DNA from: a virus
Length of the DNA stretch: 64,000 bases
Reading direction: 5' to 3' (one strand)
IMG/VR virus record: IMGVR_UViG_3300008952_001755
Span: 1-64,000 of that record
In this document: positions 1 to 64,000 of the stretch, piece by piece
Position numbering within the stretch: the first letter of the stretch is position 1
Layout: every line of letters starts with the position of its first letter
Position numbers and translations under genes: made by a program
Notes under the pieces: model-generated
Seen by the model: only the letters and a program-made list of their open reading frames with translations
Told to the model about the DNA's origin: nothing
Databases searched by the model: none

Positions 1-206
1 AGGGCTCTTAGCAAAGAATTTTGATCAGTTAAATCTCCTACTAAAAAAGTAAGTTTATCTTCCAAATGAAGAGTGTTAACTCTATTCTTAGATGAACTTC
101 TTCTTTCTAATCCAAACACTTCATAATCCTTAGAAAGAAGAAAATCGGCTAAATGACTCCCATCCATCCCATTTACACCCGTAATTAAAGCTCTTTTTTT
201 AGTCAT
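1..206 (-). CDS. gmd: GDP-mannose 4,6-dehydratase, N-terminal part (cut by window edge)
   Basis: Only the first ~68 codons are present; the rest lies beyond the left edge. The start is ATG at 206, overlapping the end of the upstream glycosyltransferase gene by 8 bases. The N-terminus shows a Rossmann NAD(P)-binding loop of the extended SDR type ([16 protein letters not shown], residues ~9-24), followed by VFGLERRSS, which is typical of GDP-mannose 4,6-dehydratases that make GDP-4-keto-6-deoxymannose, the precursor of GDP-fucose and related sugars. Placement after three glycosyltransferase genes fits a nucleotide-sugar and glycan cassette. The call rests on the N-terminal motif alone; another SDR sugar epimerase/dehydratase is possible. 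Confidence 0.8.
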
Positions 207-1737
207 TGTAAATATCCTTTATTTTTCTCTTTGTAGTTGGGTTCTGTTCATCCAAGCATAACCAATTGGGAAGTTCTGCGTCTGGTACTCTCTCAACCGT
301 TAAGCCATCCTCATTAAGTAGCCTATCAAGTGCCCAGCCTTCCTGTCCTCTAGATTTGTAATTTTTATACTTACTAATAATCTGCTCATCGTCAGCAAAA
401 CCTTTATGAATTAAGTTAAACGGTAATCTCGCCCCGTTCCTAATTCCTTCAGGATGTTGGCTCTTGTGTAGCCCTTGTTCTTGAGAAAAGCTAAGATGTC
501 CCGTATTCTTCCAGAAAGCCAGTCTGCCAGCCTTCATAAAGTGATCATATTCATCATCAACTCTGTGCCACACATCGCTTCTCCAAAGATTGTAATGACC
601 TAACCACCCTCCTTCAATTCTATTCATATCTAACTGAAAAAGAAGATCTTCTAATACTAAGCGATTTAAAAGCCTAGCATCTAATAAAGTATCACCGTCC
701 ATCCAAAAGATCCACTCTGTATCTGGCTGCTCTATCAATACCTTCTCTAGCAGTTCTTGCTTACAAATTAACTCTTCTTCAAATCGGTTGGTATCAGATT
801 CAATAACATGAACATTATCAAACTTTTTATAAAGCTCTCTACTCCCGTCTGTAGAGGCTTGATCAAAAATATATATCTCATCACAAACTTCCATGCACTT
901 AAACCAATTTTCTAAATTACCTAACTCAAGTTCATTATGTAATTGAGAAAATCCAACGATTTTAGGTTTGTAGCGTTTCTTAGCTTCTGATAAGTATAAC
1001 TCCTTATTTTTATGAAATAACTCAGGAGACAATTTAAACTTATTCTCAAAGGCATCTTCATTATAATGATTTTGGTGAAGAATAAAAGGATTATCACAGA
1101 TCTCAACTTTTAACCCTTTATGCCTAATCCTCATTAGCAATTCATCATCATCATACCCGATACCTTGAGCATAAGCCTCATCAAAACCACCCAGTTCCTC
1201 TAAATTCTTTTTAGTGATACAAGACGCAAAGTGCAGGGGTCTAGGGTTAATTACAGAATGATTATACCACCCATCTTGCTGACCTCCATTAGAAACCTTA
1301 TTTAAGAGGTTAATTTGCTTACCTTTCTCTCCTAAAGTCTCTGTATCTTCTTTAGACAAAGCATACGCAGCAAAAACTAGATAGTTTTCATCTGTAGTAT
1401 TTTCTAAAGCACTAGAAAGGAGATCCCCTACATGAAAACATTCTGGGTTTTGAATTAGAATTAAATCCCCTTTTGCTTTAGCAAATCCTAGATTAAAAGG
1501 GACACAGGGATTAATATAGGATTTGTTTTCTTTTTCTTGTCTAATAATATAAATTGGAAAAGAATAATTATCTTGAATATCCTCCAATCTTTGATCTTCC
1601 CGACTTGCATCGTCTACAACTATAAATTCTATATCTTTAGTTCTCTCAGACTGTTCTATTGAATCCAAAGTTTTTAAGAATAAATCTTTTCTATTGTAGT
1701 ACGCAGTTACAATACTTAATTTAAGATTTTTTTCCAT
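199..1737 (-). CDS. Two-domain family 2-like glycosyltransferase
   Basis: A 512-residue protein with two GT-A-like halves. Residues ~5-250 look like a GT2 enzyme: [12 protein letters not shown] at the N-terminus, the nucleotide-binding VVDDAS (~40-45), and [21 protein letters not shown] (~183-203, shown in part), where an acidic patch precedes the acceptor site. Residues ~258-512 begin again with a beta-strand-like [10 protein letters not shown], then [12 protein letters not shown] and a DxD-type metal site WMDGDT (~347-352). It should transfer sugars from nucleotide donors; the acceptor (host surface glycan, virion protein or DNA) cannot be told. Its start overlaps the end of the upstream GT4-like gene by 22 bases, so the two are probably translated together. 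Confidence 0.8.
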
Positions 1738-2495
1738 CTCTCTAATATCTCCTCTTTTTCCAAAATCTCTTGCCCATTACTGGTCCCATTGAAGGGTATC
1801 CCAGAGAGCCTACACTCAGCCTCTACGAGCCCGTAGGTCTCACTAAGGGATGAGTGGTACACTTGGCTTACTTGCCCGTACAGAGCCGCAGGATCGTCCT
1901 CATGACCCATCATAACAGCCTTGCCTGATTTCACTAGTTTAGCCACAGACTCATTATAATAGGGAGTGTCATTAAGCTCTCCAAAAAGAAGAACTTTATC
2001 ATACCCCTCCTTTAATGCTCTTTTGATAGACTTGTGCGTTTGCTTATTTCTATCAATGCTGCCTACCACCCCAGCAACCTTATTTTCGGGATCTTGCCAC
2101 TCCACCTTATTGACTGTAGGTGGAATAATTACAGAAGGGTGATTAACCCCATGCCACTTCTTTTGGGCATTACTTACGAATACGATTAAATCGTACTGCG
2201 CCAAAGGCACCTGTTTCAGAGGAAAAATATCTTTCTCATGACAATACAGGATATGCTTCTTAACTTTAATTTTAGCAGGGATCTGAATGAAATGACTGAT
2301 CAAAATATCGTCAGGACCAAGAGAACACTTATCTAATGAATCTGATTTACACTTGTCTAAGTGCCAGTTGTGGGGTCCATAGAATGTACAATCAAACCCA
2401 TTCTCATTTAGGAGATTAGTTAGGTTTATGTGAGCCACAGTCCCGCCTCCAGGACGAGTCCACGCACTAACTAGTTTAATCTTGGACTTTGACAC
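1716..2495 (-). CDS. GT4-like glycosyltransferase (GT-B fold)
   Basis: A 259-residue protein. The N-terminus (KIKLVSAWTRPGGGTVAHIN, residues ~5-24) has the Gly-rich loop of GT-B enzymes, and the C-terminal part has ETYGLVEAECRLSGIPF, the E-x7-E type donor-binding motif of GT4 retaining glycosyltransferases. It is shorter than most GT4 enzymes (usually 350 residues or more), so it is a compact or reduced version. It overlaps both neighbours (gene ending at 2476 and gene starting at 1737), which places it in one translational unit of three glycosyltransferases followed by the GDP-mannose dehydratase gene. Sugar and acceptor are unknown. Confidence 0.75.
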   Translation of the reverse strand: MSKSKIKLVSAWTRPGGGTVAHINLTNLLNENGFDCTFYGPHNWHLDKCKSDSLDKCSLGPDDILISHFIQIPAKIKVKKHILYCHEKDIFPLKQVPLAQYDLIVFVSNAQKKWHGVNHPSVIIPPTVNKVEWQDPENKVAGVVGSIDRNKQTHKSIKRALKEGYDKVLLFGELNDTPYYNESVAKLVKSGKAVMMGHEDDPAALYGQVSQVYHSSLSETYGLVEAECRLSGIPFNGTSNGQEILEKEEILERWKKILN

Positions 2496-3567
2496 TCATC
2501 AACTCCTCGTACAAATTAAGCCTTTGGATAGCAACTTTATTCATATCAAAATTGGCTTCCGTAAGCTCATGAAGATTCTCACCCATACGAGCAACCAACC
2601 CAGGGTTCTTAGCGCATTGTGTAAGAATCCTTACCCACTCAGTAATAGGCTTTTCGGGATCAATCAGGAACCCAGTCTCACCATCTACAATCCACTCATC
2701 GTAACAACCCACATTAGATGCCACTAGCGGGATTTTATATCTTCCACACTCTGCTACTTTAATCTCTGATTTAGAATCATTAAAATCATTCATTTCTAGA
2801 GGAGCAAGAGCAACATCCATCATCGTGAACATTTGTCCATAACGATCAGGTTGCTGGGCATAGTGAATATCCCAATTCTTGCCTCCCTTAAATCCTCGTA
2901 GAATAATCTCTCTATACCTCTTCCAAACATCATACTGCCAATCTCCAGCAGGAGTTTGCGGGGGTGGATGACCGAAGAAGTCCCAACGAATATTCTCTCT
3001 ACCTGTCCTACCGTTAACCATATGAGGAACACCAGAGAAGTATTTCAAATCCTGTTCATGATGAATCCCACCTACCCAACCAAAGCGTGTGTACTTCTTC
3101 TTAGGCTTAGGCACCTTCGGCATATTCCAACAAGGTAGATTGTAGTCGATGCTATTTTTTATAATCGCAAGAGCGTTGCCCTTTCCCATGTAAGGTGTAA
3201 CTCTCTCAGCGAATTTTCTTTGTGTTACTGTAACAAGGTCAGAGTGACTATAGATAAACTTTGTAATGTCCTCCAACCCTTTCTCTTTGTACACATTATA
3301 GAGCCTGTGTCCTTTGTAAATATCAGTCAGCAAATCATCCGTATCGTAGTGAACAAACTTCCCGAATTCCTTAGCCTTTCCAACAATTCTTGCCGTGTAG
3401 TTTCCCCCGAAGTTAGACAGGTTCTGGGTGAACACAATGTCTGCCCACTTCATATCTTCAAACTTCCAGTCCTGTTGCCACTTACCATTCTTCTCGTCAA
3501 TACCAAGGGGATTCTTGTTCCACCTGATCTCAACACGATCACCATAAAGCTCCTCTAACTTCTTCAT
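2476..3567 (-). CDS. GT4-like glycosyltransferase, 5' end interrupted by an in-frame TAG
   Basis: From the first usable ATG (3567) this gives 363 residues. The C-terminal half has the GT4 donor site (SKSEIKVAECGRYKIPLVAS, then DGETGFLID). The ATG at 3567 is a poor start: it has no Shine-Dalgarno sequence, and the codons just upstream in the same frame continue to look like protein (GGCAYYRIISP), which is the usual beginning of such enzymes. Reading further back in frame, one TAG (3604-3606) is met, then RILCVPANEG, then a TTG (3637-3639) with an AAGGA Shine-Dalgarno 8 bases upstream. The simplest reading is a gene of ~388 codons starting with TTG at 3639 and carrying an amber codon at codon 12. 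Whether it is read through, restarted at 3567 or dead is open. Confidence 0.7.
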   Translation of the reverse strand: MKKLEELYGDRVEIRWNKNPLGIDEKNGKWQQDWKFEDMKWADIVFTQNLSNFGGNYTARIVGKAKEFGKFVHYDTDDLLTDIYKGHRLYNVYKEKGLEDITKFIYSHSDLVTVTQRKFAERVTPYMGKGNALAIIKNSIDYNLPCWNMPKVPKPKKKYTRFGWVGGIHHEQDLKYFSGVPHMVNGRTGRENIRWDFFGHPPPQTPAGDWQYDVWKRYREIILRGFKGGKNWDIHYAQQPDRYGQMFTMMDVALAPLEMNDFNDSKSEIKVAECGRYKIPLVASNVGCYDEWIVDGETGFLIDPEKPITEWVRILTQCAKNPGLVARMGENLHELTEANFDMNKVAIQRLNLYEELMSVKVQD

Positions 3568-3639
3568 CGGAGAGATGATTCTATAGTATGCACACCCGCC
3601 TAACTAACCCTCGTTGGCTGGAACACAAAGTATTCTCAA
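3568..3639 (-). other. Upstream in-frame coding stretch with amber codon (true 5' end of the glycosyltransferase gene?)
   Basis: Seen directly: TTG at 3639, ten sense codons giving RILCVPANEG, TAG at 3606-3604, then twelve sense codons ending in GGCAYYRIISP and joining the ATG at 3567 without frame change. The peptide before the TAG and that after it both match the first beta-strand and Gly-rich loop expected of a GT-B enzyme, so both sides look like one gene. A short insertion (GGTTAGTTA, between the codons for E and G-G-C) would explain the stop. TAG is used as a normal terminator elsewhere here (for example at 24286, 7660 and 3792), so general TAG recoding is unlikely. Confidence 0.55.
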
Positions 3640-3662
3640 CTTATTGTTCCTTGCCAACGAGG
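3609..3662 (-). promoter_or_regulatory. Stable mRNA hairpin enclosing the Shine-Dalgarno and TTG start
   Basis: On the minus-strand transcript CCTCGTTGGC (3662-3653 region) pairs with GCCAACGAGG (3618-3609) over 10 base pairs, and inside it GGAACA pairs with TGTTCC over 6 more. The AAGGA ribosome site lies in the stem and the TTG start (3639) in the loop. This could mask translation of the interrupted glycosyltransferase gene, or act with the early TAG as an attenuator. It lacks a T-run on the minus strand, so it is not a simple terminator in the direction of transcription. On the plus strand it is followed by a short T-run, but no plus-strand gene precedes it. Confidence 0.5.
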
Positions 3663-3736
3663 ATGATTTTTCCTGTTTTGTCATAATTTTCTAGTATTAA
3701 AATATTGTAGTAAAGAAGGTTTCCACTCTTCAATTA

Positions 3737-3771
3737 AATAGGAAGACACCCAGGATAGATGCCTTCCTATT
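3737..3771 (-). terminator. Probable terminator after the lipoprotein gene
   Basis: An inverted repeat AATAGGAAG ... CTTCCTATT (9 perfect pairs, extendable by about 5 with two wobbles) begins about 20 bases after the TAG stop of the lipoprotein gene. On the minus strand it is followed only by a weak T-rich stretch (TTTAATTG), so efficiency is uncertain. The hairpin separates the glycan genes from the replication genes. Confidence 0.5.
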
Positions 3772-3791
3772 ATAGTCTATTATTTAAATTA

Positions 3792-4334
3792 CTAGGCTTC
3801 CTCTTCCCACTCGTCTTCTTCGGAGAAAGCAGCTTTGCTTCCATCAGACGAGTGTGAGGCTCCAATCGCAGAAGCAAGGCTTCCGATAGCACCACCAAAG
3901 TCCATGTTCTTATCCGTAGGGACTAAAGCCTTAGCGGCATTAACATAGTGCTTTCGCTTGCGCTGACTGAACAGGGTTAGTACACCTTCCCAAGCAGCAA
4001 GGCCAGGGATAAATGCTTTACCCAAACTGAGCGCGGTGCTGACGAGTCCATCAAAACCTCCTTCATCCAGTTCCCCACCAGCGGGGATATAAGTAGCACC
4101 TTCCTTGAGTGCGTCCTTAGAGGTCATCACAAGAGAAGTACCTTCGGGAATCTGTGCTTTAATAGCATCAGGTAGTTGATCAAAGGGGATAACAGCAGCC
4201 TCTCCCCCCTCTTCAACCTGATCAGCAGTCGTGAATACAGTACCCTCTCCGAAGAAACCTTCAAGAGCAGCGCAGGAACCCAAACCAGCGACAAGTATTG
4301 TAGAAAATAAAAGGGTTAGAAAAATATTTTTCAT
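3792..4334 (-). CDS. Predicted lipoprotein
   Basis: A 180-residue protein. Residues 1-21 form a lipoprotein signal peptide: a Lys near the start, a hydrophobic stretch (IFLTLLFSTILVAG) and the lipobox L-G-S-C with Cys21 as the lipidated residue. The mature part is Gly/Ala-rich and ends in a very acidic tail (SEEDEWEEEA). It probably sits in the host membrane facing the periplasm or cell surface; a role in superinfection immunity or lysis control would fit known phage lipoproteins but nothing here proves it. It lies 6 bases downstream of the ssDNA-binding protein gene with no clear Shine-Dalgarno, and a hairpin follows it. Confidence 0.75.
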   Translation of the reverse strand: MKNIFLTLLFSTILVAGLGSCAALEGFFGEGTVFTTADQVEEGGEAAVIPFDQLPDAIKAQIPEGTSLVMTSKDALKEGATYIPAGGELDEGGFDGLVSTALSLGKAFIPGLAAWEGVLTLFSQRKRKHYVNAAKALVPTDKNMDFGGAIGSLASAIGASHSSDGSKAAFSEEDEWEEEA

Positions 4335-4340
4335 AGTTAA

Positions 4341-5075
4341 TTAACTTTTCAATTTAGAGAGGTAATCATTGTCGGAGACATTAGTAGCCTCCTGGGGAGA
4401 TGTACCTTGGACTGCCACACCAGTTAGCATAGCAGCAGCTTGTTTAACATCTTCATATTCTTCAAGCTTAACAAGCTCATGAATATTGTGAAGAGTGTCC
4501 ATAGTAGACGCGATCTCAGCCTTAGTTCCGAGAGGGGAAGTTTTAGGTCTGGGTTGGGACTGGTCGTACTTCGGCCATTGTCCCTCCATCTCTTTCACGA
4601 TCTTAAAATCGTGACCAGACTCGGGATCGGTAATATCACCGAAGTCCTCATCAAGCATCGCACCAATGATCTTCTTGAAAAGAATCACACCGATGGAAAG
4701 AATTTTAACTTCCCCACCCTCACGGTCGAGAATGTTCATATAATAACGAGCGCGAGGCTTAATCTTACGAGCAAGATCCTCGTCTTCCTGGCGACCTGTT
4801 TTCCACAGAGCGTAGTAGAGATCACACATGGGGCAAGATTCCCCATGAATCTTACGACAATGAATGTTCTTTATATTTCCATCGGGTCCAGAGATTCGAT
4901 GGATTTTAGTTTCCGCATAAAACTCCTTATCGTCATCCTTCCAAGGAAGAATCCGAACAGCATTACTGCCCTCAGGAATTTGGTAGAACTTCTTGAGGAA
5001 GTCTGAGTTGTTACCCGCTTGCGGGTTGTTAAGTTGTTCGTGCTTGGCACGAAGCGCATTGAGATCAATAGCCAT
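4341..5075 (-). CDS. 32: gp32-like single-stranded DNA-binding protein
   Basis: A 244-residue protein resembling the core of T4 gp32. The N-terminal basic segment is followed by FLKKFYQIPEGSNAVRILPW and a zinc site: His59 and/or His72, Cys73, Cys81 and Cys84 (CRKIHGESCPMC). T4 gp32 uses His plus three Cys in the same order. The middle has the RYYMNIL and ILSIGVILFKKI strands of the OB-like core. The protein should coat ssDNA and recruit helicase, polymerase and recombination proteins. The C-terminus is only mildly acidic, unlike the strongly acidic tail of T4 gp32. A Shine-Dalgarno (TAAGGAG) precedes the ATG. It is followed by the lipoprotein gene and preceded by a UvsY-like gene. Confidence 0.88.
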   Translation of the reverse strand: MAIDLNALRAKHEQLNNPQAGNNSDFLKKFYQIPEGSNAVRILPWKDDDKEFYAETKIHRISGPDGNIKNIHCRKIHGESCPMCDLYYALWKTGRQEDEDLARKIKPRARYYMNILDREGGEVKILSIGVILFKKIIGAMLDEDFGDITDPESGHDFKIVKEMEGQWPKYDQSQPRPKTSPLGTKAEIASTMDTLHNIHELVKLEEYEDVKQAAAMLTGVAVQGTSPQEATNVSDNDYLSKLKS

Positions 5076-5114
5076 AATTAGTTACTCCTTAGTTAGTATA
5101 GTATGATAGTAGTA

Positions 5115-5546
5115 TCACTTGTAAAGTTTAGTCTCTTCTCGTTTATTTGCAGACACTTGCTGCAACATATCTTTTTTCTGCTCAAGGGCTCGGACGAGTC
5201 CTTTCAACATCTCGTATTTGAAAACAGCATCGTCTGCATGATTCTGCAAGGCAGAGTGCGTGTCATCGCTGAGAACAATATCATCAAGGTCTTTAGCTGT
5301 CAACTTACTAGCTGATTCTGCCCTTGTAGTTTTTCTAAGATTAGAGGCATAATGAGTAATGTTAAGGTTACACTCATTCATTTTCCTTTTAGCCATACTC
5401 ATCAGACCGTGGTAGTAAGAATAAACAGATGCTTGTCGGAACATCTCATCTTCTACTGCATGGTCGCTAAAGCCAACCAAAGCATCACTTATATCTTTGT
5501 AGTTCTCCCAAGTAAAATCATCGAGAGTTTCAATTAGTTCACGCAT
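5115..5546 (-). CDS. Possible UvsY-like recombination mediator
   Basis: A 143-residue, mostly helical, Lys/Glu-rich protein. The C-terminal part (IVLSDDTHSALQNHADDAVFKY..LKGLVRALEQKKDMLQQVSANKR) has the layout of T4 UvsY near its VLSADKDVLKV..LQYW segment and closing helix, and the size is the same as UvsY (137 residues). UvsY loads the UvsX recombinase onto gp32-coated ssDNA, and being next to the gp32 gene fits. The resemblance is by eye and weak in identity; another helical recombination or hypothetical protein is possible. No UvsX gene lies in the window. Confidence 0.42.
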   Translation of the reverse strand: MRELIETLDDFTWENYKDISDALVGFSDHAVEDEMFRQASVYSYYHGLMSMAKRKMNECNLNITHYASNLRKTTRAESASKLTAKDLDDIVLSDDTHSALQNHADDAVFKYEMLKGLVRALEQKKDMLQQVSANKREETKLYK

Positions 5547-5547
5547 A

Positions 5548-5982
5548 TTAGTACCCTGTTATTGGAGGTGTAGGTTTGTTTGTCTTACTATTAGAGACTG
5601 CTGACCCATATCCTTTCAATGTATTTGTTAAAAAATTTGAATCTTTAAGTTGGTCTGAGTTGTTGGGTATCTCGGGGGGGTTTAAATTAGGGGCAGGAAA
5701 GAGCATCTTGTATTCTGCGGCGGTGACTAGGGTGTATGAACCATCCTGATTTACAGCTACATAATCCCCAGGGGAACCTTTCCTAGCCAATATTTTTGGA
5801 TTGGAAGTCCCTGCTCTAACCAAACCAAAAGACTCGCTCATCAGGTAAAACTGTTGTTGGTTGTAAGTTTTTGTCAGAGTTGTGGGAACTGCGAACCCCC
5901 ATACTCCATTCCTATAGACAGACAAAGAATAGAGTGGTCTGTCCTGTCTAAGTAAAATATCATTCAGAGTCATGTCTTTCAT
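5548..5982 (-). CDS. Hypothetical protein with GDY-type beta domain
   Basis: A 144-residue protein I do not recognise. Residues ~85-110 (KGSPGDYVAVNQDGSYTLVTAAEYKMLF, quoted in parts) resemble a small beta unit found in several phage hypothetical proteins (GD-Y/W, short acidic turn, Y-x-(I/L)-x-x-x-E-(F/Y)). The C-terminal ~35 residues are Pro/Asn-rich and probably unstructured. It lies one base from the UvsY-like gene and 15 bases from the HEXXH gene, inside the replication block. Confidence 0.6.
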   Translation of the reverse strand: MKDMTLNDILLRQDRPLYSLSVYRNGVWGFAVPTTLTKTYNQQQFYLMSESFGLVRAGTSNPKILARKGSPGDYVAVNQDGSYTLVTAAEYKMLFPAPNLNPPEIPNNSDQLKDSNFLTNTLKGYGSAVSNSKTNKPTPPITGY

Positions 5983-5997
5983 AAAAAATCTCCTATC

Positions 5998-6348
5998 TTA
6001 TTTAGGGATGTCAAAAATAAAAGCAAAGAGTTCTTTATTTAGTGTTGCTAATTGTTGAATCATGTTTGAAGTAATGGTGGTGAGGAACTCATTCCCAATC
6101 TGAGGCATTTCATCATCATCCCCCAAACCATAAAGCTCATACCCAATATGGCAAATTTCATGTAGAAGAGTTCCTTTATAATCTTCTATACATTGGTTAG
6201 GATCAATAGTAAGGAGAGATTTAGGGAAATCTACGCACCCATACAGGTTGTCTTTTGTGAGGGGTTTTTGTAAGATGATAAAAACCTTAATGCCTGTATA
6301 TACTACAAGAGGATGTACGGGATAGTCTTTTTTAGATACTAAAGCCAT
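5998..6348 (-). CDS. Small HEXXH metallopeptidase-like protein
   Basis: A 116-residue protein with the zinc motif HEICH (in TLLHEICHIGYEL), where the glutamate would be the catalytic base, and a downstream acidic stretch (DDDEMPQIGNEF) that can supply the third ligand in the manner of gluzincins. Such compact ImmA/IrrE- or SprT-like peptidases occur in phages, sometimes acting on host regulators. The substrate is unknown. Its start touches the stop of the helicase gene (TAATG-type junction), so it is co-translated with replication proteins. Confidence 0.6.
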   Translation of the reverse strand: MALVSKKDYPVHPLVVYTGIKVFIILQKPLTKDNLYGCVDFPKSLLTIDPNQCIEDYKGTLLHEICHIGYELYGLGDDDEMPQIGNEFLTTITSNMIQQLATLNKELFAFIFDIPK

Positions 6349-7658
6349 TAGGATGCCTCCCCTGAGAAAACCTCAGGCCCCTCTGACATTCGAAGAACGC
6401 TGTAATCTACATCCATAGGAACGATGAATCTAGGTCTACCATTACGAGATTTAATAACATAAGCTCTCATCTTACCCTCATCAAACTCCTCCTCGGATTG
6501 GTTCAAAGACATAGCGAAATCACAAGTCCTGATCTTACCATAAGAATCCCCAAGCTCTGCGTCTGTAATAACCTTAACCATTCTGCCCTGCCTATTGGTT
6601 TGAGTAGCAGTCCAGACGAGGAAGTTGTACTCCATAGCAACCCCTCTAAGCTCCTCTGCTGTCTTCTGTTGAGCATGATACTCCTGCTGGATCTCTCTAG
6701 TAGGACGAAGCAGTTCTAGATAGTCCACGATCAGTAGGTCAGGCTCAAACTCATCATAGTTCTTTAACTGAACTAATAGGTTACGAATAGTGTTTATAGA
6801 AGCTTGTCCTGTGGGAAACTCCTTAATAACTAGCTGGCTTCCAGCGAATTCCTTTTGGAACATTTCTAACCGCTCCTTCACGGTGAGTTGGTTGGCTGGG
6901 TCCTTCAGCTTAAACTGAGGAACCAAGGTCATAATAGAATCGAACCTTTGAGCAATCTTATCCTCACTCATTTCTAGAGAGATGTACAAGACCTTCCTAC
7001 CTTCAATCATTGAGTGGACTCCCTGATTAACAAGATACAGAGACTTACCCACCCCAGGAGGGGCAACAACCATAGCCATCTCTTTGGCACCCAAACCACC
7101 TTCTAGGGATTTGTTAATTGAGGGTAGGACTGTCTTATACTTAACTTCATTCTTTTTATTAAAGATACGGTCCCAACGACCTACAAGATCAGTAAAATAA
7201 TCCTGTCCCGTATCTACATCTCGATTAATGAGGAGTGCCTTCCTAACCAAAGCTTCAACCTCATCAATCCTATTCTCCTTAATGAGCGAAATACTATCAG
7301 CAATCGCTGCTTTCATCGCTTCCTTTTTTGCAAACCCCTCTACTAAGTCTAGCATATACTCAGTATTGCCTACAGTAGAGGTGTCTACATTATTAATGTA
7401 AGAAAGCTCATCCTCATAGTCGGATGCGTTCTCCCTAGCACCCAGCGTGGGCTTAATGTCCTGGATGATAAAATCATCAGTCGGGAGCTTCCCGTACTTC
7501 TCATAATGCTCCTTGACCTTACTAAAGATCTTAGAGTGAGAGGGGAACTCAAAGTAATCAGGCTGAACCAGATTAATAATTTGTAGATAGAAATCTTTAT
7601 TAGACTTCAAGAGGTAAAGGATACCCCTTTGAATGTTCTCGCTAAAATCGTAAGCCAT
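6348..7658 (-). CDS. 41: DnaB-type replicative helicase (gp41-like)
   Basis: A 436-residue protein of DnaB/gp41 size. Residues ~1-145 form the helical N-terminal domain (ILYLLKSNKDFY, later RAL-type helix LVRKALLINRD). The RecA-like motor has Walker A APPGVGKS (199-206), a Walker B with LLIVDYLELL (~308-317), the Gln of motif H3 in TATQTNRQG, and a C-terminal arginine region KSRNGRPRFIVP. It should be the hexameric 5'-3' helicase at the phage fork. No primase gene is seen in the window. Neighbours are the HEXXH gene and a zinc-ribbon gene; the spacing implies one operon. Confidence 0.92.
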   Translation of the reverse strand: MAYDFSENIQRGILYLLKSNKDFYLQIINLVQPDYFEFPSHSKIFSKVKEHYEKYGKLPTDDFIIQDIKPTLGARENASDYEDELSYINNVDTSTVGNTEYMLDLVEGFAKKEAMKAAIADSISLIKENRIDEVEALVRKALLINRDVDTGQDYFTDLVGRWDRIFNKKNEVKYKTVLPSINKSLEGGLGAKEMAMVVAPPGVGKSLYLVNQGVHSMIEGRKVLYISLEMSEDKIAQRFDSIMTLVPQFKLKDPANQLTVKERLEMFQKEFAGSQLVIKEFPTGQASINTIRNLLVQLKNYDEFEPDLLIVDYLELLRPTREIQQEYHAQQKTAEELRGVAMEYNFLVWTATQTNRQGRMVKVITDAELGDSYGKIRTCDFAMSLNQSEEEFDEGKMRAYVIKSRNGRPRFIVPMDVDYSVLRMSEGPEVFSGEAS

Positions 7659-7659
7659 G

Positions 7660-8181
7660 CTAAGTTGGTTTGTTTTTGTTGGGTTTTGCTATATCTAGTT
7701 TAGTGCTACCAATGTCTTTATAGCCCATCTTGTTCGCTCTATCATAGGCTTCTTCGGTCAGTTTTTTAGACCTTTCTATCTTATTTCTAGTCTCTCGCTC
7801 TCCCACTTTTTTAAGCCCTCTTGAGTCAGCGAATTTATCCCAGTCAACATTAGCAGACAAATAACGGAAAGATTCATCGTCTGTAGCTTCCTTGGTTTTC
7901 TTAATACTCTGGTGAAGCCACTTGTTTCCTGAGTCTTTATCGTAACCCTCCTTAAAATGCTTATGATACCTGCGTCTTACCGTATGGAAATCTTGGACCC
8001 CTGGGTTATTCTGGTTTCCTGTCCCATCATCCTTAAAGGAAATTGCAACTTCTTGTTGCCAGTATCTATTTGATAGCTTTTCACATTTAGGGCAACGGGT
8101 TCTATCAGGAGCCTTTCCGAAACGGCACTCCCTATCCCACCAAATGTTACACTCTCTACAAATCCATTCGTATGTTGCCAT
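7660..8181 (-). CDS. FmdB-like zinc ribbon protein
   Basis: A 173-residue protein. The N-terminus carries two CxxC knuckles (YEWICRECNIWW ... RCPKCEK), as in FmdB-type zinc ribbons and in small phage zinc proteins. The remaining ~120 residues are charged and probably helical (VRRRYHKHFKEGYDKDSG ... RSKKLTEEAYDRANKMGY). The role is unknown; position between helicase and ribonucleotide reductase genes suggests nucleic-acid metabolism. A strong Shine-Dalgarno (GGAGGAA) lies 6 bases upstream, inside the end of a small overlapping frame (8184-8294). Confidence 0.7.
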   Translation of the reverse strand: MATYEWICRECNIWWDRECRFGKAPDRTRCPKCEKLSNRYWQQEVAISFKDDGTGNQNNPGVQDFHTVRRRYHKHFKEGYDKDSGNKWLHQSIKKTKEATDDESFRYLSANVDWDKFADSRGLKKVGERETRNKIERSKKLTEEAYDRANKMGYKDIGSTKLDIAKPNKNKPT

Positions 8182-8183
8182 TC

Positions 8184-8294
8184 TTATTCCTCCCAGTTTG
8201 GGTCATCCTCAGTCGGCAAGTTCTCAAACTCCTCAGGCTCCACAATCTCCTCCTGCGAGGGAACAAGCCTCCCCTGTTTGCAACTTAACCTCAT
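8184..8294 (-). CDS. Possible 36-residue protein overlapping the end of nrdJ
   Basis: In the +1 frame relative to nrdJ an ATG at 8294 opens 36 codons ending with TAA at 8184, two bases before the zinc ribbon gene. It overlaps nrdJ by 62 bases and extends 49 bases past its stop. The C-terminal half (VEPEEFENLPTEDDPNWEE) has the acidic, Asn/Pro/Trp composition common in real phage mini-proteins. There is no strong ribosome site, so it could need coupling to nrdJ, or be a chance frame. Confidence 0.4.
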   Translation of the reverse strand: MRLSCKQGRLVPSQEEIVEPEEFENLPTEDDPNWEE

Positions 8295-10146
8295 AGTCTT
8301 CTGTCTCTTGAGATCCCATATGCTTTTCTATATTTTCCATAGATAAAGGGATAATTCTAAGAGGCTCATCTTCTTTAGACCCTGCACGGTAAACAGTAAG
8401 CCCCTTAAGATAGGGAGCGTAGTCTAATGCGGCTTGAGAAAACTCTTCAGGCGTTGAAGTACTCGGTAAATTAATTGTTTTTGATATACAGGAGTCGATA
8501 AATTTCTGTACCGTAGCCTGTACTTTGATGTGGTCCTCTGGAGGTACATCATACGCTCCAACGAAGGCTGTGAGGGATTTTTCCTGGTCATAGTATTCTT
8601 GAAATAACGGGTCAACAACTAATTTCTCTTTCCAAATATTGTTATGCCTATAACGGCGGTTATACATAGCAGAAAAGATAGGCTCGATACCTGAACTAAC
8701 CCCGTGGAGCATTGAGATAGTGCCGCAAGGAGGAATAGTGAGCATAACAGCATTTCGAATCCCGTGTCGTTTGATAAGCATTCTAATACGAGCAGGGAGA
8801 GTTTTTGCGAAATCTTCTTCAAGATATTTTTTATAATCAAACTCTGGGAAGGGAGCCTTGTCCCTTGACAGGTATATAGACATCTTATAGGCTTCATCTC
8901 TGATAGTACTGAATAATCTTTCTAAAAATTCTAGGCAGGACTCGCTACCGTACCGTAAGCCTAGTTTAATTAACATATAATGTAGTCCAGTTACCCCCAA
9001 CCCAATCCTGCGGGAACGCTCTCCTACCTTCTTACACTCTTCTGTTGGAAAAGTATTTATTGTTAAGACATTATCTAGAAACCTAACACCATTTCTGACA
9101 GTCTTTGCCAAGCGTTTCCAATCCAAATCACGGCCATCATCAAGTACCATATTAGAAAGATTGATATTGCCCAGACAACAATTTCCATAAGACGGTAAGG
9201 AAATTTCACCACACGGATTCGTTGAATCCAATTTTTCAAAGTACGAAACATTAGTATACTTATTGGCTAAATCAATATTATATATGCCTGGATCACCAGA
9301 CTCTACAGAATTCTTCCAGATCATATCCCACAATTCTCGGGCTTTAATATCCCTTTGACCCACCACCTCCAAAGTATCGGCCCACTCAACCTTATAAAAA
9401 TTTTCAGCACGGGCTAAAGCATCCTCTTCATCAAATCCTAATACTCGGATTCCCTCCACTCTATCTGGTCCCCTCCTTACAATATCAAAGGAGTGATACT
9501 CCTTATTGTTGAAAGTAAAATACCAATCCTCTCCAAATTCAACAGCCTCAAGGAAACGGTTAGTAATAGCTACAGAAATATTAAAATTATTAAGCTCACC
9601 CTTGTCTAACTTAACACTCAGGAATTCCATGAGGTCTGGGTGGTTGATATTCAGAATGCCCATAAGAGCGGTGCGCCTATTCTTTCCCGCTCGTACATGA
9701 TTACCCACTTCATTGATCATTTGAAGAACCGACACAGCCCCAGGAGCAGAGGTCTTTACGCTACCAATATCATCTCCCTTAGGACGAATCTTAGATACAT
9801 TAAAACCTACTCCCCCTCCAGCGCAAGAAATCTTATACATATCCTGTACAGTTTTTCCAATTGAATCCACATTATCCTCAGGGACAATAACATAACAATT
9901 GAGAAGATTATGATGACCCCGACTCCTACCAGCACCAAATATAATCCTCCCACCAGGAATAAGATCACCAGATCCAATGGATTCGTAAAATAGTTTCTCA
10001 ATTTTTTCCTTGTCCTCGTCACTCTCAGCGGAAGCCACAGTTTTGGCAATTACTTTAGCTCTCTCTGACCATTTTGTTTCTCCTGGGTAAGCGTACCTGC
10101 TTTCAAAAATTTCTTGTCCTATGCCTTTTAGAGTTGTATTAACCAT
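8233..10146 (-). CDS. nrdJ: Class II (adenosylcobalamin-type) ribonucleotide reductase
   Basis: A 637-residue protein with the catalytic barrel of ribonucleotide reductase: Cys84 in NLLNCYV (redox pair member), NPCGE (310-314, with the thiyl-radical Cys312, Asn310 and Glu314), the loop PPCGTISML, and GVSSGIEPIF. The C-terminus ends CSLAGGDC, the swinging redox Cys pair seen in class II enzymes. No NrdB small-subunit gene lies nearby, which supports class II. It would reduce ribonucleotides with a coenzyme B12 radical, supplying dNTPs. Together with thyX downstream of it in the locus, the phage looks equipped to make its own deoxynucleotides without oxygen-dependent class I chemistry or ThyA. 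Confidence 0.9.
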   Translation of the reverse strand: MVNTTLKGIGQEIFESRYAYPGETKWSERAKVIAKTVASAESDEDKEKIEKLFYESIGSGDLIPGGRIIFGAGRSRGHHNLLNCYVIVPEDNVDSIGKTVQDMYKISCAGGGVGFNVSKIRPKGDDIGSVKTSAPGAVSVLQMINEVGNHVRAGKNRRTALMGILNINHPDLMEFLSVKLDKGELNNFNISVAITNRFLEAVEFGEDWYFTFNNKEYHSFDIVRRGPDRVEGIRVLGFDEEDALARAENFYKVEWADTLEVVGQRDIKARELWDMIWKNSVESGDPGIYNIDLANKYTNVSYFEKLDSTNPCGEISLPSYGNCCLGNINLSNMVLDDGRDLDWKRLAKTVRNGVRFLDNVLTINTFPTEECKKVGERSRRIGLGVTGLHYMLIKLGLRYGSESCLEFLERLFSTIRDEAYKMSIYLSRDKAPFPEFDYKKYLEEDFAKTLPARIRMLIKRHGIRNAVMLTIPPCGTISMLHGVSSGIEPIFSAMYNRRYRHNNIWKEKLVVDPLFQEYYDQEKSLTAFVGAYDVPPEDHIKVQATVQKFIDSCISKTINLPSTSTPEEFSQAALDYAPYLKGLTVYRAGSKEDEPLRIIPLSMENIEKHMGSQETEDYEVKLQTGEACSLAGGDCGA

Positions 10147-10147
10147 T

Positions 10148-11734
10148 TTATTTTCCTGTTAGTCTAGAAATACCGTTGGTCTTTATTATAGTGAGGGTCC
10201 TTGCATTATCCATTAGGGATTTGAGATAATTATTGTGCGTAATTACGAACAAACTCTTCTCTTTCTTTAATTCAGACAGTAGTATGTAGAGTCCTTCCAG
10301 CCCTTCTTGATCAAGATTTTCAGCAACTTCATCGAAAAACATGAGGTTTGTTTTTTGATTGTGAGAAATCTTCAAAAGCTCCTGCAACCCCAGCATGACA
10401 GACAAACTAATCTTCTTTTTCTCCCCTCCAGACAGAGAGATATACTGGATCCCTTTCTTGTTATGGGTGACAGTTTCCTTCAAGCTCTCGTCAAACTCTA
10501 TAAAAAACTTGCCTTGTGATAGGTGGGATAGATAGAAGTTTACCTTAGCGTTAAAGTAATCTAACACATTCTTGATAATGTATTTAACTATACCTGATTC
10601 AGAGAATGCCTTCTCCCAGAATCGCATGATCTCATACTTACTGTTGTACTCCTGCTTAACATCGTGAGATTCTTGAATCTTAGCAAGGGTGTCAGTCTTA
10701 ATATCCTCAAAGGTTTCAGCCTCCTTCTTGAGTTGGTTGTACTCAATGATTTGGTGGTACTCAGTAGAGCTAATGGGTACATCCTTTATTTCTTCTCTGT
10801 ACTTTACTTTATCTGCTTCATGTTCAATAACATACCCCCTACACTCTTCTATTTCAAGCGCAAGTCTTTTGGGATGAAACGGAGCATCGACAGGTTGACC
10901 ACACACATCACAGTAATCACGCTTCTCGGGCTCATGTAACTTAGAAGTTAGGTGTGAGATCCTATCTTCTAACGCACCAATCTCCTTATTAGAAGCTGCT
11001 ATCTTCCAATCAATAGAGGTGTTATCATTCTCTAGCTTTATAACCTCAGGAAGAGATAGGGATAAGGTAGACTCATCATATACCCCCTCTACTTCTTTTC
11101 GTAAATTATTTAGGACTTTTAATTTACTATCGTAGGACTTTATGCTCTTTTCATGCTCCTGAATAATAGCGTCCTGCTTTCTGACCGTCTGGGAGAATTG
11201 GGATTTCAAATGCTTAACAGATTCCCTAAGTGAAAACAGATCATCCAAGTTCAGGAAATTCTTAATGATAGTTCTCTTGTCCTCTGGGGTAGCGTTGATG
11301 AACTCAATATTATTTTGCTGCCCGAACACGGTAGACGCTAAGAATACTTTATAGTTTGTTTGGAGAAGCTCATCAATAAATGCTTGAGTATTCAATGCAT
11401 TGTCTCTAGTGATCTCCTTGTCTCCCTTATGCAAGCGTAAGAATACAGGCTTCTTGCCCCTCTCAATTACAATATCATCATTGACCGTAATTTTAACAGA
11501 GCAATCCTTCTTCACCTTGTTATTAATTAAAGCTTCTTCAGTAGACTTGCGAATAGTCTTACCAAAGAGACCCCATACTACAGCTTCAACTAAAACACTC
11601 TTGCCTGATCCGTTGCTGCCTTTTGTATCCTTATTCTTCCCCTCAATTAAAACAATGCCTTTATACTTATCAAAGTTTAATGTAACATTTTTTATAGAGT
11701 AAAAGTTATTAATTTCTATCTTGTTGATTTTCAT
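10148..11734 (-). CDS. 46: Recombination endonuclease subunit, SbcC/Rad50 type (gp46-like)
   Basis: A 528-residue SMC-like ATPase. Walker A GSNGSGKS is at 39-46, a coiled-coil arm follows, the zinc hook CDVC is near residue 275, a second coiled coil returns, and the C-terminal lobe has the ABC signature LSGGEKKK (~432) and Walker B NLMFFDE (~466). Length is close to T4 gp46 (560), much shorter than bacterial SbcC. With gp47 it forms the Mre11/Rad50-type nuclease that resects DNA ends for recombination-dependent replication. It overlaps the gp47 gene by 26 bases, as expected for subunits of one complex. Confidence 0.92.
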   Translation of the reverse strand: MKINKIEINNFYSIKNVTLNFDKYKGIVLIEGKNKDTKGSNGSGKSVLVEAVVWGLFGKTIRKSTEEALINNKVKKDCSVKITVNDDIVIERGKKPVFLRLHKGDKEITRDNALNTQAFIDELLQTNYKVFLASTVFGQQNNIEFINATPEDKRTIIKNFLNLDDLFSLRESVKHLKSQFSQTVRKQDAIIQEHEKSIKSYDSKLKVLNNLRKEVEGVYDESTLSLSLPEVIKLENDNTSIDWKIAASNKEIGALEDRISHLTSKLHEPEKRDYCDVCGQPVDAPFHPKRLALEIEECRGYVIEHEADKVKYREEIKDVPISSTEYHQIIEYNQLKKEAETFEDIKTDTLAKIQESHDVKQEYNSKYEIMRFWEKAFSESGIVKYIIKNVLDYFNAKVNFYLSHLSQGKFFIEFDESLKETVTHNKKGIQYISLSGGEKKKISLSVMLGLQELLKISHNQKTNLMFFDEVAENLDQEGLEGLYILLSELKKEKSLFVITHNNYLKSLMDNARTLTIIKTNGISRLTGK

Positions 11735-12716
11735 GAATCAGTTTCAATCCAGAAAGGAGATCTTCTTTATTAATCTTTGTTTTACTTGAGTTAATATAGT
11801 AATCAATTAACTCATCATTGAGGGCAGTTGTAAACTCTCTGCCATCAGTTTCAAACTCTTCTTTGTCATCCAATAAGGGTTTATACTTAACCTCAATAGA
11901 TCCAACCTCTAGTTTATCACACAGGTCTGCTATGCGGTCTTGATCTTCATCAATTGTATTGATATTAATTCTTAGTAAAGTAAAGTATGTGCCATTACCC
12001 TCATCATTAATCCAATCCAGATTATCCTCTACATTGTCATAGTCTATAACTAAGTGTCTCGGTCCCCACCTGGAGGGTAACTTATCCAGCCTGTTTTCGT
12101 CCAGTACCCCGTAGAAGCAGTCCTTTCCAGCTTCTCCAAAGTTTGTAGAGTAGGGGGTTCCGAGGACGGAGACTGATCCATTCCTACCTTCTTTGTGAAT
12201 GTGCCCAAGAATTGTAGGGTTTTTAAAATCGGATATAGACAAGCTAAAATCAGCATCCCCAGCAGAGTTAAGCACCCCATAATAACCAAAGTGACCGAAC
12301 ACAGTATAACCCTCAGGGGCAGAAGTAAGTTCCTTTTTAATTTTTTGTTCATCTTCATAGTGTGGGATAAACACCCACTTATTTAGGTTATCAATGTAAG
12401 TATGGGTTATTACTTTTATCATGTCACTCTCTAAGAGAGTTAAAGCAGTAACTCCATCATCGGACTTGTTTACACTATCATGGTTCCCTCGTAGGATAAA
12501 AACCTGTTTTGTCCTGCTCACCTCATCCATCACTTCCTTCAAGGCTAGTAGTACTGCGGGTCTTGGGTTCCTGTGCATCATAAGGTCGCCCAAAAATATA
12601 ACCTTAGAACAATTGTTATTATCTCTACAAATTTGGAGTACGGCTTTCTTCTGAGCAGCAAGCAACCCTACAGGCTTGTCCTCGAAATGCAAGTCTCCAA
12701 TTACAAGAGTTTTCAT
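11709..12716 (-). CDS. 47: Recombination endonuclease subunit, SbcD/Mre11 type (gp47-like)
   Basis: The best start is the ATG at 12716 (MKTLVIGDLHFED); an in-frame ATG at 12728 also exists but the shorter form begins at the first conserved strand. All calcineurin-type metallophosphoesterase motifs are present in order: GDLH, FLGDLMMHRN, RGNHDS, FGHFGYYG and LGHIHKEG. The product (335 residues) matches T4 gp47 in size (339). It should be the nuclease partner of the gp46-like ATPase encoded just downstream. Confidence 0.92.
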   Translation of the reverse strand: MKTLVIGDLHFEDKPVGLLAAQKKAVLQICRDNNNCSKVIFLGDLMMHRNPRPAVLLALKEVMDEVSRTKQVFILRGNHDSVNKSDDGVTALTLLESDMIKVITHTYIDNLNKWVFIPHYEDEQKIKKELTSAPEGYTVFGHFGYYGVLNSAGDADFSLSISDFKNPTILGHIHKEGRNGSVSVLGTPYSTNFGEAGKDCFYGVLDENRLDKLPSRWGPRHLVIDYDNVEDNLDWINDEGNGTYFTLLRININTIDEDQDRIADLCDKLEVGSIEVKYKPLLDDKEEFETDGREFTTALNDELIDYYINSSKTKINKEDLLSGLKLIHENQQDRN

Positions 12717-12721
12717 ACTTC

Positions 12722-12922
12722 TTACCATTTATCTATCGGACACCTTTCAGTCTCCATCTTAGTTTTATATTTTAATACGCACCCACAAAGAGAACATTTT
12801 CCTGAGGAGAAATGCTCACAGAGTTTACAAATTTGCATACGATCTTCAGCCGAGTAAGATACACGGCAACCACCAACGGCCCAGCAGTAAACAGCCTTTA
12901 TTAATCTAAATAATCTCCTCAT
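12722..12922 (-). CDS. Small Cys-rich putative zinc-binding protein
   Basis: A 66-residue protein starting at ATG 12922 (MRRLFRLIKAVYCW). Its C-terminal half has a four-Cys pattern plus a terminal Cys-Pro: ICKLCEHFSSGKCSLCGC ... ERCPIDKW. This arrangement (two CxxC knuckles, then K-x-K, then CP-x-x-KW at the C-terminus) is seen in many phage mini-proteins of unknown function. A longer reading from 13126 in the same frame lies wholly under thyX and looks non-coding. It overlaps the end of thyX by 17 bases and ends 5 bases before the gp47 start. Confidence 0.72.
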   Translation of the reverse strand: MRRLFRLIKAVYCWAVGGCRVSYSAEDRMQICKLCEHFSSGKCSLCGCVLKYKTKMETERCPIDKW

Positions 12923-13595
12923 GATAACATAATGCATCCCAACTAATAGGAAACAATTCAGACATAATTTTTCCAATAGCCCTGGCGTACTCCTGTGTCT
13001 CCCATTGAGTATGCTCTTCTGTCCTAAGTTTATATAGGTGATGCCACCCGAGGAGGGTGCCTGTAGTAACCGTTGTGGTAAACATAGCTTGAGGAAGAAC
13101 CATTCTAGCTTGTTCTGGGCAGACACCTAGCTCAAGCATTGTATTATAGGTAGCTGCTGCCTTACAATAAAGAGCATCTACCTTATCATCTACAAGAATA
13201 GCGTCATCATTTGATAAACCCCCTTCTATACTCCCCTGCTTTATGTTGAGGGGTCTCTCCCGCCACTCGTTAGCCATAGGGTAATAAAAATCTGGGTCAG
13301 AATCAATGTACCGTCTTGATACTTCACTCCAAGAGAACCCTACTTGGTGCTTACCTAACTGACGCAGTACAAAAAGAGGAGCATGGATGCGTAAAGTACA
13401 TACAGGGTGGCGAAACGGGAGAAAGTGTCCATGTTCTGCCAAGTAGTTGATAAGTTTCCCATCTTTATCAGGATCATAGCTCTCATGTTCTTTATCAAAG
13501 GAACACCTCGCTGCATTTACTACTAGTAAATCTCCGTCTTCTGTGTGGCTCATCAATTCAACTGAACCTTTATATAATATATGTTTTACTTCCAT
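12906..13595 (-). CDS. thyX: Flavin-dependent thymidylate synthase
   Basis: A 229-residue ThyX. The signature region is RQLGKHQVGFSWSEVSRRY (78-96), the phage-style variant of the canonical RHRxxSxNExSxRY motif, with KHQ in place of RHR. The C-terminal half has RMVLPQAMFTT (the catalytic-domain arginine and LP motif) and LGWHHLYKLR, where the ThyX fold binds dUMP and FAD. It methylates dUMP to dTMP using methylene-tetrahydrofolate and FADH2. It lies directly downstream of the polymerase gene with a short overlap and complements nrdJ. Confidence 0.92.
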   Translation of the reverse strand: MEVKHILYKGSVELMSHTEDGDLLVVNAARCSFDKEHESYDPDKDGKLINYLAEHGHFLPFRHPVCTLRIHAPLFVLRQLGKHQVGFSWSEVSRRYIDSDPDFYYPMANEWRERPLNIKQGSIEGGLSNDDAILVDDKVDALYCKAAATYNTMLELGVCPEQARMVLPQAMFTTTVTTGTLLGWHHLYKLRTEEHTQWETQEYARAIGKIMSELFPISWDALCYHEEII

Positions 13596-14677
13596 AATAC
13601 AGGGACTCCATTTTCAAACTGAACTTCTTTACCATCACCAAAAGACTTGCCAACCTCTGCGTCAATCGCAAGAGGCACATCAAAATGGATATTAAAAATC
13701 TCCTTGATCTTAGGGTAATTAACCATTTCATCGTAGAGGATAGTGAGTGTATCTTTCACCTCTTCTTGAGGACAAACAATCTCAATCGAGTCATGCACCG
13801 TAGCTACTGGCTTGGCTTGGAGTCCTGCCTCCTTGAAGCGTTCCGAAGCTCCTAGGAGAGAGGTCAGGAGTATGTCAGAGGCTGCACTCTGGATAGTAAA
13901 GTTTAGCCCCTGTCTTAGTGCCCTGTTAACGACCGAACGATCCCTGCTACCCACATCAGGTAGGTTACGCTTGCGCCCAAAAATAGTATAAGCATACCCA
14001 TTATTTTTAATGAAGTTATTAACAAATTCCATGTAGGAAAAGATTCCAGGATAAACATTTTCATAGTCTCTAATAATTTTCTCTGCTCGGCGCATAGGGA
14101 TGCCCACAGTCTCACTCAGATTAAAAGCTCCTCCACCATAGACGATTAGGAACGAAACCGTCTTAGCAATCTGGCGTTCCTGCTTACTAATTTTTTCTTT
14201 ATTGAACAGCAACCTTGCGGTGTAGGTATGGAGATCTGCCCCTTGGTTGAATGCCAGTTGCATATTACCTTCCTTCGCAATATGAGATAGCACCCTCAGT
14301 TCCATGGCTGCGTAATCCGCAGCAATAAATGCCCAGTCCCCAGGGGCTCTGAAAAGGCTCCTAATGTTGTTCTTAGTTTCACGGGGTAAAGTATGGAAAG
14401 ATACTCCCATCGCTTTCTGAGCGTTGTACGCAGCGCATGAGAGCCTTCCTGTGGAAGTACCGTCAAAGCGGAAGTCCACGAAGACTTTATTCTTCTCATT
14501 ATACGCAATAGCATTCTTAGTTCCCTCAATGTAAGTCTTGGTGAGCTTCTCAGACTTACGGAGATCCAACAGACCTTTCAGGAATTTCTTAGCTTCTTGA
14601 AGTTCTTCTGTTGTCTTGGAAGCAACAACAGACTTGCTTATCTTTTTCCCTTCGTCTCTATGTTGCCACTTAGACAC
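13586..14677 (-). CDS. Family A DNA polymerase, palm/fingers part (third fragment)
   Basis: A 363-residue polymerase domain. TSTGRLS (~75-80) precedes motif A with Asp121 (AADYAAMELRVLSH), motif B R168-x3-K172-x3-F176-x3-YG (RQIAKTVSFLIVYGGG) and motif C VHDS (Asp296). The two metal-binding aspartates are present. Motif C reads HDS rather than HDE. F176 corresponds to E. coli Pol I Phe762. The start is GTG (14677), overlapping the stop of the middle fragment by 8 bases, so translation is coupled or the frame is shifted there. Exonuclease and thumb sequences are encoded separately upstream. It is the replicative polymerase candidate; no family B gp43 is seen in this window. Confidence 0.9.
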   Translation of the reverse strand: MSKWQHRDEGKKISKSVVASKTTEELQEAKKFLKGLLDLRKSEKLTKTYIEGTKNAIAYNEKNKVFVDFRFDGTSTGRLSCAAYNAQKAMGVSFHTLPRETKNNIRSLFRAPGDWAFIAADYAAMELRVLSHIAKEGNMQLAFNQGADLHTYTARLLFNKEKISKQERQIAKTVSFLIVYGGGAFNLSETVGIPMRRAEKIIRDYENVYPGIFSYMEFVNNFIKNNGYAYTIFGRKRNLPDVGSRDRSVVNRALRQGLNFTIQSAASDILLTSLLGASERFKEAGLQAKPVATVHDSIEIVCPQEEVKDTLTILYDEMVNYPKIKEIFNIHFDVPLAIDAEVGKSFGDGKEVQFENGVPVLWK

Positions 14678-15149
14678 GCTTCTCTAGCTCCGCATCAATA
14701 TGTTCAAGAAGTAGTTTAAGTGTGGGGGCAGACACAGATGGTTTACCTTTGGCTGTTTTGTCAGGGGGATATAATCCCATAGCATTTTCTCTGGTGTAAA
14801 GAATTTCAATAAGGTCGTTGTTAGAAGAGAGGTTGTCTGTTTTTGTTACCCCTTTACAGGTGTATAGGAAATCCTCCTCGTCCATGTTAGTAGTTCGTAA
14901 CTGCTTCCCAACGGAATCAAGGGTATCCATGTCAACATCCAACCCATTATACTCCATCTCTGCGAAAGTTTCAAGAGAGGGCATAACAACACCCTCTAGG
15001 AGCTTCATTACGGGCTCGTCCCCTAGCCTCTCCATGATGAGATCGAACAGCTTGAGGGTGAAGTAGGTATCCATCGCGTTGCCCTCACAGCAATCGGATA
15101 GATCCATGTTAGCCCAATCGAATTTTTTAGGATTGTCTATGGTCAGCAT
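14670..15149 (-). CDS. DNA polymerase middle fragment: Exo III end of exonuclease plus thumb
   Basis: A 159-residue fragment. It opens with the segment that in intact polymerases follows Exo II: KKFDWANMDLSDCCEGNAMDTYFTLKLFD. It contains the Exo III aspartate (Asp27 in NAMDT), but the tyrosine usually four residues before it is Gly23. The rest (VVMPSLETFAEMEYNGLDVD ... LSSNNDLIEILY ... SAPTLKLLLEHI) is the linker and thumb region. Alone it has no active site. It must work with the UDG-exonuclease fragment (16144-17166) and the palm fragment (13586-14677). The start ATG has no Shine-Dalgarno and lies 2 bases from a CTATTATATAG box. Confidence 0.82.
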   Translation of the reverse strand: MLTIDNPKKFDWANMDLSDCCEGNAMDTYFTLKLFDLIMERLGDEPVMKLLEGVVMPSLETFAEMEYNGLDVDMDTLDSVGKQLRTTNMDEEDFLYTCKGVTKTDNLSSNNDLIEILYTRENAMGLYPPDKTAKGKPSVSAPTLKLLLEHIDAELEKRV

Positions 15150-15151
15150 AG

Positions 15152-15162
15152 CTATATAATAG
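15152..15162. promoter_or_regulatory. CTATATAATAG box between divergent genes (candidate late promoter)
   Basis: The near-palindromic 11-mer lies between the start of the polymerase middle fragment (minus) and the cargo-like gene (plus). Similar boxes occur at 17169, 18301 and 21374. For the plus gene the layout (box, ~8 bases, AGGGG ribosome site, ATG at 15183) fits a short-leader T4-type late promoter. For the minus gene the box is too close to the ATG to allow a normal leader. Confidence 0.35.
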
Positions 15163-15182
15163 AACCACTAGGGGTGATTTTT

Positions 15183-16166
15183 ATGAACGAATACGAAAGA
15201 ATAGGAGAATCTATCTGGGATACCTATAGAAGTATTGGTGCTGTTTTAACTGAAGCTAGACGCATGACTAGAAAAGAACTTAAAGATGTAGCTACTGAAG
15301 TTCATGGGACTACCGAAGAACCAAGTAAAATTGCTGCTGGTGCGGGGTATACTCCTAAGAGAACAAAAAAAGAAACTAGACGAGCGGAAAAGCGTGGAGC
15401 CACTCCACTATCCAAGGAAGATGTTGCTGGAATGTCCTCAGCAGACCTAGCACAAAATATTAAACCTGGAATTAGAGGCCAAGCTAAACTCGTAGGAAGA
15501 GCTATAAAACAATGGCCGAAGAGAGGATACCTACAAAATATTCCTAAGATGGTAAGGACAATGAAAAGAGATCCTGGTGAATTCCCAGCGGCAGTTTCCT
15601 TTTCAGCGGATCAAAGAACAGAAGGACAACCTGGGCACAAAACTAAGGCTAGACCTACTGCCGTTACGGGAAGAACTAGATTGGCTGTAGCGAGTACGAC
15701 AGGTAAGGAAGCTCATGGTATAACTCTGCCATCAGAACGCTACGCAAGAAGCGCAGAAAGGCATAAAGACTGGGTTGATTCTGGGGGGAAGGCAAGAAGA
15801 GAAGCACAACTCGCAGCTAAAGGTAAAAAGTTAAGGGGACAAGACCCTAGAAATGAATCAGTTTTGAATACCTATAGAAGTATTGGTTATCTTATAGCTG
15901 AGATTGCTAGAGTGCCCAACCCCGAAGAACCTAAAGGGAACCCCAGAGTTTGGTCTGATGAGGAAAGAGAAGCGAGAAAGAAAAAGAGAGCGAAAAGGAA
16001 AAGTTTTGATGATGTTGTGAAACCCCCAAAACCCCCCGCAGCAAACCAACAGGTTCCTGGTATGTTTAATGTAGCTGGCGGTGTTAAGAAGTTTAAGGAT
16101 TGGATTAAAAGAAAACTGTCTGGGAATAGCACCGAAGATGAACCTAAAGATCCTCCAACTCGTTAG
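15183..16166 (+). CDS. Basic protein with two capsid-targeting-like motifs, inserted in the polymerase locus
   Basis: I choose ATG 15183, preceded by AGGGG at good spacing (a GTG at 15174 is in frame). The 327-residue product is very Lys/Arg/Ala-rich with little predicted structure. Two copies of one motif stand out: TYRSIGAVLTE (14-24, followed by AR) and TYRSIGYLIAE (230-240, followed by IAR), backed by a 20-base exact DNA repeat. The motif resembles the T4 internal-protein targeting peptide (TYQEFIAEA) and ends in L/I-x-E, the T4 prohead-protease cleavage pattern. I infer an internal head protein cut by the gp21-like protease. It lies on the strand opposite to the polymerase and separates two of its fragments; its 3' end overlaps the UDG-exonuclease fragment by 23 bases. 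Confidence 0.65.
   Translation: MNEYERIGESIWDTYRSIGAVLTEARRMTRKELKDVATEVHGTTEEPSKIAAGAGYTPKRTKKETRRAEKRGATPLSKEDVAGMSSADLAQNIKPGIRGQAKLVGRAIKQWPKRGYLQNIPKMVRTMKRDPGEFPAAVSFSADQRTEGQPGHKTKARPTAVTGRTRLAVASTTGKEAHGITLPSERYARSAERHKDWVDSGGKARREAQLAAKGKKLRGQDPRNESVLNTYRSIGYLIAEIARVPNPEEPKGNPRVWSDEEREARKKKRAKRKSFDDVVKPPKPPAANQQVPGMFNVAGGVKKFKDWIKRKLSGNSTEDEPKDPPTR
15220..15239 (+). repeat. 20-base direct repeat, copy 1 (encodes the targeting-like motif)
   Basis: ATACCTATAGAAGTATTGGT is found here and again exactly at 15868-15887, 648 bases on and in the same reading frame (both encode TYRSIG). The flanking codons differ, so the repeat marks either a recent duplication of the motif or strong conservation of this piece. 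Confidence 0.85.
15868..15887 (+). repeat. 20-base direct repeat, copy 2
   Basis: Exact copy of 15220-15239, encoding TYRSIG of the second targeting-like motif (residues 230-240) in the same gene. Confidence 0.85.
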
Positions 16167-17166
16167 CGAAGTAAAGTTTAGTAAGATCCATCAAACTCTT
16201 AGGCATATTCTCATCCAGTAAGTGATGCATGATCTTAGTGTCCCACACATTCTTAGTGTAAATCCCATAATTAATCAAGAACTTTAGGTCAAACTTAGCG
16301 TTGTGGAATACCTTCTTGTTCTTTGGGTTCTCTAAGATGCGGCGAAGAATAACCCAGACCTCTGCGTAGTGGGGTTCCCCCTTCCTAAACGGACTGTCCT
16401 TATGATCCAGGGGGATAACCCAGGTCTGATCCTTTGAAGTAAAGGAGATCGTCATAATACTATCCTTCAAGAAGTTCAGCCCTGTAGTCTCTGTGTCGAT
16501 TGCTATTGTCTCATACGAATTTTTTAGCTTTAGACCTAATTCCTTAACCTCTTCGATCTTAGTGAGGACCTTGTAGGTAAAGTTCCCGTCAACTGTTTTG
16601 CCAAGTACATATTTTTCATACGCATTTTGAATGTCTGTTCTGAACAAGGCTGTGTGACGAGGCTCTTTAATACAGGAGTAAGGATGAAAAAGAGGCACAA
16701 CGATGCAGCGATGCCCATTAGCAGTAGTGAATTCATAAGATTTCCCTCTCTTATTTGTGATGCCACTCTTCTTGATTAGCATCTTCATAGCTAGATTTCC
16801 ACAAGGGAATACCAGCTTGGGTTTTACTTTGTCTATAGTCGCTTCTAGATGGTTGCGACACAGGCCCATATTTGTTGGAGTCATGTCTGCTTCTCTAACC
16901 GAAGGACACTTAACAGACGCAGCCATCTTATAGTTCTCCTTATAGCAATCATCAATTAAAGCTATCTCAACTTTTGAGAAAGGAGATATAGTTCCAAGTC
17001 TATAGTTAAGTGAATCAGAGAGAAACAAAACAGGAGCTTCTTCAAGATCCTCATAGTCCATGACTGAATGACAGGGTTTACTTTTCTCCAGAACGGAACA
17101 CCCCTCACATAAAGGATTATCCCCATGGGTTTTGTGTCCTGCGTACAATTTATCAAGATCGAACAT
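16144..17166 (-). CDS. Uracil-DNA-glycosylase-like domain fused to polymerase 3'-5' exonuclease (first fragment)
   Basis: A 340-residue protein in two parts. Residues ~10-190 form a family 4-like UDG domain: Cys20, Cys23, Cys87 and Cys103 have the C-x2-C ... C-x15-C spacing of the iron-sulphur cluster in family 4 enzymes, and HPYS (161-164) matches the conserved HPS motif. The usual water-activating loop (GEAPG) is not recognisable (FLSDSLNY), so glycosylase activity is doubtful. Residues ~200-340 start the DnaQ-like exonuclease: Exo I DTETTGL (224-230) and Exo II HNAKFD (288-293). The protein stops after LTKLYFANELEDL, before Exo III, which is encoded in the fragment at 14670-15149. UDG-like domains fused to family A polymerases are known in phages such as SPO1. 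Confidence 0.88.
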   Translation of the reverse strand: MFDLDKLYAGHKTHGDNPLCEGCSVLEKSKPCHSVMDYEDLEEAPVLFLSDSLNYRLGTISPFSKVEIALIDDCYKENYKMAASVKCPSVREADMTPTNMGLCRNHLEATIDKVKPKLVFPCGNLAMKMLIKKSGITNKRGKSYEFTTANGHRCIVVPLFHPYSCIKEPRHTALFRTDIQNAYEKYVLGKTVDGNFTYKVLTKIEEVKELGLKLKNSYETIAIDTETTGLNFLKDSIMTISFTSKDQTWVIPLDHKDSPFRKGEPHYAEVWVILRRILENPKNKKVFHNAKFDLKFLINYGIYTKNVWDTKIMHHLLDENMPKSLMDLTKLYFANELEDL

Positions 17167-17168
17167 GG

Positions 17169-17177
17169 CTATAATAG
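17169..17177. promoter_or_regulatory. CTATAATAG box between divergent genes
   Basis: The box lies 2 bases from the minus-strand ATG at 17166 and 3 bases from the plus-strand ATG at 17181. Neither gene has a Shine-Dalgarno at normal spacing. It matches the boxes at 15152 and 18301; function as a bidirectional late promoter is inferred only. Confidence 0.35.
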
Positions 17178-17180
17178 GGT

Positions 17181-17528
17181 ATGAAAAATCATTACATAGA
17201 TAACAAGAGATTTGAAGAGATCATCCTATTATACCAGCAAGACCCAGAAACTTACGAGGATGATCTAGTTTCTTTATTTGATCTATTGATCACCAACATA
17301 ATTGAATCTTTTAGATTCAAGGTAGATCCTGATGATGCGAAGCAAGAATGTTTCGCCTTAGTTCTCAAGACTGTTAAAAACTTTAAGCCTAGGAAGGGAA
17401 CAGCGTTCAACTATTTTACAACCATCGTAATCAATAATCTAAAATTGATGTACACTAGGGACAAAAAATACAGGCAAAAAATCGACAACTATATCGAAAG
17501 AAAGAAGGATGATTTTATACAACCCTGA
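17181..17528 (+). CDS. Sigma-70 region 2-like protein, gp55-like late sigma candidate
   Basis: A 115-residue protein. Residues ~48-95 (DPDDAKQECFALVLKTVKNFKPRKGTAFNYFTTIVINNLK, in parts) follow sigma region 2: an acidic D-x-x-QE start of helix 2.1, then K/R-F-x-P-x-K-G-x-x-F-x-x-Y/F for 2.3-2.4. T4 gp55, the late sigma, has the same layout (IADGIEASIKGLHNF, then HAYITQACFNAFVQRI) but is longer (185 residues). No region 4 is present, as in gp55, which recognises only the -10 TATAAATA box. I infer a late-transcription sigma for the phage. It lies alone on the plus strand; its 3' end overlaps the opposite gene by 14 bases. Confidence 0.6.
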   Translation: MKNHYIDNKRFEEIILLYQQDPETYEDDLVSLFDLLITNIIESFRFKVDPDDAKQECFALVLKTVKNFKPRKGTAFNYFTTIVINNLKLMYTRDKKYRQKIDNYIERKKDDFIQP

Positions 17529-17835
17529 GATTTTTCATCACCATCGACAAATAATCCTCTGAATGTATACCCTTCTTAGCTAGGCGTACAAGGTGAGGTA
17601 GCTTCGTTGTGTTATATATAACAAAGCTGTGTGGCATACGGAAGCTGTCTACAATGTAGACGGGTTGGCCTCGATCAACATTTTTATACTTTTCTTTGAG
17701 CTTGTCTATCAAAGTATTAGAATGCTTGTCCCATAAAGAAACAAACAAGATGTTAATGGGAGTCCTATCTTTCTTGTAGGATCTAATGATCTTATTCAGA
17801 TCATTCTCTTTTCTAAGGAAGTGTAATTTATACAT
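17515..17835 (-). CDS. Thioredoxin-fold-like protein without CxxC
   Basis: A 106-residue protein. INILFVSLWDKHSNTLIDKLKEKY has the strand-turn-helix of thioredoxin with WDKHS where WCxxC would be, and RMPHSFVIYNTTKLPHLVRL resembles the strand after the cis-proline loop. Without the redox cysteines it could not be a disulphide oxidoreductase; a binding or structural role is more likely. The match is by pattern only. It directly follows the acidic hypothetical gene (1-base junction at 17835). Confidence 0.45.
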   Translation of the reverse strand: MYKLHFLRKENDLNKIIRSYKKDRTPINILFVSLWDKHSNTLIDKLKEKYKNVDRGQPVYIVDSFRMPHSFVIYNTTKLPHLVRLAKKGIHSEDYLSMVMKNLRVV

Positions 17836-18296
17836 TAGCCTTCGTATTTCTTAGGTTCTTTGGATTTAATAACATCCTCGTTAAGAGTCTTCTTAATAGA
17901 ACCTCGGTCCATAAAATTTTCAGGAGTAGTTGTGGGTGCAGCCCCAGAAAGATCATGTTCAAGAACTGCCGTCTCGGCTAACTTAACTTCACCGTCATCA
18001 TTCTCAATCACGGTGATCCCTGACGCAGCCAGTTCCTCTTTGTTCTCTGAGGCGTACTTCTGTACCATGTCTGATAGCTGCTTGTTAAGTGCTTCGATGC
18101 CTGTCACGAAGACAGTTTTGATAAAGTCTGCGTCAGTAATCTCCTGAGGCTTACACACATCAGCAAAATTCTTGAAGGCAATAGCCTCATCCTTCGAAAG
18201 TTTAATTTGTAGTTTCATACGATCCTTACTCCGCTCATCTATACGAATTCTCCATTGACTGACATCCAGCTTAATACTTGTTTGCTCGGGATCCAT
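17835..18296 (-). CDS. Hypothetical protein (153 residues)
   Basis: Not recognised. The N-terminal ~90 residues are mixed alpha/beta (MKLQIKLSKDEAIAFKNFADVC, then a helix around FVTGIEALNKQLSDMVQKY); the rest is acidic and Thr/Ala-rich and probably flexible. Context (late sigma candidate, nuclease, box-type promoters) would allow a transcription co-factor such as a gp33 counterpart, but no sequence evidence supports that. The ATG lies 4 bases from the CTATAATAG box on the minus strand, with no Shine-Dalgarno. Confidence 0.55.
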   Translation of the reverse strand: MDPEQTSIKLDVSQWRIRIDERSKDRMKLQIKLSKDEAIAFKNFADVCKPQEITDADFIKTVFVTGIEALNKQLSDMVQKYASENKEELAASGITVIENDDGEVKLAETAVLEHDLSGAAPTTTPENFMDRGSIKKTLNEDVIKSKEPKKYEG

Positions 18297-18300
18297 CTAA

Positions 18301-18309
18301 CTATTATAG
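18301..18309. promoter_or_regulatory. CTATTATAG box between divergent genes
   Basis: Lies in a 28-base divergent gap. On the plus strand it is followed by an AGGTGA ribosome site and ATG at 18325, on the minus strand by TTAG and ATG at 18296. Same box as at 17169 (reverse complement). Confidence 0.35.
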
Positions 18310-18324
18310 TGTAGGTGATAAATT

Positions 18325-18837
18325 ATGGAAGACAATTATGATTTTTCTGCGTTAAAGAAAAAGAAAAGGGTAAACAGCAGGGCTAAGGGGTCCTCGTTTG
18401 AAAGGTCCGTAGCCAAGATACTTAATGATAGATTCAACACCACAGAATTTTCAAGAACTCCTGGATCGGGTGCCTTCGCTACCACACACGCGCTCCCAGA
18501 CCACCTTAAAATTTATGGGGACTTGATCACACCACTAAACTTTAAGTATTGTATAGAGTGCAAGAAAGGATACAATAAAGAAAACTTATACAGTCTATAT
18601 AATTATAGTTCAGACTTCTGGAAATTTGTAGATCAATGTGAAAAAGATTCGGAAAAATGCCACAAGATACCAATGGTAATATTTAAACAAGATAGACAGA
18701 AAACCCTGGCTATAGTCCCCTATAATATATTATATAAATCTAATAATTACATAGAGATACACAAAGAAGAAAAAACATACAGAGTATACCTCTTTGATGA
18801 TCTCCTTAAAGAGCTTGATTACTTTTGGATTGATTGA
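18325..18837 (+). CDS. PD-(D/E)XK nuclease, Hjc-like Holliday junction resolvase candidate
   Basis: A 170-residue protein. The conserved acidic set is in the order of archaeal Hjc-type resolvases: Glu26 in GSSFERSVAKIL, Asp66 in YGDLI, and Glu78-x-Lys80 in IECKKG, with a basic SRTPGSGAF loop between. The N-terminus is strongly basic (KKKKRVNSRAKG). T4 resolves junctions with gp49, a different family, so this could be its replacement before packaging; a more general structure-specific nuclease is the alternative. It is on the plus strand and its 3' end overlaps the 855-residue protein gene by 32 bases. Confidence 0.65.
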   Translation: MEDNYDFSALKKKKRVNSRAKGSSFERSVAKILNDRFNTTEFSRTPGSGAFATTHALPDHLKIYGDLITPLNFKYCIECKKGYNKENLYSLYNYSSDFWKFVDQCEKDSEKCHKIPMVIFKQDRQKTLAIVPYNILYKSNNYIEIHKEEKTYRVYLFDDLLKELDYFWID

Positions 18838-21373
18838 TCAAAGTCTCAAGTAATCTCATCTGTCCCACCATGTACTGATACATAGTATCATCTTTTAGGC
18901 CCTCTTCTGTATCATCTTTTAGGCCCTTTTCTGGTAGTCCTTCGAATATTGTTCCCATTCTTTTCATACTTTCTAGGTCAACATCACAAACTGTGCGTGT
19001 CTCTCTTTTTCTAGTATCAGGCTTTCCTGTTTTAGGGTTGGCTTCACTTCCGCTCCAAGTGCCTTCAAAACCAAGTTTACAGGAAATACCACCAACACTT
19101 ATTTGAAGCTTGAGTAGGTCACTTCCCACAGGACTAATAATAACTGTGTCCTCTATTGTCTTCCCCTCTGCCCGTGCTGCTATATCAGCATTGTTAGCCT
19201 CTGTCATCTTATGAAATATTTCATTGTGTCGGAAAACGAGTGATTTGTTATCATCATGAGAGGTTATATCCGTAACTATATCTCTATAGTTTCCTCCCGT
19301 CATAATTGCGTTTCTAATAACCCAATCTCTTGCAGCTTGTTGTGTTTTGGGATCACTAGCATCAGCTAGAGCTTTTTGGACCTTCCTAAGTCTAGCTTGT
19401 CTACCAATTAACTCCGCTGCCCTACCTCTATCTGCTGCATTTTTAAAATTTACATCCTGTAAAAAAGTTTTACCCAGTTCAGTATCTACCGCTTGGTCAT
19501 AGGATAACTTATCCTTTACAATTGTTTCCAACTCAGCACAGGCTTGATCAGGTTGAACAGATTTTATCTTGCCATCAACTGTATAGGTTTTACCGTCATT
19601 AATTGTGGATTCTAGACTAGCTACCTCAGCTTCTAACTCTTCTTCAAACTCCAAGAATGCATCCCAGCGTTCCTTTCCTGCACCCTGTGTAATATCACCA
19701 AACTGTAGTTCGTCTGCCCATTCAGTAAAGCCTTCCTGGAACTTTTTATCTTCAGCCGCTTTTGGGCCAAGCTCCCCACGAATAGATGCTCTCCTTCTTG
19801 CATTAGTATTGTATTCTCCAATTTTAGCATCTCCCAGCTTATCCATTTTATCTTTTTGACCAACACCTAGCTCCCAGCCATAATTAGGATCATCACTTTT
19901 TGTGATTGCTAGTGCTGGTTCCAGCCCCAGTAATTCTGCCGCTGCATCAGCCCTGGCTTTTCCATCAGGTGTGTTACTGTAGTACAAAACAGTATCACTC
20001 CTCCCTCCTGAGCCTCCTCCTTTACTCAAATCTCCAGCAGAATCAGCACCCATAGCTTTAGCAAAAGCCATGTGTCTGGCTATGGTCATCATGGTATATC
20101 TAACTAAGGGTTTCCCGCCATCTGTTGAAGCCATCTCAGCTTGTTCCATAAGGATTTGTTCTTCAGAATCAAGCTCAAAAGTTTTATATGCATCTTCTTC
20201 AGTAACCTTACCCTTTGCATACTCTATAAGTTTTTGTCCTTTTTCCCGTATGTAAGCAGCTATATCTTTCATAGCAGCATCCCTTTTAACTGGATCGGTT
20301 CCTGCCTCTGCAAGCTTTACAGCAGCAATCATACACTTCTCATCAACAGTTGCTCTAATTGTATTTAAATTCTGTCCTCCTTTAGATGCTGGTCCTGTTA
20401 AAGCCTTTTCTTTATAAGCTTCTTTACAAGTTTTTTTAAGAGCCTCTAAAGCGTCCCTTTGTAAAGCATTTTTGGTGTTAATTACCACCCCTGTTTCTTG
20501 GTTATCCCCAAATAAAAATAACTTACCATCGTAAGTACCAACTTTTTTACTAATTGTATCACAATCCCCTTCACCTGTTAGAAATTTCATAAAATCTCTA
20601 TGATGCCGTGCTGCTGTAACTACTAATCCAGGATGAATATGTTCCTGCTCACCGTCTGGGCCTATGGCTTTTCCGTTAGCTAGTTTATAACCAAAGGCTG
20701 CTGCTGATTGACCCGTTAAATATCTTCCAGGAGACTCACAATACCTAGGCTTAGGTTTAGTTGTTATAGCAAGACAAAAATCCTTTAAATCATCGTAGGT
20801 GTCTTCTATAGCCTCTATGGCACCCTTAATATTATTATCATTATCTTTATCAATATTATATACAGCTTCCCCAGTTGCTTTATTTATCTGTTCTAAGAAA
20901 ATTGTTTCTGGCCTTGCTAGTGCATCATATCGAGCAGCTTCTTCTTCCGCTTCTATTTGCTCTCTACTTAATTCTTCGGCACCCCCATCTTTAAACCAAT
21001 TAACAAGCATTGTCCATGCTTCTGAGCTTACATCTGGATTTCCTCCTGCGTCTGCTATAGGTTTCGGCCACCCTGCACCTACAGGTCCTCCTACTAAATT
21101 AATTTTATTAGTTTTAACCCCTAAATAAGCGTAGGGCTCGCCCCCCTTTACTTGTTTAGATGGATCATGCTTCTGTACTGCCCCTGCTGCAATAACTTCT
21201 TGCGCTTTAGCTTCAGCGTCTTTCTGAGACGCAGCATCTACATCCTCCTGACTGGATTTTCCATTGTCAGGTTTGACTTTTTGGGGTTTCTCTGCTTCTG
21301 AGATATAAGTAAGTTTGAATGTACGCTTCTTAAGCTTTTCGTAACTCTCCATTAGGTCTGAGAAGTAATCCAT
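18806..21373 (-). CDS. Large protein of unknown function (855 residues), N-terminal targeting-like segment
   Basis: I do not recognise the family. The N-terminus (MDYFSDLMESYEKLKKR, then FKLTYISEAEK) contains two hydrophobic-x-E sites (LME, ISE) like the prohead-protease cleavage pattern. Residues ~35-75 are Lys/Glu/Gln-rich linker. The remainder is a soluble alpha/beta protein with few obvious motifs. It occupies the place, just downstream of the tail tube gene, where T4 has the portal gene 20, but shows no portal features. A co-packaged head protein or a late enzyme are options. The ATG at 21373 directly abuts the CTATTATATAAT box and has no Shine-Dalgarno. Confidence 0.6.
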   Translation of the reverse strand: MDYFSDLMESYEKLKKRTFKLTYISEAEKPQKVKPDNGKSSQEDVDAASQKDAEAKAQEVIAAGAVQKHDPSKQVKGGEPYAYLGVKTNKINLVGGPVGAGWPKPIADAGGNPDVSSEAWTMLVNWFKDGGAEELSREQIEAEEEAARYDALARPETIFLEQINKATGEAVYNIDKDNDNNIKGAIEAIEDTYDDLKDFCLAITTKPKPRYCESPGRYLTGQSAAAFGYKLANGKAIGPDGEQEHIHPGLVVTAARHHRDFMKFLTGEGDCDTISKKVGTYDGKLFLFGDNQETGVVINTKNALQRDALEALKKTCKEAYKEKALTGPASKGGQNLNTIRATVDEKCMIAAVKLAEAGTDPVKRDAAMKDIAAYIREKGQKLIEYAKGKVTEEDAYKTFELDSEEQILMEQAEMASTDGGKPLVRYTMMTIARHMAFAKAMGADSAGDLSKGGGSGGRSDTVLYYSNTPDGKARADAAAELLGLEPALAITKSDDPNYGWELGVGQKDKMDKLGDAKIGEYNTNARRRASIRGELGPKAAEDKKFQEGFTEWADELQFGDITQGAGKERWDAFLEFEEELEAEVASLESTINDGKTYTVDGKIKSVQPDQACAELETIVKDKLSYDQAVDTELGKTFLQDVNFKNAADRGRAAELIGRQARLRKVQKALADASDPKTQQAARDWVIRNAIMTGGNYRDIVTDITSHDDNKSLVFRHNEIFHKMTEANNADIAARAEGKTIEDTVIISPVGSDLLKLQISVGGISCKLGFEGTWSGSEANPKTGKPDTRKRETRTVCDVDLESMKRMGTIFEGLPEKGLKDDTEEGLKDDTMYQYMVGQMRLLETLINQSKSNQAL

Positions 21374-21385
21374 ATTATATAATAG
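21374..21385 (-). promoter_or_regulatory. CTATTATATAAT box abutting the start of the 855-residue gene
   Basis: On the minus strand the box runs into the ATG at 21373. No ribosome site is visible between the preceding hairpin and the ATG. It belongs to the same box family as those at 15152, 17169 and 18301. Confidence 0.3.
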
Positions 21386-21397
21386 CCAAGTTAATCA

Positions 21398-21429
21398 GGC
21401 TCAGTCTGCTTGCAGTAACAGACTGAGCC
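21398..21429 (-). terminator. Hairpin after the tail tube gene
   Basis: GGCTCAGTCTG and CAGACTGAGCC form an 11-base-pair perfect stem with a 10-base loop, starting 28 bases after the tube gene stop. No T-run follows on the minus strand, so it may be a weak terminator, an RNA processing site or an mRNA-end stabiliser. Confidence 0.55.
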
Positions 21430-21456
21430 CTTAGATACCTAAACATCACCTCCTGA

Positions 21457-22053
21457 TTAGGATGTTGGGTTAGCGTAGTCGTAAACATTCATGAAATCAT
21501 ACTTGAAGTTCACAGTCAGTTGGTGAAATGCGTTCGTAGAATAGTTAAACTCTGAAGCGGTCCAACTAGTGGGATAAACACCGTAAAGCTCCACAGTAGA
21601 GTGTGGGGTCATGGTGTTATCCAACATAACCACTTCAACTTTATCAGCTTTAAAGGTCTGACCAGCAGTACCTCCAGGCTGTGCGCTCTTTGTCATCTCA
21701 CCAGTGAGAGGATCATAAGTGTGACGGAAGTAGCGATAAAGATCAGAAGCAGTTTCACGAAGGTATAGGTTATCAAAGTCCACAGTAAGCTCACCAGGGG
21801 TGGTCTTACCAGGATAATGGACCTTATCGTTAACGCGATCAACAACAATTGCCTCGTTCTTCATTTCCAAACCACCAACTTTCTTAGCAGCAAGAGTTAA
21901 ATCAGGTTGATTCGTAATATCTTCAGGAAGCCCAAAGAAGTGAATCTCAAATTGATATGTCCTTACTGAATCTAGATCTGTAGAGATGGTAGGAAGACCC
22001 TGACCAGGGGTGAAATTTCGGTCGTATTTAGTCTTGTAATAAGATGTTGCCAT
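21457..22053 (-). CDS. 19: Tail tube protein (gp19-like)
   Basis: A 198-residue protein, slightly longer than T4 gp19 (163). It has the tube-protein layout: N-terminal strand RTYQFEIHF, a central FPG-type loop region (VDRVNDKVHYPGKTTPGELTVDF in parts), YLRETASDLYRYF, and the closing VELYGVYPTSWTASEFNYS ... LTVNFKYDFM, which is typical of T4-type tube proteins. It follows the sheath gene by 11 bases with an AAGGAAT ribosome site. Hexameric rings of it form the inner tail tube. Confidence 0.92.
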   Translation of the reverse strand: MATSYYKTKYDRNFTPGQGLPTISTDLDSVRTYQFEIHFFGLPEDITNQPDLTLAAKKVGGLEMKNEAIVVDRVNDKVHYPGKTTPGELTVDFDNLYLRETASDLYRYFRHTYDPLTGEMTKSAQPGGTAGQTFKADKVEVVMLDNTMTPHSTVELYGVYPTSWTASEFNYSTNAFHQLTVNFKYDFMNVYDYANPTS

Positions 22054-22064
22054 TATTTAATTCC

Positions 22065-24275
22065 TTAAAGTGATCCTAACTGAGCCGACTGGTTAGTTAG
22101 GTTGATTTCGAAGATGAGGATCTCAGCAGTCTTGGTAGGCTTAATGAGAACCTTAGTCCAAAGTTCGTTGCGATCAATTCTAAGCGGAGTGTTAGTAGTT
22201 TCATCACAAACAACACGGAACTCGGTGATGCCTCTTCTTCTACGGATATCATCGAGGAAGGGGTTCAGAACACCTTCGATCTGTGCCCAAGTGAACTCAT
22301 CGTTAGGCTCGAAAACAAACCGTTGGGTAGCTGCAAGGATAACCTTGCGAATGTAGATCATTAGTCTGCGGATATTAATTCTATCCAGAGCAGTAGCAGA
22401 TCTTTGAGAGGTTCTTTGACCAAAGATAGTGATGCCTTGTTGCGGGAAGGAAACGATTGGGTTAACAACATTTCCACCACTGTAAAGACTGTCTCTATCA
22501 CCTTGGTTCAGTTTGACCTCGACCTCTGTAGGCTTAGTGAGGCGACCTCTACGGTATCCCGCAGGAGCAAACCAGCTATCAGCCACAGCGTCCGTGAAAG
22601 CCATCTGACGGGCTCCGAAGATCGCAGGATCGTACCAGCGATCAAGTCCGTCAAAGGTACTGAACACCTTCACCCAAGGCCAGTAGATAGCAGCATAAGA
22701 ACTATTAATCGCAGCGGTTCTCGACCCACCAGTAGAGGAAGACTTACCGTTACTCCAATCAATTGCATCCTGAACCGTACCCACTGCAACAGGAGGTGAA
22801 ACAAGAGCAAGGAAGTTTTGAGTAGTTTCAGCCAGAGTAATAAGATTATTCTGAACCGATTGAGTTTGAATTCCAGGTACTAAGGCGATTCCAATGTTAA
22901 GAGTAGGATCATCTAGTGATTGCATTCCCGTCTTAGGATCAACAGAAGCATCTCCAATCAGCGCAGCAGCAGCAGTTCCAGATTCATCACCATTCAAACC
23001 ACCAGTTAAAGCTTTACCAGTATTGGGAACCACTTTATTGAATCTACTACCAGTACCACCTGTGGTTGTTTCTGTGAGGGTTTCTGGGGCAGCAGTGCCC
23101 GTTGGCGAGTTAGCTGGGCTTAACCAACGAGAAGTAATAGTAAAGGTGTTGGTAGCTAAAAGGCTTCCAAGTGTACCAGTATAATTATCAAGCTTGGCTG
23201 CGGCAATATCAGCATCATCCTTCAGCAAGTTACCTTTAATGATATCAGAAGTAGTATTAGTTTCTCCAGTGTTAATAACATCTTCAATGAACGCACCCGA
23301 ACCAACGAAACTGCACTTGAAAGTTTCATCCGTAATACCATTTTGATTAACATTAATATTAAAGTTTTGTGAACCTAAATCAGCAGCAGTAATAGTATTA
23401 CCACTAGCAGTTCCATCTGTCTTAGTACCACCATTATACCCCGTTCCAGGATGTAAGGATTCCACTTTATAAGCAGCAGAGTTTGTACCTGATAAAATTA
23501 CGCTTCCACCATAAACTCTTACAGCCGAAGCGTAGAGTCCAGAGGCACCAAAACCAGCAGTAGATCCACTAGGAGCCCAGGTTGCCATTAAAGCTGAACA
23601 ACCAGTAGTTCCTGGAGTAAATGTAGTCGAGCTACAAGCTGATACTCCAATAGAAGCACCAGAACCAGCATAGCTTCCGACAATTGCGCCAGAAAGACCT
23701 ATACCAGCAGCATCAGAACCAACTCCCCCATCAAAGAAGCAACCAACTTTATCAGCATCTAAGCCTCCACCAACAATCTTTCTAATGGCTTCAGCTTGGC
23801 TTGTAGCGGTGCCAGCAGGGATGCTAAAGTCCTTACCTGCACTGGAGTTATCAGCAAATTGTGCCACCCCTGCGTCATCATAAACTTGAATTCTTAAGGT
23901 AAGGGCACTCAACACACCAAAGCCTTCTCCCGTAGCAAAAGTATCTACACCCGATACTAAAACAGCAGGACAAGAACCGAGTCCCATAAGAGCAGAAGCA
24001 TCAGCAGCAGTGCTGGCTGCGGCTCTTACAAAATACATACTGTTGGTTTGCTCTAAGATTTCGAGTCCACCCTCAAGACCTTGACCAGTAAGACCTTCGC
24101 TGGGCTCACCAAAAGTCCTGATAAGGTTATTTTGGCTAGTGATTAAAGTAGCCTTATTCGTGGGGCCTTTACCAGCAAACCCTACAATACCAACGATGGA
24201 AGTATTGATTGACGGGGCATATTCTGAAATATCTTTCTCAATGGTGTATACACCAGGGCTTACATAATTTACCAT
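22065..24275 (-). CDS. 18: Contractile tail sheath protein (gp18-like)
   Basis: A 736-residue protein, near T4 gp18 (659). The N-terminus MVNYVSPGVYTIEKDISEYAPS with GIVGFAGKGP is the standard sheath beginning. The C-terminal domain has the highly conserved contractile core: NIRRLMIYIRKVILAATQ, FEPNDEFTW, then NPFLDDIRRRRGITEFRVVCDE and NELWTKVLIKPTK. The middle (residues ~110-420) is Ala/Gly/Thr-rich and is the variable protruding part. A TAGGAGA ribosome site precedes the ATG. A 58-residue gene lies immediately upstream. Confidence 0.95.
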   Translation of the reverse strand: MVNYVSPGVYTIEKDISEYAPSINTSIVGIVGFAGKGPTNKATLITSQNNLIRTFGEPSEGLTGQGLEGGLEILEQTNSMYFVRAAASTAADASALMGLGSCPAVLVSGVDTFATGEGFGVLSALTLRIQVYDDAGVAQFADNSSAGKDFSIPAGTATSQAEAIRKIVGGGLDADKVGCFFDGGVGSDAAGIGLSGAIVGSYAGSGASIGVSACSSTTFTPGTTGCSALMATWAPSGSTAGFGASGLYASAVRVYGGSVILSGTNSAAYKVESLHPGTGYNGGTKTDGTASGNTITAADLGSQNFNINVNQNGITDETFKCSFVGSGAFIEDVINTGETNTTSDIIKGNLLKDDADIAAAKLDNYTGTLGSLLATNTFTITSRWLSPANSPTGTAAPETLTETTTGGTGSRFNKVVPNTGKALTGGLNGDESGTAAAALIGDASVDPKTGMQSLDDPTLNIGIALVPGIQTQSVQNNLITLAETTQNFLALVSPPVAVGTVQDAIDWSNGKSSSTGGSRTAAINSSYAAIYWPWVKVFSTFDGLDRWYDPAIFGARQMAFTDAVADSWFAPAGYRRGRLTKPTEVEVKLNQGDRDSLYSGGNVVNPIVSFPQQGITIFGQRTSQRSATALDRINIRRLMIYIRKVILAATQRFVFEPNDEFTWAQIEGVLNPFLDDIRRRRGITEFRVVCDETTNTPLRIDRNELWTKVLIKPTKTAEILIFEINLTNQSAQLGSL

Positions 24276-24285
24276 TTAATTTCTC

Positions 24286-24462
24286 CTAAGCGTTAGAAAT
24301 CTTAAAGACCCTACGCCGATGCAGGGTTCTGATTTGTTCTGTGATGTAGCTCTCGGGAACTACAAGGCTTTCCCCAGGCTGCATGAACCTCTCCTTACAA
24401 CCTTTTTCAGTACTAAAGTAGACGGTTATGGACTGAAGACAATCATTTTTTACAACTTTCAT
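24286..24462 (-). CDS. Small conserved-looking protein next to the sheath gene
   Basis: A 58-residue protein from ATG 24462 to TAG 24286, with a very strong ribosome site (AAGGAAGGAA). Sequence features: VKNDCLQSITVYFSTEKGCKE, then the motif GESLVVPESYITEQI and a basic end (LHRRRVFKISNA). The beta-rich first half with a PGESLVVPE turn suggests a small fold that binds a partner. It sits between the PAAR protein gene and the sheath gene, so a tail role is possible. I do not know its function; the ribosome site and codon pattern make it a real gene. Confidence 0.72.
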   Translation of the reverse strand: MKVVKNDCLQSITVYFSTEKGCKERFMQPGESLVVPESYITEQIRTLHRRRVFKISNA

Positions 24463-24522
24463 AACTAATTCCTTCCTTTATTATGTACTAATGGGACTAT
24501 ACTTTTGTGAAAACTTTTTTTA

Positions 24523-25326
24523 TCAACAGTTATTATCTACAGTAATAGTTATTGTGGGGAGACTGTTGTTCTCATCGGGCTCTGTTGCCGTATTATAAAT
24601 ATCAGCGTAAATACCAAACGCATAAGTACCTACATTAGTGTAGTATAGATCATTATATTGGAATGTATTTGAATAGGAGGTCCCAGGAGGCATAGACCCT
24701 ACTGATTGTTCAGCAACTAACTCCACTTCTGGGTAGAAATCTAGAGCATCCAGAGTAAGAATAGCTGTGTTAGGAGCATTAGCACCATCTAAGAACCTCC
24801 AGAAGCCTACAACAAACGGTTGGGCTGCATCGTTGCCGTTATTTTCAATAGTATACGAATAGGTTACAGTTGGAGGAGGAGGATCATTTACAAACCCAGT
24901 ACCAGCAGGATAACAGTAATTATAAGCTGCTTGCATATTGGTTGGAGGATAATATCCTTGACCAGAAGCATGAAGTGATAATAAACTAGCTGCAAAAGAG
25001 GTCGTTTCAATGTTGGGGCTAGGAGCATCTCCAGTTGTTTCAGGTTGATCAACCGCAAAACCTGTCCCCGCAGTTACTGTAGATTGTCCTGCTATCGTTG
25101 TGGCAGCCGCATGAGGGCTCTTTCCGTGGGTAGTTATTGCATCTCCAGGAAGAGATACCTTAATTCCTTCTACAAAAACATTCTGAGAACCAGGGCCAAT
25201 AATTAGCCCCCCAGCAGTATCAGTTTCGACCCTACAAACACCCTTATTTTCAATAGTTACTTTACTACTTCCAGTTTGTGAGTGTCCACAAGTTGCAGCG
25301 GTAGTTGCTACACAGATATCAGGCAT
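24523..25326 (-). CDS. PAAR-like spike tip protein fused to a CARDB-like domain
   Basis: The start is ATG 25326 in a TGATG overlap with the terminator gene. The N-terminal ~95 residues show PAAR features: MPDICVATT, a Cys/His group (CGHS), GSQNVFVEGIKVSLPGDAITTHG and HAAATTIAGQSTV, the pattern of repeated strands with zinc ligands that cap VgrG/gp5 spikes. Residues ~155-267 look like a CARDB-type beta-sandwich (YSYTIENNGNDAAQPFVVGF ... PPGTSYSNTFQY ... DENNSLPTITI). The PAAR part should sharpen the spike tip and the CARDB part could be a receptor- or cargo-type extension carried on the tip. T4 has a bare PAAR (gp5.4). Confidence 0.75.
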   Translation of the reverse strand: MPDICVATTAATCGHSQTGSSKVTIENKGVCRVETDTAGGLIIGPGSQNVFVEGIKVSLPGDAITTHGKSPHAAATTIAGQSTVTAGTGFAVDQPETTGDAPSPNIETTSFAASLLSLHASGQGYYPPTNMQAAYNYCYPAGTGFVNDPPPPTVTYSYTIENNGNDAAQPFVVGFWRFLDGANAPNTAILTLDALDFYPEVELVAEQSVGSMPPGTSYSNTFQYNDLYYTNVGTYAFGIYADIYNTATEPDENNSLPTITITVDNNC

Positions 25327-26456
25327 CAGCAATTCTCCACTTTAAATTCTTCAATCTTACCAGTAGAAGTATACAAGAACTTAGGACTAGGAATGTATGT
25401 TCTGAGGACTATGTTCATGGTTTTTTTAAGAACCCTATCTTCTTTATCAGCTACACTTATCTGTCCTACATCATCCTCAGAGTCTAAATATGCTTTGGCT
25501 AGTGTGGAGAACTCTGTAGGCACCTGCATTTCAGGATTAAATTTTAACCTAATCTGTTCAAGAATTTGATCCATGTCGGACATATACTTAGTCCAGATGT
25601 TTACTTGATACTTAACATTCACTGCCCTAGGGGCTAGACTAAGAACTCTGAAAGCTCTATGCTTTTCTGCATCCCAGTACTTCTCATTAACTAAAAGACT
25701 CTCTGTTTTCTGTCTAGCAGCATCATTATCCGATACTGTCTGACCTATGGAAATGATAGGCAGGATGATGTTATTCTCTTGCTTCAGCTTGGCAATAGCC
25801 CTCTCAGCATTAGCATGGATACACATGATACTATTAAATTTCTCCTCTGAATCAATGTATCCTACATCATTAAAGGATGCGATCATAGAGCGTAGAGATT
25901 CTCTGTAAACAAAAGAGATATTACTCTTAGCTTGGGTCATTTTGTAAATTACTTTACGCACATCTCCTTCCCTAGTATCCCACCTCCTACTCCTACTTTC
26001 AAAGGAGGAAGGATCCCAAGTAGTAAGAACAGTCTCAGGCATTGATACGGTGTTAAATGAGGTTGCTTGAGAAGGGGTTAAAAAATTTAGGGGCTTGTTA
26101 AAGGATCCACCTCCTGCTGGGGTAAACCCTGTTTCATCATTGGTCATACTATGAGAACCAACAGGGAAAGTGTAATACCCACCAAGAGAAGCACTATAGG
26201 TAGGTTCTCCAGAAACCCGCAAGGTCCAGATTAATCCAGCATCATCGCCAGTAATAGGCTGTAAAGCAATTAAAGAATCCTGTCCTATAGCCTTTAACTC
26301 ATCTAAACGAGAAACTCCCGCATTATCGGTAGTAGAAATCCAAAGATTTGCTACTGTCCCTACTGCGGTACTCTGTGTATCAGTGGTTAAACCTCCTAGT
26401 GCAATATTTCCTTCTGCTAAGGACTTCCACTTCCACTCTGCAAGTTTAGAACTCAT
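25326..26456 (-). CDS. 15: Tail terminator/sheath-completion protein (gp15-like)
   Basis: A 376-residue protein. The C-terminal part contains the gp15 core: ILPIISIGQTVSDNDAARQK, then RVLSLAPRAVNVKYQVNIWTKYMSDMDQILEQIRLKFNPEMQVP, quoted in parts. T4 gp15 has the matching polypeptide of strand, NIxxKYxxDxxQIxEQIxxxFxPE. T4 gp15 is 272 residues, so this one has an extra ~100 at the N-terminus with Thr/Gly-rich sequence. It would cap the sheath and tube and join the tail to the neck, consistent with the gp14 gene immediately upstream. Confidence 0.82.
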   Translation of the reverse strand: MSSKLAEWKWKSLAEGNIALGGLTTDTQSTAVGTVANLWISTTDNAGVSRLDELKAIGQDSLIALQPITGDDAGLIWTLRVSGEPTYSASLGGYYTFPVGSHSMTNDETGFTPAGGGSFNKPLNFLTPSQATSFNTVSMPETVLTTWDPSSFESRSRRWDTREGDVRKVIYKMTQAKSNISFVYRESLRSMIASFNDVGYIDSEEKFNSIMCIHANAERAIAKLKQENNIILPIISIGQTVSDNDAARQKTESLLVNEKYWDAEKHRAFRVLSLAPRAVNVKYQVNIWTKYMSDMDQILEQIRLKFNPEMQVPTEFSTLAKAYLDSEDDVGQISVADKEDRVLKKTMNIVLRTYIPSPKFLYTSTGKIEEFKVENC

Positions 26457-27024
26457 CGCTTATACCTGCATACCCCCCAAGCTCATCACTGACCTGGGTA
26501 AGAGGAGTGTCCTGAACATCAGGAGCATCACGGAGGAGTTTAGCAGAGCATACTAAATGGTACACACCATACGACTCAAAGCTATCCTCAACAACTTCGA
26601 AAATTTCATACCTTTGATCTTGGAAAAAAGGTTTCACAACATCTCCAGGGATGACAGACCTACCAATCTTCCTTTCAATATAACTCTTGTTGAAAGTAAA
26701 GAGTTGATCATTGGTTAACTCAATACCAAACTGGGTAAGCTCCTCACTCATAGAGATTGGATCGTAGTGACCATGAACTGTAAGTGCTTGTTTAGCTACA
26801 GGCTTGTTACGAGACTCCATATAGACAGGATCATAATCAGCAGACTGATAGTACTTGTAGAAAGAGAACTTAGAACCAGCAAGACGAATCATCTCATCAT
26901 CAACCAAGTTGAAGAGGTTAATGTCTGGATTATCCTGATCGAAGAGGTTGAGTAAACTCTCTCCTTCATCAAGATCAGGAAGCTCAGGGAGCTTCGTAGT
27001 TGCTTTGTAGTTCTTCTTTGCCAC
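26446..27024 (-). CDS. 14: Neck protein (gp14-like)
   Basis: A 192-residue protein, shorter than T4 gp14 (256). Its middle has the gp14-type run: YMESRNKPVAKQALTVHG, then LTQFGIELTNDQLFTFNK, IPGDVVKPFFQDQRYEIFEVVEDSFESYGVYH. T4 gp14 has [42 protein letters not shown] in the same order. It would form part of the neck that joins head and tail. It follows the basic cargo-like gene by 5 bases and overlaps the gp15 gene by 11. Confidence 0.8.
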   Translation of the reverse strand: MAKKNYKATTKLPELPDLDEGESLLNLFDQDNPDINLFNLVDDEMIRLAGSKFSFYKYYQSADYDPVYMESRNKPVAKQALTVHGHYDPISMSEELTQFGIELTNDQLFTFNKSYIERKIGRSVIPGDVVKPFFQDQRYEIFEVVEDSFESYGVYHLVCSAKLLRDAPDVQDTPLTQVSDELGGYAGISDEF

Positions 27025-27028
27025 TTAA

Positions 27029-28021
27029 TCACCCATCAGGACCTGCCCTTTTCTTTCTATCATCTGCATCCAGTGCTGCCTGAGTTTTTTTATCTAATTC
27101 AGGGAAAATACTATCCGGCTCCCTGCTCCTGCCTTTCTTCTTACCAGACTTCGCAGCCGCTGCTCTTTCCCTTCTTGCTTTCATTCTAGCATTAAGATGC
27201 ACTTGGACCATGTGTTGAGCTTGGGGGTTAGTAGACCCAGGCTTTACTTGAAGCTTCTTTTCCATCCTTTTCTTAGCTTTTTTTGCGCCCTTCCTCTTGA
27301 CTGGATCTTTTATCGCTTTAGAGGATCTTTTTGCTCCTCCTGATGAACGAGCTATTGGATGAGCAAATCCTGTTGGATCGCTAGTTCCTTTTGCCCTCGG
27401 ATCGGCTTCATGGGCCTCCATTAATTTTTTAATATATCTATTCATAATTTTACCTTCTCCCTGTAATTCCTTTTTCTTTTGCTGTATTAACTCCTCGGCC
27501 CTTCTTTCACCAGAAGCATAGCTACCCCCAACTTCATCCTCTTCCTCTGCTTGGTTCCCTTGTGCTTTTTGTGCTATTCTATCTTTAGCCATTTGGATTG
27601 CTTTTCTCTTAGCCATCTTACCACCAGTCTTAAGAGCCCCTCCAACTGCTTTAGCACCAGCCTTCGCAGCCCCCACAGCCCCTTTACCAACACCAGCCGC
27701 AATCCTAGCTGCTACCCCACCTGCTGCTGCCGCTGCTGCCCCTAGAGGGGCAAGAATGGCTATCTCATCAACTCTATAACCCATAGCTTCGGCTAAATAT
27801 AAGCCTAGTCTTTTGTACTCGGTAGATGAGTTAACTTTCGTAACCGTTTTAATAGGTCGTTGTCTTTTTCTTTTATCAGCCACCTCTTCAGGGCTAACAG
27901 GTTTACTAGGGGATCCAGCCCGTACTCTCTGGGCTGTAATTTCTCTCGTTAATTCTTCATCAGATTTAGTTTTGCGGGGTCTTCCCCGTTCGCTTCCGTA
28001 TGTTCCTGGACCTTTAGGCAT
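27029..28021 (-). CDS. Basic low-complexity protein with targeting-like motifs, between neck genes
   Basis: A 330-residue, Lys/Arg/Ala/Gly-rich protein. EYKRLGLYLAEA (68-79) matches the motif in the plus-strand cargo gene (TYRSIGYLIAE) and in the protease fusion (EYAQIGSILAE). A second possible site is NRYIKKLMEA (194-203). Residues ~92-135 are an Ala/Gly/Lys-rich helix prone to bind membranes or DNA (APLGAAAAAAGG, then AAKAGAKAVGGALK), and a GRPRK AT-hook-like piece lies at 13-17. I infer an internal head protein cut by the prohead protease. It lies between the gp13- and gp14-like genes, which are adjacent in T4, so it is an insertion in the standard order. Confidence 0.62.
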   Translation of the reverse strand: MPKGPGTYGSERGRPRKTKSDEELTREITAQRVRAGSPSKPVSPEEVADKRKRQRPIKTVTKVNSSTEYKRLGLYLAEAMGYRVDEIAILAPLGAAAAAAGGVAARIAAGVGKGAVGAAKAGAKAVGGALKTGGKMAKRKAIQMAKDRIAQKAQGNQAEEEDEVGGSYASGERRAEELIQQKKKELQGEGKIMNRYIKKLMEAHEADPRAKGTSDPTGFAHPIARSSGGAKRSSKAIKDPVKRKGAKKAKKRMEKKLQVKPGSTNPQAQHMVQVHLNARMKARRERAAAAKSGKKKGRSREPDSIFPELDKKTQAALDADDRKKRAGPDG

Positions 28022-28023
28022 GA

Positions 28024-28911
28024 TTAAAATAGTGTGAACGCAGGAGGTTCTTCAATTTCTGAGAGAAGCTCTTCTTTAAGCTTATCCTTTTCGGCTACAC
28101 TTTGTTGTGCTAACTCTGCGCCGTTTAAACTTGCGCCTCCACCTGGAGACGGAAGTGATTTATATTTCCCTCTTACTTCTCCTAAGATTCCTTTGCATAC
28201 AGCTAAAGCGAAGCGTTGAATCCAGTTCTTATAATAGGGGTGCATGGTATATGTATCTAGGGCTCTGTAAATTAAGATAACAGTTTGGCTATTGCTGACA
28301 GGGGTTGGATACAGTTGTAAAACATTTCCGTTTACTACATCCCAGGAGCCCTCCTGGCTTAGAATTTTTCTAATCATCTCTAAGTGCTGCTGCATTAGAT
28401 AGAAATCAGACACTTGGAAATTACTAAAGAGGAAATTATCTTGGAAGTATTTGATAAAGAAATCAAACTCTAATGAACCCGCCATGTTCTGGAGACTGAG
28501 TAATGATTTCTTATACACAACATAGGAGAGGTTATAAGCTATATGCATAGGAAGCATATAAGCTCCCACTCCTGCTGAACATTCGAATGTAGCACACTGC
28601 GTTGTCCAAAAAGGAGCATGATAATCTAGGTTAGTTACAGCTTCATCAATTGCAGTCTTAATTTGAAAAGGGGTAAGCTCTACCCGAACAACAGGATGCC
28701 CTAGTCTAGCGAGAACAAAATCGTGAACAGTTTCCTCAAAAGGATCAAGCTCAACTCCATCCGACAATAGACCTTTATTTAGTTTAAAAGAATCAATAGC
28801 GGTAGAATAGATATCAGTGTCCCCAAGGTTCCTACCACCGTAGGTGCCAAAGGTATCACCATATCCCACCAGCCTAGGATCAACTTTCGGTGCCGCTGCC
28901 GCTCTTGCCAT
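28024..28911 (-). CDS. 13: Neck protein (gp13-like)
   Basis: A 295-residue protein close to T4 gp13 (309). The C-terminal half has the conserved gp13 signature YYKNWIQRFALAVCKGILGEVRGKY (in part), then LPSPGGGASLNGAEL and the Glu-rich end LKEELLSEIEEPP. Upstream DFFIKYFQDNFLFSNF and LEMIRKILSQEGSWDV also match the family. It joins the head portal vertex to the neck. It overlaps the small gene 28880-29116 by 32 bases; 2 bases separate it from the basic cargo-like gene. Confidence 0.9.
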   Translation of the reverse strand: MARAAAAPKVDPRLVGYGDTFGTYGGRNLGDTDIYSTAIDSFKLNKGLLSDGVELDPFEETVHDFVLARLGHPVVRVELTPFQIKTAIDEAVTNLDYHAPFWTTQCATFECSAGVGAYMLPMHIAYNLSYVVYKKSLLSLQNMAGSLEFDFFIKYFQDNFLFSNFQVSDFYLMQQHLEMIRKILSQEGSWDVVNGNVLQLYPTPVSNSQTVILIYRALDTYTMHPYYKNWIQRFALAVCKGILGEVRGKYKSLPSPGGGASLNGAELAQQSVAEKDKLKEELLSEIEEPPAFTLF

Positions 28912-29116
28912 GATTTTCCTCTATAAAGATATTTGGTTTGGAGATCTTTACGGGTCTCCCTTTCTTCTTCTTCTCTACTGGTTTATTAATTAACTCTAAG
29001 TATCTTGAACTAACCAATGATTTTGATTCAAACAATTCTGAAGGTCTAATCTCTACTACTTCACCATCAATGTGAAGAAGCATATTCCACCTGCATTTGC
29101 TTCGATATTTATACAT
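28880..29116 (-). CDS. Small basic protein between capsid and neck genes
   Basis: A 78-residue protein: MYKYRSKCRWNMLLHIDGEVVEI at the N-terminus (a possible small beta hairpin), RPSELFESKSLVSSRYLELI in the middle, then a basic stretch KKKKGRPVKISKP with a GRP AT-hook-like core. Position between the major capsid gene terminator and gp13 suggests a small virion or regulatory protein. The start at 29116 runs from a GACTATTATG box without clear ribosome site. Function unknown. Confidence 0.6.
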   Translation of the reverse strand: MYKYRSKCRWNMLLHIDGEVVEIRPSELFESKSLVSSRYLELINKPVEKKKKGRPVKISKPNIFIEENHGKSGSGTES

Positions 29117-29140
29117 AATAGTCTACAGTATATAGGAAAG

Positions 29141-29176
29141 AAAAGAGGGCCAGAGGACAAAAAACCTCTGGCCCTC
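29141..29176 (-). terminator. Rho-independent terminator of the major capsid gene
   Basis: GAGGGCCAGAGG and CCTCTGGCCCTC form a perfect 12-base-pair stem with an 8-base loop, 24 bases after the capsid gene stop. On the minus strand it is followed by TTTTCTTTCC. This is the clearest terminator in the window and fits the need to end the strong capsid transcript before the neck genes. Confidence 0.9.
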
Positions 29177-29200
29177 GTAATTATTTACTTACTTGTCTAA

Positions 29201-30889
29201 TCAGACAGTGGTAGCAGCACCCAAGTTAGCATCGTTACGAGAGAACGGGCTGAACAGGTAGTTACTCGTAGGACCGATAATACGGATCACACGATAGAAC
29301 CTGTTCATAGGCTCAATCTGTACCTTACCATAGCGGGTCAGAATACCTTTCCTGGGCTGGAAGGACTCAGGATCAACAATAGTTGGGAGTTGCTGGAGCG
29401 GAATGTACGGGGCATAAATATACCCAGCATCCATAGCGTTAGAACCTTTGTAGCCGACAAGAATCTCATCAGTCGGGTACATCGGATCAACATACAGATC
29501 ATAACGACCCATAAACTTGCCCTTATACTCAATGCTGTTACGACCAATGTTGGTAGGACCATCATTAGGCATTACACCACCTTCAAGCTTGGCAGCACTC
29601 TCAAGGAGAGAAGCAACAAGCGGAGAGGTCAAAAGCCAATTACCAGGACCACGCATGGTCGTGCGGTAAATATCTTGCGAAGCTAGGTTAATGATAGCAA
29701 GCAAGTTAGCATACACTTCGCCAACATGACGAGGATACATGCTAAGGCTAGACTGACTAAAATCAATCACGAAGATATTGGAATCCACTTTGGCAGAACC
29801 AAGAGAAGTGGCTGTTCCAGTACCTTCTGCACCATCGAAATCATAGGTAAACTGAGCGGGAACGAAAGTACCCGTAGCAGCAGAGTTACCATCAAGACCA
29901 GGGAAAATCCCATCGCCTGCGTTACCCAAGCTGATGTAGTTAGAATCCATAAGATTCTGATCAACACCACCCAGGTTCCTGTCACGCAAACCATACGCAA
30001 TCATGCGAAGGTCTTCAATGAGTTCACGGTCGATCTCAAGTTGAAGTTCCTTCGAAAGAAGCTCAGTAAGCTCACGCTCAAGGTCAAGGTTGTGATAAGC
30101 CTTAAGGTCTTGAGAAGCCTCAAGAGTCCAAAGAGCCCTCATCTTACGAGTGTTAGCCACAACAGCTTCTTGCTCGATGTGGAAGGTCATCTCAGGGATG
30201 CCCGTTCCAGTCAGACGCTCACCACCAGACAGGTTGTAGCCTCCAACGAATTCGGTGTTAGGCCACGCAGCGATCTGACCACCCATCGTACCAGAACCAG
30301 CACCAGCACCTTGGATTGAAGTACCAGAACCAGCCAAGACATTGGAAACATCAAAGCCTTCATCAGCAATATCACCATCAAGACCAGCACCCGCAGTCCC
30401 GAACTGGGTGCCATCCTTAGCAAGGAATGTACCATCGTCAGCAGCAATATTACCCAAATCAGCAACAGCAGGACCAGAAGCAGAACCGATACGCTGTGCA
30501 ACATTACCAGCGTAGGTCAGGTTGAACTTACTGAAAACCGCTTGGTTAGTAGCTCCACCTTCTTTAGCGCGAGAGTTACCCAGATAGAAGACCTGTGAGA
30601 CAGGACCCTGCATGGGCTGAACACCAACAAGACTGTTGGCTAAAAGTTTAGGGTAAACCCTACGAACGAGAGGGAAAGCAAACTTTTGGAAGGTTCCAAG
30701 CTGACCAGTAGTGGTAGCAGCAGCGGTAATTGCTTCGTCAATATTTTTAACTTTCTCGTCAATGATAGATTTCGCTTGGTTCTCAAGAAGTTGAGCAGTC
30801 ACTCTACGGGTATAATCACTATCAATACCCTCCAGCACTGGCTCCCACTTCTGGACAAGCGTTCCATCAGTTTGATGCATAATATCCAT
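29201..30889 (-). CDS. 23: Major capsid protein precursor (gp23-like)
   Basis: A 562-residue HK97-fold capsid protein, near T4 gp23 (521). After an acidic/helical N-terminal propeptide comes FQKFAFPLVRRVYPKLLANSLVGVQPMQGP, the family hallmark. Later LDLERELTELLSKELQLEIDRELI and RMNRFYRVIRIIG-type C-terminal strands also match. Candidate protease cuts of the (L/I)xE kind are LLE36, IDE45 and IDE52; the last, followed by AITAAATTTG, is the most like the T4 cut site. The ATG at 30889 follows the scaffold stop by 15 bases, with a TATATAAA stretch directly before it; a strong terminator follows the gene. Confidence 0.95.
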   Translation of the reverse strand: MDIMHQTDGTLVQKWEPVLEGIDSDYTRRVTAQLLENQAKSIIDEKVKNIDEAITAAATTTGQLGTFQKFAFPLVRRVYPKLLANSLVGVQPMQGPVSQVFYLGNSRAKEGGATNQAVFSKFNLTYAGNVAQRIGSASGPAVADLGNIAADDGTFLAKDGTQFGTAGAGLDGDIADEGFDVSNVLAGSGTSIQGAGAGSGTMGGQIAAWPNTEFVGGYNLSGGERLTGTGIPEMTFHIEQEAVVANTRKMRALWTLEASQDLKAYHNLDLERELTELLSKELQLEIDRELIEDLRMIAYGLRDRNLGGVDQNLMDSNYISLGNAGDGIFPGLDGNSAATGTFVPAQFTYDFDGAEGTGTATSLGSAKVDSNIFVIDFSQSSLSMYPRHVGEVYANLLAIINLASQDIYRTTMRGPGNWLLTSPLVASLLESAAKLEGGVMPNDGPTNIGRNSIEYKGKFMGRYDLYVDPMYPTDEILVGYKGSNAMDAGYIYAPYIPLQQLPTIVDPESFQPRKGILTRYGKVQIEPMNRFYRVIRIIGPTSNYLFSPFSRNDANLGAATTV

Positions 30890-30904
30890 TTTTATATAAT
30901 CCTA

Positions 30905-31549
30905 TTAAGATTGGGAGGAGAAGGGCATGAACTTCATGACCTCATCGTTTAAGAACTCATTAGAGTAATGAGTTCTTTCTTCGTTGATCTCTTTGTCCGC
31001 ACTGGAGACAACAATTGCTCGTTCGGAAGAGAGAAATTTCTCCTCAGAAGCAGCTTCTAGATTCTCAACTTCTTCAAGAAGCTGTTCTTTTTGGCCTTCA
31101 AGATCATGTACCGTATTTTCAGTAACAGAAACCTTACCATCTAAAACTTTAACAGTGTTTTGAAGGTTTTCGTTTTCACGAACAAGCAAATTAACTTGAT
31201 CCGTTAAAACATCAAACTCTTCCTGAAGCTCACCATGTTGGTTCGTCATTTCAGAAAGGGCAGTATCTTCATCACCACTATTTAATTCCAGGGCCATCAA
31301 AGTTCTTACTGATTCAAAAAGTCTAGCGTTACGGAACACTTCGCTTTCTTCACTAAGTTCAGAAAGAGCTTGGTCTTTTAATTGATCCACTTTAGTTCTA
31401 AGGTAAGCGTTTACCTTAGCTTCAAGTAGGCTGATTTTCTCCGAGACTTGTTCATTAATAGCAGAATCCACCATTCCGAAAATAGCTTCGACAGTGGATT
31501 CATCAAGTCCTTCTGGTAGAATATCAGCGATATTCTTCACATTACTCAT
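30905..31549 (-). CDS. 22: Prohead scaffold protein (gp22-like)
   Basis: A 214-residue acidic helical protein with the gp22 layout: N-terminal LDESTVEAIFGMVDSAINEQVSEKISLLEAKVNAYL (in parts), long coiled coil LQEEFDVLTDQVNLLVRENENLQNTVKVLDGKV, and a C-terminal end NEFLNDEVMKFMPFS. T4 gp22 is 269 residues with the same plan. It forms the prohead core and is digested by the gp21 protease. It lies directly between protease and capsid genes, as in T4. The TAGGAGAT ribosome site is good and a TATAATAA stretch lies about 18 bases from the ATG. Confidence 0.9.
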   Translation of the reverse strand: MSNVKNIADILPEGLDESTVEAIFGMVDSAINEQVSEKISLLEAKVNAYLRTKVDQLKDQALSELSEESEVFRNARLFESVRTLMALELNSGDEDTALSEMTNQHGELQEEFDVLTDQVNLLVRENENLQNTVKVLDGKVSVTENTVHDLEGQKEQLLEEVENLEAASEEKFLSSERAIVVSSADKEINEERTHYSNEFLNDEVMKFMPFSSQS

Positions 31550-31566
31550 AAGTAAAATCTCCTAGG

Positions 31567-31574
31567 TTATTATA
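31567..31574 (-). promoter_or_regulatory. Candidate late promoter box upstream of the scaffold gene
   Basis: The minus strand reads AATAAATATAATAACCTAGGAG before the ATG at 31549. TATAATAA would leave a leader of about 12 bases holding the ribosome site. T4 late promoters are TATAAATA at -10 with no -35, so the fit is fair, but the surrounding 60 bases are so AT-rich that chance is likely. Confidence 0.3.
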
Positions 31575-31623
31575 TTTATTATTTAATTTTAAATAATATG
31601 TTTTTTTTTAAAAAATGTAGGCG

Positions 31624-34134
31624 TTAGAATTCCTTACCTGATTGTACCAGATCAACTTTAACTTTCCTCTGCCTCTCTTTCTCCGCAGTAGGGTTCCTGT
31701 GGGGTCTCTTGAACTTCTTATGTCCAGGTAAGAAAGATTGCTCTCGCTTCCAGTCCGCGTCTGCCGTAGCCAGTTCCTGAGGACCCATACTCTTGTATGT
31801 TCTCCTGATCTCATTAAGACCTAACATCTCAGCGAGTATAGAACCGATTTGAGCATACTCAGTACTTGCTCGTTGTTGTGTCGCTAAATTAAGAGCTTTC
31901 TTCTTCTTTCGGGGAAGACCTTGAGCCTCTGGAGAACTCCAGTGGGCTTGTCTACTTTTCTGCCTCTGAATCTGAGAGGATCTAGCTCCTGCCGTACTAC
32001 CTTTCTTTCTTAGGTCCCTGAGTGCTGCTACATCTGTTGCTCTTTGAGCGATATTCTTAGTACTTCTTTTGGTAGGAGCGAACCTTGTAGGCTTTGCTTG
32101 CCGAAGGGCTCGGGATCGTCCTTCAGCGGCTTCCTGACCACCCCATCGGTCAACAGCAGCCTGATTCCTGGCTGCTAGATTCTTTGAACTAATAGGTCCT
32201 TTATCAAGCGCACCACCAAATTCCCTTTTAGCTTTATGTTCCGCTGGTGTTTTACCATCTTTCCCAGATTGAGGCTTATCTTGGGGAATATCGGAAGCAG
32301 GAGGAGTCTTAGGAGTCGTAGTATCCTTGGCTGTCTCGGGAGTCGTAGTATCCTTGGCTGTCCCGCGCCTCTTCTTTATAAAGCTTCTAACAGCCCGACC
32401 AGCCCGACCAGTAAGCTGACCAGCCTTACGCCCTAACTCAGGAAGTTTCTCGGCAGATTTCACGGCCAAATCACGGGCTTGACCATGCGCCCCCCTCACT
32501 ACCCCAGCCCCACTTCTGAGCGTCAAGCCTTGGCTTGCGACACTTCCTTCTGGAGCCGCAGCCCTCTCTTTTGCCCGTAACGCTTGTATGTTAGTTTGTT
32601 TATGTTGAACATCACCAGTTTTAGTAGCCTGTTTTGCGCCTGCTCTATCCGCTTTACCCTGTGTTTTTACATCTCCGAGGGCTGTAATCCTATCGGTGGT
32701 TACACCGCTTTTAGCTTGGATTTTAGAAACCTTTGCATCAGCTTTGGCTTTGGTTTTAGAAGCCGCTGCCTCACCTTTAGCTTGGGCTGCTGGCAATTTT
32801 TTAGCTTGGGTTCTCGCATCTTTTGCCAGACTTAGCCCTTGTCTTCGCTCCTGGGAATGCCGAACAGCACGGGCAATAAAACCTTCTCTTCCCTGACCTC
32901 CAGCACCTCCACCTTGGCTCCTATTTAGGGCTCTTGCTTGTCTTTTTGCTGCCTTTGCTGTTTCCTCTGCGGCTGATTCTTTCTCTTGAGTAGCGAAATC
33001 TTCCATAAGAAGCTTACCTATTTGAAGGTAGGAAGTTCCAGCAGCAATACGAGTAGGTTTAACATCGTCTTCCCTTTCTGTTTTAGGGAGAGCCCGAAGG
33101 ACTACAAGTTTTTCTTTTTCACTACCTGCCTCTTTTTTTTTAGCCTTGTCCTCTTTTTTAGCTTTTTGTCTTTTCTCTGCGCGTTTCTGCGTAAGTGCTC
33201 TAGTCCTTACAGGTCTTGTTGCCCTTCGAATCCTTCTTAAAGAAGCCTTCATGCTATCAGCCTGTTCCTGCTCCTTTGATTTTTTTAATTGAGCAGCGAA
33301 GTCTTCTCCAAGAAGAGCTTCTGCAATTCGATGCCAAATACCATCAGCTTTCACTAACTCAAAAGCGTCAGATACTGCTTGTGCTTGTGGTCGTATAAGA
33401 GGGTACTTCTTCCTCTTCTGGTTTAAGTCCGCAATCTGATCTTTAAGAGTTTTTGGTTCCTCTGATTCCTCTGATTTCTTTGGTTTCTTTGGTTTCTTTG
33501 GTTTCTTATTTTGCTTGGCCTCTTCAATCCAAGGCTGATAAGCATCACGCATCTTAGACTCAAGCATGGTAACAAAATTGCTTTCTTTCTTAAGCTTAGA
33601 TTGAGATTCACGAACAAACTTCGACTGAGTAGACTCAGCTAGAGCAGGATATGCTCCCCTTGTTGATGGATCAGCAACGAGATCGAAGGTTACAAGACGG
33701 AAATCCTCGTTCACAATCTTGTCTCCATTGTGGTCCTCAGAAAGAGTACCCATTCCTCTAGAAGAAATACCAACCTTAACTCCACCTTCCACTAAGGCTT
33801 TAGCAGTAAGCCCTGCGGGGGTTTTAAGGATTTCAGCCTCACCAATAAGCTCATTACCTTTCATTTCAAGTTTAGTGACTAGGTGAGAAGCATTGGCTAA
33901 TTTAACCGTGTCGTTCTGGGGGTGATCAAGCTCACCACATAATCTTCGTTCTGCGATAAGAGGCTTTACTTTTTCAAGTTGGCCCTCCAGGACTGCTGTA
34001 GGGTAAATTCTTCCGTTGTTATTCTTCTCATTACAACGACCGAAGATTCCACGAATTTTCATGGGGCCATCAGCTTTTCCTTCATTTATAACTTGAAGTT
34101 GTTCAATGATAAAAGTATCTTGTAGTAATTGCAT
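31624..34134 (-). CDS. 21: Prohead core protease (gp21-like) with a ~640-residue basic C-terminal extension
   Basis: The start is ATG 34134 (MQLLQDTFIIEQL) with an AAGGGAGA ribosome site; 836 residues. Residues ~25-185 match T4 gp21: GIFGRCNEKNNNGRIYP, His71 in GELDHPQ, Ser124/125 in GISSRGMGTL and Asp155 in VADPSTRGAYP, the serine protease catalytic set. T4 gp21 ends at ~212 residues. Here ~640 further residues follow, extremely Lys/Arg/Ala/Gln/Thr-rich, with targeting-like sites IEEAK (~203), IAEALLGED (~270), SYLQIGKLLMED (368-379) and TEYAQIGSILAE (758-769). I infer that the extension is processed by the protease itself into internal head peptides. Short DNA repeats encode parts (KPKKPKKPKK; TTTP with TAKD). 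Confidence 0.88.
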   Translation of the reverse strand: MQLLQDTFIIEQLQVINEGKADGPMKIRGIFGRCNEKNNNGRIYPTAVLEGQLEKVKPLIAERRLCGELDHPQNDTVKLANASHLVTKLEMKGNELIGEAEILKTPAGLTAKALVEGGVKVGISSRGMGTLSEDHNGDKIVNEDFRLVTFDLVADPSTRGAYPALAESTQSKFVRESQSKLKKESNFVTMLESKMRDAYQPWIEEAKQNKKPKKPKKPKKSEESEEPKTLKDQIADLNQKRKKYPLIRPQAQAVSDAFELVKADGIWHRIAEALLGEDFAAQLKKSKEQEQADSMKASLRRIRRATRPVRTRALTQKRAEKRQKAKKEDKAKKKEAGSEKEKLVVLRALPKTEREDDVKPTRIAAGTSYLQIGKLLMEDFATQEKESAAEETAKAAKRQARALNRSQGGGAGGQGREGFIARAVRHSQERRQGLSLAKDARTQAKKLPAAQAKGEAAASKTKAKADAKVSKIQAKSGVTTDRITALGDVKTQGKADRAGAKQATKTGDVQHKQTNIQALRAKERAAAPEGSVASQGLTLRSGAGVVRGAHGQARDLAVKSAEKLPELGRKAGQLTGRAGRAVRSFIKKRRGTAKDTTTPETAKDTTTPKTPPASDIPQDKPQSGKDGKTPAEHKAKREFGGALDKGPISSKNLAARNQAAVDRWGGQEAAEGRSRALRQAKPTRFAPTKRSTKNIAQRATDVAALRDLRKKGSTAGARSSQIQRQKSRQAHWSSPEAQGLPRKKKKALNLATQQRASTEYAQIGSILAEMLGLNEIRRTYKSMGPQELATADADWKREQSFLPGHKKFKRPHRNPTAEKERQRKVKVDLVQSGKEF

Positions 34135-34135
34135 A

Positions 34136-34591
34136 TTATTTATCTCCCTTGTCTGCTCTGCCATCCTTGCCACCGATTCCCCTTTTAGCTTTGATAGTTC
34201 TACTTCCGTATTTTTGAGCTAATTTATCAGAGCCCCTTCCGTATCGTAGTAAAGTTCTAGAAGCGTGTTTCTTAACACTGCTCCACTTTGAGGAAGGAGT
34301 AGAACTGCCAGGGGTAAACCCTTTTGCAATCTTACCTCTTCCACTTTTCTTTCCCCACTTTCCTTTAGAAATTACATACAATCTACCAGCAGCTTTAGTT
34401 GAAAAAATCTGACCGTAGGATCCGTCTGTCAAGGCAGACTTTATACTATCGTAAGTTTTTACTCTACCTTTGAAAGCCTTCTTCTTATCATCCTTGGTAG
34501 CGGATCTAGAGGTGTAAGCTTCCCTACCCTCAGTAGAGCCTCTTCCGCTGGTCCCTTCGGTAAGATAATAAATTGCCTCTGTCAGTTTCAT
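34136..34591 (-). CDS. Small basic prohead core protein candidate
   Basis: A 151-residue, Lys/Arg/Ser/Gly-rich protein whose N-terminus MKLTEAIYYLTEGTSG has the hydrophobic-x-x-x-L-x-E pattern seen in the targeting-like motif family, putting a predicted cut at LTE12. The middle (YDSIKSALTDGSYGQIFSTKAAGRLYVISKGKWG) could be a small folded unit. It lies directly upstream of the protease gene, where T4 has the prohead-core gene 68, and overlaps gene 34588-35088 by 4 bases. Confidence 0.6.
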   Translation of the reverse strand: MKLTEAIYYLTEGTSGRGSTEGREAYTSRSATKDDKKKAFKGRVKTYDSIKSALTDGSYGQIFSTKAAGRLYVISKGKWGKKSGRGKIAKGFTPGSSTPSSKWSSVKKHASRTLLRYGRGSDKLAQKYGSRTIKAKRGIGGKDGRADKGDK

Positions 34592-35088
34592 CTCTTCTTC
34601 AGTTTACTTCTAATAGCTTGTTTTAAAACTTCTTTTTTTGTTTTAGCAGGTTTTGCACTAATGTAACCATACCCCTTCTCGATCTTCTCCCAAGACTCAC
34701 TACCCTTTTGGGGTCCAGCCATATTAACACCGATGTTACCGCTACTAGTCATAGCAGCACTCATCTCTTTAAGAAGACCCTTTACCTCTTCCAGCAAGGG
34801 GACGAGTTGTTGGGCAGTCTCTTCAGTTAATGCTTGCGGAGCTTTTGGTTCTTCGGATTGGTCCCAAACAAGCTCAGGAATTTCCTCTACAGCAGGAGTC
34901 TCTTGGGGGTGATAAGCTTCTCCTAAAAGCTCCGTCATGAATGAATCGGGAACTTTAACCTTAGAAATATCTCGCCCAGCAGGAGCTAATCCGTTGCTTC
35001 CAGCACTAGGAGGTAATTCCTTACCTTCCTTAATATTTTCCACTTGATTCAGAATTAGATTCTGTGCGAAGTCGCCAATGCTATCCAT
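34588..35088 (-). CDS. Prohead core-type protein (gp68 position)
   Basis: A 166-residue protein I do not firmly recognise. It begins MDSIGDFAQNLILNQVENIKEG and has a Leu/Glu helix (TAQQLVPLLEEVKGLLKEMSAAM), then a flexible Gly/Ser segment and a very basic end (KEVLKQAIRSKLKKR). The order here (acidic protein, this gene, basic protein, protease, scaffold, capsid) parallels T4's 67, 68, 21, 22, 23. SFMTELLGEAYHP contains an L-x-E site. Function as a prohead core component is inferred from place and composition only. Confidence 0.5.
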   Translation of the reverse strand: MDSIGDFAQNLILNQVENIKEGKELPPSAGSNGLAPAGRDISKVKVPDSFMTELLGEAYHPQETPAVEEIPELVWDQSEEPKAPQALTEETAQQLVPLLEEVKGLLKEMSAAMTSSGNIGVNMAGPQKGSESWEKIEKGYGYISAKPAKTKKEVLKQAIRSKLKKR

Positions 35089-35093
35089 GATGA

Positions 35094-35477
35094 CTACTCC
35101 TCGTCCAAGTCTTGGAAAAGAAGTTCTTGAATAGTCTCATCAATAACAGTTTCAACATCCTCATCACCTTCATTCAGTTGGCTTAAACGGTCAACAAGAC
35201 CAACCACAACATTCAGATGCTCAAGGATACGCTCCTCATCAATAGCTTCGGAAAGCTCGGAAACGCAAAGGGGGCAAACATGAATAGCCTCTTCGACCAC
35301 TTCTTCAGCTTCTTCAGCTTCTTCAGCTTCTTCAGCTTCTTCAGCTTCTTCAACAGCTTCTTCTTCTTCACCACCACCCTTGGTCTCATCAAGACGGGGA
35401 GTAATCCCAGCCTTGCCCCAAGCAGCACTTTCCATCAATTGTTGACGAAGTTCGTCACTTAATTTCATATGATCCAT
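35094..35477 (-). CDS. Acidic prohead core-type protein with EEA repeats (gp67 position)
   Basis: I take ATG 35477 (MDHMKLSDELRQQLMES) because GAGAG lies just upstream; an in-frame TTG at 35492 and ATG at 35468 also exist. The 127-residue product carries six to seven EEA repeats near residues 43-65 (DNA repeat of 9 bases), then CPLCVSELSEAIDEERI, with a CxxC, and a Leu/Asp-rich helical end. Length and acidity fit T4 gp67, an acidic prohead core protein digested during maturation, but the sequence itself is low complexity. Confidence 0.5.
   Translation of the reverse strand: MDHMKLSDELRQQLMESAAWGKAGITPRLDETKGGGEEEEAVEEAEEAEEAEEAEEAEEVVEEAIHVCPLCVSELSEAIDEERILEHLNVVVGLVDRLSQLNEGDEDVETVIDETIQELLFQDLDEE
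35301..35351 (-). repeat. 9-base tandem repeat encoding Glu-Glu-Ala
   Basis: About six copies of TTCTTCAGC on the plus strand, giving (GCTGAAGAA) on the coding strand. Copy number of such repeats changes easily by slippage in multiples of three codons, so length may vary among relatives. Confidence 0.85.
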
Positions 35478-35574
35478 ATCATTATCTCTCAAAAATAGTT
35501 AAGATTTCCATCTCTACACTTATTTAGCCTAGTAAGCTAAATTGTTTCATTTTATTTTAAAAATTGCTAAACAC

Positions 35575-38500
35575 CTACCTTCTAATAGGGCCGAAGGTAG
35601 CTTCTCCTGTAGTAGTGGGAGGAACAATAGTTTCTCCATTCTTAGTTCCTTTTATAGAGGTAAAGGTATCAGCGGGTGCCCCCACCTTCCTCCTAACAAG
35701 CTGGGTCTTCTGGAAGCTAACTCTCTTATCCGCTCGACTAATGGGAGGGATCACTTTCACTTCTGCAATAAGCCCATTTCTAATCGAAGATTGAATTAAT
35801 CTAAAGCTCTCTAATCTAGAAAGAAGGTTATATTGTTGTAAAGTTAGTCTACTATAAACATCAAACTCAGTTAGAGATTTTCCAATACCATTGAGTCCTA
35901 GTAAGTAATTATTATTTAACTCAGTAATAATCTCCTTCACTAACCTAAACCCAGTCTTCTTCCTAGAAGGAGTATACTTTTCTGCTGATACAAGATTTCC
36001 CCTCTCTCTGTACCCTGTTGTAAAAACTTTATCTGTTGGTGCAATTTGAGTTATTCTTGTCTGGGGGTTGGAATTTCCATATACATCAACCGCTGTTCTA
36101 CCATTTGTCTGTATCCTAACAAATTTATTGGTTTGTTGTTTGCTAAAATCAGGGACGATTGAAGTTCTGCAATCCAAAATCCTCCCAACATTACCAGAAG
36201 TCTCCAACGAAAAGATCTTAGATTTACTATTAAAAATATTAAAATCACTTCGGTTGGTGGGGTACACCATAATATACCACGGGATCTGTCTAGTTAAAAG
36301 TGGTATAGATTTGTTTTCTTTAGGAGAATCAAAAAGAATATCTGTCTGCTTTAAAGTAAGAGAAGAAGTAGTTGTTATATAATCTAACATAAGGTCCTCA
36401 TCATCAAGAATAAATACTCTATGATTTGCTTTGTATTTAATATAATTATTTACACTTCTTAATCCATTCGTAGTGCTTGTGTCCATCAAGGCATACTGCG
36501 CTGTGGAATCTTTAAGTAAGAAAGATCCTCCTAGAGAGGGTTTTGTATCAATGGAGCTTAAAACACAACTTAGTACATAAAAATCCTGTCTTGGGGCTGA
36601 TAAGGAGTAATCAAATTCAATATTTGATAAGATACTAGCACTAACTTCTAATGTTCTTCCTGAATTTCCCCCAAGTAAACTTATTGCTTGTTGTCTAGTT
36701 GCTTCGGGAAGAAGAAACGCATGGTCTTTCTCCGACTTAGCGAATATCCTGAATGACCCAGTTCCCTGTTTAACATCAAAATAATCTCCATCACTTATTC
36801 CTAAGGTGGTTCGATCAATAAAGGTATCATCATCTTTAACATAATACTTTATTACCTCTCCTCCAATGGTTACTTCTATATACTTATCAATATCAGAGGC
36901 TAAGGTTTTCCAGTTGGGTAATATGTTTCTCATATTACCCTCTGCCTTAGCGGGATCTAATGTGAATTTATTCCTATCAACAAGGGCTAGAGCAGCTACC
37001 TCGTTTACTCTATTACTACTACTTCTCTTAATAAGGATGGGTACTCGCTCCTTACTACTAGTGGCAAGGTCTTGTAAAGATTTAAGAGTAACTTCAGATA
37101 TAGTTCCATCTAAAATTCTTGTACCTATCATTGAAAATATTTGATTTTTATTTAGCGGAGTACCATCATAATTTCTAATCTCCCCCAGAATAGTTTGAAC
37201 CCTAGTTTTCAGGCTATCATATACAGTTGTGGGAGTTACTCCTGCACTTCTAGTACTGTCCCAGTTACCTGGGCGCACCTTGTTTGATAAAATATATGCA
37301 ATATTACTATCAATTCTGTCTTTAAATAATTCAGGGTATACTGAATTAGGAACTAAAGTAGGAAATGTAGGAGTAGTAACAAAAGCAATATCAGGATCCT
37401 CAATCCCTGCTGGCATTTCTCTAAGGACCATAGAAACAATAGCGGGATCATTTAAATCAACCTCTCCACTTTGTATGGTTTCACTAATTAGAGAACCAGA
37501 ATCTAACTCAGATTCTACGGATAATGCTCCTCCCGCTAACCCAGAATCTCGGTCAACACTAACTCCCCCACCTCCTCCTTCCCCACCAAAAAATCCTCCT
37601 CCAGCAACTCCTCCCTTAGAGGGGGCTCCATAAGCACCTCCACCAGTACCACCATCAAAAAATCCACCCCTAGCGGTGCCCCCAGGAACTCCAGCACTTC
37701 CTCCTCCACCTCCACCAGTACCACCATCAGCAAGTCCAGCCCCAGCACTTCCTCCAGGGGCACCACCAGCCCCTATACCTCCCCCTCCAGTACCACCATC
37801 ACCTAACGACCCACCTTTAGCAGTTCCTCCAGGGGCTCCACCAGCAGCGGTTCCAGTACCACGATCAGCAAGTCCAGCCCCAGCGGTGCCTCCAGGATCA
37901 CCAGCAGCAGTTCCTCCAGCACCACCTCCATCGGGTTCTGTAGGTCCTCCAGGCTGATCAGACTTAGGGGCTCCAGGAGCAGCACCTCCTCCCCCACCAC
38001 CAGCGTCTTGAGAAACATCATCCAATCCTCCTGGGCATCGTTTTCTAAGGGTCATATAAGTATTGGTACAAGTGTTTGTTCCACAAACACAACCCGCTGC
38101 ACCAGCAGCACCAGTACCCCCTATAGGACTATACCCATCTGCAATAAAACCATCAAAAATAGCTCTCCACCCAGACTCAGGGGTTCCTAAAGGAACGCAG
38201 GTTTTTAAAAGAGAAACAAAGATAATACAAAAACCATCTAACATAAACGGTCCATTAAAAACATGGGTAGTTATAGTACATTTACAAGTTGCTCCTCCAG
38301 GGTCAGAAGGGGCAGGGGCACCCCCAGCAGCAGCACCACCACCACCTGGAGGAGGAGGGTCAGGGGGCTTTATATCAGGGGGACCAGGGTGAGGAGGCTG
38401 CCCAGGACCACCACCACCAATTGCTACTCCATCACCAACATCATCAGGGGGATCAGGAGGATCAGGAGGATCACCTCCTCCCCCACCATCAATGGTTCCT

Positions 38501-38583
38501 CCACCATCGAAATCAGAGAAGTTTCCAGGACCCACTCCTGGGAGAAAGGTCCCGCAACCGAATGTGGGATCTTCAATAGGCAT
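35575..38583 (-). CDS. Large virion protein with poly-Gly/Pro region (1002 residues)
   Basis: The first ~350 residues are low complexity: Pro-Asp repeats (DPPDPPDPPDD), Gly-rich runs, a Cys-rich island (~95-185) with CKC, CVC, C-x4-C and a CPGG end, and then four or five ~25-residue Gly-rich repeats (PGGTAxGGxxxxGTGGG). Residues ~370-1002 are a normal globular sequence (for example GTRILDGTISEVTLKSLQDLA, FILDDEDLMLDYITTTSSLTLKQTDI) of unknown fold. The Gly-rich part recalls polyglycine-II adhesin tips of phages such as S16 gp38. It lies between fibre genes and the prohead core genes; I regard it as a tail or adhesin structural protein. Family not recognised. Confidence 0.6.
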   Translation of the reverse strand: MPIEDPTFGCGTFLPGVGPGNFSDFDGGGTIDGGGGGDPPDPPDPPDDVGDGVAIGGGGPGQPPHPGPPDIKPPDPPPPGGGGAAAGGAPAPSDPGGATCKCTITTHVFNGPFMLDGFCIIFVSLLKTCVPLGTPESGWRAIFDGFIADGYSPIGGTGAAGAAGCVCGTNTCTNTYMTLRKRCPGGLDDVSQDAGGGGGGAAPGAPKSDQPGGPTEPDGGGAGGTAAGDPGGTAGAGLADRGTGTAAGGAPGGTAKGGSLGDGGTGGGGIGAGGAPGGSAGAGLADGGTGGGGGGSAGVPGGTARGGFFDGGTGGGAYGAPSKGGVAGGGFFGGEGGGGGVSVDRDSGLAGGALSVESELDSGSLISETIQSGEVDLNDPAIVSMVLREMPAGIEDPDIAFVTTPTFPTLVPNSVYPELFKDRIDSNIAYILSNKVRPGNWDSTRSAGVTPTTVYDSLKTRVQTILGEIRNYDGTPLNKNQIFSMIGTRILDGTISEVTLKSLQDLATSSKERVPILIKRSSSNRVNEVAALALVDRNKFTLDPAKAEGNMRNILPNWKTLASDIDKYIEVTIGGEVIKYYVKDDDTFIDRTTLGISDGDYFDVKQGTGSFRIFAKSEKDHAFLLPEATRQQAISLLGGNSGRTLEVSASILSNIEFDYSLSAPRQDFYVLSCVLSSIDTKPSLGGSFLLKDSTAQYALMDTSTTNGLRSVNNYIKYKANHRVFILDDEDLMLDYITTTSSLTLKQTDILFDSPKENKSIPLLTRQIPWYIMVYPTNRSDFNIFNSKSKIFSLETSGNVGRILDCRTSIVPDFSKQQTNKFVRIQTNGRTAVDVYGNSNPQTRITQIAPTDKVFTTGYRERGNLVSAEKYTPSRKKTGFRLVKEIITELNNNYLLGLNGIGKSLTEFDVYSRLTLQQYNLLSRLESFRLIQSSIRNGLIAEVKVIPPISRADKRVSFQKTQLVRRKVGAPADTFTSIKGTKNGETIVPPTTTGEATFGPIRR
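37560..38012 (-). repeat. Gly-rich ~75-base degenerate repeats in the adhesin-like gene
   Basis: Units begin PGGTA or PGGSA and run through GLADxGTG or FFDGGTGGG, then GGAPGG; four to five degenerate copies are seen. The DNA is unusually GC-rich for this genome and very C-rich on the plus strand, giving long open frames on the other strand that are shadows. Confidence 0.7.
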
Positions 38584-38586
38584 ATA

Positions 38587-41079
38587 TTAATTCTTTAGGG
38601 TAATCGTGGGGTTAGTTCCGTTAAGGTTCCCATAAAGATGGGATGCGTCATCATTGGGAATTCCAGAAATTGACCACATCACAGTGGGGTAGGTACACTT
38701 GCCAATTCTCGGGTTTCCAACATAACCAAGGTGCGCGGTAGAGCTAATAGGGGCTGTGTTTGAGTATAATATATCCCCAACAGGAACAACGAATCCACTA
38801 AATCTACCACCATCTCTTTGAGATAAAGTAACAGAATTAGAGGAACCTCCACTCTTCTTACCACCACCCGTTGTGGTAACAACGGTGTAGGGTGCTGGGA
38901 ATCCAGGGGTGTGATCGCTTGCACCAGTATTTGGGTCTGCGTAGAAAGCAACATAGATCGTAAACTCCTCAAAACCCTTCTCTACCCAATGACCAAAATA
39001 ACCTCCTGGAAGGTCTCTGTTTCTATTAATACTTCGACTATTTTGAGCCAAGCAATTAACTAGATCAACATCAACCCTGTAATCAGCTAACCATGCTGGC
39101 CTATCGAACTTAATCTTTTTGGCAACATAGTTAAAGTTTACTTTACTTTCCGCGTGTGAGATAATCATATTACTAAAGCTGTTAAGCTTCGTAGGAACCC
39201 CACCTCCTGTTGTAGTTCCATCATTATAAACTACTTGGCTTATACTTCCTGCCACAATTGAAGGGTCTGGGGCGCTATCTGGGTCCCCTTGTAAACTAAA
39301 GAAAGTATTAACATAATCGTTAGGATATGAACCCTTATCAAGAATATCCTGTTCTATACACCACTGAGCTAAGTCCCAATCAGGATAAGATGGAACACTA
39401 ATTTGTGCAGCAGGACCCCCTATACCATACTTACTTCTGATATACTGCTTAATATAAGCATCAGCATTAGTATCTGGGTTTCCATCATCTGCGAAAATTC
39501 CTTGATAAAAATCATACAGGGCTCCTTCAGGACCAAAGTTCCAACCACCAAATACATACCCAGTGGCTAAAATATTCGTAGCTGTTTGCGTATCTGATTG
39601 TCCTGCTAAGGTGTCAACCTGACCTTGAATATTATCATAAGCTCGTTTAATCTCATAGTCTAACTGACCCTTACCAACAGCAGGGTTAGCTAAGGATAGT
39701 TGCGGGAAGGCAGCACCGATACCAGCCCGTTCATTGTATGCTAATTCAGCAGTTCTGAACAAGGGTCTAATATCAATAACATCTGTACTAAGAACTACTT
39801 GGGATCCACTCTGAACCCACACATAGGCTACAGGAAGGATAGACTGACCAACAAGCTCATATGCATTATCCTCTAATCTCTCAGAGATAAGTGGGGCTAT
39901 GTTTAAGATATCATCAGGGGCGGGGAAAGAGCCCCTCACATCTTGTGTAATATCATTAGCAGAAGTGGAAGTAAACCCCATGTTTATATTCTTCTGGTCT
40001 CCTGGGTGGGCAAGAATTCCATGATCAGCATTTAAATTATCAAGATAGTCTTTGGTAATATTAGAACTTTCTTGGAAGTTTGTTTTAATCCCTGCTCCTC
40101 GCACAATGCCAAGAGTAGGCTTAGTAATTCCTTCCTTACCTGAAGGCTTTAAGATATTAACTCCACTTGAATCAACAGGCTTACTATAGATAAAGACTAA
40201 ATCAATCCTACTTTCCACTCCTGTAACTTGGGTTGTTCCTCCTCCTGAGTCAGTGTAAGAAAAATCATCGGGATCAAACTGAGGAACTTCAATAGAAATC
40301 TCATCATCTACATCAACAATAGCTAGACGAGAAACTCCTCTCCACCTTTTGATAAAATAACTTTCTGTTCTAGGGAACTTAGCCCAACCATTATTTGGGT
40401 TAGTAGTTTCAAAACTAGGAAGAAGATAAGCATCTGAAGCAGATCCTTGAGATTTGGCCCAGATAAGAGCTTGTGTAACCAACATAGGTGAGTAAGCTGC
40501 ACCTCCTCCTGGGATATTAACATCATCGTCACCATAGGCCAATCCAACTACATTTACTCCATCATGATCAATGGGGGTATCTGAATTAATAACAGGCCAA
40601 GTAAAGGCTCTTTCCACAAGACCTGTCATACCCATAGCTTCTTGAGCGACTGCTTGTTTAAAAGTATCTAAAGCTGCTTGAAGAACAGCATTTTTTCCAT
40701 TAGGAAAGTTTCCTGGGTTGGGGAGTGCAGTAGACCAAGCATCCACATCGCCAATAGCAGTACCCATAACTTTATTTAGATATGCAAGCGGAGTTTTAGT
40801 AGAAGCATCATTAATTCTAGCGGTATACCGTCCAGGATTAACACGAAGTATTCTGTCTCCTCCCGTAGCATAAGGACGAAGCTCATCTATATCACCTCTC
40901 TTAACTCCTAATAGTTTAGAAGAGTCTTTTCTAACTTGATCTTTTAGCCATAAACAATTTTCTTGAAGCTGCTTGAGGGGAATGTTGTCCACCTCAAAGT
41001 AATAAGGATCGTTAGCTTTAAAAAACCTAATCGGATCAGAAAACCGATAGTTACTGTCTTGATATACTTGTTCAGCCAT
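38587..41079 (-). CDS. Baseplate/fibre structural protein (830 residues)
   Basis: The N-terminus has the pattern RFFKANDPYYFEVDNIPLKQLQENCLWLKDQV: D-P-Y-Y-x-x-V-D-N-x-P-L-x-x-L followed by a helix. I have seen the same pattern in virion proteins of T4-like cyanophages, where it looks like an attachment module. The upstream 1180-residue protein shares a related version (NWEQDNLPLYDLEERTYENW). The rest is beta-rich with a Gly/Ser-rich C-terminal region (GGGKKSGGSSNSVTLSQRDGG). I call it a fibre or baseplate component; the exact T4 counterpart is unclear. Confidence 0.62.
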   Translation of the reverse strand: MAEQVYQDSNYRFSDPIRFFKANDPYYFEVDNIPLKQLQENCLWLKDQVRKDSSKLLGVKRGDIDELRPYATGGDRILRVNPGRYTARINDASTKTPLAYLNKVMGTAIGDVDAWSTALPNPGNFPNGKNAVLQAALDTFKQAVAQEAMGMTGLVERAFTWPVINSDTPIDHDGVNVVGLAYGDDDVNIPGGGAAYSPMLVTQALIWAKSQGSASDAYLLPSFETTNPNNGWAKFPRTESYFIKRWRGVSRLAIVDVDDEISIEVPQFDPDDFSYTDSGGGTTQVTGVESRIDLVFIYSKPVDSSGVNILKPSGKEGITKPTLGIVRGAGIKTNFQESSNITKDYLDNLNADHGILAHPGDQKNINMGFTSTSANDITQDVRGSFPAPDDILNIAPLISERLEDNAYELVGQSILPVAYVWVQSGSQVVLSTDVIDIRPLFRTAELAYNERAGIGAAFPQLSLANPAVGKGQLDYEIKRAYDNIQGQVDTLAGQSDTQTATNILATGYVFGGWNFGPEGALYDFYQGIFADDGNPDTNADAYIKQYIRSKYGIGGPAAQISVPSYPDWDLAQWCIEQDILDKGSYPNDYVNTFFSLQGDPDSAPDPSIVAGSISQVVYNDGTTTGGGVPTKLNSFSNMIISHAESKVNFNYVAKKIKFDRPAWLADYRVDVDLVNCLAQNSRSINRNRDLPGGYFGHWVEKGFEEFTIYVAFYADPNTGASDHTPGFPAPYTVVTTTGGGKKSGGSSNSVTLSQRDGGRFSGFVVPVGDILYSNTAPISSTAHLGYVGNPRIGKCTYPTVMWSISGIPNDDASHLYGNLNGTNPTITLKN

Positions 41080-44000
41080 TAGTTATCCCTCGATAGATCA
41101 AAGATTGCAGAGGATTTAAATCCTAGTGAGCCCGATGCGTCTCCAACATAAGCTTCAGACCCCCTATTGTCAGGGAGGTTGCTTCTGGATCTGTAAAGCG
41201 TTACTTTTCTAGGTCTTCCTGACATTCCAACACTTGCATTTTTAGAATTAGCAAAAGTACTTCCTGCCGACTCATCTAGCATACACTGAGTTGGGTTCTC
41301 CTCTACCATTTCAGAGCAGTAGTAAAAACCAGAAGTCCAAAGTTGATCAGGGACCTCATCCCCATCAGAATCATAGCTGAGTTTTAGTAGATCAGGGTAA
41401 TCTCCACTAGCGTTTAATTCTCCCGTTGGAACTAAAGCCGATAAGGTAGCAGAACAATTATACCCTTGAGCAAAGGTTTGGTAAGCTGGTCCTATAACAC
41501 CGCTAAAGTCCCCAGCGTGTGGAAACGCTCCCTTAAGATATCCACTTAAATCAGTTTGAAGAATCTTGGCTCCTGGTTTTGGAGTCCAGTAAATGCGGAA
41601 AACACCTTGGTTATTGCTAGTGTTTGCTGCTGCTCCGTATCTATAAGTAGTAGTACCACTTACATTAATTCCTGCCTCTGCCATAGAAACCGCTGTCTTA
41701 TCATTAACTATTCCAGAAATGGGATAGAAAGCATCGAAAGGGCTATTAACACTAACACCAGAGGGAATAACCCATACCGAACTCCCTGCTCCAAATGCAT
41801 CCAACACACTTAGCGACCCTGTATCAGGTGTGTTTACTGGGGCTCCAGACGCTGGAACCTCATTAGCATTTCCAGCAAGGACCCCATCCCTAGAAGACGC
41901 ATAAATTGAACTAGGCCCATGATAATCGGTACTTCCAGGCCACATACCACTAACAGAAAGGAAGGAAGCGTTTAGTCTAGAACTATCAGCTATATTCCAA
42001 ATCATTAACTTACTGCAAGCATTTCCACTAGTAGTATAATAAAGCCCATCCATAGGACCATTGTTAGTTCCTACAGGGAAATGAACATTTTTAACATTAA
42101 CAACGCTATCTTGTGTAGCTCGTAAGCACATCCCTCCCTGTGTGAGATTTTCAATATTAGCGGGAACCAATGGAGTATTAATAACATTCTCAGTAGCAAA
42201 GAATCTATTAATGTAGTTTAGAGTAGTAAACACTGGAAAGTTGGGAACAGTGAAAGGCACTCCTGTAACCAAATCATCAAGGTTGAGATCCCCTATAGAA
42301 GTTGTGTCCTGAGGGTTGGGGTAGAATTGAAGAGAACCAGAACCAGTATAAGCACTAGTATTAAAAGTATTAATGGGATAATCAAAACCAGCATCAAGCA
42401 ATACAGTCCCTGCGGCGGTCCTGCCCCAGTTAGCTGGGAAAGCACCTAAGTCTGCCATATTGATCGTAGAGTTTTTATTAGCTACCAAGCAAGCTCTAGT
42501 AGAATGAAGTTCAACAGAAGTATGGTTTGCTTGAGAACTTAAATCAAACCCGCTTACTTCTAAACCAAAAGCATCTCTAGATCTTGCTGGTTCTATGTTA
42601 AGTGTAGAGTTATTCTCTACTAGAACATCCACACCAAACTGACCAATGGCCGTAGGTCCATGTAAGTTAATTTCTGAAGCCTTATCAGCATAAATTCCTG
42701 CCATCTTTTCTTGATAAGTAAATCCTGCTGGACCCCAAACAAAAGTACATCCTGATCCACTACCGAAGCAGCTTACTTTAGAATTATCAGTAGCCTTGAT
42801 AGCTCTTCCATAAGAAGGAACATCAGCTATGTTTTCACTTGCACCATTTACATCAACAAAAGCATGAAGTAAATCTAGATTAGATCCATCATTTACAGAT
42901 AAAGCGGGAAGGGGACTGTAGTTAGCTCCATCCCACTTAATAACACCATGAGAAACTTTGAACTTGGTGTTCCCATATGTAGTAGGAATATTATTTTTTC
43001 TTACAAAACCAAAGGAGCTATTCTTCATCAGGTCAATGTGCTGACTATTAGCAGACATATCTAATTGTTTACGATCATCCTGTCCCGCCTCCAGCGGGGA
43101 GGCTGGGGAATCGAAAAGGAAAGCAGAGTTTCTACACCTAATAGCCTCGTTACTATGAGCATCAATGCACAAGTTTTGGAAGGTTACTTTAGATCCGTCA
43201 GCTTGAATACCTACATCATCTCCATATACATCAAGAAGACCTTTGATATCCATTTCTGAATTATTTAAAAGGAATCCATAGCCTGTGTTTAGTTCCGAAC
43301 CAATGATGCTACCGTCCAAAGGCTGTATAGCTACCGCTCTCTGAACCCCTCCCGTTAGCTTAGAGTTATCAAGAACAAACCCTGCATAGTTTCTGGAAGC
43401 TATAATGTTACAATCAACTCCCGAACCTCCTGTGTCACCAGCATAAGCTGTGTCAAGCGGAGTTGGAAGGGAGCTTACTAATACTTCACTATTAACAGCG
43501 TGGAATCCGTAACCAGTCTCCGCTTGTCTTGTAGTAGTAGTGAGTAAGTTATAGTTTCTATAGGCAGCAGCGGATCTTGAAAGAGTTACTTTAGAGTTAT
43601 TGAACTTAAATCCAGCTTCTTGTGCCCTGACTCCAGCGCAGTTTTCCAGAAGAACATCCGAGTTTGTCACTTCAATAGCGTACTTGCGAGTATTTTCTCC
43701 ATCAGAAAAGAAGTTTCTGATATAAATGGGGCCGTCACAGTTCTTAATGCTGATCTTAGAGCAACGGTTAAAGTAAGTATTGCCACCAACAGATAGTCTT
43801 TCAGGATCTGATAATCCTGCTCGATATATCGTTAAATCAGTGGCTTGATTAGTTGCACTAACATCTATAGTTCCTCTAGTTAGATCGGCTGTGTTATTTA
43901 TGTTCTCATAAGGAGCAAAGGAGAACTTATTTAAAGTACCCGTAAAGGGAGCAGCAGACTTGAAAGCGACCGTAAGAGGGGCTTTTCTTAAAATATGCTT

Positions 44001-44621
44001 TGGATAAAAGAATGAATACCCTTGGTTATTTACTCTAGCATCACCAGCCCCTGACAAAACAGTAGTGCTAATATGAACACAACAAGTCTCCAAGTAAGTA
44101 GTGCTTAGATCCAAAGAGCTTACAGTAGTCATGAGATCATGAGAGGCATTATAGGTTGGTGCAAGTACTGTGTCCTCACAATCCCCAGATGCATTATAAA
44201 CTCTACCAAAGTTTCTATTAATAATCTCAATAGAACCCCCCTCTTCAATTCGGAAATTATGTAGCTCTAAGTCTCCAAGATCTCCAAAATTTGCAACTTC
44301 AATTAAAACAGGGAAGCGAACCACTTTAGGAATAGCAGCAATACAAGAACTTAAATCCGTAAAGATATTATTATTAGCAAGTAAGGTTGCGGCTGGGGTA
44401 TCAGCAGAAACAGTTAAAGCAAACCCTGTTACCCCTGAAGTAGCAAATCCAGCTTGTTCCCAGTTCTCGTAGGTGCGCTCCTCTAAATCATATAGAGGTA
44501 AGTTGTCTTGCTCCCAGTTGTAAAAGGAGCTAGTATCGTACTTGGATACATAAGGAGTCCAAGAGTTGAATAGCATAACACTACCACTACTGGTATAAAT
44601 ATCATTTCTGTTGAATGGCAT
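41079..44621 (-). CDS. Fibre/tail-spike-like protein with beta-helix repeats (1180 residues)
   Basis: After an attachment-type N-terminus (FYNWEQDNLPLYDLEERTYENW) there is a long right-handed beta-helix-like region at ~280-760: repeated units such as AGFKFNNSKVTLSRS, YGFHAVNSEVLVSS, YAGFVLDNSKLTGG and YGFLLNNSEMDIKG, with V/I-x-N-S at each turn. Such helices form trimeric spikes that bind or degrade surface glycans. No catalytic residues can be named from this alone. The C-terminal ~350 residues are a different beta-rich part with a SGLP/DRSR-type end. The gene shares its first base with the last of the 830-residue gene. Confidence 0.68.
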   Translation of the reverse strand: MPFNRNDIYTSSGSVMLFNSWTPYVSKYDTSSFYNWEQDNLPLYDLEERTYENWEQAGFATSGVTGFALTVSADTPAATLLANNNIFTDLSSCIAAIPKVVRFPVLIEVANFGDLGDLELHNFRIEEGGSIEIINRNFGRVYNASGDCEDTVLAPTYNASHDLMTTVSSLDLSTTYLETCCVHISTTVLSGAGDARVNNQGYSFFYPKHILRKAPLTVAFKSAAPFTGTLNKFSFAPYENINNTADLTRGTIDVSATNQATDLTIYRAGLSDPERLSVGGNTYFNRCSKISIKNCDGPIYIRNFFSDGENTRKYAIEVTNSDVLLENCAGVRAQEAGFKFNNSKVTLSRSAAAYRNYNLLTTTTRQAETGYGFHAVNSEVLVSSLPTPLDTAYAGDTGGSGVDCNIIASRNYAGFVLDNSKLTGGVQRAVAIQPLDGSIIGSELNTGYGFLLNNSEMDIKGLLDVYGDDVGIQADGSKVTFQNLCIDAHSNEAIRCRNSAFLFDSPASPLEAGQDDRKQLDMSANSQHIDLMKNSSFGFVRKNNIPTTYGNTKFKVSHGVIKWDGANYSPLPALSVNDGSNLDLLHAFVDVNGASENIADVPSYGRAIKATDNSKVSCFGSGSGCTFVWGPAGFTYQEKMAGIYADKASEINLHGPTAIGQFGVDVLVENNSTLNIEPARSRDAFGLEVSGFDLSSQANHTSVELHSTRACLVANKNSTINMADLGAFPANWGRTAAGTVLLDAGFDYPINTFNTSAYTGSGSLQFYPNPQDTTSIGDLNLDDLVTGVPFTVPNFPVFTTLNYINRFFATENVINTPLVPANIENLTQGGMCLRATQDSVVNVKNVHFPVGTNNGPMDGLYYTTSGNACSKLMIWNIADSSRLNASFLSVSGMWPGSTDYHGPSSIYASSRDGVLAGNANEVPASGAPVNTPDTGSLSVLDAFGAGSSVWVIPSGVSVNSPFDAFYPISGIVNDKTAVSMAEAGINVSGTTTYRYGAAANTSNNQGVFRIYWTPKPGAKILQTDLSGYLKGAFPHAGDFSGVIGPAYQTFAQGYNCSATLSALVPTGELNASGDYPDLLKLSYDSDGDEVPDQLWTSGFYYCSEMVEENPTQCMLDESAGSTFANSKNASVGMSGRPRKVTLYRSRSNLPDNRGSEAYVGDASGSLGFKSSAIFDLSRDN

Positions 44622-45220
44622 TAGAAGTTAAGGGTCCATCTAAAAATGAGACTAAAATCATTAGTCTTTCGTATATTACTAAAGGTTCTGTAGGCTACTA
44701 AGATAGGTTGGTCTGCGGCACTCCCTTTTGGATTCTTCATTAATAAGCCTACTTCATTGATATTAGCATCATTACTATCTCTAGTAATATTATTACAAGC
44801 TTCCTCATCAACAACAAGCGTATATCTAACAGAAGCGTCTGCAATTTTTGTAATCTTATTAGCAGGAATAAGAGCAGCAGCATTAGAGGTTATCGTTGTA
44901 TTTGTGATCTGGTCTTTAACTGCTATAAATAGGTTACTACCTGCTCCGTATTCGGCCAGAGTGGCTGCCCCTGATAGTTCATAGATAGCACTCGTAACCC
45001 CACCCGTAGGAGGACCAGATACCCCTACCTGGAATCTATCAATCTGATAATCAAGGACTGAGTTTGATCCTGACCCAGTAAACATATAAGTGAGACCGAC
45101 ACCCATACCCGAAACAATAATGTTGTGATCATCAAATACAACTTCCTCCTGACCATCAGTAAATCTTTTAATGATGGTCAGATGACCGTTAATCCCTAAT
45201 TCTTCTGTAAAATTTTTCAT
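44621..45220 (-). CDS. Short structural protein of the fibre group (199 residues)
   Basis: I take ATG 45220 in an ATGA overlap with the upstream stop (a GTG at 45238 is the alternative). It begins KNFTEELGINGHLTIIKRFTDGQEEVVFDDHNIIVSGMGVGLTYMF (in part), matching the start of the next protein upstream (RGEVEIWDGDKLLHKESNLLVNGAGELLADIM) in plan, and both end with a strand F-x-WxLxF. They therefore share an ~80-residue module that probably attaches to the same virion site. This small one may be a stand-alone version with no receptor-binding domain. Confidence 0.6.
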   Translation of the reverse strand: MKNFTEELGINGHLTIIKRFTDGQEEVVFDDHNIIVSGMGVGLTYMFTGSGSNSVLDYQIDRFQVGVSGPPTGGVTSAIYELSGAATLAEYGAGSNLFIAVKDQITNTTITSNAAALIPANKITKIADASVRYTLVVDEEACNNITRDSNDANINEVGLLMKNPKGSAADQPILVAYRTFSNIRKTNDFSLIFRWTLNF

Positions 45221-48200
45221 AGGAAGTGTAATCTCCACTTAATAGTTAGGTCTGTATAGTTTAACGCCCCTGCATTAGTGCCGTTATCTTCTATAAAGCC
45301 TAAGTTCTTTGTTAAATGTTTCGTAGAAAACAGTTTATATTTCCTAGGATTATTTAGGGGTCCAAACGAATAAGGGGGAGTATTTCCTGCCTTAAGTGTT
45401 TCATCCATATCAATTGTCCATAACCCCATATTATATATACCCCCATACAGGTTAGAATATCCCACATCTCCTGAGCCTACGGTAATGGAATATTCAACCG
45501 TTCCTGAATTAGTAGCATCTATACCTCCTGATACATGAAGTCCTCCTTCTCCCTGTTGTTCTGCAACTGTTGGAGAATACCCTATTACAGGCTGGTATTG
45601 GGTGGGTAGGGTAATTCCATAAGACAGGGGATGCTGTTCTAATTGCGGGGCATACCAATATATTTCTTTGTTGTAAACATCTGAGTCAGCGGCATTGTTG
45701 GAATTTCCAATATAAAATATAGGCACCATATTATCTCCTTCAGAAGTTCCTGTATTTGCAAGTCCCTCCACAGTAATTCCCAACCTATACCAACCATTGG
45801 TTACATCTTCAATTGTAGTAGTACTTGAGGCAGCAGGAGTACCATCAATTGTAGGAACACCATCTATAAATTCAAAGTCTTCTGAATATGATATAAGAGG
45901 AGCGTCTTGGTCATAAATAGCTAATTCAAAATAAGTAGCTGATGTAGTGGGGTTATCATGTGCTTTTACATAAACACTATAACAGATAGCGGAATCTGCT
46001 CTAAAATCTGGAATCCTAGCATAACCAGGGGCAACGGAAAGGGCTTGTCTACCCGTTGGTGAGGTTCCGTTTGCGCTTAATATTAAAGAGGAAACTCCAC
46101 CAAAAGGGTTAGTGTACAGTACACTTGAAAATGTCCCCAAATGATTACCAGCAAACGGTGCCCAAACTGTACCCGTTAAATCAGAATTAAAGATAATTAG
46201 TGGGTCTAACGCAGTATCAACAGTATAACCAAACAAGTTAGGATTAGATACCACACCCACTTTGTTCTTAGCATCGTAAACCTTTCCAACAAACCCAGAC
46301 ACATCCATAGAACTTGCTTCATTTATGATGCTGTTGTAGGTTCCTGAGACAAAGTTGGGATCAGTTCCGTTATCAACATGCAAGTAAGCAGCAGAGTTAT
46401 CTAAAGAACTCACAAGAGCCCAATTAGATCCTCCTGTACTAGAGCCTTCTGGGTAGCATCCAAGATAATAGGCTTGAGGACCTATGGAACCCATCGCACT
46501 AAAACTATAAATGGTAGGTCCATATAAAGCTGCCCTCCAATCTAAAAATTGCTGCCCATGCTTTACATTAAAAGAAGAATATAAACCAGCAGCATCGTTT
46601 GGATATAAATTAAGGAAGTTTGGAAGTTGACTACCTTGTTCTCTATAAGGAATAACATTTAAGTTTTGTCCCATATTAAATCCACTAAGAGAAGAAGAGG
46701 TATCCAATAAAGCAGTGTTTCCATCCTCTACTCTAGTACTAGCAGGATTGGGAGGACTTGAAAGATAATTAGTGGGAACATACGAGGAGGTTAGTAAATT
46801 ATTTTCTACGGAGGTTGGAATATTTGCTGCTACAGCCCTATACTTTGTAGGACCATTTTTAGTTCCAATAGGCCACTGTTCCACTTGAGGAGAAGAGAGC
46901 CATATTCTTTTGTTTGATGTGGCAACACTTCTTTCTGCCCCTGGGGTTGGGCTATCCGAACCCATCATAATGTAAACCTGCATAGGATCTCCCTCTACCG
47001 TCTCTCCTCCATTATCAGGAGAACCAAATCCGAATCCGCTAACAGTGATATGCATTCGATACCAATCACTACCTACAGCCTCTTGCCCATAAGTTAGAAA
47101 ATCTTGTCCATAAGACTTATGCGAAGGAACAGTTCCAGCCCACTCCCATTCAATCTTATTGGAGGAATTCTCACCAGGAGGAGGACCTCCTCGGTCATAT
47201 AAGCGCAAAGCAAACGAAGAAACCGCATTAGAAGAAGGTTTCTTTACATACCAGCTAAGGGTAGTATCATAACCTTCTTTCCAAGTTAAAGTGTTCCCTG
47301 CTGATAAGGAGGCTATTCCACTGATGGGAATAGTATCCATCATTGGTAAAGAAGCAGTCGGTGTTACATCTACTGAAGAAAGCTCTGTAACATTTGTTCC
47401 ACCAAAAGGATCGGTCTGGGTACTTATAGAAGAAAAACTCCAAACATAGGTCGTACCATTTTGTGTCCAATAATCGCCACTCTTATCTGTAGGATCCACC
47501 CAACTTAAACCAGGAGCCCCACCAGGATCATCAGTATAGAAAAGTAAGTTAGGATTGGGTATGGGTTCGTTTAATACTCTAACTGTTCCATTATCCTCGA
47601 CCGCTCCTGAACTATGATCTCGATTTAGTACACTACCTGAAAGGTCCCAATTATTAGCTTCATATCCTTGATTATTAAATTGTCTGGATGTGGGCCATCT
47701 ACCTAACTCAAGTTGTTGTCCATATGCATATATACCACCTGAAGTTTCTCCAGTAGGGGAAGCCTCCCATCCAGCAGGAATGAAACTAATATTAACCCCA
47801 CTCAACCCTGAAACAGGGGCTAAAACAGAGGTCCAAACCTTATACCACCCATTTCCTGCTTCCTCTATACCTGCTCCCTCATCCCAGTAATCAATACTAT
47901 AGCCTCCAGTAGCTTCTCCTCTATTATCTGTATAAAATCCAATGCCAACACTAGAGGGGGTAGTAAAGTCTGGACTGGCGAGATACGGATCTGTACTTGC
48001 TCTCGCTTTTGCAAAACCACCAAGATTATCATAATTCTCCCCAACTAATTGAAGTTTAATATGGGGTCTATTTTTAGGTGCGGTACTAGTATGAGGATAG
48101 GGATGAAAAGGCTCATCGGGGACTGGGGATTTTATGTATACTGAGTAACAAAACCAATTATCTTGCCCCCCACTTGTTGACCAGGAGGGGGTGGCTCCCA

Positions 48201-48657
48201 AAGGACTCCCAAAACTTAAAGCCAGTGACCCGTTTCCAGAAGTACTTATATCAGTTACAGATAGCGCATGGGCTATAGAAGACGGAACATTTTCATATTG
48301 AGTAGGGGGTAATATTTCAGGAGCCGAACATACTTCAGTGTAGGCTGTATCCCAATAAACTTGTCCGTTAGGATCATCCCCCTGAGCAGAGGGAGTACTA
48401 TAGTAAAGCAAATTCCTTCTACTATTCAAAGCATGAGCATTGTACTGATAAGCAGATGCGTCCTTACCAAAGGAGATAGCTTGGATGGTGTAGTTAGAAG
48501 CGTCTAGAATAGAGGAGGTAGCGTGATCTTCAATACCTGACAAGGAAGGAGAGACTGTCATAATGTCAGCTAGTAGTTCTCCTGCCCCATTCACAAGAAG
48601 GTTACTTTCCTTGTGAAGAAGTTTGTCTCCATCCCAAATTTCTACTTCGCCTCTCAT
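45217..48657 (-). CDS. Fibre-type protein with repeated beta-sandwich modules (1146 residues)
   Basis: The N-terminal attachment-type module (EVEIWDGDKLLHKESNLLVNGAGELLADI) is followed by three ~220-240-residue units: ~80-335 (most divergent), ~366-620 and ~804-1032. Units share L-x-YTxD near the start, DPFGG/NPFGG, FxLRLYDR or ELAIYDQD, GNGWYRx or TNGWYRL, EGDxMxPxF/YxMG, and SSPQxEQWPIG with T-x-Y-x-A near the end. The same unit occurs twice in the next gene. The pattern fits carbohydrate-binding beta-sandwich modules; the substrate is unknown. Confidence 0.68.
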   Translation of the reverse strand: MRGEVEIWDGDKLLHKESNLLVNGAGELLADIMTVSPSLSGIEDHATSSILDASNYTIQAISFGKDASAYQYNAHALNSRRNLLYYSTPSAQGDDPNGQVYWDTAYTEVCSAPEILPPTQYENVPSSIAHALSVTDISTSGNGSLALSFGSPLGATPSWSTSGGQDNWFCYSVYIKSPVPDEPFHPYPHTSTAPKNRPHIKLQLVGENYDNLGGFAKARASTDPYLASPDFTTPSSVGIGFYTDNRGEATGGYSIDYWDEGAGIEEAGNGWYKVWTSVLAPVSGLSGVNISFIPAGWEASPTGETSGGIYAYGQQLELGRWPTSRQFNNQGYEANNWDLSGSVLNRDHSSGAVEDNGTVRVLNEPIPNPNLLFYTDDPGGAPGLSWVDPTDKSGDYWTQNGTTYVWSFSSISTQTDPFGGTNVTELSSVDVTPTASLPMMDTIPISGIASLSAGNTLTWKEGYDTTLSWYVKKPSSNAVSSFALRLYDRGGPPPGENSSNKIEWEWAGTVPSHKSYGQDFLTYGQEAVGSDWYRMHITVSGFGFGSPDNGGETVEGDPMQVYIMMGSDSPTPGAERSVATSNKRIWLSSPQVEQWPIGTKNGPTKYRAVAANIPTSVENNLLTSSYVPTNYLSSPPNPASTRVEDGNTALLDTSSSLSGFNMGQNLNVIPYREQGSQLPNFLNLYPNDAAGLYSSFNVKHGQQFLDWRAALYGPTIYSFSAMGSIGPQAYYLGCYPEGSSTGGSNWALVSSLDNSAAYLHVDNGTDPNFVSGTYNSIINEASSMDVSGFVGKVYDAKNKVGVVSNPNLFGYTVDTALDPLIIFNSDLTGTVWAPFAGNHLGTFSSVLYTNPFGGVSSLILSANGTSPTGRQALSVAPGYARIPDFRADSAICYSVYVKAHDNPTTSATYFELAIYDQDAPLISYSEDFEFIDGVPTIDGTPAASSTTTIEDVTNGWYRLGITVEGLANTGTSEGDNMVPIFYIGNSNNAADSDVYNKEIYWYAPQLEQHPLSYGITLPTQYQPVIGYSPTVAEQQGEGGLHVSGGIDATNSGTVEYSITVGSGDVGYSNLYGGIYNMGLWTIDMDETLKAGNTPPYSFGPLNNPRKYKLFSTKHLTKNLGFIEDNGTNAGALNYTDLTIKWRLHFL
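45553..46246 (-). repeat. Beta-sandwich module, copy in the 1146-residue protein (residues ~804-1032)
   Basis: Starts NLFGYT, contains NPFGGVSS, NGWYRLG, EGDNMVPIFY and APQLEQHP, ends near YQPVIG. Same order as copies at 46812, 49425 and 51350. Confidence 0.75.
46812..47560 (-). repeat. Beta-sandwich module, copy in the 1146-residue protein (residues ~366-620)
   Basis: Starts NLLFYTDD, contains TDPFGG, SDWYRM, EGDPMQVYIM and SSPQVEQWPIG, ends near YRAVAA. Confidence 0.75.
47640..48420 (-). repeat. Divergent beta-sandwich module (residues ~80-335)
   Basis: Most divergent copy: begins NLLYYSTPS, has NGWYKVW, and a Gln-Leu-Glu end (YGQQLELGRWP). Membership is less certain than the others. Confidence 0.5.
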
Positions 48658-51600
48658 CAGTTATCTATCTCCACATTTTCATAATTATTATGATTAGCTT
48701 GTTTAGTTACTCCAGGAGTCCAATCGGGGGCTATACGATAATTCAATCTACTACCACCACTTAGTTCTAAAGTGCCTGATGTAATTGTAGCCTCTCTGGA
48801 AGCAAGAGTAGTAGCATACATTCCCGTACCTAATCCCGCTAATCCATTATAGAACTTTAAGACATCTCTAAGTTGGCTTTTATCTAAATAAAGCTTATCC
48901 TCTGTTACAAAAGGTCTAAGAGGAATTCCGCTAGTCTCCACTCCATGACCTGTTCCAATACCTGTATTCTCTCTCTGGGTGACATCCTGAAGTTCAATAG
49001 AATCAATTAGGAGGTACTTGTCTGGGTTATTGTTGGGCATAAAGAAGACTTCCACAATGTAATTCGTGTCATCCATGTTCACTTGTTCTGTAACCTCATA
49101 AACATCATTCTCGATTGGAATAATATCAAGATACTCAAAGTTATTATGTATAGTAAAGTTTCTAGTATCAAATTCTATTTCAAAGTTTTCAAAATACTCA
49201 TCCTTAAGATTCTTAAGAGTATTATTATTTATAACTTCACTTGAATCCGAAGTATTACCTAAACAGAATTCCTCCTCAGAAGGAGGAGGCATCTTGATTG
49301 GGAAATCATATATATGAGCTAGAGAGTTCTTAACTCCTGGGATAGATAGGGTACTTTCTTCTGCAACTTCCCACTTTCCATTTGGAGTCCAAGACCATAG
49401 GTATCCATTAGGAGTTATTGCGTCAGGTATATCGCCTACTACTGCTTCGTAAGGAGTAGGGAGGGTCTGGGTTGCTCCAATGGGCCACTGCTCTAATTGG
49501 GGAGAAGAAATCCATAATGTTTGCCCTGAAGTCTCCTCGGCACTGGAGTATATATCATCCACTTCAGTTCCCATGTAGAATATAGGTAGCATCTCATCTC
49601 CCTCAACAGTATTTCCTCCTGGACTACGGCCAAGACCACTTAACTCTAAACCACATCTATACCAACCATTCCCAACATCCTCAAGAATAGGGACAAGGAA
49701 ATCCTCAGTATAACTACCCGCCAATGTTAGCACTCCGCTAGTTGCTTGATCATACCCATTCGGGAAATGGAAATATGCGCCGTGAGATTCGTCAGGAACA
49801 TCTTTGTCATAAATATTCATAAGAAAGGCAGAAGCTGCATTGTTTTCTGAAGGTCGCTTCACATACCAAGTAAATGATGTTTTTACGCCTGATTTAAATT
49901 CTCTAGTTCTTGACTCATATCCAGCGGCAACAATATCGTCCTCAGACTTAATTGATAGATAAGGCCAAAAAGTTGGTGTTGTTCCATCCGAAATAGTTGC
50001 ACTAAGTTCTACACTAGAAGGCCCACCAAACGGATTAGTTTCAAGGATAGAAGAAAAAGTAGGAAGATAGTCCACATTACCATACCAATACACCCCAGCC
50101 GTATCTCCAGCAGGAAAATCTAAACCAGGAGAACTTCCAATATCCTCAGTATAAGAAAGTAAGTTTTTATTCCCATCTAAGTACTTAGGTTTAGTATGAA
50201 TCCATACGCCTAACTTACCTCCTCCCAATATGGGAGAGTTTTCTTCAGCAACTAAGGACTTTACATTAAGTTTAAATTTGTGATCTTTAATAAAGTGGTT
50301 AGGTCTATCTCCATATGAAGACAAATCAAAGCGCAGTCTTGGCAACCCTCCAAGAGACTTACACTTAATAACGCTGTTGTTGATAAGAGCATTCTCCATT
50401 CCAGGGGTAGCCTTAGAAGAATCTAATTTAAATACACTAAACTGATTAGCGTTAGGTGCCCCCGAAGTTTGAACAAACTCAATACCACTTAAAATATGGG
50501 GGTTTCTAAACTCTGCGCCATACTCTTGGTAAGGATAAGCTTGGCCTGTGTTTACATTAAATGGGGATCTATAAGTACCAATTAGCGGAAGCACGGACTC
50601 CTCTGGGCCATAAGCAATGTAAGTTCCCGAAGCAATACCATCTCCATAAAACGCTACAGCACAGGTACTGAATACCCCAGACCCGCTATTGTATGCAATA
50701 GGAACCACACTAGCAATACTAGATGCGATATAGTTTCCTTCTAAGGTAGTTGCAGCGGATCCAGCCAGATCAAAATCACAGTTGTAAAGACCTTTACCAA
50801 ACACTTGAGCAAATATATTGCCTCCAGTCTTAGCAGCCTCAGTTAATCCCAAAGGATGTTTAGCAAAATACTTACAATAGTCTCTGTGGGCCTTCTGCAA
50901 TCCAGTACCGAAGCTAAAGTTCTCATAGTCAGCAAAAGAGTTTAGAACAAAGCCACTAGCAATAGCTTCATTAGCAAAGCTTTGTCTGTTATTCTTCCAA
51001 TAAGCATCAGCAGCATAAGCATCCGTATTTAAATTAATTTGTTCATTAGCATAATCATAAGCCTTAGCTTCGAATAGCTCATGCATGGTGTTATATAATT
51101 CAGGAACCTGACCTCTATCTACATACCTAGCGGTGGTTGAACCCTCTTCTGGCATCTTGCTATTTGATCCAAGAGCAGTTAATCCCCTATAAGGATAAGT
51201 TGCGCTAGTATAAACTCCTGAGAACTGACTGGTAGACTCAAGCTTCTCACACTCATGCCAAACCCCTGATGGGTTGATGGGGTCAAGTATGGGATAGAAC
51301 TCTCCTGCTGAAGGCACATACCCTAAGGTAAGTTCTCCTCTATCGTTATTATTAGTGGGACTGGCTCCTTCTACTGCCTGATATGGGCTAGGGAGTTTAT
51401 CCCCTTTTGATATAAGCTTCTGCTCTAGTTGAGGAGAAGATATATATAAGTGTTTTGGACCGCCAATCTGAAGATAGAAATAGGGGAGTATTCTATCTCC
51501 TTCAAAAGTCTGCGGGTCATCTGTTCCAGGGCCACTCGCCCCTAAACCGCTTGTAGATATACTACATCTATACCAACCATTTCCCACATCCTCCACATAA

Positions 51601-54600
51601 CCTGAGTTTATATCGGGCCAAGTACTTTCACTTACTACTGCTACAGTACCAGCCCCACCATTACTCCACCCGAAGGTAACTTCATTAGAGTAAAAGTCTG
51701 TAGTATAATCGTAAATGTTTAATCTAAATTCATCAGAAGCATTTGTTGCTGGCTTCTTAATATAAAAACTGAATATAGTATAATAAGCTGCCCTATACAC
51801 AGGATTCCTCTGTGTATTAAGTCCATATGCAAATATAGCTCCCCGACCCCCGGCACTCTCTGTCGAACTAAAATCCGTAGAAGAGGGTCCACCAAAAGGA
51901 TTTGTTTCTAATGTGGATGAAAAAGTACCTAAGTTTCCTGGATTACCGTACCAATACTCTCCTTTAATATCAATGGAACTTCCCCCTGTAGGAGCCACAC
52001 CCATATCTAGCCCAGGTGAGCCTCCAAGATCCTCAGTGTAAGCGAATAAATTTGGATTCTGAGCTTCTAGATCCCAATTCACAGGAGAATTGAATCCAGT
52101 CCTATCGTAGTATCCTTCATGGGGGAGGAGGTACTTGAGGTTGCGCCTCCTAAGGGCTCGTCTTCCTACATTTGAAAAAGCAGCAACATTCGTAGTTGAA
52201 TTTAGGAGGGAATCTCTAATATTATCAACATCACCTCTTTTAAATGTATTTAATCCTCCTCGCCCATCATTATCTCCTGGTGCAACTGTGCCCATCGAGA
52301 CTCCGCTATACTCGAAGTTTCCTAGAACAGAGGCTGAAGTATAGGAGGCTCTATTATCATCTTTATCAAAACCTAAGTATTCCCACTTAGTACTTGAAGT
52401 AGAAAGGGAATCTTCCGCACTTGCAGTTAGGTTTACTCTAGTGATAGCATGAGCAGGAGAGAACTCTCTTGCTACTCTAGCTGCTTCATACAAAGCATAC
52501 TTTCCATCACCCTCTAAAGTAGTTTTAGCAAAATCAAAATCAGTATCTTTAAAGTTAATGAAGAGGTGAGAGGACTTTCCATTCCACAAGCCCAACAAGT
52601 TCTTCTCATAGTCGGAGATACTCAGCATCACATCATCAAAGTTTGATGGAATCTGAACTGAACTGAAGAACATTAGCATCTCATTCAAAGCACCAAGGTC
52701 TGAATCATCTGTTACTGCACTACTAAGAATATAATTACCAACCTCATCAGCAAAACTATCTTTTACTCTGAAACACTTAAGTCTTTCTACCAATAAAGCA
52801 ACCAGATCAGCAGTGACAGTAGAATCTCTATAGTATTTTACTTCCTCAAACGGAGGCAGAGGATAGTTTTGTTTATCTCTATAAGTAAATAGGAAATTCA
52901 AATCTCCTTCTGGCTTAAGATAGGTTGGTCTCTCTCCCGTAGTTGGATGTTCTGACCCCGCCATGTACACACCAGAACCTAACGCACCAAACCCTGTCGC
53001 AGCCTCAAAAGCCTTACTCTCCCCAAACAGTTTAGCATCTTGTTTGTAAGCTTGATATCCATTACTGTTATAAGTATGGATATGGAACGGCTTCATTCTT
53101 GGTTCATTAATAATAGTATACAGTTTCGTCTTGCATCCATTACTATCAAGCTCCCATAACTCAGGTACAGCAAACTTCTGTCCATGGAATAGGAAATTAT
53201 CAGGGAAAGCTTTATATAAATCTAACAGAATATTATCAATAACTATTTTAATATTTTCTTCTAGACTACTAGTGCTGTACGAAATAATTCCTGCTTGATC
53301 AGCTAATCCAGGAGTCCAAGTATTTAAGTCTTTAAATAACGGAGATTCTGTTCCTAAGGCATACCAAATCAATTGAGGAATATAAGACTCCCAAAGTTCA
53401 TCCACCTTACCAGAGACATCAAAAACGGAATCAACAATCAACGCATTGATGGCTGCTTGAATAGCTCCTAAAGTTCCTGACTGCTTATAAAGATCTAACG
53501 CTAATCGTAGTTGGTGTCTCCACTTAGAAGGAGAATTACCACGAAGTTTAAATCCAATAAGGTCTGCTATGTACTGGATATACTCATCTTTAACATTTTC
53601 AATATCATAAATCAAACCAATATTTTCAATTTCATTAGTAAGATCAGCAAACTCGTACCCCATAAGATTAGTAAACTTTCTATGAGGTCCCTTAGCTACT
53701 CTGTTCGATAACATTAATGACGCATCAATATAATTATCAAACGCAGACTTAACAGTATAATCCTGCTCGTCAATATAGAGAGGGGAATAAACTACATCCA
53801 TTAAAGTTTGAAGAGCATCAAGTTTCTGGGTTCCACTAGTATATGTTGGAAGAATTCCCGCACTAGCTTCCGTAATACCATCCGCTGTTCCAGAAATAAA
53901 ATCAACAGGAATATATGCACCGAAAGAACAAGTTTCGATATTTCTCCATAGATACTCTGTTAATCCTTTAACACCATCAACAGTCTCCAAAGTCTTTCCT
54001 AAATATAAAGAATTTAAAGAGCTAAGAACATAGCTCGATGGAGAATAATCTAACCCTCCATCAGCGGAAGTATTTAAGAAATACATCCATCCCAAATTAT
54101 CCACTAAGTAATTGTGAACACTACTAGCATTTACATTCCCCGTTAACGCTGAGAGCGTACCTATGTTAGCTTGAAGTGGGTTTACCTCAGTAAGAGTCGG
54201 GGGTATGATCATAGGAAGCAAAGTCCCAGACAAATAGGTAGTGAACTCTGCGCTCGTATCGTAGTTTGATAAAGTGGTTCCCAAGGGAAGCAAAATCTTA
54301 CTTTCAAATAAGAAAGGATTAATCTTAGTCAACCCATTTTGTTTTACGAAGTACTGAGATATTCCACTGATATTTCCTAAAGCACTAGTTTGGCTATTAG
54401 CCACCCCCGATAAAGGTATGACATTAGAAATGTTTGCAGCAACATTTATATGAGAATTTATTACCTGGGAAACAGGGTTTATCTCAGTCCCACTTAGAGT
54501 TAGATCCTCCGTCCTATACACCTCAGGGGTAATAAGTTCCACTAGATCTACAAAGTTTGTCTTGTAGTATTTTCTAGGATTTGGTGTGTACTTACTGTCT

Positions 54601-54605
54601 CCCAT
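48657..54605 (-). CDS. Very large baseplate wedge protein (gp7-like), carrying two beta-sandwich modules
   Basis: A 1982-residue protein. Residues ~325-392 (IENVKDEYIQYIADLIGFKLRG, then WRHQLRLALDLYKQSGTLGAIQAAINAL, in parts) match the P2 gpI-type baseplate domain that the T4 wedge protein gp7 also carries. Position right after the gp6 gene supports a gp7 role. Two modules (~850-1083 and ~1478-1727) of the same kind as in the next gene are inserted: NPFGGPSS, GNGWYRC, EGDxxLPxFY, SSPQLEQ. T4 gp7 is 1032 residues, so this is nearly twice as long. The extra modules probably protrude from the baseplate rim and could bind host or virion glycans. Confidence 0.72.
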   Translation of the reverse strand: MGDSKYTPNPRKYYKTNFVDLVELITPEVYRTEDLTLSGTEINPVSQVINSHINVAANISNVIPLSGVANSQTSALGNISGISQYFVKQNGLTKINPFLFESKILLPLGTTLSNYDTSAEFTTYLSGTLLPMIIPPTLTEVNPLQANIGTLSALTGNVNASSVHNYLVDNLGWMYFLNTSADGGLDYSPSSYVLSSLNSLYLGKTLETVDGVKGLTEYLWRNIETCSFGAYIPVDFISGTADGITEASAGILPTYTSGTQKLDALQTLMDVVYSPLYIDEQDYTVKSAFDNYIDASLMLSNRVAKGPHRKFTNLMGYEFADLTNEIENIGLIYDIENVKDEYIQYIADLIGFKLRGNSPSKWRHQLRLALDLYKQSGTLGAIQAAINALIVDSVFDVSGKVDELWESYIPQLIWYALGTESPLFKDLNTWTPGLADQAGIISYSTSSLEENIKIVIDNILLDLYKAFPDNFLFHGQKFAVPELWELDSNGCKTKLYTIINEPRMKPFHIHTYNSNGYQAYKQDAKLFGESKAFEAATGFGALGSGVYMAGSEHPTTGERPTYLKPEGDLNFLFTYRDKQNYPLPPFEEVKYYRDSTVTADLVALLVERLKCFRVKDSFADEVGNYILSSAVTDDSDLGALNEMLMFFSSVQIPSNFDDVMLSISDYEKNLLGLWNGKSSHLFINFKDTDFDFAKTTLEGDGKYALYEAARVAREFSPAHAITRVNLTASAEDSLSTSSTKWEYLGFDKDDNRASYTSASVLGNFEYSGVSMGTVAPGDNDGRGGLNTFKRGDVDNIRDSLLNSTTNVAAFSNVGRRALRRRNLKYLLPHEGYYDRTGFNSPVNWDLEAQNPNLFAYTEDLGGSPGLDMGVAPTGGSSIDIKGEYWYGNPGNLGTFSSTLETNPFGGPSSTDFSSTESAGGRGAIFAYGLNTQRNPVYRAAYYTIFSFYIKKPATNASDEFRLNIYDYTTDFYSNEVTFGWSNGGAGTVAVVSESTWPDINSGYVEDVGNGWYRCSISTSGLGASGPGTDDPQTFEGDRILPYFYLQIGGPKHLYISSPQLEQKLISKGDKLPSPYQAVEGASPTNNNDRGELTLGYVPSAGEFYPILDPINPSGVWHECEKLESTSQFSGVYTSATYPYRGLTALGSNSKMPEEGSTTARYVDRGQVPELYNTMHELFEAKAYDYANEQINLNTDAYAADAYWKNNRQSFANEAIASGFVLNSFADYENFSFGTGLQKAHRDYCKYFAKHPLGLTEAAKTGGNIFAQVFGKGLYNCDFDLAGSAATTLEGNYIASSIASVVPIAYNSGSGVFSTCAVAFYGDGIASGTYIAYGPEESVLPLIGTYRSPFNVNTGQAYPYQEYGAEFRNPHILSGIEFVQTSGAPNANQFSVFKLDSSKATPGMENALINNSVIKCKSLGGLPRLRFDLSSYGDRPNHFIKDHKFKLNVKSLVAEENSPILGGGKLGVWIHTKPKYLDGNKNLLSYTEDIGSSPGLDFPAGDTAGVYWYGNVDYLPTFSSILETNPFGGPSSVELSATISDGTTPTFWPYLSIKSEDDIVAAGYESRTREFKSGVKTSFTWYVKRPSENNAASAFLMNIYDKDVPDESHGAYFHFPNGYDQATSGVLTLAGSYTEDFLVPILEDVGNGWYRCGLELSGLGRSPGGNTVEGDEMLPIFYMGTEVDDIYSSAEETSGQTLWISSPQLEQWPIGATQTLPTPYEAVVGDIPDAITPNGYLWSWTPNGKWEVAEESTLSIPGVKNSLAHIYDFPIKMPPPSEEEFCLGNTSDSSEVINNNTLKNLKDEYFENFEIEFDTRNFTIHNNFEYLDIIPIENDVYEVTEQVNMDDTNYIVEVFFMPNNNPDKYLLIDSIELQDVTQRENTGIGTGHGVETSGIPLRPFVTEDKLYLDKSQLRDVLKFYNGLAGLGTGMYATTLASREATITSGTLELSGGSRLNYRIAPDWTPGVTKQANHNNYENVEIDN
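49425..50168 (-). repeat. Beta-sandwich module, copy in the gp7-like protein (residues ~1478-1727)
   Basis: Starts NLLSYTED, contains NPFGGPSS, GNGWYRC, EGDEMLPIFY, SSPQLEQWPIG, ends near YEAVVG. Confidence 0.8.
51350..52052 (-). repeat. Beta-sandwich module, copy in the gp7-like protein (residues ~850-1083)
   Basis: Starts NLFAYTED, contains NPFGGPSS, GNGWYRC, EGDRILPYFY, SSPQLEQ, ends near YQAVEG. Confidence 0.8.
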
Positions 54606-56200
54606 TAATCTAATAATACTATATTAATTGTTAAATTATTCAGTTGAACAATTTCATTGAAATCAATTGTAATATCTTTTTCAACATTATCTATGGTGGA
54701 ATACCTAACCTCATCCACTTCAAAGATTTGCCTATTCATTTCAGATACATTAAAGTCTTCTCCGAATTCACGATTATCTACATTCATGTAGGTCAAGATC
54801 TTATCTCTAACTCTTGCTTTGATTTGATCCTGATTCTCTTCCTCTTCTCTATCAATTCGGATTGTAGTTACTAAGTCTAAAGTTCTAATAAGACCATCCA
54901 CAATAACAACATCATCAGTTGCCATTTTCTTTTTGTTTATATTAGTTAGTAATTGAGTTTTAAAGTTTGTAGTTGCTCGTTGCAACTGTAAATCTGATGC
55001 TTTCTCTAGAACATAAATGTCAATTATATTAGCAGAAGAGTATGCTTGTCTGGTTGCCGCAGTAGCCTTACCCACAGTTCCAAAAGTACTGATAAAGGTG
55101 TTAGCAAACACTGAATAATCCTCTAAGGTCACTAAGCGATCCTGTCTTCTAAAGTTTAAAGGAGCAAATCGTTTAGCATGATCTAAAGTCTCAGCATTTG
55201 CACCTCCAGTACCTTTTGAAGTGTTTGTTATTGAAACAGTATCCACCGTTGGTGAGCCCCCAGTAATACGAACAGAAATATTATTATTAATAGTATTCTT
55301 CCCTATGTTCCCTCGGGTTCCTCCTCCAACTCTATAAAAGACAGAATAGTTAGAGGTATTGTCTGGTGATACTCCAACGCTGCCGTCTCCAAAAACCACT
55401 GTAGCCAAATAATCATCATCGTAGATAACTTCAAAAATCTTGTCAGAAGATCCAGAAGCGAAGAACACATTAGGCACTTCAACAAAGGCTCCGTTCTTGG
55501 TAGAGTTAGGTCCAGTAGTAAATACCTGAACGCTGCCCTCTACAACAGGACCCTTAGTGAGCTTAATTGTCTTTACCCCCTCAGTAGCAGCAAAGCTACC
55601 TGTATCTTTAACTAAAGCTCCTTCTTGTAAAACCACATTTTCAAAAACTGTTACAGGAGATCCCTGTCCTTCTGAATTATTAAGAGTAATTGATCCAGCA
55701 GAATTTATCGTATCCACTAAACCATTGACAACTTTATATAAAGTAAAAGTTAATGCTCCTCCATCTTCAGGAGATGTAGTTTCAATTGTTCTGTCTGCTG
55801 CCCCAATCAATAAAGTGGATCCAACTGTCTGAGTGGCAGTAAGTTTAGCATCAGCAGCCGAAGAAAGAGGACCTTTCATACGAATTCCGATTAGCTGTAA
55901 AAGCTTTTTAACACTAGGTCGCTGTGTGGCTGTGGCTAAGAAGTTCTCATTCGCAAGCATATCAGCTTTCATGGACATAACAGATCCCATGTAAGCCACA
56001 AGCTCTAGGAACATCATTCCTAAATCAGATTCTACAAAATACTTATAATCTCTAGGATAAACTGCCTTAGCATAATCAATTAGAGAATTCCTAAGAGTAA
56101 GAAAATCGGTAGCAGCAAAGTTAATAAGAGAAGGTCTCTTTACTACAGGGACTTCTGCTAACTTCATAAAGTCCGATGTAATAGTTCCAGAAAAGTTCAT
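54605..56200 (-). CDS. 6: Baseplate wedge protein (gp6/gpJ-like)
   Basis: A 531-residue protein. The N-terminal half contains DYKYFVESDLGMMFLELVAYMGSVMSMKADMLANENFLATATQRPSVKKLLQLIG (quoted in pieces), the typical gp6/gpJ helical segment. Later NxxRxG-type strands (VFGDGSVGVSPDNTSNYSVFYRVGGGTRGNIG) and the hydrolase-like YSVFANTF and ATRQAYSSANIIDIYVLEKA follow. T4 gp6 is 660 residues. It forms the iris ring of the baseplate with gp25 and gp7, whose genes flank it here. It overlaps gp25 by 4 bases (ATGA). Confidence 0.9.
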   Translation of the reverse strand: MNFSGTITSDFMKLAEVPVVKRPSLINFAATDFLTLRNSLIDYAKAVYPRDYKYFVESDLGMMFLELVAYMGSVMSMKADMLANENFLATATQRPSVKKLLQLIGIRMKGPLSSAADAKLTATQTVGSTLLIGAADRTIETTSPEDGGALTFTLYKVVNGLVDTINSAGSITLNNSEGQGSPVTVFENVVLQEGALVKDTGSFAATEGVKTIKLTKGPVVEGSVQVFTTGPNSTKNGAFVEVPNVFFASGSSDKIFEVIYDDDYLATVVFGDGSVGVSPDNTSNYSVFYRVGGGTRGNIGKNTINNNISVRITGGSPTVDTVSITNTSKGTGGANAETLDHAKRFAPLNFRRQDRLVTLEDYSVFANTFISTFGTVGKATAATRQAYSSANIIDIYVLEKASDLQLQRATTNFKTQLLTNINKKKMATDDVVIVDGLIRTLDLVTTIRIDREEEENQDQIKARVRDKILTYMNVDNREFGEDFNVSEMNRQIFEVDEVRYSTIDNVEKDITIDFNEIVQLNNLTINIVLLD

Positions 56201-56661
56201 GATATATTTACCTCAACATCAAATGTTTCTAAATCAGCAGTATCTAATTTTAATGATAAGATTACTTTAAGTGAGTTTCCCCCTGCTGGTCCTGCTTCTC
56301 CTAAAGGAAAGACAGCTAATTTTGCAATCTTGGCTCCTACAATATAATTCTTAAATGAATATTGAATCTCTCTCTTGATTGATTCGAAAGTAGCTTCCTC
56401 CAGTGGTTGGAAAAGATATTTTCTTAGATTGCACCCAAAATTGGGAAGCATAACTCGCTCCCCCCTCTCTGTTAAAAGAAGCTGCTTAACTGCTTCCCTA
56501 ATCATAACAACACCAGACCGCTTTGAAAAGAACCCTCCTCCTGGAGAAGATCCTAGAGGGAAAGATAACCCGTAGACCTCCTGCCTGTGGGAGACTGGTC
56601 CTTGTTTCATATACCTAGGAGGTATACTTCCAAAAACTGAAACTGTTTGATTAGCTGCCAT
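56197..56661 (-). CDS. 25: Baseplate wedge protein (gp25-like)
   Basis: A 154-residue protein (T4 gp25 is 132). The conserved gp25 core is present: VVMIREAVKQLLLTERGERVMLPNFGCNLRKYLFQPL, in parts, with the ER-x-ER, P-x-FG and L-x-x-Y-LF features, then LKLDTADLETFDVEV. It is part of the inner wedge and starts sheath polymerisation. The extra ~25 residues at the N-terminus are Gly/Pro/Ser-rich. Overlaps gp6 by 4 bases. Confidence 0.92.
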   Translation of the reverse strand: MAANQTVSVFGSIPPRYMKQGPVSHRQEVYGLSFPLGSSPGGGFFSKRSGVVMIREAVKQLLLTERGERVMLPNFGCNLRKYLFQPLEEATFESIKREIQYSFKNYIVGAKIAKLAVFPLGEAGPAGGNSLKVILSLKLDTADLETFDVEVNIS

Positions 56662-59384
56662 TACATCTTAATATTCTTGAAGAAGCCTTGTTGGGCTTTG
56701 TAGTTCTTTAAAACTTCTGCATTATCTAGGGCTCTAGAGTAAAATTTCAAGCTTCCTATGTGACCACGAAGACCACTTGTTATTCCCCCACGATCTCCTC
56801 CCAAGAAATTCCCATATCTATACATTCCATCTGTATAGCCTCCCCCAACTATCCAAGGAGTATAGAAAGTATTTAGTAACGGTCCTTGTTTAAGTACCGT
56901 AGGACCATCCACCGTAGTAGAAGAGTACTGGAAGCTATTATCTTTCTTAAAGGAGGGTAGATTGGGCGGGATTCCTATATCGACACCGAATACGGCTGAT
57001 ATAGATGAAGTAGCAACTAACGAACCATCAGCAAACATCTTAATAGTATTTGTAGTAGGATCACAGGCTATATCAATAAGAACAAACTGGGAAGACACAC
57101 TCCCAAAGGCTGTAGCAGAGAGATCTACCTTCATCTTATGGAAGGTTTCCAAGTCTTGACAATCATCGCTATTAATCCAAGAAGCAGAGGAAGAGTCTCT
57201 AGCTTGAGTTGGGGCTATAAAGAAACTCAACGAAGATGCTGGGTCGTTATCGTAATTATTATTACTATACCCTGATAATCCTAACCCATACCCAGCCTCT
57301 GTAATTCTCCTATCTCTAGTAAAGCCGCAAACCATTCCTCGGACAAACTGCTCACCTCTTTTATTTTCCAAGAAATCTAAATCTCGCTCGGCTCCAACGC
57401 GATCCAAAGCAGATGCCCCAGATGCAGCACCAACATTATCACTAGCCAAAAGAACTTTTGTTAGTGAGGACGCTGTAGAACTAAGCCACCCAATACCCCC
57501 ATCCATAATATCAGGAATGTGAGCCCAACATTCCATAGTAAATCCACTTGGCGAATAAGTTAGATCTTGGAACTCTTTGGTGTCAGGCAGCTTTGCGTAG
57601 GATCCAAGAGCGGAGGCAGCAGCAGTATCTGTAGATTTGTTCTTAACAATACCTTCAAGGTAAGGAATGCTTAAACCTGATACAAATACTGTTCTTTTAG
57701 ATGATCCCACTAATTGAGCATTATTATACATATTTTCAGTAGCACAGTTTGTTACAGAGAAATCAACTGAAGAAGGTAATTCTAGAGTGGTCTCAAGAAA
57801 ATTATATATCGCAAACAAATCTGTATTTACAATCTGATCATTCAAGGATAGGACAGTTCCAGCATTTGCAGACGAAGGAGAATAAAGAATAGAACCTTTT
57901 CCTACTGTAGGTACATTTAAATGTTCAATAGATAAAGAAGGGGGTTTTGCACTTGTCTTGGCAAACTTAGCATCAATAGGCAAAACAATGCCTACAACAT
58001 CTGCTTGCTTAAAAATCAAGGCATTCTGTTTTTCAAAGTCTACTGCTAAGTTATAGTCAGCTAAGTATGAAAAATCATTAATGGGCACCTCTCCAGGAGC
58101 AAACCTAGGCCCACTTAAGTCCCCATAAATCTGCGGTGCCTTTATAGCTACTTCAATTTGTTTCTTTCTTCTATTTATCTTACTATTGTGATTAGCAATT
58201 TCAGAAATAATTAATTGCCTTTGGTTTTGTATAACTGATAAGGCTTCTCCATCATCAATAAAAGTCTGCAAATCGGCAGACAAATCATAAACTAGTTTGT
58301 TTCGTTGTTGTTGCAGTACTGAAAGGAAGTGATCCTCGTCATAATACAATTGCAGACCTTTACTATCATCAATTCTATTAGGATCAAAAATATTATCTGT
58401 AAATTGGTTTAGAGACTTAATAGAGACTGTTTGACCTTTGCCGCCTAGGTTGGGATCATAATCATACTTCCACTGATCTCCAATAGGAACTATTCCCGAA
58501 ATAGCTAGGAATACGGGATCCAACCCGCCCGACTGAGAATCGTAATAAAGTCCATCGGAGGTTAACACATATTGACCAGCAGAAGATTTAGGAGGTCCGT
58601 AAGTAAGTCTGAATACTTCTTGTTCTTCTCGTCCAACTTCAGGGTCCTCTAAGGAACATCTTGTATAAGTAGTTTGATCAAGGAAGGGATCAAGCTCAGA
58701 AGAATCTAAGAAACACGGTTCCAGAGAAGGATCCTCTGCTCTTGACTCTAAAATGTTATTAATAGTACCAGCAGTAGCATCACACTTAGAAATAAAATCA
58801 ATAGCCTTTGCAAGAGTCTCCTTGTCCCCAGCATACATAGAATCAAATAATTCATCAGCCGCTGAAGTGTCTAAAGTGGCTCTGGGGTCAGCAGCATTCC
58901 CTGATTGAAAAGATTCTAAAGTATTAAATTTCTCCAAACAATCTTCTACACTGCCGATCAAATCTTGGATATCCTCATAATTTTGATAAAGACCAGTACC
59001 AACAGAAATAGCATAATCAATAGCCCCCAACAAACCAGTTAAATTATCACCTTCTTGCTTATTATCATTATCTACCCCCATCCAGGAAGTATCTGAAATC
59101 CAAGTAAATATCCCCCCTTCAGTAATAATCTCATATACCCCCGTACTCATTCCAAGCTTCTTGAATACTCCAGCAACTACTTCTTTAGCTTTAGATTTTC
59201 CGATATTTACTTTAGATAATATGCCACTCAATACCCCAGAGGGCAATAAACTTAATGCATTCCCAGCTATGTTAAACATACAGCTAGGAACACCATAAGC
59301 CATCCCCAGGGCTTGGAGCGTTCCAGTCCCTGTCTCTCCTTTAACTTTTAAAAATATTTCTCGATCAAATGATGCCATTGTCAA
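56661..59384 (-). CDS. Baseplate-region protein with C-terminal LamG-like domain (907 residues)
   Basis: The N-terminal ~450 residues are an acidic and helical, otherwise unrecognised region (for example VEDCLEKFNTLESFQ and LDPFLDQTTYTRC). The C-terminal ~330 residues are a concanavalin/LamG-like jelly roll: GFTMECWAHIPD, an internal DIACDPTTNTIKMFADGSLVAT and the closing LRGHIGSLKFYSRALDNAEVLKNY, which is a textbook LamG end. It lies between gp5 and gp25 genes, so it is likely a baseplate or short tail-fibre component that binds sugars. There is no T4 protein of this layout at this place. Confidence 0.68.
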   Translation of the reverse strand: MTMASFDREIFLKVKGETGTGTLQALGMAYGVPSCMFNIAGNALSLLPSGVLSGILSKVNIGKSKAKEVVAGVFKKLGMSTGVYEIITEGGIFTWISDTSWMGVDNDNKQEGDNLTGLLGAIDYAISVGTGLYQNYEDIQDLIGSVEDCLEKFNTLESFQSGNAADPRATLDTSAADELFDSMYAGDKETLAKAIDFISKCDATAGTINNILESRAEDPSLEPCFLDSSELDPFLDQTTYTRCSLEDPEVGREEQEVFRLTYGPPKSSAGQYVLTSDGLYYDSQSGGLDPVFLAISGIVPIGDQWKYDYDPNLGGKGQTVSIKSLNQFTDNIFDPNRIDDSKGLQLYYDEDHFLSVLQQQRNKLVYDLSADLQTFIDDGEALSVIQNQRQLIISEIANHNSKINRRKKQIEVAIKAPQIYGDLSGPRFAPGEVPINDFSYLADYNLAVDFEKQNALIFKQADVVGIVLPIDAKFAKTSAKPPSLSIEHLNVPTVGKGSILYSPSSANAGTVLSLNDQIVNTDLFAIYNFLETTLELPSSVDFSVTNCATENMYNNAQLVGSSKRTVFVSGLSIPYLEGIVKNKSTDTAAASALGSYAKLPDTKEFQDLTYSPSGFTMECWAHIPDIMDGGIGWLSSTASSLTKVLLASDNVGAASGASALDRVGAERDLDFLENKRGEQFVRGMVCGFTRDRRITEAGYGLGLSGYSNNNYDNDPASSLSFFIAPTQARDSSSASWINSDDCQDLETFHKMKVDLSATAFGSVSSQFVLIDIACDPTTNTIKMFADGSLVATSSISAVFGVDIGIPPNLPSFKKDNSFQYSSTTVDGPTVLKQGPLLNTFYTPWIVGGGYTDGMYRYGNFLGGDRGGITSGLRGHIGSLKFYSRALDNAEVLKNYKAQQGFFKNIKM

Positions 59385-59390
59385 TCCTCG

Positions 59391-60632
59391 TTAATATGTA
59401 GTGATTCCTTTAGGTTGATAGATACTTTCCTCAGATGGGGTCTCTACAGGAGTTGGGTTAGCTCCACCCCCTGCTAAATGAATCTCGCTTCCATCCATAT
59501 TTATTACTCCTTCTGATTTTACTTCTATAGAATTACAGTCAAGACTAAACTTTCCAGTCTTCATCCTAATCTCCTCATCTGCATTAATATTAAGACTTCC
59601 TCCTTCTGCATTCAAAGTAATATCTCCCACAGTTTTTATAATAATACTTCCATCTGTTCCTTTAGTTTCTATCTGAATTACTTGTCCAGTATTCTTTCCT
59701 TCTGGGTCTAAGCATTGAATAAATATTCTTCCTGCTCCTGCGCCCCCCAATGTTAATACATTCACATCCCTCCACTTACTTTGAATATTAACACTACCCT
59801 GATTAACATCATCTCCCCACTCAACATCATTTGCAAAATTTAGAAGTTGTAACTCACGCCCATCTTTAGCTACAACAACATCTGTTTGAGAATGACTAAC
59901 TAATCTTTGGGGTCCCTGTGTATCAACCAAGAAAGCTCTATCTGGAACACCCATACCTGCTCCAGCCATGGTGTCCCCCCCAGGCGTACTAGTAAGTTTC
60001 ATTATACTACCATTTCCACTATCGAAAACTATAGAATCAATAGCAGGACTATCATTTAAACTAATACTTTTATTTGCAGGTGATTTTAAAGTTGTGTATT
60101 TATTAATAGCACCCCTGCTATCAGGTGTGGGGGTTTCATCTAGGTGCTTTATCTGGCGAGGTGACATCGTAATACCCGCATCCTCATATTGACCTAGTGC
60201 TAAGTGCTTTGATCTACTCGTACCTGGGGCGTAATCGTTAGCTATAACAAGTCCTTCCCCCTCTATACCAGTTAAGAGAGGAGACCCAGGCCCTCCCCTA
60301 CTCGATTCGGGTGTTCCCGTAGAAGGAGGTCTTGATAAAGGTGGGGTCCGAGCATCAAGTATTCCATCACCCGTAGTTTGCCTAGGCTCAGGACTGAAAG
60401 TAGAGCCCATATAATACCACGAATCGGAACAAGAAGGTCTAATAACGATTACTTCAACCCCTACCTCAGGTACTGCTATAAACGCACCCTCTCCATTAGA
60501 GGCATAAGGGCTAGTATACATAACTGTCATTTCAGAACCACCTAGAGCGAAAATTCTTGCTACAAATGATCCATTTTCACTCACATTTGTACGATCTGTA
60601 ACTTCTGCTAAAGATATTAGTTGTTCAGCCAT
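59391..60632 (-). CDS. 5: Baseplate hub/spike protein (gp5-like), no lysozyme domain
   Basis: The start is ATG 60632, with an AGGAGG ribosome site 9 bases upstream; an earlier in-frame start is not needed. 413 residues. Residues ~1-95 form the OB-type gp5 N-terminal domain (VSENGSFVARIFALGGSEMTVMYTSPYAS in parts, then VPEVGVEVIVIRP). The C-terminal ~180 residues form a triple-stranded beta-helix with repeats such as GSIIIKTVGDITLNAEGGSLNINADEEI, which is the spike. T4 gp5 carries a lysozyme domain between these; none is seen here, only a Pro/Gly/Thr-rich link. The spike tip is probably the PAAR-CARDB protein. It overlaps the hub gene by 8 bases. Confidence 0.85.
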   Translation of the reverse strand: MAEQLISLAEVTDRTNVSENGSFVARIFALGGSEMTVMYTSPYASNGEGAFIAVPEVGVEVIVIRPSCSDSWYYMGSTFSPEPRQTTGDGILDARTPPLSRPPSTGTPESSRGGPGSPLLTGIEGEGLVIANDYAPGTSRSKHLALGQYEDAGITMSPRQIKHLDETPTPDSRGAINKYTTLKSPANKSISLNDSPAIDSIVFDSGNGSIMKLTSTPGGDTMAGAGMGVPDRAFLVDTQGPQRLVSHSQTDVVVAKDGRELQLLNFANDVEWGDDVNQGSVNIQSKWRDVNVLTLGGAGAGRIFIQCLDPEGKNTGQVIQIETKGTDGSIIIKTVGDITLNAEGGSLNINADEEIRMKTGKFSLDCNSIEVKSEGVINMDGSEIHLAGGGANPTPVETPSEESIYQPKGITTY

Positions 60633-63300
60633 CGACTTCTTCCTCCTTCTTAACACTTGAAAAATCAGGAACATTCTTAAGTAATCTGAACTCTGACTCA
60701 CAAGCTCCAGTAGAGATACTATGTTTAAATCCCATTATTTTATAAATACCGCTAAAAAATGAATTAAGTAATGATCTATTAGGGGGATTACTTTGCATTA
60801 TCCCAGTTTCTTGAGCAAAAACTACACATTCACGACCCATTGTGTGCTGCGCTGATAGATGAAAGAATGGTAAGGTTTTAATAGTCATCTGAAGGGCTTT
60901 TCTATACATCTCTTCCATAAAATCAGTTTGAAGCGTCTGAGGATTTCCAGGGAGGTTTTGTTCAACCTCTACAAATGATGCGTAATTGAAGCGTTCGGCC
61001 AACTCTAGGGTTGCTGCGATACCATCAGCCGCCTTCTGGGGATTTGGGAACCACACTGGGTTCAAGGATTCCACAAGTTCGGGAGTCATCAGTCTTGCTA
61101 ATTCAGCAACGAGAGCTTGACGCTCTGGTTCTCCTAAACCTAACGAAAAATTCTTTTGTTTAAGGTATGCCTGCGCGGCTCCTCTACTCCTAATAGGGAA
61201 AGATCCAATTCCTAAAGGGAGAACCCCTTCTGCTACTCCAGAAGCCTTTCTTTTCACCATTTTTTTAAATTGACCTTCTAATGCAGCAAAATAAATAGGA
61301 GCGAACTTAAAATTCATATCTAAAATGTTAGGATTTTGAGTATTGTACCTAAAAATAGGAACACCCGCTTCTTCTATGTGCTTTTTTTCCACATCCTTAA
61401 AAATAACATCATTATAAGCAAAATCATCAGGAAGATAAGAAATATCTCCAAATGATCCTACCCCTGTTACAGGTGGATAGGCAATCTTCCGTATTGCAGT
61501 ATTATATTCTGAATTAGTGAGGGAAATTTGATCTAATGGATGAAGTGGAATTGCTAGTAAAGAAGCAATTTTTGCTAAAGTTAATTTCTTTTCAGCAGCA
61601 GCCTTATCTTTATAACTTGTAGCAGAGTCTGGGTCATCTAGTTGAGCATATTGATGTATTCCAGGCGAGGATAGCGTTTCTGCTTCACTTTCTGCTAAAG
61701 CTGCTTTCTTTTGTGAATCAGCAACATGTTTATCCTGTCTTTTCGTTGTCATCCTACCATAAAGATATTCCTGAATCATAGCTTGATCTCCATAAATTAT
61801 GGCTTCCTTACTTTCATTAAATAAACTATAGCCTCCAAAAGTAGAAAGCTTATAAGTGGGAATACCTCCTACGCCTTCTGTCCATAAATTTAATAGGTTT
61901 GTATCCGTCTCAGTAAATTTAGCTATTTCAAGTTGATAATTCTCTTTTGAATATTGAAGAATTCTGTCAGTAACAGACTGTAGTTTAGCCATATGGTCAG
62001 GAATTCCTTTATCACTGGCTCCTTGAATACGAGCAACAAACTTTTTCTTAAAATAATTCATATAACTCGCTTGGGCGCAACTAGATTTTTCATAATCTAA
62101 TCGGTTCAATATGACTGCATTTGGGTATGCTATAGGAAGACCATGAAGAGGTGTATCCTCCACTGGAGTAAGCTCTAAACAAAAAGATTCTAGAAGTTTT
62201 TGTATATAATAATACTTAAATCCTACCTCTCGTTGTCTCTTCAGGTAATTTGGTCCTTTACCGAAGTTTCCGAACCCAGTAGGCGCACCTAATGGATCTA
62301 TCCAAGTTACTCTTGCATTTTTAGCACTTTCCTCCATCCATTGGCTACAAATAATATTAATATTAGGTAGTAATACAATAACATTCGGGTTATTAGTAGC
62401 ATTTTGTATATATTCTCTTAAGGCATCCACGATAATGGAATGAAAATCTAGCTCACCTATTTGAGAAGCAGCAAAATCAAGATTGATAGATTCTAATACT
62501 TTTTTAGTTTCCTCATTTTTATTCTTTAGAAAAGTGGGGACGGGGTGCAGAGGATTGTTTGCACCTCCAAGATCTAACCACTCTAAAGGATCATACCTTG
62601 GTCCAGTAAGGACTTTATTACCATCTTTTTCAGTATAAAACTGTATAGGTTTGGAGTCTCCAGCAGTTCTCATGGTAAGACCAGCCAGATTGAAATTTAT
62701 CTCCTCATTATAAGCTCCTTTTCTGTGACCTATATGAAGATCCTTAGCAGATGGTTGGAGTTTTATGGTAAGTTTTCTAGCTCCCTCTACCGAAATATCC
62801 GCACCTACAAGTACAGTTCTATGAGGACCAGCCCATAAATCTAAATTTTCTCCAGTTCCATAAGCCACATATATCTCTTTTGTATTAAACTCATCTATAT
62901 ATTCGTCTAAAAATTCAGCAATATATTGATCACCGTACTCCTGTTGGCTCTCTTGAATTTTTTTATTAATTATTGTTTGATTATAATTTTTACCTACATT
63001 TTTAGAATCGTTATAATAAAATCCTGCTACATTTTTAATAATATTATCTGAAATATAACGATTCTCAAACTTCTGCTCTGGATCAATAAAAGTAAGTAAC
63101 ATCTTCCAACCAGACCCCATGTTCATACTATGCTCAAACGAAATAAAATTTGGATTAGATACATTATCAAATAACAGTGTTTCCTCTCCACTAACAGACA
63201 AACCCTGAATTAAGCTTTTATATGTTGCTCCAGCAACAAAGAGTCTCTCCATTACCGCTTTGTTAAAACCTACAACTATATTTACTGTGGGGATTTTCAT
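60625..63300 (-). CDS. Baseplate hub protein candidate (gp27 position, 891 residues)
   Basis: A large protein beginning MKIPTVNIVVGFNKAVMERLF, with ISFEHSMNMGSGWKMLLTFIDPEQKFE (in parts) that resembles the gpD/gp27 barrel strands. Middle and C-terminal regions contain helical segments (LSSPGIHQYAQLDDPD, FFHLSAQHTMGRECVVFAQETG). It immediately precedes the gp5 spike gene, with which it overlaps by 8 bases, and gp53 lies before it, so it occupies the place of the hub. T4 gp27 is only 391 residues. I am confident of a baseplate role, less of the exact counterpart. Confidence 0.65.
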   Translation of the reverse strand: MKIPTVNIVVGFNKAVMERLFVAGATYKSLIQGLSVSGEETLLFDNVSNPNFISFEHSMNMGSGWKMLLTFIDPEQKFENRYISDNIIKNVAGFYYNDSKNVGKNYNQTIINKKIQESQQEYGDQYIAEFLDEYIDEFNTKEIYVAYGTGENLDLWAGPHRTVLVGADISVEGARKLTIKLQPSAKDLHIGHRKGAYNEEINFNLAGLTMRTAGDSKPIQFYTEKDGNKVLTGPRYDPLEWLDLGGANNPLHPVPTFLKNKNEETKKVLESINLDFAASQIGELDFHSIIVDALREYIQNATNNPNVIVLLPNINIICSQWMEESAKNARVTWIDPLGAPTGFGNFGKGPNYLKRQREVGFKYYYIQKLLESFCLELTPVEDTPLHGLPIAYPNAVILNRLDYEKSSCAQASYMNYFKKKFVARIQGASDKGIPDHMAKLQSVTDRILQYSKENYQLEIAKFTETDTNLLNLWTEGVGGIPTYKLSTFGGYSLFNESKEAIIYGDQAMIQEYLYGRMTTKRQDKHVADSQKKAALAESEAETLSSPGIHQYAQLDDPDSATSYKDKAAAEKKLTLAKIASLLAIPLHPLDQISLTNSEYNTAIRKIAYPPVTGVGSFGDISYLPDDFAYNDVIFKDVEKKHIEEAGVPIFRYNTQNPNILDMNFKFAPIYFAALEGQFKKMVKRKASGVAEGVLPLGIGSFPIRSRGAAQAYLKQKNFSLGLGEPERQALVAELARLMTPELVESLNPVWFPNPQKAADGIAATLELAERFNYASFVEVEQNLPGNPQTLQTDFMEEMYRKALQMTIKTLPFFHLSAQHTMGRECVVFAQETGIMQSNPPNRSLLNSFFSGIYKIMGFKHSISTGACESEFRLLKNVPDFSSVKKEEEVDG

Positions 63301-63605
63301 TAAAACTTAGGAATAATAATCTTCTGATTAACTCTAAAACCTTCTCCTGGATCAGAAATACCGTTTACTAGCATTAAAAGCCACCAATTCTTAGGAGTAC
63401 CGTAAAATACATTGGAAATCAAATCAGGACGATGTTCATAGCCAGCAGGGATATAACCAACCTCATAATTATATGCAGATCCCAGGTCTGCTAATATAGA
63501 ATCGAACTTAGGAGTATTTAGAATAGTAGTAGTTGTAACATTCCTATGCTTTACCATATTAACATCTAAGCTATAAGGCCCTTTATTTTTTCCTAATGAG
63601 GTCAT
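63300..63605 (-). CDS. 53: Baseplate wedge protein (gp53-like)
   Basis: A 101-residue protein. HRPDLISNVFYGTPKNWWLLMLVNGISDPGEGF (in parts) and the end VNQKIIIPKF match the gp53 family, whose fold relates to LysM-type units and which ties the wedges together. T4 gp53 is 196 residues; this is the conserved core only. ATGA overlap with the gene upstream and a 1-base overlap with the hub gene downstream. Confidence 0.85.
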   Translation of the reverse strand: MTSLGKNKGPYSLDVNMVKHRNVTTTTILNTPKFDSILADLGSAYNYEVGYIPAGYEHRPDLISNVFYGTPKNWWLLMLVNGISDPGEGFRVNQKIIIPKF

Positions 63606-64000
63606 GAGAATGCTCCTCCGTACCCAGGATCCATGCTATGTGTCTCGCCTAACACAACAGCTTCCCATCCCGCTAAATTATCTCGTTTTATAATATTATT
63701 AGCGTCTTCTGAATTAAACTCTCCAAAGTCTCCTGTTCTGATTTCCTCTAATTTCATATTAATTTTTAATTGACGAGGGAGGAGGGTATCTATGTCATAT
63801 CCCACTGCCTCATTATAGCCAATTGAATAGTTTGTACAAATACAGGGAATATCTTGATATAAGATTCCATGTCTTAGTCTTATTATAGGAGGACCATAGA
63901 TGGGGTTCTTAGAATAATTAACTACACTTGATCTAATGATGTTAGTCCAATAAATAATAATATCAATGATTTGATGTTTTAGTTGCATATCTTCATTATA
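63602..64000 (-). CDS. Baseplate tail-tube-cap-type protein, C-terminal part (cut by window edge)
   Basis: The frame stays open to the right window edge, so the ATG at 63988 is not necessarily the start. Seen: NPIYGPPIIRLRHGILYQDIPCICTNYSIGYN and LPRQLKINMKLEEIRTGDFGEF. These GPP-x-x-RLR and RTGxFGxF features resemble baseplate tail-tube-cap proteins of T4-like phages (gp48/gp54), which cap the base of the tail tube. Which of the two it is cannot be told from the C-terminus alone. Confidence 0.6.
   Translation of the reverse strand, partial: YNEDMQLKHQIIDIIIYWTNIIRSSVVNYSKNPIYGPPIIRLRHGILYQDIPCICTNYSIGYNEAVGYDIDTLLPRQLKINMKLEEIRTGDFGEFNSEDANNIIKRDNLAGWEAVVLGETHSMDPGYGGAFS

Follow-up and report, generated by a model that had tools for sequence, protein, structure and literature searches.

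Replicative DNA polymerases in separate pieces are known from phages as scattered two-piece cases, mostly linked to homing endonucleases or suspected introns. The polymerase of Aeromonas phages 25 and 44RR is made as separate chains, 43A and 43B, with a gene or spacer at the junction, and the gp43 halves of Aeromonas phage 25 co-purify and show polymerase activity (PMC2988022). The OM43 phages MEP401 and MEP402, also marine, have a split family A polymerase with a small ORF between the pieces; the split is common to most of their group, and an intron was suspected by the authors (PMC10580990). Two Lactobacillus plantarum phages have a split DNA polymerase gene (PMC6669764). The nrdA of Aeromonas phage Aeh1 is a further essential replication-related enzyme that is encoded in pieces and keeps its activity (PMC2988022). 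The locus described here differs from 43A/43B, which is a family B polymerase in two pieces with a seg endonuclease or an untranslated spacer at the junction, and from MEP401/MEP402, which has two pieces cut inside PF00476 and an intact exonuclease. Aeh1 nrdA is another enzyme, and its insert is the homing endonuclease mobE.

Rhodothermus phage RM378, proposed as a parallel in the first-pass annotation, presumably encodes its exonuclease apart from the polymerase. The separate exonuclease gene stands as a likeness, but the analogy is a loose one. By size the annotated RM378 polymerase genes resembled a similar three-way split, but profile searches found no detectable homology to any of the three pieces described here, and the RM378 exonuclease gene p024 belongs to the family B exonucleases (PF03104, 2.7e-14). 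RM378 was rejected as a true relative.

The single-chain UDG-like/exonuclease/family A polymerases of PHROG 17, such as those of Lysinibacillus phage LysYB1, Pseudomonas phage SM1, and Caudoviricetes sp. ctfzr933, have the same domain order and are homologous along the whole length. They differ in being one ORF, in keeping the Exo III Tyr, and in typical motif A and motif B sequences. No named phage with the same split and no nucleotide match to the locus was found in the phage collection, and no three-piece polymerase with a divided exonuclease site was found in the open-access literature searched. The present case is a whole T4-like lineage with a three-piece family A polymerase, an exonuclease site spread over two proteins, and a fixed cut.

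The window is a 64 kb stretch of the 71,360 bp record of an uncultured virus. It comes from a T4-like phage and encodes a gp23 capsid protein, S77 prohead protease, tail sheath, and DnaB-type helicase, as well as a gp32-like SSB, NrdA, an SbcD-like phosphoesterase, and ThyX. The gp23 is 30–31% identical to the best named phages among the matches listed, and the lineage is therefore distant from cultured phages. Nearly all window genes lie on the minus strand. The polymerase locus consists of three minus-strand ORFs in different frames, named exo, mid, and pol, and their coordinates were confirmed. The features of the locus are as follows.

16144–17166, minus strand: exo, 340 aa, with a UDG-like domain (approximately residues 1–190) and the Exo I/Exo II part
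14670–15149, minus strand: mid, 159 aa, with Exo III and the thumb
13586–14677, minus strand: pol, 363 aa, with fingers and palm and motifs A, B, and C
14670–14677, minus strand: overlap of the mid stop and pol start, 8 nt, GTGTCTAA, GTG over TAA
15174–16166, plus strand: insert (cargo) gene between exo and mid, 330 codons from GTG
16144–16166: tail-to-tail overlap of exo and the insert gene, 23 bp, 3’ ends of both genes
15152–15161, minus strand: TATTATATAG element, located 2 nt ahead of the mid start in the spacer that mid shares with the divergent insert gene
17169–17177: CTATAATAG/CTATTATAG palindrome, between exo and a divergent sigma-like gene (17181–17528)

Exo matches the Pfam families UDG (1.4e-6) and DNA_pol_A_exo1 (2.6e-22), the latter over profile positions 2–129 of 173, so that its C end is cut short. 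Pol matches DNA_pol_A (PF00476) at 8e-77, with 259 bits against a cut-off of 34.3. The Pfam search with mid returned no match. Against PHROG 17, annotated as DNA polymerase, exo aligns with positions 525–785 (2.3e-41), mid with 794–931, and pol with 924–1239. As profiles, exo corresponds to positions 6–136 of the Klenow fragment chain and mid to positions 161–292 (E 2.6e-7), which places the cut after the Exo II segment and ahead of the Exo III segment. These matches uphold the first-pass description of a family A polymerase in three pieces that is cut inside the exonuclease fold, with Exo I and Exo II on exo and Exo III on mid. The PHROG 17 and Klenow matches also place the middle fragment in the polymerase and not in another protein.

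A scan of IMG/VR gave 80 loci at 69–100% pol identity, to which a second scan added more. The comparison set is composed of 66 distinct loci in which exo, mid, and pol are all present; the phages of this lineage are T4-like, uncultured, and largely marine. The position of the cut is identical in all 66, of which 33 have no insert, 33 have an insert, and none are fused. When the ORFs of the clade loci were searched with profiles, none held more than one piece. The same three-piece layout in 66 distinct loci is far beyond chance, and the split is a trait of the lineage, not an accident of the window genome.

The exo C end reads EL(E/K)xL or a close variant across the 66 loci, and the mid N-terminus is MLxI or MLxV, followed two residues later by (N/D)P. 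The spacing of the Exo II and Exo III aspartates, summed over the two chains, is exactly 74 residues in 66 of 66 loci; in fused homologues it is 65–107, with a median of 69. Judged by this spacing, no residue is lost at the exo/mid cut. The free ends of exo and mid have kept their length, a sign that they may still pack against each other. In loci without an insert, exo and mid overlap by 1 nt as TAATG, or as TGATG in one locus. At the mid/pol junction the 8-nt overlap is the commonest form among relatives, and the rest have ATGA, other overlaps, or short gaps. One locus (L033:9590–9957) has mid in two frames, 92 aa followed by a shift, from a sequencing error or real decay.

The exonuclease site has four carboxylates spread over two chains. 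Asp224 and Glu226 (Exo I) and Asp293 (Exo II) are on exo, and the fourth, Exo III Asp27, is on mid. D224 and E226 are found in 64 of the 64 loci with the residue present, and D293 and mid D27 in 66 of 66; the four DEDD metal ligands thus show no variation where present. At the position of the Exo III Tyr, four residues before the Asp, mid has Gly23 in all 66 split loci, and 38 of 38 fused homologues with this position aligned have Tyr. This change, found in every split member, was missed by the first-pass annotation. The mid N24 is kept in 66 of 66. The split clade accordingly has the four acidic ligands of a Pol I type (DEDDy) exonuclease and lacks its Tyr. In several other polymerases, changing the Exo III Tyr reduces exonuclease activity (PMC4559173); by analogy, proofreading in the split clade may be slower, or another group may take the place of the Tyr.

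The catalytic Asp of motif A and that of motif C are each present in 66 of 66 loci, which supports the first-pass statement that the metal-binding aspartates of the polymerase are kept. Motif B (R..K...F...YG) is also complete, with R168, K172, F176, Y180, and G181 in 66 of 66. The window pol has DYAAMELR as motif A, KTVSFLIVYGG as motif B, and VHDS as motif C. The split clade has motif A DYxAMELR, compared to DxSQxELR typical of fused forms, and motif B KTVSFLIVYGG, compared to KAVNFGxLYGM; motif C in split forms is VHDS. The changes SQ to AM in motif A and NFG to SFL in motif B are nearly fixed across the split clade.

With the fused polymerase of Caudoviricetes sp. ctfzr933 as lead sequence, an alignment search retrieved 80 homologues. 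The search for uninterrupted relatives succeeded outside the clade, where 76 full-length single-ORF homologues were found (five named phages counted in), but not within it, where four viral scans and one genome scan found no fused close relative. The 76 fused ORFs contain the exonuclease and palm, and nearly all of them also the thumb and the UDG-like part. No fused form was found closer than approximately 30% identity over the palm. In a palm phylogeny built from 65 split and 23 fused sequences, for which no root was inferred, the split forms make up one side of a single branch with an SH-aLRT of 100 and a stem of 4.28 changes. Since the 76 full-length homologues outside the clade are single ORFs, the split appears to be derived. 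A single origin from fused ancestors is the simplest reading of this unrooted tree with its long stem.

Pairwise dN/dS is mostly about 0.03–0.11 for each piece, with most values close to 0.05, with and without inserts, by a simple counting method under which several pairs are saturated at synonymous sites. Each piece is by this measure under strong purifying selection. Nine large records (up to 130.6 kb) have one DNA_pol_A match and one mid each. No family B polymerase (DNA_pol_B) or DNA polymerase III alpha was found in these nine records, all of which may be fragments, with another polymerase possibly beyond them.

The AlphaFold model of exo is composed of a UDG-like domain and an exonuclease core, and its fold matches family 4 UDG and the Klenow exonuclease. 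Modelled alone, exo has a disordered C end (residues 311–340, pLDDT 31–36), and mid gives a poor model with a mean pLDDT of 58. Both would agree with folding on assembly; the single-chain models were built from alignments of 18 rows only, and their low confidence is no proof of a need for partners.

A Shine-Dalgarno sequence lies in the last exo codons before mid in 27 of the 33 loci without an insert and is absent before mid in 30 of the 33 loci with one. The sequence ATATAG or ATGTAG is present no more than 14 nt before the mid start in 26 of 33 insert loci, compared to 0 of 33 loci without an insert. In the five motif-less insert loci with a listed insert (L041, L045, L054, L059, and L078), the ORF adjoining mid is co-oriented with it. 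The element is a candidate promoter of the divergent cargo gene, or may act in both directions and start mid as well. In 53 of 53 loci exo lacks a Shine-Dalgarno sequence, and a TATWATAG-like element is present just upstream of it in most loci. This palindromic, CTATWATAG-like element is located 2–8 nt before the exo ATG and could be a two-way promoter giving a leaderless mRNA; in the window it falls within 17166–17181, between exo and a divergent small sigma-region-2 gene. The case for promoter motifs comes from comparison across loci; within the window alone, neither the motif before mid nor that before exo is clearly commoner than chance.

The inserts of the 33 loci are 150–2400 bp long, varied in content, and on either strand. 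Insert presence changes 14 times on the split tree, and at least seven of these changes are forced by well-supported branches; the exo/mid junction thus often gains or loses cargo. The inserts listed encode mostly basic opposite-strand proteins and also lipoprotein-like proteins and small co-oriented ORFs. Pfam recognised a glycosyltransferase in L049 and a 2OG oxygenase in L078. The latter locus (L078:8289–10001) has inserts at both junctions: the 2OG-Fe(II) oxygenase separates exo from mid, and a further 588 bp separate mid from pol.

The window insert gene likely has its real start at ATG 15183, behind AGGGGTGA. Its protein contains two TYRSIG..(L/I)xE(A/I) repeats and has no named-phage match in the phage collection. 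Repeats resembling ESIWxTYR..(L/I)xE(A/S/G) are present in this gene (15174–16166) and in the insert genes of L007, L009, L015, L025, L033, L040, L048, and L056, whose products are mostly basic. A hydrophobic-x-E-small motif is found in 15 of 20 opposite-strand insert proteins, most of them net basic, compared to 3.4 expected by shuffling; the motif was picked after looking, and the 20 proteins are partly homologous and not all independent. The capsid-targeting sequences on basic internal proteins of T4 end in gp21 sites (PMC9026906). The signature expected of such proteins is a short N-terminal peptide that closes with (L/I)xE ahead of a small residue, on a protein that is basic once mature, in a genome with a gp21-type protease. 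The insert motif resembles these sites, and the window genome encodes an S77 prohead protease. The resemblance is a lead only. The window cargo is a probable capsid-internal protein, with targeting suggested by sequence, and the polymerase junction may be a swap site for injected or internal head proteins.

The locus very probably encodes a functional replicative family A polymerase of three polypeptides, with an exonuclease site completed in trans and a junction that tolerates insertion. Exo, mid, and pol would assemble into one enzyme, in which exo brings three of the four carboxylates along with the UDG-like domain, mid brings the fourth and the thumb, and pol brings the fingers and palm. 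The first cut would correspond to a variable loop of the exonuclease fold that connects its Exo II part to its Exo III part, and since it falls inside that fold the site could be completed only in trans. That the pieces probably assemble, as first proposed, gains support from the conserved cut, the constant 74-residue sum, and the invariant carboxylates at the split site, with the co-purifying gp43 halves of Aeromonas phage 25 as a precedent. Without an insert, the three genes would form a translationally coupled run through TAATG with the Shine-Dalgarno sequence in the exo end and through the 8-nt GTG..TAA overlap. With the break already there, the exo/mid junction would tolerate gene insertion and has gained or lost cargo many times, the window cargo being a divergent gene.

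Two other readings concern the role of exo. The exonuclease may be weak or dead, as no member keeps the Exo III Tyr, and exo may have lost proofreading and become mainly a UDG-like or structural subunit, with mid and pol as the real polymerase. The somewhat faster evolution of exo than of pol in several pairs also fits, but the four carboxylates, including the Exo III Asp of mid, are invariant and the length at the split site is constant; this reading is judged unlikely, though it deserves some weight. Proofreading could instead be detachable, with a core of mid and pol reversibly joined by the exo/UDG subunit and the Tyr-less Exo III site existing only in the complex. This is a rather improbable suggestion. 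If true, the error rate could follow the relative expression of the separately promoted genes, and cargo between exo and mid would shift the expression balance.

The remaining explanations concern the break itself, and the three-polypeptide enzyme is preferred to each. The first-pass annotation attributed the division to the inverted gene. Such a gene, or an earlier homing endonuclease, could have recently split an intact polymerase in the window lineage, a route by which Aeh1 nrdA, and probably also T4 gene 60, came to be divided (PMC2988022). The identical cut without an insert in 33 of 66 relatives refutes the present insert as its cause, and this cut, the single old origin on a long stem, and the absence of any recognised homing endonuclease among the inserts listed make a recent split very unlikely. 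An ancient mobile element, since lost, is a possible first cause. Joining of the pieces by RNA or protein splicing, with the pieces as exons or exteins around an intron or intein, would have precedent in the group I introns of related Bacillus phage UDG-exo-pol genes (also cited in PMC10580990). It is given hardly any credence: searches of the window, of the insert region (E ≤ 1), and of eight loci with an insert gave no Rfam match, the inserts vary in content, size, and strand, a stop and start separate exo and mid even in genomes without an insert, and the minus-strand frame after exo closes at once, which leaves no in-frame intein. Programmed ribosomal frameshifting at both overlaps is suggested by the stop/start overlaps (TAATG and GTG..TAA) of many genomes, but it is impossible over inserts of 150–2400 bp, and loci with such inserts are scattered across the tree. 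Stops close the downstream frame 3–22 codons upstream of mid in loci without an insert and 2 codons upstream of pol in most loci, and the open stretch before mid has no slippery heptamer, so frameshifting is equally hard to credit. At the second junction, for which coupling or frameshifting had been proposed, coupled translation of mid and pol is retained and frameshifting is dropped. Three frames and an inverted gene also resemble a broken locus when seen once. An assembly error or pseudogene has almost no probability left, because many separate contigs share the layout across 66 distinct loci, the pieces are under strong purifying selection, and this is the sole polymerase found.

The clade is a natural setting in which to ask if a single catalytic site can persist across two chains over long evolution, and it illustrates how a gene break, once made, can turn into a recurrent site of gene gain. 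Virome surveys that count polymerases as single ORFs may miss or misread the split clade.

One clade member (L082/L075; QCKN01000003.1, 130,604 bp) is a contig of the Prochlorococcus single-cell genome AG-409-P03. The gene psbA, sought as a sign of a cyanobacterial host, was found in none of the nine large records, so that the contig only suggests Prochlorococcus as a possible host. In the window, approximately 1.2 kb (59385–60624) is without a long minus-strand ORF amid tightly packed minus-strand genes, and this segment is possibly a broken gene or an unusual reading.
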